Below, in pieces: positions 1 through 51,214 of a stretch of 51,214 nucleotides of DNA. How positions within the stretch are numbered: the stretch's first letter is position 1; every line of letters starts with the position of its first letter. The position numbers and the translations under genes were made by a program. The DNA lies in assembly GCA_020343655.1 (NCBI GenBank), contig CP070805.1, positions 641,874 to 693,087 of the forward strand, in the 5' to 3' direction. The notes beneath the pieces are model-generated. The model worked only from the letters and a program-made list of their open reading frames with translations, had not been told where the DNA came from and did not search any database. The DNA is from Promethearchaeota archaeon (GTDB lineage: Archaea > Asgardarchaeota > Lokiarchaeia > Sigyniarchaeales > SOKP01).

Positions 1-2
1 CT

Positions 3-113
3 TGGACATTTGCAAATCTTGCACCTAGAGCTCGTTCACATCATCGTTGGTATATCAAAACATTCCCTGATTATCCAAATAATCGTAAGGCACTTATACC
101 ATTTATTTTTTAA
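3..113 (+). CDS. Steroid 5-alpha-reductase family protein, C-terminal end (partial)
   Basis: This is the last 36 codons of a gene that enters from the left edge, ending at TAA 111-113. The tail contains APRARSHHRWYIKTFPDYP followed by RKALIPFIF. The same arrangement (an H-x-WY stretch, then YP, then RK-x-hydrophobic-IPF) closes the 3-oxo-5-alpha-steroid 4-dehydrogenase family; human SRD5A1 ends in a very similar string. Family members are membrane enzymes that reduce an enone double bond with NADPH. In archaea the substrate is unknown and could be an isoprenoid or lipid. Only the C-terminus is visible, so the family call rests on this short motif. It converges with the glycyl radical enzyme gene that follows. 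Confidence 0.6.
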   Translation, partial: WTFANLAPRARSHHRWYIKTFPDYPNNRKALIPFIF

Positions 114-218
114 GAGCAGTTATTTTTTAAAATTAGATTTAATCTTTAAAATTCACCTATTTGATACTTTTTAATATGAAAATGAAATTAGATACAAAAT
201 GTAAATAAAGAAGCAGAC

Positions 219-2579
219 TTAAATTGTAGTATGTTCGGTTCTTCTAATAATCTCATCTTGTAAATCTAATCCTAAATTAACAAAATAATCACTATATCCT
301 GCAACTCGCACAATTAAGTTTCTATGTTTTTCTGGATCTTTTTGTGCTGCTCGTAAAGTTTCTGCTGAAACTACATTAAATTGAATGTGATGACCATTCA
401 TTTCAAAATATGATCTAATTAAATGAGCTAATTTTTTAATTCTATTTTGATCTATAAAATAATTAGGTGTAAATTTTTGGTTTAATAAGGTTCCTCCTGT
501 TCGTAGATGATCAATTTTTCCAGCAGATTTAATGACTGAGGTCGGACCATTAATATCCATTCCTTGGACTGGAGAAATCCCTTCTGATAGCGGGGTATAT
601 GCTTTCCGTCCATCTGGAGTAGCACCTGTTACTTGTCCAAAATATACATGAACTGTTGTGGGAAGAAGATTAATACGATGTACACCGCCTTTTGTATTAG
701 GCCTATTATCAATAGCGTCATACACCATTTCAAAAACTTGAGTAGATAATGAATCAGCATAATCATTATCATTTCCATATTTAGGAGTTTTATAGATTAG
801 CTTCTGACGGATTATATCGTATCCCTCAAAATTTTTATCTAAGCTTTTTATCAAATCTTCCAAGGATATGATCTTTTTATCAAAAACATTATATTTTAAA
901 GAAGCTAAACAATCTGTAATACTTCCCATTCCTACAATTTGTATATAAGAAGTATTATATTTTGCTCCCCCATCATTATAGTCTTTTCCATTAGTAATAC
1001 AATCTTCAATTAATGTTGATAGGAATGGAGCGGGATTTTGAGCCCAAATACGTTCAATTATCTGATTTCCTTTGATTTTAATATCTATAAAATACTTAAC
1101 TTGCTCAGAATAAGCGTTAAAAAAATCATCAAATGTTTGAAAACTTGAAGGATCACCAGTTTTCAATCCAATCTGTTTTTTAGTTAAAGGATCAAAACCA
1201 TTGTGAAGCGTTATTTCAAGGATTTTTACTAAATTAAAATAACCCGTTAGAATGTAAGCTTCTTTCCCAAAAGCACCGGATTCAACACATCCACTTGCCC
1301 CACCATTTCGAGCATCTATTATGGATTTACCTTGTCTAGTTAATTCTTGAATTATCGCGTCAGCATTGAAAACTGACGGTTGTCCAAAACCGGTTTTGAC
1401 TATTTCAAGAGCTCGATTTAGAAATTTATCTGGCGTCTTCTTACTAATTTGAACATTACTACTTGGTTGTACTATCCTCATTTCTTCAATTACATCTAAA
1501 AGCATGTAGGAGAGTTCATTAACGCCATCAGAACCATCCTCTTTAAGCCCACCAATATTAATATTACAGAAATCGGTATATGTATTGCTCTCCTCTGCCG
1601 TGACACCAACCTTAGGAGGAGCTGGTTGATTATTAAATTTAACCCAAAACGCTTGAAGTAATTCGAGAGCATCTTCTTTTGTTAATACTCCATTATCAAT
1701 ATCATTTCTGTAGAATGGATATAAGTGTTGATCTAAGCGTCCTGGATTGAAAGAATCCCATGTGTTATATTCAGTTATAACACCTAAGTGAATGAACCAA
1801 TAATGTTGAAGTGCTTCCCAAAATGTTCTGGGTGCTCGTGCCGGAATATGAGAACATATCTCTGATATTTTTTCTAATTCTTTTTTTCTAATTGGGTCTG
1901 ATTCCTTTGAGGCCAAGTTTATAGCTTCTTGAGCATGTCGTTCTGCAAAAGCAATTATCGCATCTGCTGCAATATCCATTGCTCTTAGTTGTTCTCTTTT
2001 ATTAAATGCCTCAGTATCATTGTAAAAATCTAATTTTTCTATGCTTTCTTTTATTTCTTGTTTAAAATCTAAAAATCCTTTTTCCCATAGATTTTTCCCC
2101 CCGACTGTATGTCCAGGTGCTCTTTGTTCCATAAATTCTGTGAAAATACCAGCTTCATATGCATCAATCCATTCACTATCAACTTGAGAAAATATTTTAT
2201 CGCGAATGGATTTTCTTTTCCAAAATGGAATTATTATATCTTTTGCTTTCTGTCTTGTATCTTCAGATATTTTAAAGGAAGTTTTATTACGAGTGTTTAG
2301 TATATCCAAATCTTTTAAACTGTGACAGCATACTTCTGGATAAGTAGGTGTTGCCTTAGGTTCTGGACCACGTTCACCAACAATTAATTCTCCTTCTTTG
2401 ATACAGATCTTTTTATTTTCCATTAAATACTTAAATGCTTTTGCTCTAGCAACTGGGGCAGAAAATTTATGAGCAGCACCAGTTTTGTAAAATTCTGTTA
2501 ATAATAAAGCACGTTCTAAGGAAATATAAGGAATTGCTTGACGACTTTGCGTTCTTAACTTCTTAATTCGTTCATTCAT
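219..2579 (-). CDS. Glycyl radical enzyme, trans-4-hydroxy-L-proline dehydratase (HypD)-like
   Basis: This is a 786-residue glycyl radical enzyme of the pyruvate formate-lyase superfamily. The thiyl-radical loop SGCVESGAFGKEAY places the catalytic Cys at 431 and the partner Glu at 433. The C-terminal radical loop RVAGYSDYF places the glycyl radical at Gly761. Length, spacing and long stretches (GELIVGE, TYPE-x-CCH, EFMEQRAPGHTV, WVKFNNQPAPPKVG, QPSSNVQISKKTP, GGTLLNQ) follow clostridial HypD, which dehydrates trans-4-hydroxyproline to pyrroline-5-carboxylate, rather than PFL (no Cys-Cys pair). The enzyme needs a radical SAM activase; none lies in this window, and no proC is adjacent. The related dehydratases and arylacetate decarboxylases share the CVE motif, so the exact substrate remains an inference. 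It lies 75 bp downstream of the acyl-CoA synthetase gene on the same strand. Confidence 0.8.
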   Translation of the reverse strand: MNERIKKLRTQSRQAIPYISLERALLLTEFYKTGAAHKFSAPVARAKAFKYLMENKKICIKEGELIVGERGPEPKATPTYPEVCCHSLKDLDILNTRNKTSFKISEDTRQKAKDIIIPFWKRKSIRDKIFSQVDSEWIDAYEAGIFTEFMEQRAPGHTVGGKNLWEKGFLDFKQEIKESIEKLDFYNDTEAFNKREQLRAMDIAADAIIAFAERHAQEAINLASKESDPIRKKELEKISEICSHIPARAPRTFWEALQHYWFIHLGVITEYNTWDSFNPGRLDQHLYPFYRNDIDNGVLTKEDALELLQAFWVKFNNQPAPPKVGVTAEESNTYTDFCNINIGGLKEDGSDGVNELSYMLLDVIEEMRIVQPSSNVQISKKTPDKFLNRALEIVKTGFGQPSVFNADAIIQELTRQGKSIIDARNGGASGCVESGAFGKEAYILTGYFNLVKILEITLHNGFDPLTKKQIGLKTGDPSSFQTFDDFFNAYSEQVKYFIDIKIKGNQIIERIWAQNPAPFLSTLIEDCITNGKDYNDGGAKYNTSYIQIVGMGSITDCLASLKYNVFDKKIISLEDLIKSLDKNFEGYDIIRQKLIYKTPKYGNDNDYADSLSTQVFEMVYDAIDNRPNTKGGVHRINLLPTTVHVYFGQVTGATPDGRKAYTPLSEGISPVQGMDINGPTSVIKSAGKIDHLRTGGTLLNQKFTPNYFIDQNRIKKLAHLIRSYFEMNGHHIQFNVVSAETLRAAQKDPEKHRNLIVRVAGYSDYFVNLGLDLQDEIIRRTEHTTI

Positions 2580-2654
2580 TATTTAACTATTAATTTAAAT
2601 ATTAAAACCATATAATTATTGAAAATAAAGAATTGAAATAATAAAAAAATAATC

Positions 2655-4343
2655 TTAGTTACTTTTTCTTTTTTCTGCTTTTTTAGCTTCTTTGTCTCTG
2701 ATTACACGTCGTAAAACTTTTCCTACCGCGCTCTTTGGAAGAGAACGTACGAATTTCACAATTCTTGGATATTTATAGGCTGCCATATTTTCCTTCGACC
2801 ACTCTATTATTTCTTTTTCAGTGATTTTATCTTTAAATTCTTTCTTAAGAATGATATGGGCCATTATGTTTTCACCTCTTTCTGGATCTTTAACACCGAT
2901 TACAGCACATTCTTGAATCGCAGGGTTTTCATATAAAAATTCCTCAATTTCTCTTGGATAAACGCTATGCCCCTTGTATTTTATCATATCTTTCACGCGA
3001 TCGATTAAAAATATATAACCTTCTTCATCCATTTTTGCATAATCACCTGTTCGCAGCCACCTATAGCCCCCCGCCTCAAAAAATACCTTTTTATTTTCTT
3101 CTGGTCGATTGTGATACCCTAGCATAATCTGAGGACCTGATGCAACTAATTCTCCAGGTTCTCCTATTGGTAAGAAATTTAGATTTTCATCAATAATCCC
3201 AACTAAAGTGCTAGCTATAGGAATACCACAGCTCCCAAGCTTTTTCTTACCCCATGGTGGAGCATTTGAAACACAAACAGTTGATTCACTTAAACCATAT
3301 CCTTCTCCTAAGGGAAATCCAGTCTTATTTTCCCATTCCTTAGCAACCTCAATAGGCATTGCTGATGCTCCTACATTACAATATTTAAGATTGGAAAAAT
3401 CAACATCTTTACTTAAAGGTGATCCTAAGATATTAATAAACATAGTAGGCACTCCAAGAATGAAATTAGCTTGTTTCTTCTTTATAGTTTCAATTACCCG
3501 TGGGATATCAAATGTTGGAAAAATAATCCCCTTGCCTCCACTACGCGGACCCTGTAAAAGCTCACATATTTGACCATATACATGATACCACGGGAGTATA
3601 GAAAGTCCCACCAGATCTCCCTTAATATAATATTCTCTCATATAATCCGAGATTTGTCCAATTTGCATCAGGTTTGATAGAGCATTATAATGAGATAGTT
3701 CAGCACCTTTAGGGTCGCCCGTTGTCCCCCCTGTATATTGAATAATCGCAATATCTTCTTTTGGATTGATCTCAACTGTGAATTCTGTTAGTGGTTCAGG
3801 ATTTAATTCCATCAATGTGTTGTAATGGATTATTTTGTCTGTCTCAAGTATATCTGGAACTTTTCCCTCTACATTCACTAAAATCACTTTTTCCAGTGTT
3901 AATTGATCTTCTGCTTTCTTATATTCTCGAAAAAATCTATCAATCATAATAAGATATTTTGCACCTGAATCTTTTATTTGATAAATCATCTCTCTTGCTA
4001 CAAATAGCGGACTAATTGCAGTTAATGTAGCTCCAAGACCTAGAGTAGCAAAATAACAAATGCTAAAATGAGGGCTGTTTGGCAGCCAAAGAGCTACCAC
4101 ATCTCCTTTTTTGATCCCCAATTTTAAGAGGGCATAAGCAAATCTTCTTGTTAATTGATCCATCTCTTTAAATGTGAATTCTCTTCCGAAGTAATCCAGT
4201 GCCCCTTTATCGGCATGTTCTTTAGCACCATTTACAAATACATCAATTAAAGATTTATCCTCAGGAATATCAATTTCAAGAGTTATTCCATCTGGTAAAT
4301 AATCCTTCCAAATTCTGTTTTTAATATAATCTGGGAGTTCCAT
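2655..4343 (-). CDS. Acyl-CoA synthetase (AMP-forming, long-chain fatty acid type)
   Basis: This is a 562-residue ANL-superfamily adenylating enzyme that activates a carboxylic acid to its acyl-AMP and then acyl-CoA. The phosphate loop YTGGTTGDPKG lies near residues 203-213. The A5 motif GYGLSES and the hinge RTGDYAKMDEEGYIFLIDR are followed by the C-terminal domain with KYKGHSVYPREIEE. The catalytic lysine of the SAVGKVLRR motif is about Lys542. Size and motif spacing fit medium- or long-chain fatty acyl-CoA ligases; substrate preference cannot be read from the sequence. The tail is lysine-rich and no membrane segment is obvious. It is the upstream gene of the pair with the glycyl radical enzyme and could feed the beta-oxidation enzymes found elsewhere in the window. 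Confidence 0.85.
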   Translation of the reverse strand: MELPDYIKNRIWKDYLPDGITLEIDIPEDKSLIDVFVNGAKEHADKGALDYFGREFTFKEMDQLTRRFAYALLKLGIKKGDVVALWLPNSPHFSICYFATLGLGATLTAISPLFVAREMIYQIKDSGAKYLIMIDRFFREYKKAEDQLTLEKVILVNVEGKVPDILETDKIIHYNTLMELNPEPLTEFTVEINPKEDIAIIQYTGGTTGDPKGAELSHYNALSNLMQIGQISDYMREYYIKGDLVGLSILPWYHVYGQICELLQGPRSGGKGIIFPTFDIPRVIETIKKKQANFILGVPTMFINILGSPLSKDVDFSNLKYCNVGASAMPIEVAKEWENKTGFPLGEGYGLSESTVCVSNAPPWGKKKLGSCGIPIASTLVGIIDENLNFLPIGEPGELVASGPQIMLGYHNRPEENKKVFFEAGGYRWLRTGDYAKMDEEGYIFLIDRVKDMIKYKGHSVYPREIEEFLYENPAIQECAVIGVKDPERGENIMAHIILKKEFKDKITEKEIIEWSKENMAAYKYPRIVKFVRSLPKSAVGKVLRRVIRDKEAKKAEKRKSN

Positions 4344-4529
4344 TTTTACTATCTCTTAAGAAATTTATTATATTAATTAATGAATTTTGGATTAAAATTA
4401 AAATTTTCAATTTGGAATTTTTTAGATTTAACTTTACATATCATTTTTTAATGATTTAGAATTATAAATTCAAAAATAGCTGAAAAACTCAAATTAATAA
4501 TTCTAATATTAACTTATAGGTAGAAGATT

Positions 4530-6143
4530 TTGAAATCTCAAGATGAATTAGGTTTTCCAATCCCCGCAAATAAACCATTAGTAATTCGGACAATCAAAAA
4601 AGTAACGAAAAAACAACGTGAATATGTACTTGAGAAAACTGAATATAATATGTTTTCCTTTCCAGCAGACTTATTATTTGTGGATTTTTTATCAGACTCT
4701 GGTTCTGGTACAATGACAGATTTTCAATGGGCTGCTCTTTTTCATGGAGACGAATCCTATGCTCGTAATAAAGGATATTATGTTCTATTAGACGCAGTTA
4801 GAGATACATTTGAGCGCGGAGATAATCCAAATCGCGCAATTAATTTGATTCTTTCGGGAGAAACAAATGTTAAAAAACTAATGGATGATCTATATCTTAC
4901 TTCTAATGAAGGAGGGTTTGTAAATGGTGGTATCCACCAGTTAACCCGTCCTAATGCTTTCATAGTTCCCCAAGGACGATGTGCTGAACATTTACTTTTC
5001 TCAACTATAGCTCCTATCTTAAAACATACAATTTCAGATATTAATTATTATATTCCTAATAATGGACATTTTGATACTACTGAGGCTAATATTGTGGCTA
5101 ATGGTATTTACCCTGTAAATCTATTTTCAGTAAACTTAATGGATGATTTTCCTTATGATGAAATGGATAAAAGAAATCCCTTTAAGGGTAATATGGATAT
5201 TAAGGGACTAGAAAGTCTGATTCAAGAAAAAGGTGTAGAGGCTATTCCTTTAATTTATATAACAATTACCAATAATACAGCTGCAGGGCAACCAGTCGCA
5301 ATGAGCAATATTGGAAAGGTCCGCGAGATAGCAGAAAGATATGGTATCCCTCTTTTTTTTGATGCTTGCAGATTTGCCGAAAATGCTAATTTTATAAAAG
5401 AATTTGAAGAAGGATTTCAAAATCGTACAATACCTAGTATCGTTCAAGAAATGTTCTCTTATGTTGATGGTTTCACTATTAGTTTTAAAAAAGATGGATT
5501 GGCAAACATTGGTGGAGGGTTCTTCTTTAGGGATAGAGGAATTTTCCATAAGAAATTTTCCATAAATGAAGATATTGGAATTAAGTTGAAAGAAAAACAG
5601 ATAATGACTTTTGGTAATGATTCCTATGGGGGAATGTCTGGCAGAGATATAATGGCACTCGCAGCAGGGCTTTATGAAATTATCCAGGAATCTTATTTAA
5701 ATGAACGCAAAACACAAGTAAGAGAATTCGCTAGAAAGCTTGCTCAAAATGGTATTCCTGTTATTCTTCCTGCGGGTGGTCATGCAGTTTACTTAAATAT
5801 GGATAAGTTTTTTGAGGGAACAAATATGAAGATAGATGATTTTGGAGGTGTTGGATTTACTATTGAACTTCTTAGGCATTATGGAATACGCGCTTGTGAA
5901 TTAGGACCTTTCGCGTTTGAGTGGGATAAAAAAGCTCCTGACCAACGAAAGAGTATCTTAAATTTAGTCCGTTTTGCGGTACCTCGTAATGTGTATAGCA
6001 CGTCTCATATCGATTACACTGTAGCCGCTATTAAAGAACTCTTTCAGAATAAAGAAAAAATTCCTAAAGTGAAGATCTCTCGTGGTAAAGAATTGCGATT
6101 AAGACATTTTCAGACGGGACTTCAACCAATTTATAAATCTTAA
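4530..6143 (+). CDS. Tryptophanase / tyrosine phenol-lyase family PLP enzyme
   Basis: This 537-residue PLP enzyme belongs to the beta-eliminating lyase family, which splits tryptophan, tyrosine or related amino acids into an aromatic or thiol product, pyruvate and ammonia. Matching blocks include FVDFLSDSGSG near the N-terminus, GQPVAMSNI, FFDACRFAENA (Asp278 and Arg281, the PLP-ring and substrate region) and SFKKDGLANIGGG with the Lys320/Lys321 pair that carries PLP. Towards the end are SYGGMSGRD and GGHAVYLNMDKF. It is longer than tyrosine phenol-lyase (about 456 residues), mainly because about 45 residues (roughly 95-142) are inserted before the IVPQGR segment. The start is TTG at 4530; an in-frame ATG was not seen near it. 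The gene stands alone. Substrate is undetermined; tryptophan, tyrosine or a cysteine-type substrate are all possible. Confidence 0.82.
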   Translation: MKSQDELGFPIPANKPLVIRTIKKVTKKQREYVLEKTEYNMFSFPADLLFVDFLSDSGSGTMTDFQWAALFHGDESYARNKGYYVLLDAVRDTFERGDNPNRAINLILSGETNVKKLMDDLYLTSNEGGFVNGGIHQLTRPNAFIVPQGRCAEHLLFSTIAPILKHTISDINYYIPNNGHFDTTEANIVANGIYPVNLFSVNLMDDFPYDEMDKRNPFKGNMDIKGLESLIQEKGVEAIPLIYITITNNTAAGQPVAMSNIGKVREIAERYGIPLFFDACRFAENANFIKEFEEGFQNRTIPSIVQEMFSYVDGFTISFKKDGLANIGGGFFFRDRGIFHKKFSINEDIGIKLKEKQIMTFGNDSYGGMSGRDIMALAAGLYEIIQESYLNERKTQVREFARKLAQNGIPVILPAGGHAVYLNMDKFFEGTNMKIDDFGGVGFTIELLRHYGIRACELGPFAFEWDKKAPDQRKSILNLVRFAVPRNVYSTSHIDYTVAAIKELFQNKEKIPKVKISRGKELRLRHFQTGLQPIYKS

Positions 6144-6222
6144 TGAATTTAAAATAAACAAAATTAAAATTTAACTAATCTATACGATTTAAAAAAGTAT
6201 AGAAATTTAATAATAAAAAAAC

Positions 6223-6534
6223 CTAAATATCTAACATTCTTAATTTTTGTGAAATGTTCTTTCTCCTAAGGATTTTCATGAAATCGTCTTTTCTTTGTTG
6301 AAGTCGAGTTAAAAAAGAATCTAGTTTATCAAAGTTATTAAAAAAATACTCCCTTCCGTCAACCATAATTTTAACTCCCTTCTTTTCATTTTGAAGGAAC
6401 GCATAAATCCCTCCCACTTCAGAATCATGTTTGATAAAAACCTTTTCTGTACCAGGAAATTTTTCATTTCCTTTTTTCGCCCAGAAATTATTTTTTAATA
6501 AATATGATCGATACATACTCATTCTTCCACACAC
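6223..6534 (-). CDS. Small hypothetical protein
   Basis: This predicted 103-residue protein is not recognised. It is basic and soluble, without a signal peptide or membrane segment. The centre reads as a short beta-rich stretch (IYAFLQNEKKGVKIMVDGREYFF) and the last 35 residues as a charged amphipathic helix rich in Lys and Arg. The N-terminal MCGRM resembles the start of SRAP proteins, but nothing else of that family follows. It lies downstream of an unassigned 330 bp gap. Coding is supported only by length and reasonable composition. Confidence 0.45.
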   Translation of the reverse strand: MCGRMSMYRSYLLKNNFWAKKGNEKFPGTEKVFIKHDSEVGGIYAFLQNEKKGVKIMVDGREYFFNNFDKLDSFLTRLQQRKDDFMKILRRKNISQKLRMLDI

Positions 6535-6864
6535 AACCTCTTTTTTTATTTATGATGAGTCATCGAGATATATTTATTAATACGCTCGTTATGACCATCA
6601 ACATATTTCCCTAGTAATATAAAATTCAAGTTGATTATAACATCGTGTAATATGCAAGGAACATATCATGCAGATATTATAAGGCTTCAACTTTATACTC
6701 CACAAGAAACTAAGTTTCTGAAATCACTTATAAATCATTAAGTAAAAAGCCCAGAACCATTTACTAAAAAAAAATTACTTAGGGTTGACCGAAAAAAATT
6801 TCAAGTGGAAATTTTTATGTGAAATAATAACAAAAAATATTCAGGTTTTCTCATATTCTTTCAT
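6535..6864. other. Intergenic gap, no assigned gene
   Basis: This 330 bp gap contains no convincing gene. One 29-codon plus-strand frame (6652-6741) starts with ATG and encodes MQGTYHADIIRLQLYTPQE followed by ten more residues, but it has no clear ribosome binding site or recognised relative. It could be a remnant. No hairpin, tRNA or repeat was recognised. Confidence 0.4.
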
Positions 6865-7656
6865 TTACGGATATTTTTCGTTTAAACTCTTTATAAAATC
6901 GTCCAATTCTCTCATAGTTTTTTTCTTTGGGTTATAAGCAACTTTTCCACATTCATCTTCTAAATCAAAACATGATTTAATGTAGGCTTTATTCATAATT
7001 CTTAACATGGTTTTTGTAAAGAAGATAAATTCTGTCTGATATTTAATGATTTTTTTAGCGAAATTAAGAGTTTCAGATTCAAGTTGATCGAGGGGAAATA
7101 TCTTCGCTGGGAAATTGATATTCTTTAAATCCTCCACCCCAAATTTATCTGCAGTAAAAAGCATGTTTTTGGCATAATTCAACCCGAGACCTAATAAAGG
7201 TAAAAGAGTTGCCCCAGTCTGAGGAAAAGCAGAAATCTCTAGTTCTGGTAATCTCATATATAACTCATCAACAGGTCTATCAGCAAAAACTCTTAAATCA
7301 GAAGCCAAGATAACCATCACACCAAAACCAATAGCAATTCCTTGAATTTGTGTAATTACAGGTTTTTTCATAAGAACAATAGTTTCATTGATCCTTCTAC
7401 CCCATTCAATTATTTGTGTTGCCTTTTCAGGAGCACCTAGAATTTCTTTAGTATCATATCCTGCGGAGAAAAAACGTTGACCAGTACTCTTAATCAAAAT
7501 ACATTTAACTTTCTCGTCATCATCTGCATTTATTAAGTATTGATATATCGATTTTAACATTGAAATATTGCACGCATTCGCTTTATCTGGTCTATTTATT
7601 GTAATTTTGGCAATACGTCCTTTTTGTTCATATAGAATAAATTCTTGATTATTCAT
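6865..7656 (-). CDS. Enoyl-CoA hydratase/isomerase family protein (crotonase fold)
   Basis: This 263-residue protein has the full crotonase length. The N-terminal INRPDKANA block leads to the first oxyanion-hole loop FSAGYD (63-68) and the second GIAIGFG (106-112). The Glu that follows the second loop in classical hydratases (GGG-x-E-L) is replaced here by a hydrophobic stretch, GFGVMV, while the later PE position is kept as PELEIS (Glu138). With only one of the two hydratase glutamates, an isomerase or other crotonase reaction on an acyl-CoA is more likely than straightforward hydration. The C-terminal trimerisation helices appear present. It has no close operon partner in this window. Confidence 0.78.
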   Translation of the reverse strand: MNNQEFILYEQKGRIAKITINRPDKANACNISMLKSIYQYLINADDDEKVKCILIKSTGQRFFSAGYDTKEILGAPEKATQIIEWGRRINETIVLMKKPVITQIQGIAIGFGVMVILASDLRVFADRPVDELYMRLPELEISAFPQTGATLLPLLGLGLNYAKNMLFTADKFGVEDLKNINFPAKIFPLDQLESETLNFAKKIIKYQTEFIFFTKTMLRIMNKAYIKSCFDLEDECGKVAYNPKKKTMRELDDFIKSLNEKYP

Positions 7657-7862
7657 AATATTTTAAACTCACAACCTAATTTAAAGTATATATGTAGATA
7701 TTATGAGATTTTTAATTGTTTTTTTAATGTTAGTAATACCATAACGAAACATCTCAAAAAAAATTGGATTAAAATATATTAATGGATAAATATATAATTG
7801 CAGCTGCAAGGGAGAAATACGTATTTTTCAGCACGTAAGGGTTGAGGTGGTATAAACTAAAA

Positions 7863-8162
7863 TTGATCTCAGAAGTAAAGTTTTTTACGGAAATTTTCGA
7901 AGATTTTCTGAGTTTAGATAATAATTTTTATGAGAATGAATTATGGAAGTCTCATTCAATAATTAAGTTAATGCAGGTTTCAGATGAGTTAGAAGATAAA
8001 AAAATCTTAGAAGAAGGCTTGAAAATTATTATAAATTTATGCAGATTTAAAGAATGTGGAGATTTATTAGATTCTTATGAAATAGAAAGCCATTCGCTTG
8101 GTGAATTAGCAGAATCAGAAAAAACTCTACTTGGATCAATTTTGAAAGCAGAATTTACTTAA
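7863..8162 (+). CDS. Small acidic hypothetical protein
   Basis: This is an all-helical, acidic protein of about 99 residues, not recognised. The open frame reaches upstream to another TTG at 7842. The TTG at 7863 is preferred because a GAGGTGG sequence (7844-7850), resembling ribosome binding sites elsewhere in the window, lies before it, although the 12-nt spacing is long. The product resembles helical-repeat adaptor segments (WKSHSIIKLMQVSDELEDKK) but has no diagnostic motif. Its end overlaps by 8 bp the convergent pre-PUA/PUA gene. Confidence 0.5.
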   Translation: MISEVKFFTEIFEDFLSLDNNFYENELWKSHSIIKLMQVSDELEDKKILEEGLKIIINLCRFKECGDLLDSYEIESHSLGELAESEKTLLGSILKAEFT

Positions 8163-8661
8163 ATTGCTTTTCAAATTCCCAAATAGAATCTTGAATTGTA
8201 TGAAGATTCTTTACTACTTTTCCAGAATTTTTTGATTCCATTTCGGAAGCATCGAACATTGCTTTACCAATCGCTAAAGCTCTATTTTTTGTTTCTTCTC
8301 TAATCTCTACGATATCTCCTTTGTTAATTGAAGGATCTATTTTTGTTATGCCCGGACGCATTATATCTGCACCATTAGCTACGTAACGAACAGCACCAAA
8401 ATCAACAATAATTGTTTTTAAATTAACTTGATTATTTAGCAATAATGTTAAAACTGGGATATACCCGTCTTTAGATTTAAAGAGTTTTAACACATTATTG
8501 ATTGCGTATAAAGTATCTCCCGCTTCCGTCTGAATTACCTCAACATTACATTTTTTAGGAAATATTTGATCAATAAAAGTCTGATCATATTGTTTTAGGA
8601 TTTCGTCTTTTAAGGGTCTTAGTTCGGATTTACGTATGAAATGCCTTTGTTTAATCTTCAT
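8155..8661 (-). CDS. Pre-PUA/PUA domain RNA-binding protein (MCT-1/Tma20-like)
   Basis: This 168-residue protein has two parts. Residues 1-85 form an archaeal pre-PUA (DUF1947-type) domain starting MKIKQRHFIRKSEL, and residues about 90-165 form a PUA domain containing IIVDFGAVRYVANGADIMRPGI, which is close to the standard PUA core V-D-x-GA-x-x-x-x-x-GA-x-x-x-x-PG. The layout matches archaeal relatives of eukaryotic MCT-1/Tma20, which act on the small ribosomal subunit in re-initiation and recycling. In the archaeon it is probably a ribosome- or RNA-associated factor in the cytosol. It is divergent from the 2H phosphoesterase gene. Confidence 0.75.
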   Translation of the reverse strand: MKIKQRHFIRKSELRPLKDEILKQYDQTFIDQIFPKKCNVEVIQTEAGDTLYAINNVLKLFKSKDGYIPVLTLLLNNQVNLKTIIVDFGAVRYVANGADIMRPGITKIDPSINKGDIVEIREETKNRALAIGKAMFDASEMESKNSGKVVKNLHTIQDSIWEFEKQFK

Positions 8662-8729
8662 ATATCAAATTAGAATTAAAATTTATTAAAATAAAAATCT
8701 TTTAATTTGAAATTATAACAAAAATTATT

Positions 8730-9275
8730 ATGATAAAAGTGTATACTTCTGCAGTGGTAATAATCCCACCAGTAGAAAAATGGGCACCAATCCAAGAAAT
8801 TCGTAAAATTCATGATCGCCAAATAAATAGATGGATGCCCCATATAACACTCTTATATCCATTTAGACCTGAAGATGATTATCCACCACTTGAAAGAGAA
8901 TTTTCAGAAAAATGTATTTCTATCAAACCTTTTAAAATCAAATTGAAACAATTTAATTATTTTAACCATGGACGGCAGAGATATACATTATGGTTAAATC
9001 CAGAACCAATTGATGTAATTAGTAATTTTCAAGCAACAATTCTTAAAATAGTACCAGATTGTAATGATGTAAATAAGTACAAAAACGGATTTAGACCACA
9101 TTTAAGTGTAGGTCAAATTAAAGGTAAAAGTAACCTTATGGAGATAAAGAAGAACTTGCAAGAAAGATGGAAAGAAATTACATTTCTGCTAAACGAAATT
9201 TTCTTTATATCTCGTGAAAAATCAAAAGCATCTAGATTTGAAATTAAAAAACGGATTCAACTTAAAAAGGAATAA
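8730..9275 (+). CDS. 2H phosphoesterase, LigT/2'-5' RNA ligase-like
   Basis: This 181-residue protein carries the two H-x-T/S motifs of the 2H phosphoesterase superfamily: MPHITLLYPF (His38, Thr40) and FRPHLSVGQ (His124, Ser126). Family members hydrolyse or form 2'-5' or cyclic phosphodiester bonds on RNA ends or nucleotides. The length fits LigT/CPDase-like enzymes. The C-terminal third is basic. It is transcribed divergently from the pre-PUA/PUA gene and followed at 77 bp by the Ras-like GTPase. The specific substrate is unknown. Confidence 0.78.
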   Translation: MIKVYTSAVVIIPPVEKWAPIQEIRKIHDRQINRWMPHITLLYPFRPEDDYPPLEREFSEKCISIKPFKIKLKQFNYFNHGRQRYTLWLNPEPIDVISNFQATILKIVPDCNDVNKYKNGFRPHLSVGQIKGKSNLMEIKKNLQERWKEITFLLNEIFFISREKSKASRFEIKKRIQLKKE

Positions 9276-9352
9276 TTAAAATTTTATATTGGAATTTCAT
9301 TACTTAATTAATTAAAAACTGAAAAATTTCAAAAAGAAACTTAAGAAAAATC

Positions 9353-9931
9353 ATGACTGAGGAGAAAAAAGAAGGAAAATTAGTGTTTCATGAACGAACT
9401 GAGATGATCTTCAAAATTATTGTAATTGGAGACCCTTCTGTTGGCAAAACAAGCCTTTTAACAAATTTCTGTGGTGATAAATTCGAATACGAATATATTC
9501 CAACCGTCGGTGTAAATATTACAAAGGAGCCCGTCACAATAAAGGATGATATGGGCAAGGATATCACAGTTAATTTAATGATTTGGGATATAGCAGGTCA
9601 ACCGCAATTCTATATGTTACATCGACCTTATTTCAATGGTGCTGATGGAATGATTCTCGTTTATGACATCACGCGTTCTAGTTCATTTTCAAATATAAAT
9701 AATTGGTATAGCACTTCTATTAAGTATGGATTATCAGGAATCCCCCGAATTTTGATAGGCAATAAATTAGATTTAAAAGATGAAAGAAAAATCATATTAC
9801 CAATGGCTGAACATTTAAGTGACAAAATTGATGCTCCTTTTTTTGAAACCTCCGCACTAACAGGTGAAAATGTACCAACAATCTTCCAAAAAATCGCGGA
9901 GCTTACCTTACGCTCAAAATTAGAAGAATAA
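9353..9931 (+). CDS. Ras/Rab-like small GTPase
   Basis: This is a complete 192-residue small GTPase. All five G boxes are visible: G1 GDPSVGKT (26-33), G2 Thr in YIPTVGVN (about 51), G3 WDIAGQ (78-83), G4 NKLD (137-140) and G5 ETSAL (165-169). The WDIAGQ form and the switch II sequence place it with Rab/Ras-type GTPases, which are abundant in Asgard archaea. The glutamine of G3 needed for GTP hydrolysis is present. There is no C-terminal cysteine, so lipid anchoring by prenylation is not supported. The first 18 residues are a charged extension. A START-fold (SRPBCC) gene follows downstream. Confidence 0.92.
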   Translation: MTEEKKEGKLVFHERTEMIFKIIVIGDPSVGKTSLLTNFCGDKFEYEYIPTVGVNITKEPVTIKDDMGKDITVNLMIWDIAGQPQFYMLHRPYFNGADGMILVYDITRSSSFSNINNWYSTSIKYGLSGIPRILIGNKLDLKDERKIILPMAEHLSDKIDAPFFETSALTGENVPTIFQKIAELTLRSKLEE

Positions 9932-10054
9932 TATATAACGTTTTTTCACATTCTACTTTTGTATCATCTTTAGCAAGAATTTTTTTATATGAATTTAATA
10001 TCTTGACACAAATGTATAAAAATCAACTTGTCTTAAGATAGTTTAAGAATTTTT

Positions 10055-10061
10055 GAGGTGA
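10055..10061 (+). promoter_or_regulatory. Ribosome binding site of the SRPBCC gene
   Basis: GAGGTGA resembles other ribosome binding sites in the window and lies just before the reading frame of the SRPBCC protein. It supports translation starting near 10062-10070 rather than at the internal ATG 10159. Confidence 0.5.
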
Positions 10062-10065
10062 TTGT

Positions 10066-10497
10066 AAGCCAAAAGTTGAAACTAAAATTGAGATTAATGC
10101 TCCTCCCAAAAAGGTTTGGGAGGCTATAGAGGATCCAGCACATATTTCTAGATGGAATATGACCGTTAAAGAAATTACTAGACTTGAACCTGATAAGGGT
10201 TCCGTAAAATCGACTACTGGGGATTTTACATATGCTATTACAGAGCAAATCAAAAATAAAATGATTTCAGTAAAAACTGAACACCCTGATATTAAAGGAT
10301 ATGGTTTTATTTTAAAAGAAAAAGGCGATATGACAGATTTATCGTATTGGGTTGATTATAAAATTGTAGAACATGAAAAAATACTAGAACGTTCAAACAT
10401 GGTTATTTTAAACGGATTGAAAAATTTTGTTGAATTTCTCGAAGATGGTGGGGATCCGGATGAATATGACCCTAAACAAATATTAGAAAAACCATAA
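10066..10497 (+). CDS. SRPBCC (START-like) family protein, start codon uncertain
   Basis: The frame encodes an SRPBCC fold, a helix-grip domain that binds hydrophobic ligands. The typical first strand and helix, VETKIEINAPPKKVWEAI then EDPAHISRWN, lie upstream of the first in-frame ATG at 10159, so starting there would remove the beginning of the fold. The frame is open from 10057, but it contains no ATG, GTG or TTG before 10159. A TTG at 10062-10064 sits one base out of frame just behind GAGGTGA. Either an unusual start is used or one base is wrong near 10062-10066. The coordinates given are the most likely coding extent, about 143 residues. The downstream part includes SYWVDYKIVE and a final helix. 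Ligand unknown. Confidence 0.65.
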   Translation, partial: KPKVETKIEINAPPKKVWEAIEDPAHISRWNMTVKEITRLEPDKGSVKSTTGDFTYAITEQIKNKMISVKTEHPDIKGYGFILKEKGDMTDLSYWVDYKIVEHEKILERSNMVILNGLKNFVEFLEDGGDPDEYDPKQILEKP

Positions 10498-10512
10498 TTT
10501 AATTTTTTTTTT
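10498..10512 (+). terminator. Poly-T terminator after the SRPBCC gene
   Basis: A run of ten T residues (10503-10512) begins 6 bases after the stop codon. Archaeal RNA polymerase terminates at such U-rich tracts, so this is a likely transcript end. Confidence 0.5.
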
Positions 10513-10758
10513 ATCCATCTTCTTCTTGCTTATATTATCTTTTCTTAAAAATCATGGTATTTAAATAGATTATATTATAAATTTCAATAATAACTTTGAT
10601 CACTATTTACCTCTTTTAAACAGGGAGAATAGCGAGAAGATATTATCTCATTGATTTCATGTACTTTCCATATAATACCACTTCTCCTTAATTCTCTCTA
10701 AACCTATTCTCAAACTCGTAGAAAATCTATATTTTTAAGAAAGAGAAATTTAAAGAAA

Positions 10759-11358
10759 TTATAATTTATTGATCCAAAATACGATTTTTTCTTTAACCTC
10801 TTCTTTTATATCGCCCGGAATAGTTTCTAGTCCATTCAATTTTTTTACAAATTGGGCGATTTCATAAAGGATTCTATGACCCCCTTTAAAGATGAATATG
10901 TCTTCTTTAATATTTTCAAGACGCTCGATTACTATTTCAGGGTCTTCAATCTCATCTACTTCATTTTTTAAATTATTGAATTGTTCTGTGATTAATTGTT
11001 TCTTATCAGTTGCAGACACGTCTCGTTCAACTTCTTGGGTTTCATATTCTCTGGAGTGAAAAGAAATATCAGATCTTTGTATTAAAGATCTAATTAAATC
11101 AAGTTCAGCTTCAAGTATTCTTTGATTCTCAATTACGTTGTTTAACTGAGGCGCTAATGACTTTATATCGATTGTTGCTTTATTTAATTCATTTATCTTA
11201 TCTGTCAACATGTTAATTTTTAGATTAGTTTGTCCCATTTTAGTAATAATATCAAGTCCAAATTTTTCTAGTATTGAGGCGAATTTATCAATTTTCTCGT
11301 TAGCCTCTTTGATAAATTCGCCAAGATCCGCTATTTCTAAATTATTTTTATCCACCAT
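10759..11358 (-). CDS. Coiled-coil protein of unknown function
   Basis: This roughly 199-residue cytosolic protein begins MVDKNNLEIADLGEF. The start at 11358 is chosen over an upstream ATG at 11424 because AGAGG lies 8 bases before it. Residues about 15-110 are heptad-rich helix (IDKFASILEKFGLDIITK, then NELNKATIDIKSLAP and onward) and predict a coiled coil. The C-terminal 70 residues form a compact helical part ending in KIVFWINKL. No enzyme motif is visible. It lies between two GTPase genes on the opposite strand, divergent from the longin-Arf gene; a role as scaffold or effector of these GTPases is conjecture. Confidence 0.6.
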   Translation of the reverse strand: MVDKNNLEIADLGEFIKEANEKIDKFASILEKFGLDIITKMGQTNLKINMLTDKINELNKATIDIKSLAPQLNNVIENQRILEAELDLIRSLIQRSDISFHSREYETQEVERDVSATDKKQLITEQFNNLKNEVDEIEDPEIVIERLENIKEDIFIFKGGHRILYEIAQFVKKLNGLETIPGDIKEEVKEKIVFWINKL

Positions 11359-11525
11359 GAATTTTCCTCTTATTGATATGAATTTGAAGAGATAAATGTT
11401 AAAAAGATAAGAGTTAATTTGCATATAAAATTATTATTTTATTAATATAATACTTGTATAAAAAACTTCTTAAGAAAAAAAAATAACTTGAAACCATTAA
11501 TAGTGGAACAAAATACATCTTCAAA

Positions 11526-12395
11526 ATGATACAATACGTTAATGTATTAACTAGAGACGGAAAATCATTGTTATTTAGGAATTATGGAAGTTCTGAGGTG
11601 GACAGAGATTTATTAGCGGGATTTTTAAGTGCCTTTTCAGGTTTTATGAAGGAAATCAGCCAAAGTGACATTAAAAGTACTCAAACTGAGGACTTCAAGT
11701 ATTACTACACAATAATCGATACAATAATCATTGTAGTTTGTACTGATTTAGAAGATGATGATGCCATGGTAAATTCAAAAATTCTAAGTTTGAGAACTAA
11801 ATTCATTGAGAAGTACGGAAAAATTCTGCAAGATGGAAGTTGGGGAGGAAATCGATCAATCTTTATTGAATTTGAAAGAGAACTTGATAACATTATTTTA
11901 GGGGGTATTAAAATATCAATTATTGGTTTTGGAGGTGTAGGTAAGACTACCTTAACTAAGCTTATCTGTGGGAAAGATGTAGATCTGGAATACGTCCCTA
12001 CAATTACAGCTGACATTGCGGAATATGAGGGAGATGAGTTTGGTAGGTTTTTGACCATCTGGGATTTTGCTGGCCAACGTCAATACCATAACCTTTGGAA
12101 AAGTTTACTACAAGGAACTGATATTACACTACTGGTTGTTGATTCTACATTTGAAAATATTAATAGTTCAAAAGAAATAATTCATGATATATTAGATAAA
12201 TTTTATCAAGATAAATTAGTAATAGGCATTGCTAATAAACAAGATTTGCCAAATAGGTTAACTCCAGAATTTTGTGAAAGAATTCTATCTAGTGAGTCTC
12301 GTATTATTAAAACTCATGGAATGATTGCTATTGAACCTATGTATCGAGAAAAAATTTTAGCAATCTTAAAAGAAGCAATAAAAGAGATTTCTTAA
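11526..12395 (+). CDS. Longin-like domain fused to an Arf-like GTPase
   Basis: This 289-residue protein has two domains. Residues 1-122 look like a longin-type regulatory domain, with a first strand MIQYVNVLTRDGKSLLFRNYG and the later helix DRDLLAGFLSAFSGFMKEI, a pattern frequent in Asgard trafficking proteins. Residues 126-289 are an Arf/Sar-like GTPase with G1 GFGGVGKT (134-141), Thr159/Thr161 in the switch I region, G3 WDFAGQ (179-184) and G4 NKQD (237-240). No transmembrane segment or terminal cysteine is present. The N-terminal longin with C-terminal GTPase order recalls the SRP receptor alpha plan but with a G domain of the Arf type. It probably works in the cytosol or at a membrane surface. 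The longin call is by pattern only. Confidence 0.82.
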   Translation: MIQYVNVLTRDGKSLLFRNYGSSEVDRDLLAGFLSAFSGFMKEISQSDIKSTQTEDFKYYYTIIDTIIIVVCTDLEDDDAMVNSKILSLRTKFIEKYGKILQDGSWGGNRSIFIEFERELDNIILGGIKISIIGFGGVGKTTLTKLICGKDVDLEYVPTITADIAEYEGDEFGRFLTIWDFAGQRQYHNLWKSLLQGTDITLLVVDSTFENINSSKEIIHDILDKFYQDKLVIGIANKQDLPNRLTPEFCERILSSESRIIKTHGMIAIEPMYREKILAILKEAIKEIS

Positions 12396-12434
12396 ATTTT
12401 TGATGTACAATAAAAAAGTTGTAATTTATTTTGG

Positions 12435-14192
12435 GTGGGTAATCTGATTGATTATGAAATGGAAGATATTGAATTAGAACAGTTAGAAGAAGGAATAAAG
12501 GTTCTTAAATTACCGGAATTAACAGAGGAAGAAAAAAGTATCATAAATCCCATTGTAGCACCTACATCAGGTTTAAGAATTCAACTTCTTGATATTGAAA
12601 AAAAGGATAACAAAGATAAATACATATTAACTAATAGAAAATTATTCCTCTTCCTTAGAGTTTTCAAAGCGATTAGCCAAAAATTTAAAGAAATGAAGAA
12701 TAACCAAAATTTAAAAATTTTAATAGTTACAGATGACAGACCAAGTAAGCAAATCCTATTAAATTATTGTTCTCAAATTTTTACTTATGATGGATATGAA
12801 ATCTATTATCAAATAGATGAAGAGAGCAAATCAAGAGTTTCTTCACCTTATGGTGCGGCATCTGTAGCATTGTATGATGAAATTAAACTTATTATTGTTT
12901 TAACAGCTAGTCATAATGATTTATCTTGGAATGGCATTAAGGTTTACATTGATTACCCTATACCTTTATCAGGTGATTTATTCAATAATATCTCAAAAAA
13001 AGCGTTAGAATTTAAAGAAATCTACCTTAAATCTACAAAACCAATTTTAATTGATGCAGAGAAAAAAAATAATGAATATATTAAAGAATTATTATCAAAT
13101 ATTTTAGAAATTAAGATTTTACGAGGTAAAAATATTGTAATTTGGCCATACTTAGGAAAGGCAAGAGGAATTGTTAACTTGTTTAAAGAGTATGGGGCAA
13201 ATGTAATTCTTATAGAAGAGGAAATCAATCCTCCAAATCCAATAACAATTATTCGAGAAGAAAAGTTACAATCTGTTATGACTCAAGCTAATTCGAATAT
13301 AGCAATATTACTTGATGCTGATAGAGACCGAATTGCCTTGTATGTTAAACAAGATGGAAAATATTTTACTTATATTCCTAACGAAATCTATTCTGCAATG
13401 CATAATATATTAGCAACGGAATTTAATAAAAAAATTATTAATGTTAGGACAATTCCAACTGATTTGAGGAGCGATCATACGAGTTTCTTAAACATTTTAA
13501 CTGGGGTTGGTTATAAGCATTTGGGAGTGATTATGTATTTTCTTCTTGGAATTGAAGTTGATCAATCAAAAATAGATACTGCTATTCTTTATTTCGAAGA
13601 CGAGAATAGACAGTTAATCAAGATTAATCATGCTGCCCCACTAAGACAACAAATAATTAAATTAATGGAAGCTAAAAATATTGAGAAGGAATCATTTTTA
13701 ATGGTATATTGGGAAGAAAGTGGAGGTCATACTCTTAATATATTAAATGTTTCTAAAAATAAGGAAGCAGGCGATTATAAGTTTACTACTAACTTTGCCA
13801 TCATAGCAGATAAGTACCCTGTTCCCGCTTTAGTGTTAATAACAGAACTCATATGTAGGGGATATATCATTTCTGAAGCAATTGATTGGTCTATAAAAGG
13901 AATCAACCGTACTATTCATGCTATTGATGAAGAAAAAATTAAAATCATGAAAAATTTTGAAAAAAATGACGGATCAATTGTTAAAATTGGAGAGAAAGAC
14001 TACATGGTCCATGCCTTATCAGATAATAATGGTATGATTGATTTATATCAATTAAAAAGTAATGATTCAACTCTCTATTTCAGACCAAGTGGGACAGGTC
14101 CGGATGTAAGATTTTATATTTTTGCCAAAGTTGAAACTCATTTAGATGAGATTAAAAGAGTTCAAAAATATGTAAAAGATAACTATGTATAA
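12435..14192 (+). CDS. Divergent phosphohexomutase (phosphoglucomutase/phosphomannomutase family)
   Basis: This 585-residue protein has the four signature loops of the alpha-D-phosphohexomutases. The active serine loop is TASHNDLSWNGIKVY (Ser159), the metal loop ILLDADRDRIALY (Asp294, 296, 298), the sugar loop EESGGHT, and the phosphate loop FRPSGTGPDVRFY. Two usually conserved residues are changed: TASHNP has Asp instead of Pro, and RPSGTEP has Gly instead of Glu. It is about 100 residues longer than common archaeal members, in part through an acidic N-terminal extension. The start given is GTG 12435; an ATG follows at residue 9. It lies 40 bp after the longin-Arf gene and may share its transcript. 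Reaction on a sugar phosphate is likely, specificity unknown. Confidence 0.75.
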   Translation: MGNLIDYEMEDIELEQLEEGIKVLKLPELTEEEKSIINPIVAPTSGLRIQLLDIEKKDNKDKYILTNRKLFLFLRVFKAISQKFKEMKNNQNLKILIVTDDRPSKQILLNYCSQIFTYDGYEIYYQIDEESKSRVSSPYGAASVALYDEIKLIIVLTASHNDLSWNGIKVYIDYPIPLSGDLFNNISKKALEFKEIYLKSTKPILIDAEKKNNEYIKELLSNILEIKILRGKNIVIWPYLGKARGIVNLFKEYGANVILIEEEINPPNPITIIREEKLQSVMTQANSNIAILLDADRDRIALYVKQDGKYFTYIPNEIYSAMHNILATEFNKKIINVRTIPTDLRSDHTSFLNILTGVGYKHLGVIMYFLLGIEVDQSKIDTAILYFEDENRQLIKINHAAPLRQQIIKLMEAKNIEKESFLMVYWEESGGHTLNILNVSKNKEAGDYKFTTNFAIIADKYPVPALVLITELICRGYIISEAIDWSIKGINRTIHAIDEEKIKIMKNFEKNDGSIVKIGEKDYMVHALSDNNGMIDLYQLKSNDSTLYFRPSGTGPDVRFYIFAKVETHLDEIKRVQKYVKDNYV

Positions 14193-14317
14193 GCTAAATT
14201 GTAAAAATTTCTTTTAACTCCTCCTTAAAATCAAAGATTTAATTGTAATAAAAAATTTAGACTAATTAATATAATATCTTTCAAATTACAAAAAATACTA
14301 TTAGAATTGACTAAAAA

Positions 14318-15577
14318 ATGTTTCAAGAGAAAATTATTAATGGTGAAATTCTTTCAAAAATGTCCTTGGAAAATGTTTTAAAAATCTTTAATGATAACGT
14401 TTTTCCAATGTTAAATGAAGAAGAACAAGAATATTGCCATAAACTTCAAGAATTTTGTTTAGATTTACACCCTAAAATTGATAAATCAAAGGATGTATAT
14501 GGTTTACTTCCAGAACTTGGAAAGCATGGTTATATACAACGAATTAATCCCTGGAAAGGTTTTGAACCTTTTGGAATGAAAAAAGAAATACTATTAGGAA
14601 CTCACATATCGATCTTAGATCCACAGTTAGAACTAGCTCGAGTAGCTACAGGCATACTATGCGGGAACCCTACTTTCCATTATTATGAAGGAGGAGGTGA
14701 ATCTGATATACCGCAAAAAGTACAAGATGCGCTTCTATCTGGAGAAAAAATTGGATGTATAGGCATTACTGAACCTGAAAGAGGTTCAGACGCTGTAAAT
14801 TTAACAACTAAATGTACAAAAACTGAAGATGGTGTTATCTTTAACGGGGAGAAAGTTTATACTACTAATGGAGCAGTAGCTGATTATTTTGCGTGCTATG
14901 GTGTCTATGATGAAGCGAATCCTAGAGATACTATGGTTCAAGCTATCATCGCACGTGAATTTGGCGTAAAAACTGAACGCTTGAAAATTAATTCTGTACC
15001 TCGAGTTCAAATATCACATACAATATTAGATAACGTGTTGGTACCTAAAGACTATATACTTGCGGATGATGGACTTGGATATAAAAGACTTTTTGAAGGT
15101 TTGGTTCCTGAACGTCTAAGTATAATGGGAAGTGGAGTTGGCATATGTTATGCAGGATTAATATATGGAATTATATATACAAACTTGAGGAAACAGTTTG
15201 GTAAACCAGTTATCCGGTATCAAGGTGTTGGTTATGGTCTAGCAGATTTGTTAACTAAATGTACTGCTGCTGTTTCTCTAGCTTTACAAGCCGCAACAAT
15301 TTATGATGAAAAAATATTATTTGCTGAGAAACCGTCCAAGGAAGCTGAGAAATGGGTTGCTAGCGTCTCTTCTCAAGGTAAATACTACTTAGCGAAACTT
15401 ACACATGAAATTTGTTACGAAGTGCAGCAACATATGGGAGGAATTAGTGTTACTGATAATACTCCTCTAGATGAGCTATTAGATATTAGTAAGATTGAGG
15501 AAGTTATTGGTGGTGCACGTAATATTCAATTACTTCTCATTCAATCACAAATTCAAAGATATATGGGATTATTATAA
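14318..15577 (+). CDS. Acyl-CoA dehydrogenase
   Basis: This 419-residue flavoenzyme oxidises an acyl-CoA to the 2-enoyl-CoA. The FAD/substrate motif GITEPERGSDAVN is at about 149-161, followed by the beta-barrel domain (GVIFNGEKVYTTNGA) and the C-terminal helical domain with RKQFGKPVIRYQGV, QQHMGGISVTDNTP and IEEVIGGARNIQ, where Glu394/Glu395 sit near the expected catalytic base region. Length is normal for the short/medium-chain family, with about 30 extra N-terminal residues. An electron-transfer flavoprotein partner is not in the window. A strong T-rich tract directly after the stop suggests the transcript ends here. Confidence 0.88.
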   Translation: MFQEKIINGEILSKMSLENVLKIFNDNVFPMLNEEEQEYCHKLQEFCLDLHPKIDKSKDVYGLLPELGKHGYIQRINPWKGFEPFGMKKEILLGTHISILDPQLELARVATGILCGNPTFHYYEGGGESDIPQKVQDALLSGEKIGCIGITEPERGSDAVNLTTKCTKTEDGVIFNGEKVYTTNGAVADYFACYGVYDEANPRDTMVQAIIAREFGVKTERLKINSVPRVQISHTILDNVLVPKDYILADDGLGYKRLFEGLVPERLSIMGSGVGICYAGLIYGIIYTNLRKQFGKPVIRYQGVGYGLADLLTKCTAAVSLALQAATIYDEKILFAEKPSKEAEKWVASVSSQGKYYLAKLTHEICYEVQQHMGGISVTDNTPLDELLDISKIEEVIGGARNIQLLLIQSQIQRYMGLL

Positions 15578-15597
15578 TTTTTTTTTATTTTTTTTTT
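15578..15597 (+). terminator. Poly-T terminator after the acyl-CoA dehydrogenase gene
   Basis: Nine T residues, one A and ten T residues follow the stop codon at once. This is a strong example of the U-rich terminator type used by archaea. Confidence 0.6.
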
Positions 15598-15650
15598 AGC
15601 ATATAATCCATAATTCCGTAATTTTAGCCTTAATTTCCAAAATTCAATTT

Positions 15651-16427
15651 TTAATTAATTAAACTAATACTAGATGAAATTATAGATTTTAAACTAATTC
15701 CTAAAAGGAAAAAAAAGATTATAATCTGGAATTTCTTTACAGGTATTTTAGGAGTAATTTGGTGACCAAGTTTTGTTCCAAGGAATATTACAGGGAATGC
15801 CAATAGAAATATGATAAGAAGTTCATATGGGAACATACCCTCAAAAAAATAAAAAGGAATTCTTGAAAACGACAACATAGTTCCAATTGCAGCAAAATTT
15901 TCAATAAAGCTTTCTCGATAATGCCCCGTTTTTTCTAATAACGCAACATTAATAGGTCCTGCTGCGCTAATTAACCCAGTTAATAAACCATAAGAAAATC
16001 CACCAAAAAAAATAAAAGGTTCAGTTGAATTGATTTCATTTTTTATTTCAATATTATCATGAGTCTTAAGGTATTTGACGAGTTTTAAAGAAGAATAAAT
16101 TAAGATGAAACATCCTAAAATTAATTCTATCCATTCTACTTGGAGTATTATTATTAAATAAGTTCCAAGTATAGTGGCTGGAATACCCAATGATAAAAAT
16201 CGGAAGAAATATCCCTTATCTAAAAATTCTCTATATTTGATGAAATTGAGTAAAGCAGGAAAGATTCCCCAAATATTCACAAGTATTATCGCATTTTTAA
16301 TCCCTATTATTGGAGTTATGATAGGTATTAATACTAAAGCATCACCAAATCCAATGATTCCATAAACCATGCTTGAAAAAAAAATTGCAATTAACGTTAG
16401 ATAGATAACCATGCTATGAGATTTCAA
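15651..16427 (-). CDS. TauE/SafE-type membrane permease
   Basis: This 258-residue protein is almost entirely hydrophobic, with about eight membrane helices in two similar halves. The first half begins FFSSMVYGIIGFGDALVLIP, which corresponds to the G-x-G-G-G-x-x-x-P-type loop of the TauE/SafE (DUF81) family. The second half repeats it as GLLTGLISAAGPINVALL. Family members export or import sulfite, sulfoacetate or other organic anions; the substrate here is unknown. The next gene on the strand (XPF) is separated by the serine hydrolase pseudogene. Confidence 0.75.
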   Translation of the reverse strand: MKSHSMVIYLTLIAIFFSSMVYGIIGFGDALVLIPIITPIIGIKNAIILVNIWGIFPALLNFIKYREFLDKGYFFRFLSLGIPATILGTYLIIILQVEWIELILGCFILIYSSLKLVKYLKTHDNIEIKNEINSTEPFIFFGGFSYGLLTGLISAAGPINVALLEKTGHYRESFIENFAAIGTMLSFSRIPFYFFEGMFPYELLIIFLLAFPVIFLGTKLGHQITPKIPVKKFQIIIFFFLLGISLKSIISSSISLIN

Positions 16428-16500
16428 AATATCCGTTATGTAAAAAGATTTGAGATTAAAATCTCAATTTTTACTGAAAAGTATAAAAAATAAGCTTGAA

Positions 16501-17092
16501 TTAAGTTTTCCGATAAACATATCGATCATATATAGCGAACTTCACTCTTCTTGTTGTTTGGTCCCTGATAAATCTAATTCCTTCCCTTGCTAATGGTAAA
16601 GTACTATAAACGGTAAATAATAAATTTTCCACTTGTTTTGGTAATAAAGGATAATTTAAAAATCCATCATCAGTTTCAATATCAGCAAAAAGAACAGATC
16701 CTTTAAGAAAAATCTTTAATTCGTAAAGATTATGGGGAGATTTGTAAACTCCACTTATATCATCTATAACTTGACTAATCTTTAATTCTTCGACTTGATT
16801 CATAGGATCTAAATCAAATAATAAAGCTATTGAAGCTCTAGTAATTACAGAAACAGGAAATGTACAAATATTTTGCCCTACCAATACCAATAAGCGTCTG
16901 GGGGGTCATTGGTAGAAATTCCTCAAGGTCTCGAGCTCCAAATCCCTTTGAATAAACAATTTGATCTTCCTTGAAAATACTTATTGCCAGACCTGGAATC
17001 TTATTTTTTCGCAAATGGTCGCGAATTATGTTATCTAGTTGAGCAAATTTCTCTTTCATCCTTTGTTCTCTTTTTTGAATTTGATTTTTCAT
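16501..17092 (-). pseudogene. Serine hydrolase (class C beta-lactamase family) with internal deletion
   Basis: Two frames on this strand carry the two ends of one family. From 17092 the first frame encodes the N-terminal start of a beta-lactamase-related serine hydrolase (KIPGLAISIFKEDQIVYSKG, then a PMTPQTLIGIG stretch) but stops before the catalytic S-x-x-K motif. From about 16890 a second frame resumes with FPVSVITRASIALLF and the C-terminal accessory domain ISGVYKSPHNLYELKIFLKG up to YDRYVYRKT. About 250-300 residues, including all catalytic motifs, are missing, and the frame changes near 16885, inside ATTGGTATTGGTAGG. The remaining sequence is otherwise well preserved, so the deletion looks recent. 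Confidence 0.8.
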
Positions 17093-17115
17093 ATATCACA
17101 ATATATTAATATAAA

Positions 17116-17856
17116 TCAGTATATCTGATTAATTTTCTTTTGGGGATCTCTCTTTTTTTTTCCAAAAAGAAGCTTTTGGTTTTTTTCTACAAATTTCCAC
17201 CCAAATCCTGTAAGGCTTTCAAGTGGACCTCTAATTCCTTTAGGTTTACCCGTTTTAGTATATAAAATCTCTGTATGTTTTATTGCTTTAAAAACATGAT
17301 ACGGAGTTTTAAACTTATCTATTAATGTTTTGGCTTTTTTTGCACCTATATCCACCAATCCTTCTATAATAAAAGATCTTCTCTCTTTTTTTGACATTTG
17401 CTTAGGTGCTTTTCTTGCAAATATAGGCATGCTATCCTTTTCTTGTTCTCTATATGCAATTCTTTCAATTACTATCGCTGTATCTTCTAAATTTCTTGTT
17501 GGAATTACCGAAATTCCTAATTTATATGATATAAAAGAAAGAGCACCATAGATAGAGGTGATATTCATTCCCGTATTCTCAAATACCTCATCGTTCAAAC
17601 CTTCTAATATTAAGATAGGGTATTCATATGCCTCTTTTAAGCGTAATAACTGTTCAAATAGTCTGTTGTCCATTATTGAAGTCACAAAATCGAATCCTTC
17701 CTTTCTTTCTATGGCAACCTCGCTAGAAATAACAACATCAGCGATATCTAATTGTTTTGATTCATAGGTTATTGTATCTTTTTTTTTATCTAGCAGTGTT
17801 TTTAACTTTTGTTCTCTATTATCAACAATTATATGAAGTAGTTTATTTTGGGTCAT
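17116..17856 (-). CDS. XPF/Mus81-type structure-specific endonuclease (ERCC4 domain plus HhH)
   Basis: This 246-residue protein matches the short XPF nucleases. The ERCC4 nuclease domain fills residues 5-140, with IIVDNREQK (Asp12, Arg14) and the IERKEGFDF form of the ERK-x3-D signature (Glu50, Arg51, Lys52, Asp56). The tail (about 165-225) has the tandem helix-hairpin-helix region for DNA binding, with LVDIGAKKAKTLIDKF and FGWKFVEKNQK. The enzyme cuts branched DNA near junctions in repair and fork restart, usually as a dimer and often with PCNA; no PCNA-binding motif is obvious at the C-terminus. No Hef-type helicase domain is attached. Confidence 0.88.
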   Translation of the reverse strand: MTQNKLLHIIVDNREQKLKTLLDKKKDTITYESKQLDIADVVISSEVAIERKEGFDFVTSIMDNRLFEQLLRLKEAYEYPILILEGLNDEVFENTGMNITSIYGALSFISYKLGISVIPTRNLEDTAIVIERIAYREQEKDSMPIFARKAPKQMSKKERRSFIIEGLVDIGAKKAKTLIDKFKTPYHVFKAIKHTEILYTKTGKPKGIRGPLESLTGFGWKFVEKNQKLLFGKKKRDPQKKINQIY

Positions 17857-17957
17857 TCTACTATTAAAGAATTAATGACTTTTGTATTAAATATTTCATA
17901 TACAAGTTATTAAACTAATAATTTTAAATTTAAAAAATAATAGATTTATGGTATTAA

Positions 17958-19208
17958 TTACGCTATTCTAAAAAAATTGATTAGGAAAAACAATAATATT
18001 ATCAATATCAAAAATTCGATCGTTACTTTTATCGATTTCTTGATTAAATAACTATATGGTATTAATTTTTCATGAAATAACTCCAATTTCTTGAATAGTT
18101 CTGATATTTTAACTGTTCCCATTCCTTGAGCAGTACTTTCCCAATTCAATTCTAACCTAGATTTCCTAAATAAATCTATAATTTCATTATACGAGATTTT
18201 TGGGTTAAATTCCTTAAGTAATGCTATAATTCCTACTCCTATTGACGCGGAAACACTAGTTCCGATGACTCTTACACGTAAATGATTTGATAATGGTACT
18301 ATCACATTAAAACCAGGTAAGCATAAGTCTGGTTTTGATCTTTCATCTAAAGTTGGGCCTCTCCCACTAAATTTAGGCACAGTAAGTTTTTTTGTAAGAG
18401 CTCCGATGGTAATAACTTTTTGTGCTGCACCTGGACTCCCTATAGTATATAATTTTGGTCCAAAATTGCCTGCGGGGCTTACAATTATTAGACCATTATC
18501 AACTAGTAGATTACAAGCTAAAGATAATATATCTTTACCATCAGAGGGCTCTTTTGTGGAAAAAGATATTAAAAGAATATCAATATTTATTTTTTCTTCA
18601 TAGATCTTATCGACAACATCTAAAATATTAGAAAAATAAAACTCTTGATAGGGATTTGAAATATTAAAATCAATTAAATTAACATCTGGAGCAATTCCTA
18701 TGTGATTATCATATATATCTTTAAATTGATTACTGATTATACTTGCGATTATTGTTCCATGGGTAATCTCTTTTTGTTTATACTTAATTTTATTAAATCC
18801 CCGTTCTCCCTTGAAATTTTTAGATAATGATTCAAAATTTTTATTTATTCCATCATCTATAATTCCTACATTAACGTGTTTTCCTGTATATGAGATGTGG
18901 GAATTTTTATATTCATCTAACTCTAAAATCTCTATTACATCTAACATTGACAGGAAAAGCCTTTGATCCTCCTCGATTTGTCTTATTAATATTTCTTGTT
19001 CATAATTAGCAATTTCTTTTTTTTTCATGGTTGTATAAATAGATGGAATGAAATCGAATTTTCCTAAAATTTCCAATTCTTTATATTTCTGTACGAATTT
19101 TTCTCGATTTGAGAGATCCTCAAATGAAATTATTACCCTTAATTGCTGATTTTGAGGATAATTTTCAATTTTTTTTTTGAAAATTGAATAAACACTCATA
19201 TTTTTCAT
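17958..19208 (-). CDS. Subtilisin-like serine protease with C-terminal membrane anchor
   Basis: This 416-residue S8 peptidase has the full catalytic set: Asp118 in VGIIDDGI, His150 in ITHGTIIASII, Asn248 in SPAGNFG and Ser318 in GTSVSAS. Residues 20-100 look like an I9-type propeptide (RVIISFEDLSNREKFVQKY). There is no N-terminal signal peptide. The last 30 residues form a single hydrophobic helix (FLILIILLFFLINFF) with a short tail, so it looks tail-anchored. Without a signal, the catalytic domain would sit in the cytosol unless insertion is unusual. The usual Pro after the catalytic GTS-x-A motif is replaced by Ser. It is 22 bp downstream of the ADH synthase gene. Confidence 0.85.
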   Translation of the reverse strand: MKNMSVYSIFKKKIENYPQNQQLRVIISFEDLSNREKFVQKYKELEILGKFDFIPSIYTTMKKKEIANYEQEILIRQIEEDQRLFLSMLDVIEILELDEYKNSHISYTGKHVNVGIIDDGINKNFESLSKNFKGERGFNKIKYKQKEITHGTIIASIISNQFKDIYDNHIGIAPDVNLIDFNISNPYQEFYFSNILDVVDKIYEEKINIDILLISFSTKEPSDGKDILSLACNLLVDNGLIIVSPAGNFGPKLYTIGSPGAAQKVITIGALTKKLTVPKFSGRGPTLDERSKPDLCLPGFNVIVPLSNHLRVRVIGTSVSASIGVGIIALLKEFNPKISYNEIIDLFRKSRLELNWESTAQGMGTVKISELFKKLELFHEKLIPYSYLIKKSIKVTIEFLILIILLFFLINFFRIA

Positions 19209-19230
19209 TATAATAGTATTTACAGCATTC

Positions 19231-20034
19231 CTAATTAAAATTATATTCTTTTAAGACTTCTTCTACAGTATAGTTATTATGTACTATTTTACTAATTGCT
19301 TGAACCATATTTGTAGGGTTTTTTGATTGAAATATATTTCGGCCAAATGCTACCCCTGCTCCTCCTGATTGAAGTGAATCATAAACCATTTGGAATAATT
19401 CTGGAATAGTGTCCATTTTAGGGCCACCTGCTATTATAATAGGAACGTGACTAACACCCTTTACGATTTCTTTAAAAGAATCAATATCTCCTGTATAATT
19501 AGTTTTAACAATATCTGCTCCTAATTCTACTCCTGCCCTGACAGCAATATTAACGACTTCAGGATCATTTTCATCTCTAATTTTCTTACCTCTTGGATAC
19601 ATCATAGCTATTAGCGGTATACCCCATTCTCTTGAAGACTCCACTATTTCACTAGCATCTTGAAGCATTTCTGGTTCTTCATCTGCTCCAATGTTAATGT
19701 GAATCGAAACTCCATCAGCGCCCATTTTTAAAGCTCTTTCAACTGAACAAACCAATATTTTTCTATTTGGATCTGGTGCTAAACTTGTTGCTCCTGATAA
19801 ATGTATAATTAAACCAATATCTTTACCATACTTTCTGTGTCCGGCACCTACCATCCCCGAATGCATTAATACTGCATTTGCCCCGCCTAAAGCAACTTTA
19901 TCAACCATAGCCGCGACATCTTCCAAACCTTTTATCGTTCCCATTGTTAATCCATGATCCATAGGAATAATGATTGTTCTTTTGCTTTTCCGATCAATTA
20001 TCCTTTCTATTCTAATATTCTTACCAATATTCAA
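19231..20034 (-). CDS. 2-amino-3,7-dideoxy-D-threo-hept-6-ulosonate synthase (ADH synthase)
   Basis: This TIM-barrel enzyme closely follows Methanocaldococcus MJ0400 along its length: [48 protein letters not shown] and [13 protein letters not shown], where the lysine of VKTNYTG forms the Schiff base. MJ0400 makes the first intermediate of the archaeal route to dehydroquinate and aromatic amino acids. Class I archaeal fructose-bisphosphate aldolases are related, so aldolase activity cannot be excluded. The start is set at TTG 20034, 6 bases after AGGA, giving 267 residues beginning [11 protein letters not shown], the normal family N-terminus; a TTG at 20070 would add 12 residues. It lies between the protease and L-aspartate oxidase genes. 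Confidence 0.82.
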
Positions 20035-20121
20035 TATAAATCCTATCTTCTTTAGGAGTAAACTTATCAATATAAATGAGAGTAATAATTTAAAATTATA
20101 GTTATAACATGCTATTTGGTC

Positions 20122-21693
20122 TTACCAAGGCCTCTTAATGTATGAATTTCTTGCTAATTCTAATTTATTAGGGTGATTTTCGTTAAAATGAGTTCCTCTA
20201 CTCTCTTTTCGAGATAATGCACATCTAATTAAGAGTTCTGCTACCATTGATAAATTTCTTAATTCTACTAAATTCTTCTCTACCTTATAATTCCAATAAT
20301 AATAATCTATCTCTTCTGCAAATATATTCATTCTTTTAAGAGCTCTTTTTAACCGCATATCTGACCTCACGATTCCTACAAAATTTTGCATTAACATTCT
20401 AACTTCATCCCAGTTTTGTGTGATTACTACAGCTTCAGTTGACGGAATCGCATCTCCTGGCTCCCATTCTGCAAATTCTCTAATTTTCAAATTAGAAATA
20501 TGTGCTGATAAATAATTTGCACATTCATGTGCCCCAACTAAACCTTCAAGTAAGGAATTACTTGCCAATCTATTGGCACCATGAAACCCTGTACATGCTG
20601 CTTCGCCAATTACAAAAAGATTCTTTATTTCTGTAAGACCATCAATTCCTGCCATAACTCCTCCACAACAATAGTGAGCAGCAGGAACTACGGGAATTGG
20701 TTCTTTTGTAATATCAATATTGAATTCTAAACATTTCTCATAAATTCCAGGAAAATGACTTTTAATGAACTCAGAATTCTTATAGGATGCAATATCTAAG
20801 TAAACATAATCCTCCCCAGATTTCTTCAATTCAGCATCAATAGCTCTTGATACGATATCTCTTGGGGCTAAATCTTTTTGAGGATGATATTTTTGCATAA
20901 ATTCATATCCTCTCATATCTTTCAAGATTGCTCCTTCTCCTCGCATCGCTTCTGTGATTAAAGCTGCTTTCGCATATGGATGGTATAAACATGTAGGGTG
21001 AAATTGATAAAATTCCATGTTAGAAATCATAGCTCCTGCTCTATATGCCATTGCGATACCATCTCCCGAAACTACATCTGGATTTGTAGTGTATAAATAA
21101 ACTTTACCCGCTCCTCCTGTAGCTAAAATAGTAGCTTTTGCTGCAATATTATGAATTTCGTCAGTTTCTTGCTCTATAACGTAAGCTCCATGGCATTTTA
21201 AATTCTTTACATAAAGATTGACTGCACACCATTTTTCTTTAATCTCAATATTATCATGTTTTTTTACATTATTTATAAGAATGTTTTCAATACTTTGCCC
21301 CGTTTGATCATTTACATGGAGAATTCTTCTTTCTGAATGACCTCCCTCTTGTCCTAAGTCATATTCCCCATTTTCATTTCTATTAAAATTCACCCCTAAA
21401 TCAATTAATTCATTTATCCTCTCGGGAGCTTGAATAATTATCTTTCTTACGATATTTTCATTACACAAGCCATCTCCAGCCATTATGGTATCTTGAATAT
21501 GTTTTTCAAAACTATCATTGGTGTTCCATACACAAGCGATTCCTCCTTGGGCGTGATAAGTGCTACTTTCATGTAAACTTTCTTTTGTTATTAATAAAAT
21601 TCTCTCTGTAGGAACTAAGTTTGATAGATTTAACGATAAAGAAAGTCCAGATATTCCGCTTCCAATTATTAAGAAATCAGTATTAAACTTCAA
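20122..21693 (-). CDS. nadB: L-aspartate oxidase
   Basis: This 523-residue FAD enzyme oxidises L-aspartate to iminoaspartate, the first step of de novo NAD synthesis. The Rossmann motif FLIIGSGISGLSLS is at 8-21, followed by STYHAQGGIACVW, the substrate-binding HPTCLYH and REGxG-type loop MRGEGAILKDMRG, APRDIVSRAID, and the FAD loop GLTEIKNLFVIGEAACTG with HGANRLASNSLLEGL. The succinate dehydrogenase-like C-terminal helical domain is present. The NANRLASNSLLE variant is HGANRLASNSLLE, typical for NadB. Quinolinate synthase (NadA) and NadC are not in the window. It probably shares a leftward transcript with the ADH synthase gene, 87 bp downstream. Confidence 0.9.
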   Translation of the reverse strand: MKFNTDFLIIGSGISGLSLSLNLSNLVPTERILLITKESLHESSTYHAQGGIACVWNTNDSFEKHIQDTIMAGDGLCNENIVRKIIIQAPERINELIDLGVNFNRNENGEYDLGQEGGHSERRILHVNDQTGQSIENILINNVKKHDNIEIKEKWCAVNLYVKNLKCHGAYVIEQETDEIHNIAAKATILATGGAGKVYLYTTNPDVVSGDGIAMAYRAGAMISNMEFYQFHPTCLYHPYAKAALITEAMRGEGAILKDMRGYEFMQKYHPQKDLAPRDIVSRAIDAELKKSGEDYVYLDIASYKNSEFIKSHFPGIYEKCLEFNIDITKEPIPVVPAAHYCCGGVMAGIDGLTEIKNLFVIGEAACTGFHGANRLASNSLLEGLVGAHECANYLSAHISNLKIREFAEWEPGDAIPSTEAVVITQNWDEVRMLMQNFVGIVRSDMRLKRALKRMNIFAEEIDYYYWNYKVEKNLVELRNLSMVAELLIRCALSRKESRGTHFNENHPNKLELARNSYIKRPW

Positions 21694-21820
21694 TGGAATT
21701 ATTTAATTTTTCCATAATTTAATTAAAATTTATTTTAAAATACAATTAATTAAATTAAAATTTTATTACAAATAAATTGAGGAAAATTTATGATAAATTA
21801 AGTTAAAAACAGAATATAAG

Positions 21821-22327
21821 ATGTATAAGATAAAAAAAGTCCTTTTTTATTGTGCTGGAAATACATGTAGAAGCCCCTTTGCTGAAGCATTTGCTAATTG
21901 GCTTAAAATGACAAAATATAAAGAAGCATTAAAGGATGTTGAGTTTGATTCCGCTGGTATCTATCATTATTATGAGACGGCTCAGCCAGGTACTATAAAC
22001 TATTTAAAATCGAAAGGAATTGACATTAGTAATTTTAAAACAAAAAGAATTGATTTACAATTATTAGAAAAACAAGATCTAATTTTAGGATTCGAGCAAA
22101 AACACCATATTAACAAATTGAAAAGAAAGTTCAAAAATCTTAAAGATTTAAATGAAAAAGTTTTTTTATTATTAGATTTTGCAGGAGAAAAAAAAAAATT
22201 AGAAATTAAGGATCCTTTCTATCTGCCAGAGGAAGAATATAATAAAATTCTTAGAAGAATTGAAAAAGGAATATTAAAAGTCGTTGAAAAAATAATTGAT
22301 ATTAATAGATCAGAAAATAATCAATAA
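21821..22327 (+). CDS. Low-molecular-weight protein tyrosine phosphatase-like protein 1
   Basis: This 168-residue protein has the LMW-PTP fold. The phosphate loop CAGNTCRSP carries the nucleophile Cys11 and Arg17, and the general acid Asp131 lies in KDPFYLPEEEY. The middle retains DSAGIYHYYETAQPGT, the family's DSAGT-like block, with a following KGID segment (typical KGI-D). The usual Ile after Asn in the loop (GNICRS) is Thr here. It could dephosphorylate phosphotyrosine, or act as an arsenate reductase, since that family shares the fold. A paralog follows at 343 bp; the two share the LLEKQDLIL string. Confidence 0.85.
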   Translation: MYKIKKVLFYCAGNTCRSPFAEAFANWLKMTKYKEALKDVEFDSAGIYHYYETAQPGTINYLKSKGIDISNFKTKRIDLQLLEKQDLILGFEQKHHINKLKRKFKNLKDLNEKVFLLLDFAGEKKKLEIKDPFYLPEEEYNKILRRIEKGILKVVEKIIDINRSENNQ

Positions 22328-22669
22328 TTTATTTTAATAATAATTATTTTTCAAATTCCCCATATTTTTGTCTAAAATATTTTTTAATTAAATATTTTGC
22401 GGAATTGAATTTTTGAATATTCCCTTTAATTCAATTATCAAAATTATCGCTATAAAGAAAAAAATAAATAAAGAAATGAGTTTCTTTCCAAATCTATATC
22501 TCTTGCAAATACTTTTACAAACCAATTTTTAACAGATTCTTTCCTCATTAAACATTAAATGAGATTGATTTCGGTATTATTCGTTAGTATAACTTCTTAT
22601 TTAACGTTTATCTCAAAAAAATCCCATAAAACTTATTTAAAATACAGTGATTTCTATAAATGAGTAACC
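22328..22669. other. Intergenic gap, nothing recognised
   Basis: This 342 bp AT-rich stretch lies between the two phosphatase genes. Only short open frames are present and none gives a recognisable peptide. No hairpin, tRNA-like fold or repeat was seen. It probably holds the promoter of the second phosphatase gene. Confidence 0.4.
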
Positions 22670-23149
22670 GTGAATAAAATTAAGCGAGTTCTCTTTGTAT
22701 GTTTAGGAAATACTGCCCGAAGCCCTACCGCTTCCTATCTCGCTCGATATTATGCTAAAAAGCATGAAATCAATCTCATTATTGATAGCGCAGGATTCTT
22801 TAATGCTTTCTCTTTTATCCAGCCAGAATCACGAAAGTATTTGGATTCAAAAGGAATTAAATATTCAGATTTTATTCCAAAAATAATTACTCGTAATTTA
22901 TTAGAAAAACAAGATTTAATACTTACGATGGAGAGATCTCATGCTATTAAAATTATTAGAGACTATAAGAATGTTAAAAATATTGATAAAAAAACTTTTG
23001 CACTAAAGGAATTCAATGGAGAAATTCATAATATCAATATTATTGATCCTTATTATACCTCAAATGAAACTTATAGAAAAGTGCTTTTGATAATTGATGA
23101 ACAAGTAGAGAAAGCTATCAAAAAAATTATTCAAATTAATGAGGAATAG
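22670..23149 (+). CDS. Low-molecular-weight protein tyrosine phosphatase-like protein 2
   Basis: This 159-residue paralog of the preceding gene starts at GTG. The phosphate loop is CLGNTARSP (Cys11, Arg17) and the general acid is Asp126 in IIDPYYTSNETY. The block DSAGFFNAFSFIQPESRKYL aligns with DSAG-x(n)-P of the family. The loop has Ala instead of Cys before the Arg, so the second loop cysteine seen in its neighbour is missing. In many LMW-PTPs that cysteine can form a redox switch, so the two copies may differ in oxidation sensitivity. A broken macro-domain gene follows 94 bp downstream. Confidence 0.85.
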   Translation: MNKIKRVLFVCLGNTARSPTASYLARYYAKKHEINLIIDSAGFFNAFSFIQPESRKYLDSKGIKYSDFIPKIITRNLLEKQDLILTMERSHAIKIIRDYKNVKNIDKKTFALKEFNGEIHNINIIDPYYTSNETYRKVLLIIDEQVEKAIKKIIQINEE

Positions 23150-23243
23150 TCATAGTTGTTAATTTAGCCGTTTTAAATTCCCTAAGACAGAATTTCTTTT
23201 TATAACTAAAAATGTAAATATCCATTTTTAGGTTATAATTTTA

Positions 23244-23816
23244 ATGAATCAATTGACAATTATTAATTCGATAATTGATATTTTTACAGGGTATTTAACC
23301 AATATTGAACAATATGATGCAATAGTAATTCCTACTAATAATAGGCTTTTACCTAGTGGAGATCTAAGATGTAGAATATTAAGAAAAGCTGGTGCTGCTA
23401 ATCCCCAAGTTGAATGTAATCGGATTATTTATAAAATTACTCAAGTGTCTGTAGGTAGTTCTGTAATGACATCAGGAGGGTACATAACAAAATATTTGAT
23501 CCATACTAATAGACCTAGACTTGGTCAAGGAAATGAAGCAAAGAAATTGATGCTAGCTACATGGAATTTATAAAAATTAGCAGATGAAAAAGGCTTAATT
23601 TCTATTGTTTTCCCACCGATTTCAGCTAATATGAGGAATTTTACAATGGAAGTTTGTGCTAAAGCCATATTGGTGAGAATAAAAAAGTATCTTATCGAGA
23701 AAAATAAAAATCTGAGAAATACCTCGGTTTGTTTAGAAACTGAATCAGATTATAACGATTTGATAAGGTTCTGGACGAAATATCAGATTAATTCGTTATT
23801 TTATTTTCATTTCTAA
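23244..23816 (+). pseudogene. Macro-domain protein interrupted by an in-frame TAA
   Basis: Residues from 23244 fit a macro domain, a fold that binds or hydrolyses ADP-ribose: IEQYDAIVIPTNNRLLPSGD, ILRKAGAANPQVECNRI, VSVGSSVMTSGGYITKYLIH. The frame meets TAA at 23571-23573, but the same frame continues with KLADEKGLISIVFPPISANM and TMEVCAKAILVRIKKYL, the expected next strand and helix of the fold (usual form I-x-FP-x-IS). The rest of the protein ends at 23816. TAA is not used for pyrrolysine or selenocysteine, so this is a pseudogene, a point sequencing error, or a truncated product. The canonical GGG of the ligand loop is changed to PSGD. Confidence 0.68.
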
Positions 23817-23930
23817 TTTATATATTTTGTTGCGTTTTTAATAACAAACTAACTTTTTTTGAATTAAATTTTTAAAAAGCTAAGTGCTTTAAATATTAAT
23901 CTCAGTTCTTAATAATTTAGGGGTATTAAT

Positions 23931-24452
23931 TTGGAAATAGATCGATTTAATGATAGAATTCAGAATGATATCTCAAATATAAATTCTTTAAAAGGATTTG
24001 AAGTTATCGGCGAAGCCATGGTTTATAAAATTCTAGATGTTTTTGGAAGAAATTCACTACTTTCTATATTATATCAAATAGGTTCTGGACCAGGCGAAGC
24101 AATAGCTAAAAGAATAAAAGAACAATATGATAAGGAAGAATTTGAAATATTAGAGCTCATTGAAATTCTAATGAATGAATTAAAAGAATTTTACTCTTTA
24201 AGGATTCGAGAGATTCAAACATCTAAAGAAAAAATAAGAATAATTATAGAAAATTATTGTTTCTTAAGAGAACCAATTAAAAATAGAGAAAAATTAAAAT
24301 TTGGTAAGACTTTTTGCAGAATAAATAAAGGTTATTTCGAAACTGTTTTCAAAATATTATTAGGAAATAAAATTAAAAAGATAGAAATAAATTTTCTCGA
24401 AAATGATGAGGAAAGAGATGTTTGTATCGAAGAACTTAATTTTTATATTTAA
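23931..24452 (+). CDS. V4R-like small-molecule binding domain protein (tentative)
   Basis: This 173-residue protein starts at TTG behind AGGGGT (23919-23924), a good ribosome binding site at 6 bases. The N-terminal half (GFEVIGEAMVYKILDVFGR, then LLSILYQIGSGPGEAIA) followed by a segment with an NYCFLREP motif and a later CRINKGYFE resembles 4-vinyl reductase (V4R) domains, which bind hydrocarbon or other small ligands and are common in archaeal regulators. The matches are to the pattern of Cys and Gly residues, not to a catalytic site. No DNA-binding part is attached. It is cytosolic and convergent with the site-2 protease gene. Confidence 0.5.
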   Translation: MEIDRFNDRIQNDISNINSLKGFEVIGEAMVYKILDVFGRNSLLSILYQIGSGPGEAIAKRIKEQYDKEEFEILELIEILMNELKEFYSLRIREIQTSKEKIRIIIENYCFLREPIKNREKLKFGKTFCRINKGYFETVFKILLGNKIKKIEINFLENDEERDVCIEELNFYI

Positions 24453-24486
24453 ATCCTAATTATTTATTCAGAAACTAATTTTACTA

Positions 24487-25608
24487 TTAGGTATTGTTCG
24501 CATGTAAACTCCAGAATTCTAATGAAGATAATAGTTCCGTCTTTCCAATAAATCCAAGTACCTCTTTAGTATTATTTTCTTTAACAATTAAGATTAGTGG
24601 ACCTTTATTTAACTTGTTCAACTTCTTTAATGCTTCTTTACCTGTTTGTTGTTCATCTATAGATTGAAATTCAGAAAGTCTTCTCATTACATATCCAACT
24701 ATGATTTCTGATCTTTGCTGAATGGGAATTTTCTTAATATCTTCAATATGAATTATTCCTATAATATCATCTCTTTGAAAAACTGGGAAATATGATTTCT
24801 TATAAGGAATAAAGAATTCTCTTATTGCCACATCGAGAGTCAGATTAAAAGGAATTTGCAGGTTTGGTATACTAAACATGTCTCTTACACTGATATTAGA
24901 TAAAATAAATTCATTTTTTGTCTGAAGATATGATTGTCTTGCTGAAGAATTCAAGAATGATCCAATTAATATTAACCATATCCCATTAAATAAACCAATA
25001 GTTAATATTTGGAAAAAACCATAAATCATTAAACAGTAACCAAAAAATGTTCCAACTTTCGAAGCTGTTTTTGTAGCAGATAATAGATTATCTTTTCGTT
25101 TCCATAAAAAGGCTCGTAATATTCTCCCTCCATCAATAGGAAAAGCAGGTAATAAATTAAAAATGCTTAATCCAATATTTGAAATACCAGAATATAATAA
25201 TGTTACTGATATGATGATAGGAAGATTTATAGGTAAGAAAAATAGCCCTAATAGACTTATTCCAATAAATAGACTTGATAACGGTCCAACAATTGAAATA
25301 ATCATTTCAGATTTTGGTGTTTTTGGTTCTTCCTCTAATTTTGAAACACCACCAAACAGATACAACTCAATTTCTGATACAATAAGACCAAATCTCTGTG
25401 CCATTAATGAATGACTTAATTCATGAACCAAAATCGAAATCAATAGAATTACACCATTAATCAATCCAACAAATATCAAATCAATTAAGGCTGCATTTGG
25501 TACGAGGGAAAAATAAAAACTTGTAGCGTAAAAACCAACTAACCCAATAATTAATAGAGTTGATAGATGGAGCTTTATTGCAATACCATGAACTTTTGCT
25601 ATTTTTAT
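24487..25608 (-). CDS. Site-2 protease family M50 metalloprotease with CBS domains, ATA start proposed
   Basis: This membrane protease has the zinc site HELSH (62-66) and the third ligand in NLLPAFPIDGGRILRA (Asp159), both in membrane helices. Residues about 240-365 hold a pair of CBS motifs, which bind adenine nucleotides, as in archaeal S2P proteins. Canonical starts give only a TTG at 25479, which leaves HELSH close to the N-terminus and drops the usual first helix. Upstream, the same frame encodes KIAKVHGIAIKLHLSTLLI, the standard S2P N-terminus, and a perfect AGGAGGT lies 8 bases before an ATA codon at 25608-25606. The ATA start is therefore proposed, giving 374 residues. Cleavage of membrane-bound regulators is the family role; the substrate is unknown. 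Confidence 0.82.
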   Translation of the reverse strand: MKIAKVHGIAIKLHLSTLLIIGLVGFYATSFYFSLVPNAALIDLIFVGLINGVILLISILVHELSHSLMAQRFGLIVSEIELYLFGGVSKLEEEPKTPKSEMIISIVGPLSSLFIGISLLGLFFLPINLPIIISVTLLYSGISNIGLSIFNLLPAFPIDGGRILRAFLWKRKDNLLSATKTASKVGTFFGYCLMIYGFFQILTIGLFNGIWLILIGSFLNSSARQSYLQTKNEFILSNISVRDMFSIPNLQIPFNLTLDVAIREFFIPYKKSYFPVFQRDDIIGIIHIEDIKKIPIQQRSEIIVGYVMRRLSEFQSIDEQQTGKEALKKLNKLNKGPLILIVKENNTKEVLGFIGKTELLSSLEFWSLHANNT

Positions 25609-25614
25609 ATTTTT

Positions 25615-25622
25615 AACCTCCT
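25615..25622 (-). promoter_or_regulatory. Shine-Dalgarno sequence of the site-2 protease gene
   Basis: AGGAGGTT on this strand is the best Shine-Dalgarno match seen in the window. It lies 8 bases before ATA 25608-25606 and far from any canonical in-frame start, which decides for initiation at ATA. Confidence 0.7.
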
Positions 25623-25932
25623 TTTTTTTATAATACTATCAAATAGGTAGATTTCTGTTTAGATAATACAAATTTATCTATAAAATGACTTGGATTATCA
25701 ACTGAAATTAAATTTAAATGATTAATTATATTTCAAAATTTAATTCTTTCTATTTTTAATTATTATAAACACTCCTATTTATATTTCAATTGCTAATAGT
25801 CTTTATAATAATTGAACTGAAACTTTTTTTCCATCTTAAAAATCAAATATAAAAAAAAATTATAATGAATGTTTAATTTAACATTACAAAAAATACAATT
25901 TCCAATTTAATTTTAAGAGGTATAAAAATAAT
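25623..25932. other. Divergent intergenic region
   Basis: These 310 bp separate the divergent site-2 protease and hydroxyacyl-CoA dehydrogenase genes. The stretch is very AT-rich and must hold both promoters. No tRNA, hairpin or open frame of note is seen. AGAGGT sits just before the ATG at 25933. Confidence 0.45.
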
Positions 25933-27105
25933 ATGGTTGATATTAAAAATTTAGTTGTGGTAGGTGCTGGTCAAATGGGACATGGGATTGGCCAAATGGC
26001 TTTGATGGCGGGGTATAATGTCACATTAGTGGATATAAAGGACGAATTCGTAGATAAAGGCTGGAATAAAATAGATGAAGGGATGAAAAAGCTTGAAGCG
26101 AAGGGGACATTACCTGGAGGTAAATCCGCTGCTGATTTTATGGCAAATTGTAAAAAATCAATAGATTTAGCCTCAGCAGTAAAAGATGCCGATATTATGA
26201 TTGAAGCAGTCATAGAAAAAATGGATGTTAAACAACAAGTTTTTAGGACTTGTGGAGAAAATGCACCTGCTCACTGTATATTTGCTTCAAATACATCAAC
26301 AATGAGTATTACTGATATTGGAAAAGAATCAGGAAGACCTGACAAATGCATTGGAATGCATTTTTTTAATCCTGTACCTTTAATGAGATTGATTGAAGTT
26401 ATTTATAGTGAGCATTCTTCTGATGAAAGTATAGATATAGGGATGGAATTCGCAAAATCTATTCCATGTCTTAGGGGAGAAAGATATATCGCAAAAGTAT
26501 TAAGGGATAGACCAGGATTCATCTGTAATAGAGTAACAGCTCCACCTCAAATCTATCAAAATTATATTTTTGACAGATGCGCTGAAGAAGGAATTTCATG
26601 GGATCAACTTGATAATGATGCCCGAACTGGTCCGATGTCAATAACAGTATTAGCTGATTATGTGGGGATTGATGTTTTATATCATGGGCAAATGTATTAT
26701 TCCCAAACGCTTTCTCCTGATTTTGCTCCTGGGAAAGTTGTAACTAAATTATTTAATGAAGGAAAGCTAGGTATGAAAACAGGCCAAGGATTTCGAGATT
26801 GGTCTAAAGGAAGACCTGAACCAGATAAAAGTGCTGGTAAAGCAAGAATTTATAAGATGAAATATCCAATTGCCATTATGTTAAATGAGGCATGCAGACT
26901 TTTAGAGGAAGGAGTAACAACTAGTTGGGAAGTAATTGATAAAACTCTAATGGCAGGGATGAATATGCCTGGTCCGATGGCTGCAAATGTAAATACATGG
27001 CAGAAGCAAGTTGAAGTATTAAATGAACTTGTTGAGCTTACAGGTAAAGAATACTTCAAACCATCTGAATTGTTGAAATCTGGTAAATGGGTTGATATGA
27101 AATAA
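25933..27105 (+). CDS. 3-hydroxyacyl-CoA dehydrogenase
   Basis: This 390-residue NAD-dependent enzyme interconverts 3-hydroxyacyl-CoA and 3-ketoacyl-CoA. The Rossmann motif VVVGAGQMGHGIGQ covers 8-21 and an acidic Asp of VDIKDE ends the second strand. The catalytic part has SNTSTMSIT (119-127) and GMHFFNPVPLMRLIEV with His143. The C-terminal domain has DRPGFICNRV and NEGKLGMKTGQGF, standard for the family. It is about 100 residues longer than the usual 280-residue short form, through an extra C-terminal helical half similar to the second half of long hydroxyacyl-CoA dehydrogenases. It is followed, 191 bp downstream, by an enoyl-CoA hydratase gene; the two fit beta-oxidation or its reverse. 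Confidence 0.9.
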   Translation: MVDIKNLVVVGAGQMGHGIGQMALMAGYNVTLVDIKDEFVDKGWNKIDEGMKKLEAKGTLPGGKSAADFMANCKKSIDLASAVKDADIMIEAVIEKMDVKQQVFRTCGENAPAHCIFASNTSTMSITDIGKESGRPDKCIGMHFFNPVPLMRLIEVIYSEHSSDESIDIGMEFAKSIPCLRGERYIAKVLRDRPGFICNRVTAPPQIYQNYIFDRCAEEGISWDQLDNDARTGPMSITVLADYVGIDVLYHGQMYYSQTLSPDFAPGKVVTKLFNEGKLGMKTGQGFRDWSKGRPEPDKSAGKARIYKMKYPIAIMLNEACRLLEEGVTTSWEVIDKTLMAGMNMPGPMAANVNTWQKQVEVLNELVELTGKEYFKPSELLKSGKWVDMK

Positions 27106-27120
27106 ATTCATCTTAAATAT

Positions 27121-27152
27121 CTTTTTTTTTTCCTTCACTTTTTTTTTCTTTT
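27121..27152 (+). terminator. T-rich terminator after the hydroxyacyl-CoA dehydrogenase gene
   Basis: Two long T runs (27122-27131 and 27138-27148) separated by a short C-containing spacer follow the stop codon. This fits archaeal U-tract termination, so the enoyl-CoA hydratase may have its own promoter. Confidence 0.5.
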
Positions 27153-27296
27153 CAAACTATACTCTTTAATACAAAAATGAATTTTAATTTGAAAATTTTT
27201 AATTGTAAAAAAAATAATTCTAATTATCTTTAAATCATAAAATTAAAGATAATAAAAAATTAAATTTGAAATTGACTTATAAAATGGTTAAATAGA

Positions 27297-28130
27297 ATGT
27301 CTGAAATGAAATTTGAGCATATTCTTGTAGAAAAGAATGAAGAAGGGAATTATGCTGTAATTTCCTTGAATCGCCCTGATAAATTAAATGCGCTTCATAA
27401 CCCTCTCCTTAAAGAAGTTGTTGATGCTTTAGAATCTATGGAAATAGATCCAAAAGTTCGGTGTGTAGTTTTAAGAGGAACAAAAGATTTTACCAAAAAA
27501 CCTGCATTTTCTTCAGGAGCAGATCTATCTTACGGAATGGGTAAAGGATTAAGTATGAAAATTCCAGCTCATATGCAACATGCAATGTATACAAAACATA
27601 AATATTACGACTTAATTGAAGAATTTAACAAACCCTTAATTGCCGCTGTAGATGGTTTTGCTTTTGGTGGAGGATGTGAATTAACTCTAGTTTGCGATAT
27701 CGTGATTGCAACTAAGAGGTCCTTTTTTGGATTTCCTGAAATTGTAAGAGGTATTTTCCCTGCAAACGGCGGAACTCAAAGAATGGCGCGACGAATCGGA
27801 ATAAATAGAGCCTTCAAAATGCTTTATTTTGGAGAAAGAGAAAGTGCAGAGACAATGTATGATTGGGGACATGTTTCTTTTCCTCCAGTGGATGACGGAG
27901 AGGAATTTGAGAAATTAATACATGAAAAAGCATCATGGTTGGGAAATGCACCTACAACTGCTTTAATGTTAATTAAAAAATCTGCGAAATTTGGAACTCA
28001 AGTACCCTTAAAAATTGGTCTTCTCATGGAACAAATGGGATTTGGAATTAATTCAGCATCGAGCGATGTCAGGGAAGGAATTGACGCCTTTCTTAGAAAA
28101 AGAGAGCCAAAATTCACTGGAGGTATGTAA
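27297..28130 (+). CDS. Enoyl-CoA hydratase
   Basis: This 277-residue crotonase has all hydratase features. Oxyanion loops are FSSGAD (71-76) and GFAFGGG (120-126). Both catalytic glutamates are present: Glu128 in GGGCELTL and Glu148 in FPEIVRGIFP. The latter block, followed by NGGTQRMARRIG, is typical of enoyl-CoA hydratases, and the C-terminus KREPKFTGG fits the family F-x-x-KR-x-P-x-F motif. It hydrates 2-enoyl-CoA to 3-hydroxyacyl-CoA, the substrate of the gene just upstream. This makes it a better hydratase candidate than the crotonase at 6865. Confidence 0.9.
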   Translation: MSEMKFEHILVEKNEEGNYAVISLNRPDKLNALHNPLLKEVVDALESMEIDPKVRCVVLRGTKDFTKKPAFSSGADLSYGMGKGLSMKIPAHMQHAMYTKHKYYDLIEEFNKPLIAAVDGFAFGGGCELTLVCDIVIATKRSFFGFPEIVRGIFPANGGTQRMARRIGINRAFKMLYFGERESAETMYDWGHVSFPPVDDGEEFEKLIHEKASWLGNAPTTALMLIKKSAKFGTQVPLKIGLLMEQMGFGINSASSDVREGIDAFLRKREPKFTGGM

Positions 28131-28135
28131 AACCT

Positions 28136-28156
28136 CTTTATTTTTTTTATTTTTTT
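28136..28156 (+). terminator. T-rich terminator after the enoyl-CoA hydratase gene
   Basis: Two T runs split by a single A follow the stop codon within 10 bases. This is a likely archaeal U-tract terminator. Confidence 0.5.
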
Positions 28157-28238
28157 GAAGATTTTTATAATTCTTTTTTTGATATATTTATAAGTATAAT
28201 TAATAATAGTAGAGATAAATACTATCAATTTTCAGAAA

Positions 28239-28796
28239 ATGATAGAAGATTTAGAAATTATTGAAGAAATAAATGATAAGAATCTGTTTCTTAGAAAGAT
28301 TTCTAAATCCGATGCAGAATTTTTTTTAAGCAGTTTAAATGAAAAAGATATAACAAATTATTTATCCTTAGGTCCGTTGAGAACAATAGAACATTCTAAA
28401 AGATTAATTAGAAATTATTTGAAATATTGGGAGAATTACCTTCAATTCAATTATATAATTGAATTGCAAGAACAAAATAGATTGAAAATTGGATCTGTTA
28501 GTCTTTGGAATGTTAATTGGCAGCATCATCGAGCCCAAATGGGAATCTGGTTGATTCCTTCTTTTTGGCATAAGGGCTTGGCGGAAATTTCTTTAAATTT
28601 AATTAAAAATATCGCATTTATTCATCTAAAATTGAATCGCCTTGAAGCTTACATTGCTCTAGAAAATAAAAGATCGATTTCTCTCTTTGAGAAATGTGGA
28701 TTTAAAGAAGAAGGTATACTTAGGCAATATCTGAATTTTCAAGGAAATTATCACAACGCTAAAATATTAGCTTGTTTAAAGAATGAAATTAATTAA
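28239..28796 (+). CDS. GNAT acetyltransferase, RimJ/RimL type
   Basis: This 185-residue protein has the GNAT fold of the RimJ/RimL group, which acetylates protein N-termini or small amines. The first block NLFLRKISKSDAEFFLSSL is the standard start, and GSVSLWNVNWQHHRAQMGIWL then PSFWHKGLAEISLNLIK spans the central sheet and the acetyl-CoA loop (usual form Q-x-x-G-x-G/A, here W-x-KGLA). The closing motif LNRLEAYIALENKRSISLFEKC-GF is well kept. Substrate unknown. It is 108 bp after the enoyl-CoA hydratase gene. Confidence 0.82.
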   Translation: MIEDLEIIEEINDKNLFLRKISKSDAEFFLSSLNEKDITNYLSLGPLRTIEHSKRLIRNYLKYWENYLQFNYIIELQEQNRLKIGSVSLWNVNWQHHRAQMGIWLIPSFWHKGLAEISLNLIKNIAFIHLKLNRLEAYIALENKRSISLFEKCGFKEEGILRQYLNFQGNYHNAKILACLKNEIN

Positions 28797-28841
28797 AAAA
28801 TTTAATTTCTCCTATTTTACGGCAAAAAAAAAAATATTTAT

Positions 28842-30632
28842 TTAAGGTTCTGGTTTTTCTGGTTGTTTATCAACTAACTTATCAAGTTCTCCTTTTTTTT
28901 CTAATGATTGGTTTATCAGTTTATCAGAATTTAATTTTTTTCCTAATGATTCATCTGTTAATTTAGTTAACTCACCTTTCTCTCCTACTTCTACTTCTTT
29001 TGACTCCTTATGTTTAAGTCTTAACAATTTAGACGAAGCTCCTAATTCCCGATTATAAGATTTCTTAAATGCGACATCTCTTGGCATTATTGCTACATCT
29101 GGTGCAGAACTTTTATTTAGAGTCCTTTTAAATTTTCGCACTTTTCTAACTGGTCTTGGATACTTTAAAATCCTTTGATACGCGATAAAATAACCCCCTA
29201 AACAAACTGCGGCCGTACTTACTGCAATTAATAATGCAAAGAATACCCATGGCTCAGGAATCGGGACCGGAGAATCGGGGAAGGTTTCTGTATAAGAAAT
29301 ATTTAGATAAACATCTGTTATTGAAATTGTTATATTATGGTCTAACTCAAAATCCTCAGCTAAATACACTTGAATAGATAAAGTAAAGTTTTCATATGGT
29401 AAGAGTTTCGAAGTAATGTTGTATTGCGCTACTTCAAACTCAGTTGAATAAACATAATCGATTAAAATAATTGGGGGCTCGTCATCATATTTCCTATCAT
29501 TAACATAGACTCTAATTTGGGAATTTTGAGAAGATTCGGTCCAATTTTGATCGAGTTTATATTTAAATTCAAGATTAGCATCAGTTATTCGAACATTAGT
29601 GCCATTTACTTCATCTAAATCTTGATTCCAAGACACTGCTGTAAATTGATCAATTTTTTTTTCATAGGTAAAAGTCAAATTTAACGATTTAAACCGAATT
29701 TCCTCCCAAGTATCTCGATCCGCAGATTTTACGTTATCTTCACAATAAATATATATACCTGTTAAAACAGTAAAATTATTATGACCTGGATCGGCCGCCA
29801 AAACATTAGTTAAAGCATCTTTTATGGCCTGATCTCCATAAGCTCCGATCTGGCCTTCGATATCATATAACGAGAGACTTTCATTACCTAATAAACGGGT
29901 TTGATTAAATCCTATCTCGTAAGTATTGTATACATCAATATCTAAAGTAGTAATTTCGACATAAAACTGAATAAAATCATATTTTCTATACTGATCTATT
30001 GTATCGTAATAATCGAATCTAGCCTGAATATCACCGGGAGTATCAACGTTTGGCCATACTGAAGCATTTATAATAGCATTAAATGAAACATCAGTTATTT
30101 TATAATCTGACATATCAACTGGTAAACTCACATTTGTTCTCCAATACATTTCAGGAGTATTCTGAGGTTGATGTCCGTCTGTATTTTCATTCCAGTTATG
30201 AGAACACCAGACTCCATCATCATCGACTCCATAACCTTGATTTGGTACAACTACTAAATCACTTTTATTGAAGGGTTTCCAACTCGATTGGGTTGCTGTA
30301 TTGAGAATAACTTGTTTTATTCCTGAATCTCCTATTATTGTTAGATCTCCTTGAGTTGGACTTGTAGATACAAAAACATCAGATGGATCTCCATTAATAT
30401 CAGGATACCAAGGATAGGTTGCGATTGGATTCCATAAAAAGGGTCCACGAGGTTCTGTTCCTGCAGTATTAAGAATTCCATATTTTTGTATTTTAGTAAA
30501 ATCTTGGTCAGTATGAATAAATAATCCCAATAAATTTATTGATAATATAAATAGAATAATAAATATAAGGAAATAAGAAATTTTCCGATATATACTAGAT
30601 CTCATTATAAATCTATCCCCAAAATAGTCCAT
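28842..30632 (-). CDS. Large cell-surface protein with two membrane segments and a basic tail
   Basis: This 596-residue protein has an N-terminal membrane segment (SYFLIFIILFILSINLLGLF, about 17-36), a long extracellular part of about 430 residues rich in Asn, Thr and aromatic residues with several N-x-S/T sites, a second membrane helix near 467-490 (WVFFALLIAVSTAAVCLGG), and a basic cytosolic tail of about 100 residues. The tail ends with degenerate repeats around a K-L-x-D-x-S/Q-L/P-x-K-K theme (KLTDESLGKK, KLINQSLEKK, KLVDKQPEK). The beta-rich body (SWNQDLDEVNGTNVRI, NITSKLLPYENFTLSI) resembles repetitive surface or adhesin domains, but no named family is recognised. An alternative start is the ATG at 30605, which removes 9 residues. 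Confidence 0.6.
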   Translation of the reverse strand: MDYFGDRFIMRSSIYRKISYFLIFIILFILSINLLGLFIHTDQDFTKIQKYGILNTAGTEPRGPFLWNPIATYPWYPDINGDPSDVFVSTSPTQGDLTIIGDSGIKQVILNTATQSSWKPFNKSDLVVVPNQGYGVDDDGVWCSHNWNENTDGHQPQNTPEMYWRTNVSLPVDMSDYKITDVSFNAIINASVWPNVDTPGDIQARFDYYDTIDQYRKYDFIQFYVEITTLDIDVYNTYEIGFNQTRLLGNESLSLYDIEGQIGAYGDQAIKDALTNVLAADPGHNNFTVLTGIYIYCEDNVKSADRDTWEEIRFKSLNLTFTYEKKIDQFTAVSWNQDLDEVNGTNVRITDANLEFKYKLDQNWTESSQNSQIRVYVNDRKYDDEPPIILIDYVYSTEFEVAQYNITSKLLPYENFTLSIQVYLAEDFELDHNITISITDVYLNISYTETFPDSPVPIPEPWVFFALLIAVSTAAVCLGGYFIAYQRILKYPRPVRKVRKFKRTLNKSSAPDVAIMPRDVAFKKSYNRELGASSKLLRLKHKESKEVEVGEKGELTKLTDESLGKKLNSDKLINQSLEKKGELDKLVDKQPEKPEP

Positions 30633-30744
30633 TTTAGAATTTTTAATTTTTAATTAAATAAATTTAATTTAATAAGTTACTTAAGAAATAATTATATGAT
30701 TTTAATTTAAAAAACTTATTTATCAAATTTGTAAAGTGATATAA

Positions 30745-31998
30745 TTGATCCAAGGTATATTAACATTTCAGTTTAAAATTAATCAAAAAGAGACTGGTGA
30801 AATAGAACCAGAGTTTGAACCTATTCAGTTGATATTCCGAGAAGGTAAATACGATGAAGATAATTTTTCAGAATTGCTAATTGAAAATGATATTTTTTCA
30901 CTATTCTATCAACACACCACAGGGCTCTTTGGAGTAAAATACAGTTATAGCAATTCTTATGAAGGAAGATTAAAAGGAACTCCTTATCAGGTGATATCTT
31001 ATTTTAAACAAGTTGCTGATGGAACACAGTATTTAGCAATTTCAATATTTGAGCTTGATGATGAAATTGCGATTTTTGAGGGCTTAATAAGAGAAATGGG
31101 AAATAGATTAGATAGCATCTTTGATAAATTAACAAGAGCAAGAAATTCCAAACAACTTTCTTTAATAGAAAATATCAATATAAGATTAAAAAATGAGATA
31201 AAATTTACTATCTTTCAAGTTGACCGATTATCAAATCTAGACAAACTTCAGAAAGTCGCATTAATCTATAATAGTGATGAACGCTTGAAAATTTTAGAGA
31301 ATTTACGAGAATATCCTATATCGAAAAAGGATATGAAGAGTATATTAGAAAAAATGACTTCTACTGTGAATGTGGATATTCTACTTCAACCATTTCTGGA
31401 ATTAAATATATTGCGCCGTGATTGGATAAAAGGAGAAAAAGATAAAAAAACAGGTGAAATTTCACATCAAGGAGAATATTTGTTTCTCATAAAAGATATT
31501 ATGTTAGTTCGCGTCCCTAATGAAAACCTACTAAACCACTTTAAAGAAACTAAAAATGAATTATTACCGATATATCGGCAAAAGGTTATTGATTTCTTCA
31601 CAAATTATGATCCTTATATTCAACCATTAACAGAAACAAAAAAATTAGCATCTATTCTTCTGAATCCAGATGTTTATGATTTTTTTGTATTAATGAGGCA
31701 TAATCATTATCCAATGGATAAGATTCCTAAAATTTTTTCAGAATTCGCTGTAACTGAGATCTTATTAGATGATTTAAAGAACTTAAATATTATAACTGAG
31801 GTTACGGACGAAAATAATAGGAAATGGATTTGTTTATTGACCGATATTAAACCACTGATTGTGTTTCCAGAGTTTTTGCTCCCTAAAATTAGAGCAGCAT
31901 ATAAAAACCAAGATATGGATGGAGGAATTACTTATGAAATTGCGAAGAAGGCTCTAAGTTTATTAGAAATAACATATCTAGAAGAAATAAAATTTTAA
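30745..31998 (+). CDS. Longin-like N-terminus with winged-helix domains, unknown function
   Basis: This 417-residue protein starts at TTG with AAGTGAT just upstream. Residues 1-125 form an alpha/beta unit ending in a helical stretch (IFELDDEIAIFEGLI then REMGNRLDSIFDKL) that resembles Asgard longin-type regulatory units. Residues about 165-245 and 280-375 look like winged helices (LENLREYPISKKDMKSILEK and LILDDLKNLNIITEV-type pattern). No catalytic motif or membrane segment is found. It is followed 35 bp downstream by another winged-helix/coiled-coil gene, so the two are probably co-transcribed and act together. Function unknown; DNA- or protein-binding regulator is inferred. Confidence 0.55.
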   Translation: MIQGILTFQFKINQKETGEIEPEFEPIQLIFREGKYDEDNFSELLIENDIFSLFYQHTTGLFGVKYSYSNSYEGRLKGTPYQVISYFKQVADGTQYLAISIFELDDEIAIFEGLIREMGNRLDSIFDKLTRARNSKQLSLIENINIRLKNEIKFTIFQVDRLSNLDKLQKVALIYNSDERLKILENLREYPISKKDMKSILEKMTSTVNVDILLQPFLELNILRRDWIKGEKDKKTGEISHQGEYLFLIKDIMLVRVPNENLLNHFKETKNELLPIYRQKVIDFFTNYDPYIQPLTETKKLASILLNPDVYDFFVLMRHNHYPMDKIPKIFSEFAVTEILLDDLKNLNIITEVTDENNRKWICLLTDIKPLIVFPEFLLPKIRAAYKNQDMDGGITYEIAKKALSLLEITYLEEIKF

Positions 31999-32033
31999 GT
32001 TATCAAATTTTAAAAAAGAGATGATTATGAAAA

Positions 32034-34223
32034 ATGTATCTGTTTAAAGATAAGGATATAATTGAAATTCCAATAACATGTAAAATTTGTTTAAAAGAGC
32101 TTAAATTTCCTATTTCTGTTGATGAATACAAGGAGATTACAAAGTTTCCAATAAGAAAAGAAGATATACATGGTGAACCGGCTCATAAATTAATTGTTTT
32201 TATTAACCAGTATTTAGAGGTTGAGAATTTTGAAATAAAAGACGTTATTGAAAAAGAAAAAGAGGTTTCTTATTCGAAAGAGTTAACAAAGCAAGTACTA
32301 AGTGAAATAGATTTATCGGATGAGGAGATTGAATTATATTTTCGAACTACAGGTCGAGAGGCAGTATCCATTGGTGAAATGTCAATATTAATTGACCAAC
32401 CAAAAGAAAAATGTAAACAAATTGCTGATAAATTTGTTGAAAAAGGCTTATTCAAGGAGATTGTTGGTGCAACACCTCATTATCAAGCTTTACCTCCCTA
32501 TGCCGCTTTAATTGCACAATTAAAGAACTTTTATTCCTATATTTTAGATATTAAATCAAAAATACCACAACAATTAGGTGTATCTTTTGCTAAACTTGAA
32601 TCAGAAGCCCAAGATATGGAAAAACTAAAAGATTCTAGCGAAGTAATGAGTGACTTGAAAGAAAAAATGCTTTCTCAAATCCATGCTCAGAAAAAAGAAT
32701 TTGATGATACAATTTCAGCAATAGATCAGATCAGATCGATAACAGACGATATCTCACAATTAGGAGAAATTACGAAAACTCTATCTGATGATCAACTGGG
32801 TTCATTAACAAAGCAATTTGAAAATCTTAATGTAAGAACATCCCAGATAATTAGAAACCAAGTTGATGATCTAAGAAATCAATTTAGTGATATTAAAAGT
32901 ACAATCACTGAAAATTTACAAAAATTACGGTTAGGAGTAATTCAGCAAGCAGTAGGTGATGTAATTGATAAAGTTATTGCTACGCGTCTAAAAGACATTA
33001 CTGATAATTTAAATGTACAATTAAGTGTTAGTCAGACCGTTTTTGCGGATGAATTAAAAAAAGCGACTGAAGGATTAAACACTGAAATTATTTCAAAATT
33101 GAAGGATTCACTTCAGGATGCCGTTAAGAATATTGAATCAATTACTTCTAAATCAGGAGAAGATAAGGAAAAATTATTTGGAGAAATTTCTGACAATTTT
33201 AATAAGGCTGTGAAGTTAGCAGAGGAAAGAATCGATGGGCTTTCTGGAGGTATTTTTGAATCATTTGGTAATATAAAAGACCTTTTTGGAAAGGGAATTG
33301 TTGATACATTAGATAATACATTATCAGATATATTAAATAAATTAGAAGTTAGCGAAATTACTACTAGAGAATTTTGGGATCAAGCTAAGGGTAGACGAGG
33401 AATTACAATGAAGGATATCTGGTTTATTCGTTCTCCAGAAGCTGCTAAAGCTCATATTAATGATGAAGTCTCAAAAGCTAAAATGAGAGTGTTAATTGTC
33501 GCTCCTGACCTCTTAGATATCAACCTTGATGCTATTAAAGCTCGACCTTCAAGAATAAACTTCAGAATTGCTACTCATATTAATCCCGCCATAGCTGAGC
33601 ACGAAGCAAAATTGCAAGAATTAGATAAAATGGACAATGTGGATTATAGAAATCGAGTTTTACAAAATTTATGGGGGATAAATAGAGATTATGAAGAAGT
33701 AATATTGTGTGTTCTCTCAAAAACAGAATTTAGAGGAGAAACTGTGACAGAAATTGCAGGAATTGGGAGTATCATTGAAGAACATATTAAAATTTTTGTA
33801 CCTATACTCGAGGATGCTTGGGTTGGTGCTCGTAAGGAAATTGTGCGTACGATTAAAACAACTCTTTCCAGAGAAGCCCCTCTTGAGTTAGAAAAACCTC
33901 TATCAATACCTCTTGAAGCCGAAGAACCTGAAAAAGAAATCTCTGAAGTTGCTAAAGTTCCTGAAGCAAAAACATCATCAATTTTATCAGAAATGCTTGA
34001 TGAAATAATAAACATGATAGAAACAATGAAAGGAATAGAGATTTCAACTTCTTTAGAAAGATTTCAAAGTGAGTTTGTCAAACAAAAAGGATATAATAGC
34101 GTTTTAAAAAATATCCACAATATAGGTAATGATCTAAAAAAAATCACTGAAATCCTAAGTCAACCAGAAAAAGAAGATTTGAAGTTAAAGATGAAATTAT
34201 GGCGTCAGCAACTTGATCTCTAA
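32034..34223 (+). CDS. TrmB-like winged helix with long coiled coil and PLD-like effector domain
   Basis: This 729-residue protein has several parts. An N-terminal unit has a C-x2-C pair (Cys16, Cys19 in PITCKICLKELKFPI), followed by a winged helix near 95-150 (GEMSILIDQPKEKCKQIADK, then TPHYQALPPYAALI, as in TrmB regulators). Residues about 165-445 are coiled coil, with repeating heptads. Residues about 455-600 contain the TrmB effector-like stretch IRSPEAAKAHINDEVSKAKM then VLIVAPDLLDINLDAIKARP, without HKD catalytic motifs. The C-terminal 75 residues are helical. The middle coiled coil and tail make a transcription factor alone unlikely; a scaffold or membrane-remodelling partner is possible. 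Unknown function. It lies 35 bp after 30745-31998 and reads as the second gene of an operon. Confidence 0.6.
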   Translation: MYLFKDKDIIEIPITCKICLKELKFPISVDEYKEITKFPIRKEDIHGEPAHKLIVFINQYLEVENFEIKDVIEKEKEVSYSKELTKQVLSEIDLSDEEIELYFRTTGREAVSIGEMSILIDQPKEKCKQIADKFVEKGLFKEIVGATPHYQALPPYAALIAQLKNFYSYILDIKSKIPQQLGVSFAKLESEAQDMEKLKDSSEVMSDLKEKMLSQIHAQKKEFDDTISAIDQIRSITDDISQLGEITKTLSDDQLGSLTKQFENLNVRTSQIIRNQVDDLRNQFSDIKSTITENLQKLRLGVIQQAVGDVIDKVIATRLKDITDNLNVQLSVSQTVFADELKKATEGLNTEIISKLKDSLQDAVKNIESITSKSGEDKEKLFGEISDNFNKAVKLAEERIDGLSGGIFESFGNIKDLFGKGIVDTLDNTLSDILNKLEVSEITTREFWDQAKGRRGITMKDIWFIRSPEAAKAHINDEVSKAKMRVLIVAPDLLDINLDAIKARPSRINFRIATHINPAIAEHEAKLQELDKMDNVDYRNRVLQNLWGINRDYEEVILCVLSKTEFRGETVTEIAGIGSIIEEHIKIFVPILEDAWVGARKEIVRTIKTTLSREAPLELEKPLSIPLEAEEPEKEISEVAKVPEAKTSSILSEMLDEIINMIETMKGIEISTSLERFQSEFVKQKGYNSVLKNIHNIGNDLKKITEILSQPEKEDLKLKMKLWRQQLDL

Positions 34224-34323
34224 TTTTATTAAAAACTTTTTCTAATTTTTCTTTCAAAAATCATTAAAATTTAATATATTTTCTAATAAGATACTTCTTA
34301 TTCTATTTTTAATTACTTTTTTT

Positions 34324-35349
34324 ATGGTTAAAGATGATATAATGCTTGATTCGGGGAAAATCAATGAATATCTCCATCACATTGATATAAAAGCTTATGG
34401 AAGCCCACGAATGTTATCTGTTTTTCTTGGAGAATTCGATGATTATTCCATTTTGATTGATTGTGGATCTTCATTAGAAATTAAAAGGGGATTACGATAT
34501 TTTAAAAGAAATCAAATTCCTTTGTCATCATTCAAATACATAATAACCTCTCACCATCATTTTGATCATAATGGTGGAATGTGGAAATTATATGAGGAAA
34601 TAAAGAGATATAATCCAAATGTTAAAATCCTTACTAATCATTTGACTAAAACATTATTAAACGATTTTGAACACCATTTAAAGCGTGGGAGAAGTACATA
34701 TGGAAATCTAGTTGGTGAGATGAGACCTATTGAAGAAAAAGCTTTTAAGATTATAGAACCAAGTAATAATTTTAATTATGATCCTAATAAGTTAGATATA
34801 CTTGAAAAATTTTTCGTGAATGGCTCAGAAATAAAATTAGCAATATTAAAAACTCCCGGACATACTCCAGATCATCAAACTCCTATCCTGATAAAAGACG
34901 AGTTAATTGATTTCATCTTTTTAGGAGAAGCTGTAGGTACTATATATCATGCATCAAAACTATTAACAATGCCTACATCTATGCCTATTTATTATAATCA
35001 CGAAGATTACATGCGAACTTTAGAGAATCTAAAGAAGCTAGAATCTCCGTTAAAGGCAGGTTTTGGGCATTTCGGAGTTGTAAATGGGAAAAATAATTTT
35101 AGAGAGATTCTTTTAGAACATGAATCCTTTATGAAGAAATTTAAATCCTTGATTATTAAATACCATAGTGAAAAACCAGAGACAAAATATATTCTCGACA
35201 AAATGATGCCATTTTTACTCCCGAGAACTGATTTATCTATTGGTCAGAATTCTATTTTTAGGAGTATTGCATTAGCAATTTGTTATGGAATGATGATATC
35301 ATTAGGATTTCGTTCAATCCCTAAAGAAGAAATGAAATATTTAAAATAA
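34324..35349 (+). CDS. Metallo-beta-lactamase fold hydrolase
   Basis: This 341-residue protein has the metal-binding motif TSHHHFDHNGG (His77, His79, Asp81, His82) and a later KTPGHTPDH with another ligand His. An FGHFG near residue 245 may supply the last histidine. The spacing fits zinc or iron binding two-metal hydrolases of the MBL superfamily, such as glyoxalase II-like, lactonase-like or nucleases. The C-terminal 100 residues form an extra helical part. The substrate cannot be told. It is a separate transcription unit 100 bp after the coiled-coil gene. Confidence 0.8.
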   Translation: MVKDDIMLDSGKINEYLHHIDIKAYGSPRMLSVFLGEFDDYSILIDCGSSLEIKRGLRYFKRNQIPLSSFKYIITSHHHFDHNGGMWKLYEEIKRYNPNVKILTNHLTKTLLNDFEHHLKRGRSTYGNLVGEMRPIEEKAFKIIEPSNNFNYDPNKLDILEKFFVNGSEIKLAILKTPGHTPDHQTPILIKDELIDFIFLGEAVGTIYHASKLLTMPTSMPIYYNHEDYMRTLENLKKLESPLKAGFGHFGVVNGKNNFREILLEHESFMKKFKSLIIKYHSEKPETKYILDKMMPFLLPRTDLSIGQNSIFRSIALAICYGMMISLGFRSIPKEEMKYLK

Positions 35350-35446
35350 TCTTTTATGATTCTCCTCATTTAACCTCCTAGTTTATTAAAATTTAAAGAT
35401 CTTAACTCTAAAAAAATTAAAAATATGGAAAAAAAAAAGATAATTT

Positions 35447-35914
35447 CTATTTTTCTTCTGATTTTGTTCTCAATAAAAGAAAAACCATTAAACTTAGTAG
35501 AAATTCAATAAGATAAAACAGGGCAAATCCAATAAAAGGACCCCAAATCAAGAGTTCGATTTGGTAGAAAATTGCAAAGACCCAATAATAGAAATTAAAA
35601 AGAATTATATTGATTAAAATGACTGGCATTGAAATTGCTACTAATATACGGCTTACAAGATATCTTTTTTCTTCTTTTAATTCCTTTACATTTAACAATA
35701 TTATCGTCGTTGTTGGAATAACTAATAAAGAGAATATTTGAGCTATTCCTAAACTGAAATAATTTATAATAGTTAAACGATCTATTACCTGTGTAATTAC
35801 AGTATCAATAGAAAAAAAAGTACTGTAAATACTAGCAGAAAAAAAAATATAAATGCCAATAATAAAAATTGATAATATGCTAATTAAGGTCTTATTTTTT
35901 CGTATATTTACCAT
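35447..35914 (-). CDS. Four-helix membrane protein, unknown
   Basis: This 155-residue protein has four predicted membrane helices (LISILSIFIIGIYIFFSASI, a central pair, and IGFALFYLIEFLLSLMVFLL) with short loops. No conserved polar motif is visible in the membrane. It has no recognised family. It sits alone between a hydrolase and geranylgeranyl reductase genes. Confidence 0.5.
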   Translation of the reverse strand: MVNIRKNKTLISILSIFIIGIYIFFSASIYSTFFSIDTVITQVIDRLTIINYFSLGIAQIFSLLVIPTTTIILLNVKELKEEKRYLVSRILVAISMPVILINIILFNFYYWVFAIFYQIELLIWGPFIGFALFYLIEFLLSLMVFLLLRTKSEEK

Positions 35915-36129
35915 TAAATTTCACTAAATAAATAGAATTAATATTAATGGCTAAAAATCAAGAAAAACTATTTAAAGTTTTATATATTGGATAAATAGAA
36001 GTTAAAGATTAATTCAATTTATAAATCTACTGAGTTTTCTAATCCTTATACTCAATGAAATTTTTAAAATAAAGACCTCAAAAATTCCTTTCATAAACTT
36101 CTAATTAATAGATATCATTAGATTTCATA

Positions 36130-37335
36130 ATGTTTAGAGATTATATTATATATGATGTATGTATTGTTGGTGGAAGCATTGCTGGTAATTATTTATGCTA
36201 TTTATTATCAAAAACAAATTTAAAAATAATAGTTATTGAAGAGCATGAAGAAATAGGTTTACCTTTTCAATGCGCAGGTATCATTTCGCAAAAACTAAGT
36301 CAATTAGTCGATTTACCTCAAGAACTCATCTTAAACCGTGTGGAACTAGCTAAAATTATCGCTCCCTCAGGAAGATACATCAAATTATTCGGTGATGAAC
36401 AACCATATATAATTAATAGAATTGGTTTAGACCGTTTGTTTTATGAAAAGGTAAAACAAAACAATAATATAACTTATTTCTTTGGAGAGAGATTCAAATC
36501 CTTTAAATATGTTAAAGATGGGAAACAAAAACTCGTGTTAATTGAAACTTCAAAAAGAAAATTAAAAGCAAAGATATTAGTAGGATGTGATGGACCGTTA
36601 TCTCTAGTAGCGAAATCTTTTGGTATAAATAACAAGAATTTATTTGCTGTACAAATCCGTATTGAGTCTGATTTTCCGGTAAATGAAGCGGTAATGTATT
36701 TCAATCCACAATGGAAAGAATTATTCGGTTGGATTGTCCCTGAAGGAAATAAAATTTATCGGATAGGTCTGGCTTGTTTAAAAAATATAGCAAGAAAATT
36801 TCGTATTTATCTTAAAAAGCTTAACTTAGATATGCAAAATAAAATAGATCAACAAGGAGGGCTTATACCATATGGATTAATGAATCAAATTGCTTTTGAA
36901 AATGTTTTGTTGGTAGGGGATTCTGCCTGTCAAGTTAAAGCTACGACAGGTGGGGGGATTATAATGCTCTTAACAGCTGCTAAATATGCGGCAAGTTGTA
37001 TTCAAAAATGTTTTAAATGTAACAAATTTTCAAAGAGAATCATTAAAAAATACTATGAAACACCATGTATATCTGCTATTGGAAAAGAATTGAAAATCCA
37101 TTATTTAATTCGAGCCTTTTTAGAAAAATTTAGTAATAACGATTTTGAAAAAGTATTTCAAATAGTAAAAGCAAGCAAAATTGAACACTTAATCTCAATA
37201 TATGGAGATATGGATTTCCCTAAAGCTGTGATTTTTAAGATATTAAAAAATCCACTAGTTTTTCCGTTTTTAATAAAATTTATATTAAAGCATCCTAGTA
37301 TTCTTGTCAAATTATTAAAAACATTATTTAAATGA
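36130..37335 (+). CDS. Geranylgeranyl reductase family protein
   Basis: This 401-residue flavoenzyme belongs to the geranylgeranyl reductase family, which saturates isoprenoid chains of archaeal membrane lipids or quinones. The FAD motif VCIVGGSIAGNYLCYLL (10-26) is followed by the signature GLPFQCAGIIS and the family's RIGLDRLFYE block. The second FAD motif NVLLVGDSACQVKATTGGGI is typical, with the GDSA-x(n)-P/TTGGGI form. A C-terminal helical part covers the last 100 residues. The N-terminal Met is confirmed only by the open frame; a TATA-like stretch lies upstream. It is a characteristic archaeal lipid gene here. Confidence 0.85.
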   Translation: MFRDYIIYDVCIVGGSIAGNYLCYLLSKTNLKIIVIEEHEEIGLPFQCAGIISQKLSQLVDLPQELILNRVELAKIIAPSGRYIKLFGDEQPYIINRIGLDRLFYEKVKQNNNITYFFGERFKSFKYVKDGKQKLVLIETSKRKLKAKILVGCDGPLSLVAKSFGINNKNLFAVQIRIESDFPVNEAVMYFNPQWKELFGWIVPEGNKIYRIGLACLKNIARKFRIYLKKLNLDMQNKIDQQGGLIPYGLMNQIAFENVLLVGDSACQVKATTGGGIIMLLTAAKYAASCIQKCFKCNKFSKRIIKKYYETPCISAIGKELKIHYLIRAFLEKFSNNDFEKVFQIVKASKIEHLISIYGDMDFPKAVIFKILKNPLVFPFLIKFILKHPSILVKLLKTLFK

Positions 37336-37405
37336 GATAATAATTGGAAATATTTCTCCTCAGGATCTTGCAGAAAAAAATATAAAACGATTTTTTTATT
37401 ATTTT

Positions 37406-37756
37406 TCAAGGAGGGACCATAGAGAAAAAGGCTATTTGGTTAAATATTAAATACCAAATCAGTATAAATACAAGTACAACTACTGTCGATACTAATCCGA
37501 ATCCTTTTACTCCTTTAGGAATACCTAATCCTTCTTCATTATTCCTTTGAATGAAGGCTCGAACCATAGCTACAATATATATTAGAACAATTATTATAGC
37601 AACAATCCATAAAAATAACATTAATAGTGAGATTGTATATACAGGAAAGCTGTTTAACCACACCCAATACCTTACTATCAAGTAAGTAGGGATTGCTGCA
37701 TAAATGGCTGCTGTTAAGAAAAATACAATTCCCCATAATATACCTTTAGCTGCCAT
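37406..37756 (-). CDS. Three-helix membrane protein, unknown
   Basis: This 116-residue protein has three predicted membrane helices (GILWGIVFFLTAAIYAAIPT, YTISLLMLFLWIVAIIIVLI and LVSTVVVLVFILIWYLIF) and a short basic loop, QRNNEEGLGIPKGVKGFG. No family is recognised. It follows 140 bp after the degenerate longin-GTPase gene on the same strand. Confidence 0.5.
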   Translation of the reverse strand: MAAKGILWGIVFFLTAAIYAAIPTYLIVRYWVWLNSFPVYTISLLMLFLWIVAIIIVLIYIVAMVRAFIQRNNEEGLGIPKGVKGFGLVSTVVVLVFILIWYLIFNQIAFFSMVPP

Positions 37757-37895
37757 TTTTCTTGTTTTATTAGTAGTTAAAGATTGAATGCTTTACTGTT
37801 TTTATTTATTATATTAATAATAATTTAAAAGATTTGTTAGATAGGGAATTTAACAGTAAGATGTTTTTAATGAACCATTTTTCTAAAAAGAAAAG

Positions 37896-38936
37896 TTATA
37901 TTATGTTTTTTATTAACCAGCGTAAAGCTTCCATTACTTTTTCATCTTCCTTTAAAATATTTATAGGAAAATATTTAATTTTAATGCCTAGCTCCTTCAA
38001 TTCTTCTACTTCAAAGGTTTTAAAGACAAATTCTGGTTCTATATCTTCTTTATCATAAAACTTATTTCCAATCAATAATATTGGAGCTAATTCAGTTTCC
38101 ATTTCTAACCGTGTATTATCAACAATTTGAAAAATCTCTTTGGTTCGAATAACTGAGTTTTTATCTGATAGATTAAAGAGAAGAATAAAACCTTGAGAGA
38201 TATTCACACAATTCTCTAAATTTTCATATTCTTTGCATTCAAATTTGCTGATACCTTCATCATATTTTAAAATCTCAAGGTTTTCAATGACTACTTCATA
38301 GATCCTAGTTGGTAAATCATTCTTTCTGATATTTAGAAATTGAATTAATTCAATGTTCTTTAAAAATGTCGTCTTTCCAACTCTAGGAGCCCCGATTATA
38401 AAAATTTTCTTTATTAAGCGTTTGTCCCTTATTGGGGTTTCTAATTTGTATTTAGGGGATAATTTTATAAAGTACCTATTGAAAATATCTAAGAAACTAC
38501 TTTTTAATTCTTCATCGGCTAATTCTATTACATAATCATCTGATAAACTGCTTTTCTTAAGATGTAACAATGACGCAATTTCATCTAATTTCTTTATCTC
38601 TAAAGCAAAATCTTCTAAAACGGGCGCTTTTGAGTCTAAATATTTAAACACGTCCACGATTTCATCCTTGAAGATTGCTGTTTTGATCATATAAGTAATC
38701 ATCAATAATTCCTTTCCACCTCGAGCTAAATCAGAATCGATATAAAAGATATGATTAACTGTTTGAAATTTTCTGTAAGCAAAAATGAATGTGCCTTCCT
38801 CATCGTTGAATTCGAGGATTCTGTTTACATCTGGTGCATCTGAAGTTTCTGACAGCGGTTTACTGGAATATAAAGTATTGGGGCCAATAACTTGATCGAA
38901 ATAAGTTACACAAAGGATTTGGTCTTGAGACATCAT
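37896..38936 (-). CDS. Longin-like domain with a degenerate GTPase-like domain
   Basis: This 346-residue protein opens with a longin-like unit (residues 1-160) starting SQDQILCVTYFDQVIGPNTL, the F-x-x-x-x-GP pattern that recurs in longin-type domains. From about residue 172 a P-loop GTPase-like domain follows: G1 GAPRVGKT (182-189) and a weakened G4 NKFYD (291-295) instead of NK-x-D. G3 (D-x-x-G) is not visible, so it may bind nucleotide but is unlikely to hydrolyse it efficiently. This is a second protein with the longin-GTPase layout in the window (the first is at 11526). A regulatory partner of active GTPases is likely; role unknown. Confidence 0.7.
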   Translation of the reverse strand: MMSQDQILCVTYFDQVIGPNTLYSSKPLSETSDAPDVNRILEFNDEEGTFIFAYRKFQTVNHIFYIDSDLARGGKELLMITYMIKTAIFKDEIVDVFKYLDSKAPVLEDFALEIKKLDEIASLLHLKKSSLSDDYVIELADEELKSSFLDIFNRYFIKLSPKYKLETPIRDKRLIKKIFIIGAPRVGKTTFLKNIELIQFLNIRKNDLPTRIYEVVIENLEILKYDEGISKFECKEYENLENCVNISQGFILLFNLSDKNSVIRTKEIFQIVDNTRLEMETELAPILLIGNKFYDKEDIEPEFVFKTFEVEELKELGIKIKYFPINILKEDEKVMEALRWLIKNII

Positions 38937-39038
38937 TGAAAAAATAAGATATACTATAATTTAAAATTTTTAATTGTTTATTATTGGTAATTTTTTTAAT
39001 ATTTAATAACATCAAAAAAAGAGGGAATTTAAATTTTA

Positions 39039-40736
39039 TTAGTGAAAAAAGCCTAAAATGAAACCTAATCCACTTTGATATGGTGATATCGTACAAATTA
39101 GTAATGTAAAAAATAATGTATTAACGAGAGCTCCAGCAATTATATTTCCACTTTTCTGATATATTAATGTTGACAGAAAGCCATTTATCAAAAATAATGG
39201 TATCGCAAAGGGTATGAAATTTCCAAAGTAAAAAAAACTCCTCATAATAAGTGAAAAGATAAAAAGAAATGTAAACCAGTACAGAAATAAAAATCCAAAT
39301 ATTGCTAATGAAGTCTTCACTAGTGGTTTGATTACTTTTTCAAATTTGTTTTGGAAAATCCCATGAAACAATAGCCCATATATCATGAATATAATGAAAT
39401 TTATAAATAAAAATAATAGTACCCAAGGAATTTTGACCAATGAAGGAATCATACCTAAATAATTTAATCCACCGGAGACATAAATTATAATTGTTAGTAT
39501 TACTGCTAAAATAAAGCCTAATAAAAATTGTCTAAGAATGTTATTTCTTGAAGTTTTAAATGGTTTTTCTATTATTTCTTTTAATCCTACATTTCTCTTT
39601 TTACCTATTCGCCAGAGTAACATTAGAATTGCAAAAGCTTGACCAAACAATAATGCAGAAATAAATCCTGCAATTGCTAAAAACAATATTAACAAAATAG
39701 GAACAAAAATAATAATTCCTGGTAATCCAAGTATTAAAGAAGTTGCTATTATTTTCCCTCCTATATTAATTGCACTATTGTCATCCAAATCCAGCTTGAA
39801 AAATTCTTCTTCTCTTGATTTTAGTATTAGTTTTGAAAGAGGATCGATTATAAGGACAAAAAATCCAAATCCTCCAAATAGTTGTAGAGAGAGGATAAAT
39901 AATCTCGTATTTGTAACAAAATTTTCATCAACGGGTCTTACGTCTGGAAATGTACTCGCAATAAAATCACGAGCCTCTCTTATGAAATCTGGGTCCCAAA
40001 TCCCTAATACATGATTAGAGAGATCATCTAAGTATATCATAGAAGCATTTCCATCTTGAAAACCCCCATATAATTTATTAACATCGAGATCTGTTGCGGG
40101 GATTCCTGTATAATTAGATAATCCATCTTTAAGATCATCTGGTGTTATTATTTCATCATATCTTCCAAGAATCATTAAAATATTTAAAGGCGAACTAGAA
40201 TTTCCCTTTCTAAGGTTTTTTGGCAACCGAGTTCCAGCACCTATAAAACATTTGAAATTAGTAGATTCATTGACTACTCCTATTCCTACACCCCCCATCG
40301 AATAACCAAGATATCCAAGATTCGATGAATCAATATCTGGTCTAGATCCTAAATAAGAAATAATTGCTTGTATATCGTTTAATAATGACCCAGATCTGTG
40401 ATCTCCGGTACTTTGTCCATGTCCTCGAAAATCGAAAGGAACAGCGACAAATCCTGCAGCTGCAAATTCAATTGCATAGCCTTTCATCATCTCTTTATTT
40501 GACATCACTCCGTGTCCTAAGATAATCGCTTTCTTGTTCAATCCATCTGTATTTGGCTCAAAAACATTAAAAGAAATTGTAACTCCGTCAGAAGTTTGAA
40601 CAGTTTGATTATAGGTACCTTTTACACCTATAGGTATTATGAAGATTAGAACTGTCCCTATCACGAAAAATGTTAAAAAGAGACACAGGAAAATTATTCT
40701 TTTTCTCGTTATTTCAATTTTTTTCATTTTTTCCAA
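39039..40736 (-). CDS. Membrane-bound alpha/beta hydrolase
   Basis: This 565-residue protein has an N-terminal membrane segment (RIIFLCLFLTFFVIGTVLIF, 13-32), an external alpha/beta hydrolase domain of about 220 residues, and a C-terminal half with about six or seven membrane helices. The nucleophile is Ser146 in GYSMGG, an oxyanion stretch is ILGHGVMSN, the acid is probably the Asp in GRYDEIITP, and the His lies in SNHVLG. Family members are esterases, lipases or peptidases. The multi-helix tail suggests a partner role or anchoring; the tail resembles no named transporter. Confidence 0.75.
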   Translation of the reverse strand: MEKMKKIEITRKRIIFLCLFLTFFVIGTVLIFIIPIGVKGTYNQTVQTSDGVTISFNVFEPNTDGLNKKAIILGHGVMSNKEMMKGYAIEFAAAGFVAVPFDFRGHGQSTGDHRSGSLLNDIQAIISYLGSRPDIDSSNLGYLGYSMGGVGIGVVNESTNFKCFIGAGTRLPKNLRKGNSSSPLNILMILGRYDEIITPDDLKDGLSNYTGIPATDLDVNKLYGGFQDGNASMIYLDDLSNHVLGIWDPDFIREARDFIASTFPDVRPVDENFVTNTRLFILSLQLFGGFGFFVLIIDPLSKLILKSREEEFFKLDLDDNSAINIGGKIIATSLILGLPGIIIFVPILLILFLAIAGFISALLFGQAFAILMLLWRIGKKRNVGLKEIIEKPFKTSRNNILRQFLLGFILAVILTIIIYVSGGLNYLGMIPSLVKIPWVLLFLFINFIIFMIYGLLFHGIFQNKFEKVIKPLVKTSLAIFGFLFLYWFTFLFIFSLIMRSFFYFGNFIPFAIPLFLINGFLSTLIYQKSGNIIAGALVNTLFFTLLICTISPYQSGLGFILGFFH

Positions 40737-40900
40737 GTTTAAATTTTTTTAATGATATTTTAATAGTTAAATAATTTGATTTTATAATTTATTAATATTA
40801 ATTTTTTTTGAATGAAGCAATCCTAGAATAAATTTATAGATATCAATTTCTATATTTCTTTAAAAAAATTGATATGTTAAAAATTATAAAGTGAGATTTT

Positions 40901-41773
40901 ATGGGAGATTTTAAAAAGATGGAACAAGCTTATAAAGCTTCCTCCAAAATATTGGAAAAGAGAATGGCAAAAGAGCGACCGCTGGATTTGGAAATCCTAA
41001 GAAAAGTGAAAGATTCTTCGATTGTTATAGTAGCTGGTTCCTATGATAAAATTGAATTAGTGTTAGAATTAATAAAAATACCATACATTTTAATCCAACC
41101 AGAAGAAGTTGACCAAATCGAATTAAATCCCAAGCAAATTCTAATTATTAACTGTCCTGGAAATGTATATGAGGATGCTTTACCAAAGATAAAAGAATTT
41201 GTCAAAAAAGGAGGATTCCTCTTTACTACTGACTGGGCACTGTTAAATATTCTTGAAAAAATATTTCCTCGATATTTAAAATACAATCAGAAACCAACAG
41301 CAGATGACTGTGTGAGAGTGGAAGTATTAGATAAAAGCAATAAGTTTTTAGAAGGTTTATTTAATGAGGATGCTGATCCAATTTGGTGGCTTGAAAGTTC
41401 TTCGTATCCAATACAAATTTTAGATAGAACTCAAGTTAAAGTCTTAATTGTAAGTAAAGAAATGCAAGAGAAATACGGAGAAGCTCCAATTGTCATTACA
41501 TTTGATTATGGCGATGGTACTGTACTACATATGACAAGTCATTACTATTTGCAAAGAGCAGAACTAAGAACTAAAAGACATAAAATGAGTGCAAAAGAAT
41601 ACGCCATGAAAGAAATTGGTTTAACAGCAGATGAGGCAGCAATGGAAGAATTAGATGGATTAAGTCTTGGTGAGGCGGAATCTGCTTATTCTACAACCCA
41701 ATTTATTAGCAATGTGATCGTAGAACAACAGAAAAAAGTTGAAAAAAGGAAAAAAGAAAAGGAAGACAAATAA
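40901..41773 (+). CDS. Glutamine-amidotransferase-fold protein, unknown
   Basis: This 290-residue cytosolic protein has a class I amidotransferase or ThuA-like fold in the middle: ILIINCPGNVYEDALPKIKE then FVKKGGFLFTTDWALLNILE, resembling the G-G-x-L-x-x-x-D pattern of that fold. No catalytic Cys lies in the nucleophile elbow, so glutaminase activity is not expected. The last 60 residues are charged helix (EKRKKEKEDK). The gene is followed, 90 bp downstream, by a GPH-type transporter gene; a joint function is only inferred from order. Confidence 0.6.
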   Translation: MGDFKKMEQAYKASSKILEKRMAKERPLDLEILRKVKDSSIVIVAGSYDKIELVLELIKIPYILIQPEEVDQIELNPKQILIINCPGNVYEDALPKIKEFVKKGGFLFTTDWALLNILEKIFPRYLKYNQKPTADDCVRVEVLDKSNKFLEGLFNEDADPIWWLESSSYPIQILDRTQVKVLIVSKEMQEKYGEAPIVITFDYGDGTVLHMTSHYYLQRAELRTKRHKMSAKEYAMKEIGLTADEAAMEELDGLSLGEAESAYSTTQFISNVIVEQQKKVEKRKKEKEDK

Positions 41774-41863
41774 TAATTATCGTTTTTTTTGTAAATTTTT
41801 ACTATTTAACTCATTTTCTTTTGAAATCTAAAAGTTAATTTTTAATATATTAATTATATTATT

Positions 41864-43321
41864 ATGGTTAAGGTACCTCGCGAATTACATGGAAGACGTC
41901 TTTTTGGATATACCTTGGGCAATTTCGGGATGATTTTGACCAATATGTTCATAGGCGTATTTATCTTCCAATATTATGTTTATACAATTAATCTTGACTC
42001 AGTATTAACTTCAGTTGGAATTTCCTTGCAACTGATAATTTCTGCGATTTTCTCAATTGTTTTTGGAATAATTGCTGATAATAAAAAGCCGGGAAGATTC
42101 GGGAAACGTCGACCATTTCTTTTTTATGGGTTACCTATTTGGGTTTTCACAAGTATTATCATCTGGCTACCACCTAAATGTCCTCAAAACAATTCACTAT
42201 ATTTACCTACAGCAGTTTTCTTATGGAGCATTTTGATAATTAAATCAATAGCAGGATCATCGATAATGACAGTTCATCTCTCTATGCTAACAGAACAATC
42301 ACAAACTCATGAAAATAGAGAAAAAATTGCAGCAGTGACAACATTTTTTCATATTATTGCTTCAATTCTCGCTTTAATGCTGCCACTTATTGTTGAAAGT
42401 ATATTACCAGAACCTGAAAATGTAAAATGGTGGGAACATTCAGGAGAAATAATCATATTTTATATGCCTTGGATAGGGACAGGTTTTACCATTTTTGCTT
42501 TATTTACTATTATAATAACTTTTTTTTCAGTTGATGAAAGTTTCCATAAATCTCCAACTCTAGAAATTAGACAGAAAAGAGCTTCCCTAAGAACTTTTTA
42601 TCATCAAATGAAGACACCATTACAGGACAAAAAATACAGAAAACACCTAGTGGTACGATTCTTTAATAGTATATCAGGTAGAATATTGGGTGTAATAGTA
42701 ATTCCATTTCTAACTTATTCACTTATATTTACCGGGAGTAAATTTTATATTTATATAATAGTCTCAATTTTAAGTAAGATTTTAGGATTCTCTATTTGGC
42801 GGAAATTACTTAAAAAGAATTCAATACTTAAGATATATAAAGTGTGTATTATAGTTTCTATTATTGCTAGTTTTTTAGAATTATTATTTTTAATCGAATT
42901 CCTTTCTATTGAATTTGAATTATTATTATTCATAGTTACTATTGGTACAATCTTGGGTTCAATGTATGGATTAGGATTATTTGATCCACCTTTAGCAAGT
43001 GTTTTAGTTTATGAGGCTGCTGATAAGGTAGAAGATACAGATTTCGATGTAGCAGTTTCAAATATTTCTGGAGCTTATTTTGGCTTAAGTTCTTTCATTA
43101 TGGCAGCGGGTCAATCTCTAGCTTCTTTAATGATTGGCCTAATTCTTACAGGATCTAATGCTGAGAACTCAACAATAATTACTATTACATTATCTTCAAT
43201 GGGAATATTTTACTTACTTAGTTTATTCTTTCTCAAAAAAATTAAATTAGAGAAAAAATTCATCAGTAAACCAGTTATAAGTCATGAAATCTCAGAAGAA
43301 GATATATTTCTCGAAAAATAA
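41864..43321 (+). CDS. MFS transporter of the GPH (sugar cation symporter) type
   Basis: This 485-residue protein has about twelve membrane helices in two halves. Between helices 2 and 3 it has the family loop IIADNKKPGRFGKRRPFLFYG, the D-x-x-x-x-x-x-G-R-R-R-P pattern of the GPH/MelB-type group. Relatives co-transport sugars or other polar solutes with sodium or protons. The substrate cannot be read from the sequence. Its last codon abuts the end of the convergent M42 aminopeptidase gene with no gap. Confidence 0.78.
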   Translation: MVKVPRELHGRRLFGYTLGNFGMILTNMFIGVFIFQYYVYTINLDSVLTSVGISLQLIISAIFSIVFGIIADNKKPGRFGKRRPFLFYGLPIWVFTSIIIWLPPKCPQNNSLYLPTAVFLWSILIIKSIAGSSIMTVHLSMLTEQSQTHENREKIAAVTTFFHIIASILALMLPLIVESILPEPENVKWWEHSGEIIIFYMPWIGTGFTIFALFTIIITFFSVDESFHKSPTLEIRQKRASLRTFYHQMKTPLQDKKYRKHLVVRFFNSISGRILGVIVIPFLTYSLIFTGSKFYIYIIVSILSKILGFSIWRKLLKKNSILKIYKVCIIVSIIASFLELLFLIEFLSIEFELLLFIVTIGTILGSMYGLGLFDPPLASVLVYEAADKVEDTDFDVAVSNISGAYFGLSSFIMAAGQSLASLMIGLILTGSNAENSTIITITLSSMGIFYLLSLFFLKKIKLEKKFISKPVISHEISEEDIFLEK

Positions 43322-44401
43322 TTAAACTTTTTCGGGGTTTTTTATAAATGCTTCAACTAAACGCACTGTATGATAAATATCTTCAAGCTTTAATAAGCAA
43401 TTTGGTGAATGAATATATCTACATGGAACAGATACAACTGAACTTGGCACGCCTCTACGTGAAACCTGAATCTTAGCAGCATCAGTCCCTCCATACCTAG
43501 GTTTTTTAAACTGAAAAGGAATTTTTTCATGCTCAGCATTCTTTATTAATCTATCGTTAATTTTTGGATTAGAAATTATTGTTTTGTCTGCAACAGTAAT
43601 TGCTGGACCTTGTCCAATATATACAGGAATTTTATCTTTTCTAATGCCGGGAACATCTGCAGCAGTCGTATTTTCAATCGCGAGAGCCATAGTTGGTTCC
43701 AATTTATATGCACCAGTTATTGCTCCTTGCCCACCAACCTCTTCTTGTACAGCAAAATTAAAAAGTATGGTATCAAAATGTTCATTTTCTTTAAAAAGCA
43801 TCATTGTATGGAGAAGAACATTACATCCAGTACGATCATCAAATGCTTTACCACGTACCATTCCATTAGGGAATTCTACAAAAGGGCTATAAAGTGTACC
43901 TACTGTTCCTATATTAATATGATTATCAATTACTTGGTCTTTAGATGTCATACCAATATCAATATACATATTTTCTATATTAACTAACTTCTTTCTCTCT
44001 TCAACAGTAGTGAGATGAGGTGGTTTTGATCCTATAATCCCATGAATTATTTGATTATTTCCTGATTTCAAAATAACAGATTGTCCTAAAAGAATTCTAT
44101 TATCCCAGCCACCAATTAAGACAAACCGTAAAAAGCCTTTTTTTGTTATATGAGAAACCATAAATCCAATTTCATCAATGTGAGCATCTAATAAAATTCT
44201 ATTCTCCACAACATTTCCTTCTTTTATAGCTAAAACATTTCCGAGTGGATCTATCCATGCTTTGTCAGCTAAATCTCTACTTTCGATTTCTTCAAGAATA
44301 AAAGTTCTTACCTCTTCTTCATGTCCTGATACGCCAAGCAAAGATGATAGCTTTTGCTGAAATTCCTTAATACTTTCAATATTTAATGTTTCAGTCTTCA
44401 T
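43322..44401 (-). CDS. M42 family metalloaminopeptidase
   Basis: This 359-residue protein has the M42 (tetrahedral aminopeptidase/glutamyl aminopeptidase) metal site in the usual order: His74 in LDAHIDEIGF, bridging Asp188 in AFDDRTGC, Glu220/Glu221 in QEEVGGQG with the general base among them, Glu243 in AIENT and His331 in YIHSP. The substrate-loop GGTDAAKIQVSRRGVP matches the family. The enzyme trims short peptides in the cytosol, often as a dodecamer. Its 3' end abuts the transporter gene on the other strand. Confidence 0.88.
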   Translation of the reverse strand: MKTETLNIESIKEFQQKLSSLLGVSGHEEEVRTFILEEIESRDLADKAWIDPLGNVLAIKEGNVVENRILLDAHIDEIGFMVSHITKKGFLRFVLIGGWDNRILLGQSVILKSGNNQIIHGIIGSKPPHLTTVEERKKLVNIENMYIDIGMTSKDQVIDNHINIGTVGTLYSPFVEFPNGMVRGKAFDDRTGCNVLLHTMMLFKENEHFDTILFNFAVQEEVGGQGAITGAYKLEPTMALAIENTTAADVPGIRKDKIPVYIGQGPAITVADKTIISNPKINDRLIKNAEHEKIPFQFKKPRYGGTDAAKIQVSRRGVPSSVVSVPCRYIHSPNCLLKLEDIYHTVRLVEAFIKNPEKV

Positions 44402-44528
44402 GATAAAAATAAAGTAATTTTCTTATGAAATTAAATAATTTGAGATAATTAAAACTCATTAATCAAATTATTTCATTTATTAAAAAAAATTAGAAAAAAT
44501 ACATTACCTAAAAAAAAGTAAATTTTGA

Positions 44529-46187
44529 CTATTTTCGTCTCTTTTTTAGCTCTGCTATTGACTTTTCAGCTAAAATTAATGCGTCATCAGACCTTGATTT
44601 ATATTTTTTGACTTGGGCTTCAAGTTCGATAATTTTATTGTTCAAATCTAATACCATTTCGCTACTTTCATCTAATTGTATAATGTCTTCTCCACCTTTC
44701 TTTGCCATCTCTTTCAAGAAATTATACTTTTCCTTCCAAACGTTTATTTCAGTCTGTAATTCTTCTATAGCCTCATCAGTAGCTACGAGGGGAATTTCCT
44801 TGTCTTCTTTTACATCAGCGACTTTTTGCTTTAAACGTGAAACTTCATCCTCTAATTCTTGAATCCTAATTTTTAATGCCGTAATTTCATCTAAATAATC
44901 AGCAGCTCTCTTTGGTTCCAGCATTTCTTCATACATTGACTTACCAGTTTCTAATTCATCAGCGGATTTTCCTCCTAGAAGTCTTTCTTTTCGCTTCTGT
45001 AACTCTTCTACTGTTTGGGGAGAAAGAAAATCTAATGGATTAAAACTAACACCACCGTGCTTTGTTCGTCTTTTCCTTATCTTAACAAAGAGGGGGATTC
45101 CCTTAACAGCTTCACCACAGAGAATAGCTTCCCCTTTATCTAAACCAGAAATATCTGATTTATTCTCATTACTTAAATCTTCAGCACTGGAAATTGTTAT
45201 TCCAATATCTCGTATATCGGAAAGGTTGTGAACAACCCAAGTGCCTGCTTGAGCTCTGATAGTTGTATCTAATAATTGTGGACGCTGTGTTCCAATTACT
45301 ATGTTAGCTCCGAATTTTCTTCCCTCCTGTGCAAATAATTTAACAACCTCACAAGTTTCTGTCTGTTTCTTTCCAGCAAATAAGTGGGCTTCATCTAAAA
45401 ACAAGTAAAAAGGTGGAATGCTTCGTGTTGTACTTGCATCATAAAGTTTCTTTAATAATTTGCCAGCTATAGCTTCTTGAACTTCTAAAGCCATACCATT
45501 TAAATTAACTACGGTACAGAGATTAGGTGCAACTATATCTGAAGGTTTTAATGAAAATAGGTATTCAATATCAACATCACCGCCTTTATTTTTCTTTAAA
45601 TCAGAAAATTCAATTATACTGTCCACAAATTCACTTTCACCCTTAGGAAGATCTTCACCGGCAACCTTTAAAGCTCCGTATTCTCCATGCCTATCCAGTA
45701 TTACTACTGGAATTCCTTTTTTAAGAAACTCCTCTGTCAAAACTCCCATTGTATACGATTTCCCCGAACCTGACTTTCCTGTAATAAAAATCCTGCCAAA
45801 ATTTTTAATCAATAGATATACTTCATAAGGATAACCAATTAACTTTCCTAATGAAAGAGATTCTTCTGGTGGATTGAAGATTCCTAAAATTTTTGAAATT
45901 TGCTCTTCTTTAGCCATGAAGACATCCGTACCAATCTCAAAAGGTCTTGTAGGTCTATCTCCTAATACTGATAACTTTGCCATTCGCCCCTTCTCATCAG
46001 TCCACATTTCAGAAATGTAAAATACATAATAAGGCCTTTTGCCTTCTTCATCTTTTTCACCATAAGCTACTAAATAGTTATTCCGTTCAACTAAAGTGCC
46101 TTCAAATACAACAGTAACTGTATGAGTCGTCGTTTTACCAGTTAATCTGCCTACAGGTTTTTCTTCTTGTGAACCTTCTTTTAACAT
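44529..46187 (-). CDS. HerA-like ATPase with C-terminal coiled coil
   Basis: This 552-residue ATPase of the HerA/FtsK superfamily has an N-terminal beta-barrel of the HAS type (VTVVFEGTLVERNNYLVAYG), Walker A GKSGSGKS (137-144), the conserved LDRHGEYGAL stretch, Walker B LFLDEAH (262-268), and the sensor/arginine finger region IVIGTQRPQLLDTTIRAQ. Residues about 430-552 are coiled coil with repeating heptads. HerA normally couples to NurA nuclease to resect DNA ends, but no nurA, mre11 or rad50 gene is in the window, and typical HerA has no such coiled-coil tail. A translocase acting with another partner is therefore possible. Confidence 0.82.
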   Translation of the reverse strand: MLKEGSQEEKPVGRLTGKTTTHTVTVVFEGTLVERNNYLVAYGEKDEEGKRPYYVFYISEMWTDEKGRMAKLSVLGDRPTRPFEIGTDVFMAKEEQISKILGIFNPPEESLSLGKLIGYPYEVYLLIKNFGRIFITGKSGSGKSYTMGVLTEEFLKKGIPVVILDRHGEYGALKVAGEDLPKGESEFVDSIIEFSDLKKNKGGDVDIEYLFSLKPSDIVAPNLCTVVNLNGMALEVQEAIAGKLLKKLYDASTTRSIPPFYLFLDEAHLFAGKKQTETCEVVKLFAQEGRKFGANIVIGTQRPQLLDTTIRAQAGTWVVHNLSDIRDIGITISSAEDLSNENKSDISGLDKGEAILCGEAVKGIPLFVKIRKRRTKHGGVSFNPLDFLSPQTVEELQKRKERLLGGKSADELETGKSMYEEMLEPKRAADYLDEITALKIRIQELEDEVSRLKQKVADVKEDKEIPLVATDEAIEELQTEINVWKEKYNFLKEMAKKGGEDIIQLDESSEMVLDLNNKIIELEAQVKKYKSRSDDALILAEKSIAELKKRRK

Positions 46188-46507
46188 TAACTTTCACACT
46201 TAATTCGATTTTTTAGTATTATAAGTAATTTTACATATATTAATATAAATATTTGTAAATCAAATTATTGTCCTCTCTAGAATTTGAAAGAATCATTATT
46301 TCTTGCTCAAAAATTGGTATTAATAAAATAAACAATACATTACCATAATTCTTTATGACTTCTTTTTTTATAATTTCTCTTTCTATGTATGCAATTCGCT
46401 TTCTTAAATGTTATTATAGCAAAGTTAACGATGTTTAGAGCATTAATTTTTTATAGGAGAAATACCCCTTTCTTTAAATGGTATAATATGCGAAAATTTT
46501 TGAATGA
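46188..46507. other. Intergenic gap, nothing recognised
   Basis: This 320 bp stretch holds no supported gene or RNA. A short frame beginning ATG at 46488 stops at 46535. It includes the promoter region of the leftward HerA-like gene and otherwise looks like AT-rich decay next to a pseudogene. Confidence 0.4.
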
Positions 46508-46894
46508 AAGGATAGATATAAAGTTCCTTTAGACAAAATACTTGCTCATGCTTTTGTGTGTGAAAGCAAAGTGCTATATAGATTAAACTACAGTAATCCC
46601 CTCGTTAGGGTTGGAGTTGGGGCAAAAAGCTATGATAAGGTTGTTTATATGGCACTAGATTATGATCTTGAAGGAGGTTATCAGAAATATTTTAATCGAG
46701 AGACTCAATAATTTCCAGAACCTTATATATCAATAAGGGTAAATAAAAATCATAGGGTAAATATAATTAAGCAAAACTTGAAAATTTGGGAATTTCCTTA
46801 TAAACATGATTCAAGGGGTAATGATAAACATAGATGTCCTAAATGTGGACATGAATTTAAAGATAACGAAGAAAATGAAAATTTTACTTTTTAA
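46508..46894 (+). pseudogene. Decayed gene with C-terminal zinc ribbon
   Basis: From 46508 one frame reads VPLDKILAHAFVCESKVLY and continues through GVGAKSYDKVVYMALDYDL to an in-frame TAA at 46709-46711. The same frame then carries on FPEPYISIRVNKNHRVNI and ends in HRCPKCGHEFKDNEEN, a single C-x2-C knuckle, before TAA at 46892-46894. No start codon with a ribosome binding site lies in front. The reading quality on both sides of the stop suggests a decayed gene. The original function is not recognised; mobile-element or accessory origin is possible given the surrounding decay. Confidence 0.5.
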
Positions 46895-47168
46895 AAGATA
46901 ATACATTTATATTTTAAGAAAATAATAATCCTACTATTATAGGTTCTGTGTATTTCTTTATTGATTTTTATTTATTTTTTTTAAAAAGTCTTTAATTTAA
47001 TTAAATTAAATATAAGAATAAAAGATAAATATAGTAAAAGTCTAAAAAAAGGAGTCTGACGTATTAAACACTCAATTACAATAGAGTAACCACAAAAAAT
47101 ATAAAAAATTTTAAAAACAAAAGTGTTTTAGTCTTTAAATATATAGATAATCCTAATATGTTAATAAT

Positions 47169-49103
47169 ATGATATTAAATTCCAATTATTTAAAATCAAA
47201 TATAAGAAAAAAAAAAGCACTTTTTCTATCAATAATAGTATCAATATCCCTTTTAATAATCCATATCACCTCTTTTAGTTTATTTTGTCAAGAGCAAGAT
47301 AATAATGAGGTTAACCATTTAAATGGAGAAAATTTATGTAAATCATCTATCTTTTATCATCCTGATCCTAATGAAGGTGGAGCAATAACAGATTGGTTAA
47401 CAATCGGGCCATTTAATTATTTCAATCCAGATTGGGACCATCCTATTACTACGGATAAGTATCATTTCAATATAACAGACACATATATAGAAGGAGATTA
47501 TGCTCTAGGGGGAGATGCAGTAGGATTTCTGAATGAAAGTAAACAATGGGCATATGTAGACTTTACTAAATTCTCAAGTTATTCAGACAACCATGGTTAT
47601 TTAGATTTTAATCACCGTTTTGGTGGCAGTTATTGTTGTGAACCAGAACATGTCTGCGGTTATGCATCTTGTTATATTAGAAGCCCTGTTGATTTAAATT
47701 CTGCTTACCTAAAAGTTGGCTCAGATGATGGAATAAAAATCTGGAGAGATGGGATTAAAATCCATGACAATCACATTTTAAGGCATCATTATCCCGATAG
47801 AGAAGTTGTGGATGCAGGTCCTTTATCATTTGAAGCAGGTAAATGGTATTATTTTATTGTTTTAGTTGAAGAGAATGATATGCACTGGGGTTTTTTTTTC
47901 AGATTTTCCAATAATAGCAATTTATATGATGTTAATCCAGAAAATGACCCCGATGCTATCACAAATTTGGATATAAGTATTGGGGAATTTTTTGATGTCC
48001 CTCATTCTAATCTAATTTTGGGTGATATTGTTGAGTCATCAAAAAATTTAAATGTGAGAAATATTACAGAATGGAATAATCCCTTAGATCCGAATAATAT
48101 CATCTTTACCATGCAACCCCCTCATAGTAGATCGAATCCGCCTTATGATACTGGTAGAATCATTGATGGACCCATAATTGATTATTTAAGTGAATACTTA
48201 TGGTGGAAAATTGAATGGGATAATGCAGAAATAGGTTGGTCTGCTGAATTTGCCCTTAATTTCCCTAATGAAAAATATTTTATTAAAAGTGAAAAGGAAT
48301 TTAAAAAAATTCAAGATATAGAAGACCCTTTTAACTACAACCAACAATATGAATTAGATAATTCTGAATTATTAGATCTTGAAGATGATGCTTTATCAAT
48401 AATCAAAATTTATGCTAATTTATATAAAATAAGCCCTGCTTTGTTAATGGGTTTAATAAGTCATGAAACGGGCCATTCTTTTGATCCTAATTCAGAGGGA
48501 GATTATATTGAAGGTTATAATTTTGATCCAATGCAAAATAACTATGAACCTACAGCTTTCGGTTATATGCAAGTAAGATGGCCAGCGGCTTATGATCTAG
48601 TAAGTTATAATTTAGTAGAAAAATGGTGGGAGGAAGTAACCATATATGGCGATCTTATAGATAGATATAATTGGTTTTTTGAAAATTGCAGCTATTGGTT
48701 TGGTGGAGTTCAACCAACAGATGAAAAATTTTTTGCTTATTTACATTGGGCTAATCTAGGGACAGATCCCGAGACAAACATTAAATTTGGCACTTTATAT
48801 TTAAAGGATAAGTATGATAAAATTCTTACAAATTCTTTCGAAGATATATATAATGATTCAATGAAAAGTGCATTATCTGCATATAATGCTTATTCTCCTA
48901 AATTAATAAATAGGAAAAATTACGTATTAGAAGGTGTTATTGAAGGTAGTAGGGATTACAAATTCTTTTTATCAATTATCAAAAGAGACCAACCTATACC
49001 TACTGCATTTGTTAAAGGATACAATTTAATTATAATTATAGGAATTATCTCTTGCATTGGAGTAGCTGTGATATTAAGACAGAAATATAAAATTGCAAGG
49101 TAG
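47169..49103 (+). CDS. Secreted SH3b and lysozyme-like transglycosylase protein with membrane anchor
   Basis: This 644-residue protein has an N-terminal membrane/signal segment (18-39), an external beta-rich region (70-250) resembling PA14-like or carbohydrate-binding modules (LKVGSDDGIKIWRDGIKI), an SH3b-type domain (about 285-365) with SSKNLNVRN then WWKIEWDNAEIGWSAEF, and a lysozyme-like SLT domain (about 405-580). The latter has all its landmarks: ISHETGHSF with the catalytic Glu433, AFGYMQV (463-469), TNIKFGTLYLKDKY (536-549) and ALSAYNAY (568-575). A single C-terminal helix (618-636) followed by RQKYKIAR anchors it facing outward. In bacteria this layout cleaves peptidoglycan; the archaeal substrate is unknown. 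Confidence 0.82.
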   Translation: MILNSNYLKSNIRKKKALFLSIIVSISLLIIHITSFSLFCQEQDNNEVNHLNGENLCKSSIFYHPDPNEGGAITDWLTIGPFNYFNPDWDHPITTDKYHFNITDTYIEGDYALGGDAVGFLNESKQWAYVDFTKFSSYSDNHGYLDFNHRFGGSYCCEPEHVCGYASCYIRSPVDLNSAYLKVGSDDGIKIWRDGIKIHDNHILRHHYPDREVVDAGPLSFEAGKWYYFIVLVEENDMHWGFFFRFSNNSNLYDVNPENDPDAITNLDISIGEFFDVPHSNLILGDIVESSKNLNVRNITEWNNPLDPNNIIFTMQPPHSRSNPPYDTGRIIDGPIIDYLSEYLWWKIEWDNAEIGWSAEFALNFPNEKYFIKSEKEFKKIQDIEDPFNYNQQYELDNSELLDLEDDALSIIKIYANLYKISPALLMGLISHETGHSFDPNSEGDYIEGYNFDPMQNNYEPTAFGYMQVRWPAAYDLVSYNLVEKWWEEVTIYGDLIDRYNWFFENCSYWFGGVQPTDEKFFAYLHWANLGTDPETNIKFGTLYLKDKYDKILTNSFEDIYNDSMKSALSAYNAYSPKLINRKNYVLEGVIEGSRDYKFFLSIIKRDQPIPTAFVKGYNLIIIIGIISCIGVAVILRQKYKIAR

Positions 49104-49211
49104 TTTTATTTATTTAAATAATAAATATCCCTTCATTAACTACTTATTATATAAATCATTGCTTTTTTAATTAATATATTAGTTAATATAGTAGTTATAT
49201 TTATCATACAA

Positions 49212-49668
49212 TTATCTTTTTTTATAGATTATACCTTTCTTTATCATTCTAAGTGGCTTATAAGATTCTTTTGCTCGTCTTAACTCTTCTATACCTAAAT
49301 CTTGTTCTCTATTAACATAAATTGCATCCACACAGCAATTTTTCAAAAGCAAATTATTGATTGCTTGATAAGACCCCTGATATTCCGCATGAGCTTTCTC
49401 AATATGTATCACTAAAGTTCTTTCATTTAACATTTCACCAAATGTATAAGCCGCACATTTATCCTCCACACATAATAATCCCCCACTAAAACCAAGCGTT
49501 TCAAAATTATCTAAAGCTTCATATATTGCATCCTGTTCTGCTTCTAAACTTTCATCTTCAGTACAGGCTCTCATTATACACCATTCCAATTGGAGCTCTC
49601 TACATTTTTCAACATGATTTGCTGTTAATAATTGGAAAACATACTCATAATTGTCTAAAAACTTATGT
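49212..49668 (-). pseudogene. DUF2156 (lysyltransferase-like) protein, N-terminally truncated
   Basis: The C-terminal GNAT-like part of DUF2156 is well preserved: GGLLCVEDKCAAYTFGEML, HIEKAHAEYQGSYQAINN, IYVNREQDLGIEELRRAK and a final YKPLRMIKKG. Family sequence continues upstream of the first usable TTG (49589) through KFLDNYEYVFQLLTANHVEK up to about 49668, where it becomes unlike the family, and a stop follows near 49700. About half of the protein, including the N-terminal GNAT lobe, is missing. DUF2156 is the family of phosphatidylglycerol lysyltransferase catalytic domains; the original substrate is unknown. Confidence 0.7.
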
Positions 49669-49862
49669 AGCCATTGTAGAATTTGAAGAACAATGTTACA
49701 AGGAGCAAAAGGAAAATCCTAATCAAGAAAAATATATTTATTGGTTTCACATGGGCATACCTGTTAAAATTCTATTTGAAGAATTGGATTTAAAAAAATT
49801 TACAAATAAAAAATAAAAACATATTCTTTTTATTTCAAACAATAAATCTAATTTTTTTTACT

Positions 49863-50043
49863 TTACACCTTTTTATAAATGATACTCTTTTTATTCATTT
49901 TGATTGGTTTATATGACTCTTTTGCTCTTCTTAGCCCTTCTAGTCCTAAATCCTGTTCCCTATTAACATAAATCGCATCTAGACAGCAATTTTTTAAGAG
50001 TAAATTGTTGATTGCTTGATAAGAACCCTCATATTCCACATAA
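49863..50043 (-). pseudogene. Second DUF2156 C-terminal fragment, partial tandem copy
   Basis: About 60 codons on this strand repeat the end of the neighbouring gene: YVEYEGSYQAINNLLLKN, AIYVNREQDLGLEGLRRAKE and SYKPIKMNKKSIIYKKV before TAA at 49863-49865. It is about 80 percent identical at DNA level to 49224-49396 by eye. Similarity stops abruptly near 50043 upstream. It has no start and is a remnant of a tandem duplication. Confidence 0.75.
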
Positions 50044-50228
50044 AGTAATATAAGTTATAATGATCTTAGAAATTTTAAAAATATAAATCTAAGCGAATTA
50101 TAAAAAAAGAAGCATAGAAAGGAGGATTGTTGGTTTAGTAGTAACTTCACCTGGAAGTATTTTACCTAACCCAGCTCCTCCATTTACTATATTTTGATTT
50201 TAAATTAAAAAATTATATCGCAACATTT

Positions 50229-50987
50229 TTACTCAACAATTATAATTTCTACAGGCCACTTGTAATCTCCAGTGTCTAGATCCAAAATCGCTACCTGATT
50301 GACTTTAACTGTCCCTTCTCCTCCTTCAGTTAAATATCCTTCCGCAGTTATATGCATGAATGTTATAACCGGAATATCTGATGGAGTTGGAGGAAAATCA
50401 GGATTAGGAAAGACATGAATTATCTCAAAAATTGATGGTAATCTTCCCCACTTTTCAAACCAATCATTTAACATTTCTGTATTGAAAAGAATCTTACATT
50501 GGAAGTTATAGTTCATAGTACCAGCGGATATTGGTTCGTAATTGTACCAAAAGGGGTAAGGACCAGAGACATACCAGTTGAATAACAAAAAGGGAACTTC
50601 TTTTACGTGTAGGTTTATGGAAATTAAGGTACTTTCTTCATCTATCTCTGTTTCCTGTATACACCCTCCATGTGGACATTGCCCTAAAACTTTATACTCC
50701 CAGGCGAGAAAGTTAAAAACGGGAATAGGACCCGCGAATGGACCAACCCATTCAACAGCATGAGGATAAATGCATAACCCAGAATCTGGATCAGCCCAAG
50801 CTAAGAATGATCCTGGCAAATCCACAATATCTAAAAAGGCAACATATTCTCCAGCATAATCGTCTATTGGTCTGATTATTGTAGCTCCACGACCTTGAAC
50901 TGTTGTAGAGAAACTCAAAATAATTAGTCCTAATGTAAGGAATATTAACAATTTTGGTATTAATTTCGTTCTGTTAATTTTTATCAA
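50229..50987 (-). CDS. Secreted protein of unknown function
   Basis: This 252-residue protein has a clear signal peptide (LIPKLLIFLTLGLIILSFST, cleavage probably near TVQGRG). The mature part of about 220 residues is rich in Pro, Trp, Tyr and acidic residues and looks beta-rich (GYLTEGGEGTVKVNQVAI, VLGQCPHGGCIQET). The pair CPHGGC could form a disulfide or hold a metal. No family is recognised. No membrane anchor is seen, so it may be free outside the cell or held by the surface layer. Confidence 0.6.
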   Translation of the reverse strand: MIKINRTKLIPKLLIFLTLGLIILSFSTTVQGRGATIIRPIDDYAGEYVAFLDIVDLPGSFLAWADPDSGLCIYPHAVEWVGPFAGPIPVFNFLAWEYKVLGQCPHGGCIQETEIDEESTLISINLHVKEVPFLLFNWYVSGPYPFWYNYEPISAGTMNYNFQCKILFNTEMLNDWFEKWGRLPSIFEIIHVFPNPDFPPTPSDIPVITFMHITAEGYLTEGGEGTVKVNQVAILDLDTGDYKWPVEIIIVE

Positions 50988-51214
50988 CCTTTTTTTTTAA
51001 TTACTTTTTCATTAGATTTACTGTAGCTACTAAGTGTAGTTACAATTATAAATCAAATACGGATTGAAAAAATTGAATTTCTTTAAATCAGTTTTTGTAT
51101 TGAATAAGAAGAAAGTAACATTTATGTAAAGACATATAATTTTGTCAAGCATTCTTTTAGTATTTTTTACAGAAATGTTAACAACAAACTTACACCTTAG
51201 AAATCTCATTGATT
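50988..51214. other. Right-edge region without a recognised gene
   Basis: The last 227 bases are AT-rich with no supported open frame on either strand. They include the promoter of the leftward secreted-protein gene and run to the window edge. Confidence 0.4.

Follow-up and report, generated by a model that had tools for sequence, protein, structure and literature searches.

An Asgard archaeal protein with a predicted membrane anchor joins an Asgard surface-protein domain to SH3b-like and SLT/GH23 domains of bacterial type

Overall architecture and genomic setting

The window analyzed here, comprising 51,214 nucleotides of contig CP070805.1 (positions 641,874 to 693,087, forward strand) from the assembly GCA_020343655.1 of a Promethearchaeota archaeon, encodes a 644-aa protein that, judged by its sequence, is most plausibly a lineage-specific chimera in which bacterial-type wall domains are joined to one of Asgard type, rather than the product of a whole bacterial gene (Table 1). 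We propose that the protein is probably a surface-tethered enzyme of the GH23 type, which would cleave the peptidoglycan of touching bacteria or of bacterial debris. The open reading frame (47169-49103, + strand, ATG start) is present as given in an earlier, sequence-only reading of this DNA, which described the product as having a bacterial-type layout. This description holds for the SLT and SH3b parts, but not for the N-terminal third, which is an Asgard surface-protein domain and thus points to assembly of the protein by domain shuffling within the archaeal lineage. Among known prokaryotes, Asgard archaea are the nearest relatives of eukaryotes, and the ways in which they interact with bacteria are relevant to the origin of eukaryotes; if able to open bacterial walls, a surface enzyme of this kind would represent a concrete, testable means of Asgard-bacteria interaction.

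The contig that carries the SLT gene is archaeal and 2.27 Mb in length, and the source genome contains three gelsolin-domain matches compared with none in 14 control genomes, as fits an Asgard archaeon. Bacterial contamination as the source of the gene was rejected in view of the length of this contig, the gelsolin-domain genes of the genome and the conserved synteny, as well as the codon usage, which together with the GC content is that of the adjoining genes, and the Asgard domain within the SLT protein itself.

Table 1. Features of the SLT gene, its product and its flanks (positions are those of the window)
Feature	Position	Strand	Basis
Whole gene, chimeric surface protein of 644 aa	47169..49103	+	ORF; codon usage and GC as in neighbors
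Signal sequence or signal anchor, residues 1-40	47169..47288	+	RKKK, hydrophobic from about residue 15; predicted
PA14-like domain, residues 61-271, common to giant Asgard surface proteins	47349..47981	+	Homology; PA14 match in 2/6
SH3b-like domain with insertion, residues 285-365	48021..48263	+	Custom profile; 31% identity to Halocatena SH3b
SLT/GH23 domain, residues 404-600	48378..48968	+	Pfam, custom profile, alignment, model
Glu433, aligned to the catalytic Glu of SLT enzymes	48465..48467	+	Invariant column
GYMQ motif, residues 465-468, corresponding to GLMQ of SLT	48561..48572	+	51-row alignment
Large insertion separating GYMQ from DPETNI, about residues 477-530, exceeding the usual length by about 49 residues	48597..48758	+	Alignment; low model confidence
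DPETNI motif, residues 533-538	48765..48782	+	Pfam, profile, alignment
AYNA motif, residues 571-574 (YNxG of SLT, here YNAY)	48879..48890	+	Profile, alignment
C-terminal membrane helix, about residues 616-634, then basic tail	49014..49070	+	Hydropathy
HerA-like ATPase gene, conserved left flank	44529..46187	-	83-91% identity in 15/18 congeners
Truncated LPG_synthase_C gene, right flank; in congeners about 310 aa and beside HerA	49212..49589	-	Pfam, congener comparison
Repeat copy of the 3' end of the LPG gene	49871..50041	-	blastn to congeners
Segment lying just upstream of HerA in congeners, here 4 kb off	50033..50099	-	92-97% identity, several congeners

The C-terminal half contains a divergent SLT/GH23 domain

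The presence of an SLT domain in the C-terminal half, as initially read from the sequence, is borne out in a divergent SLT/GH23 form; the family assignment is well supported, and a lysozyme-type fold is probable. The Pfam family PF01464 (SLT) matches with 24.7 bits in the whole protein and 28.8 bits in the domain alone, above the curated cutoff of 21.3, with the match spanning residues 528-576 only and leaving the part with Glu433 outside. A profile of 54 bacterial and phage SLTs, from which the query was left out, scores 29 bits against the domain, far above the best of 5,000 shuffles (8.7), and reaches 38.5 bits across the whole core once both insertions are cut in silico. The insertion-free alignment pairs Glu433 (correctly numbered in the sequence-only reading, in the context GLISHE(433)TGHSF) with the invariant glutamate and GYMQ with GLMQ. 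The first of these insertions, of approximately 17 residues, lies between Glu433 and GYMQ. The protein retains each of the ten columns that are invariant in a 51-row alignment, namely Glu433, A463, G465, M467, Q468, N537, G541, Y572, N573 and Y597. The claim that all SLT landmark motifs are present therefore stands for these ten columns, but not for two further positions: the residue following Glu433 is a threonine (ET), where all 54 SLTs have serine (ES), and a tyrosine takes the place of the glycine of YNxG after AYNA (YNAY). Because of these two changes, activity is not assured.

A structural model of the SLT domain, predicted from the 51-row alignment, has a pTM of 0.66, with pLDDT values of about 84-93 near the helix bearing the glutamate and near that of the DPETNI motif, falling to about 56-65 within the large insertion. 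As expected for GH23, the helix that carries Glu433 ends at this residue in the model. Foldseek matches in the PDB are to lytic transglycosylases (best), goose-type lysozymes and the lysozyme-fold protein Tse3, all weak (E >0.1), and those in a viral structure library are mostly to phage transglycosylases, likewise with weak E-values. Since the SLT alignment guided the model, model and fold search are consistent with a lysozyme fold and are not independent proof of it. A single-sequence prediction, with a pLDDT of 32, was set aside.

Putative binding domains and membrane segments

The segment preceding the SLT domain scores 21.5 bits on a five-member SH3b profile, compared with a maximum of 9.6 in 20,000 shuffles, which upholds the proposed SH3b-like domain; a Pfam search of the segment gave no match, SH3_3 not being reached. 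PDB sequence matches of the same segment (E about 1) were disregarded as chance.

Residues 61-271 share 64% identity with a protein of a sister genus and 31-40% with proteins in four more distant genomes. PF07691 (PA14) matches two of the six members of this domain family (best E 4.8e-4), and the copy in the query itself is without a match, such that the possible carbohydrate-binding region of the sequence-only reading can be retained as PA14-like through its homologs, but not through PF07691 in its own sequence. The same domain is found in giant Asgard surface proteins of 1366-2602 aa (L015-L018), which differ from the SLT protein in that no SLT or SH3b domain was found in them. One further match, to an unrelated pterin-binding protein (G049), was discarded. 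With a fifth member added (L015-L019), this PA14-like family, mostly unseen by Pfam, extends to giant Asgard surface proteins of 1366-4688 aa.

Hydrophobic stretches are located near both termini (residues ~15-41 and 609-640) and suggest export and C-terminal membrane anchoring, in agreement with the description of the protein as secreted and C-terminally anchored. The anchor is well supported by hydropathy, whereas export is predicted from the hydrophobic N-terminus.

Distribution and origin

Searches of the other 226 Asgard genomes recovered neither the SLT part nor the SH3b part. PF01464 matches occur in 6 of 196 Asgard genomes, where the other five carriers are short or odd ORFs (L021-L025), some on contigs of different GC; these were rejected as close relatives and are unrelated to the SLT protein. 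Among them, the ORF L023:5384-7156 fuses a truncated SLT to a PAPS-reductase domain, possibly through an assembly join, and the stretch L024 (G194:C110), with a GC content of 50%, well above that of the other Asgard stretches examined here, is possibly bacterial contamination.

Full-length and SLT-domain searches of genome contigs, viral contigs, phages and plasmids gave no close relative, and a scan for the SLT-motif pattern returned six generic bacterial SLTs, all without the insertions. Among bacterial SLTs, the nearest ones recovered are generic, and no relative was found closer than this level. Randomized search baits and three consensus-like search sequences were kept out of the evidence.

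Comparison with known peptidoglycan hydrolases

With the GH23/PF01464 lytic transglycosylases Slt70, MltC and MltF, the Asgard protein shares the catalytic-type glutamate at a helix end, G-x-M-Q, N-I-x-x-G, Y-N and the final tyrosine. It differs from them in its insertions of ~17 and ~49 residues, in reading ET for ES and YNAY for YNxG, and in being archaeal, C-terminally membrane-anchored and equipped with a PA14-like domain.

Peptidoglycan hydrolases are already established in archaea, whereas the combination of PA14-like, SH3b and SLT domains turned up in none of the other Asgard genomes searched; no paper on a wall hydrolase in Asgards was found in the literature searched. Modular peptidoglycan hydrolases were reported in nearly 5% of archaeal genomes, and two M23 enzymes of Halogranum were shown to kill bacteria (PMC12352652). 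The Halogranum enzymes resemble the Asgard protein in their binding modules, patchy distribution and domain shuffling, but are M23 peptidases, whereas the Asgard SLT is a glycosidase-type domain. The survey required Pfam matches to both catalytic and binding domains. As only the catalytic domain of the Asgard protein is matched by Pfam, its SH3b going undetected, the protein falls outside this formal definition and would have been missed, although it may work like a modular hydrolase; Asgards go unmentioned in the main text of that study. A GH25 muramidase of Aciduliprofundum boonei, reported as antibacterial (PMC4241558), is a wall glycosidase acquired by an archaeon, as the Asgard protein would be, but differs in family, fold and domains. 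Woesearchaeotal MAGs carry large lytic murein transglycosylases that also belong to GH23 and are proposed to degrade bacterial walls (PMC9723730), in another phylum and with no mention of a combination with PA14-like or SH3b domains.

A further archaeal SLT-type protein, encoded on a plasmid of Halocatena salina (WP_247995213.1), shares the SH3b variant of the Asgard protein, the two SH3b domains being 31% identical. This protein is distinct in having 243 aa, a C-terminal SH3b, no PA14-like domain, a best SLT match to SLT_2 and no C-terminal anchor seen, as well as in being plasmid-borne. On the plasmid (NZ_CP096020.1; L156:3470-4993), the SLT+SH3b gene is directly followed by an M23+SH3b gene with nearly the same SH3b; the two genes are candidates for a two-enzyme wall-cutting pair. 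This pairing lends support to the reading of the Asgard protein as a GH23 enzyme.

Proposed function and alternatives

We suggest that an N-terminal signal would export the protein and the C-terminal helix would hold it in the archaeal membrane, where the PA14-like and SH3b domains may bind glycan or bacterial wall material. With Glu433 as the presumed catalytic acid/base, the SLT domain would then cleave the MurNAc-GlcNAc beta-1,4 bond in the peptidoglycan of bacteria in contact with the archaeal cell, or of bacterial debris, and the benefit could be antagonism or nutrient release. This peptidoglycan-glycosidase reading is favored by the domain content, the conserved glutamate, the hydrophobic anchors, the patchy distribution, the position of the insertion at a variable site and the finding that no Mur ligase was matched in the source genome, which is 82% complete. 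Counting against it are the ET and YNAY changes, the two large insertions, the Foldseek E-values above 0.1, the alignment-guided nature of the model and the failure of the searches to turn up a close relative. That the archaeon breaches and feeds on adjacent bacteria through a contact-dependent, membrane-tethered wall-cutting enzyme, its own domain fused to bacterial-type wall domains, is a more specific scenario that we regard as doubtful.

The SH3b and PA14-like domains can bind targets other than peptidoglycan, and the sequence by itself would fit either a bacterial target or a glycan of the archaeon. The protein could accordingly be an envelope-remodeling enzyme with a retained GH23 fold, acting on the cell's own surface glycan or S-layer glycoprotein, where the C-terminal anchor would keep it and where PA14-like domains are also present in other Asgard surface proteins. 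Such a housekeeping role would predict that relatives possess the gene, yet the SLT and SH3b parts were recovered from none of the other Asgard genomes searched; this and the lack of a Mur-ligase match make the role unlikely. A bacterial target is favored by the published archaeal peptidoglycan hydrolases, in addition to the patchy distribution and the Mur-ligase result. Also unlikely is a non-catalytic adhesin that has lost SLT catalysis and holds bacteria or debris: the two changed positions and the large insertions would be in keeping with it, but the retention of Glu433 and the ten invariant columns would be unexpected after a long loss of activity. Digestion of chitin or another GlcNAc polymer as food appears improbable. 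GH23 includes chitinolytic members, the SLT profile matches solved lysozyme-like enzymes of this type (3w6b, 3w6e) and the PA14-like domain might bind polysaccharide, but the matches are family-wide and weaker than those to lytic transglycosylases, and SH3b is mostly a wall-associated domain. Finally, the letters HETGH (432-436), preceded by a hydrophobic helix, fit the HExxH motif of zinc peptidases, but a metallopeptidase is highly implausible given that Pfam, NCBIfam and PDB sequence searches gave no peptidase family, that the glutamate aligns with the SLT glutamate with other SLT landmarks downstream, and that a histidine also precedes this glutamate in two of the 54 SLTs.

The gene occupies a variable site between HerA and LPG-synthase genes

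The SLT gene, for which we favor the peptidoglycan-glycosidase reading, is situated between HerA and LPG-synthase genes that are neighbors in most congeners examined. The LPG-synthase gene lies upstream of HerA in 11 of 13 congener regions, within ~110-260 bp in seven of these, and by this comparison the SLT gene is a lineage-specific insertion. The same interval holds different cargo in two congeners, including a gene for a 1724-aa surface protein, which indicates that it is a variable site. It spans 46188-50100 in the window, 9376-12100 in L143 and 2700-11000 in L144, and is empty in several congeners.

Upstream of the SLT gene, a decayed open frame (46490-46895) has a zinc-ribbon-like end (CPKCGHEF) and weak Pfam matches only. 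Beyond the broken LPG gene, positions 50229-50987 encode a 252-aa predicted secreted protein with no Pfam match, which occurs patchily among congeners, in 4 of 19 genomes of the genus, and has a codon usage atypical for the window.
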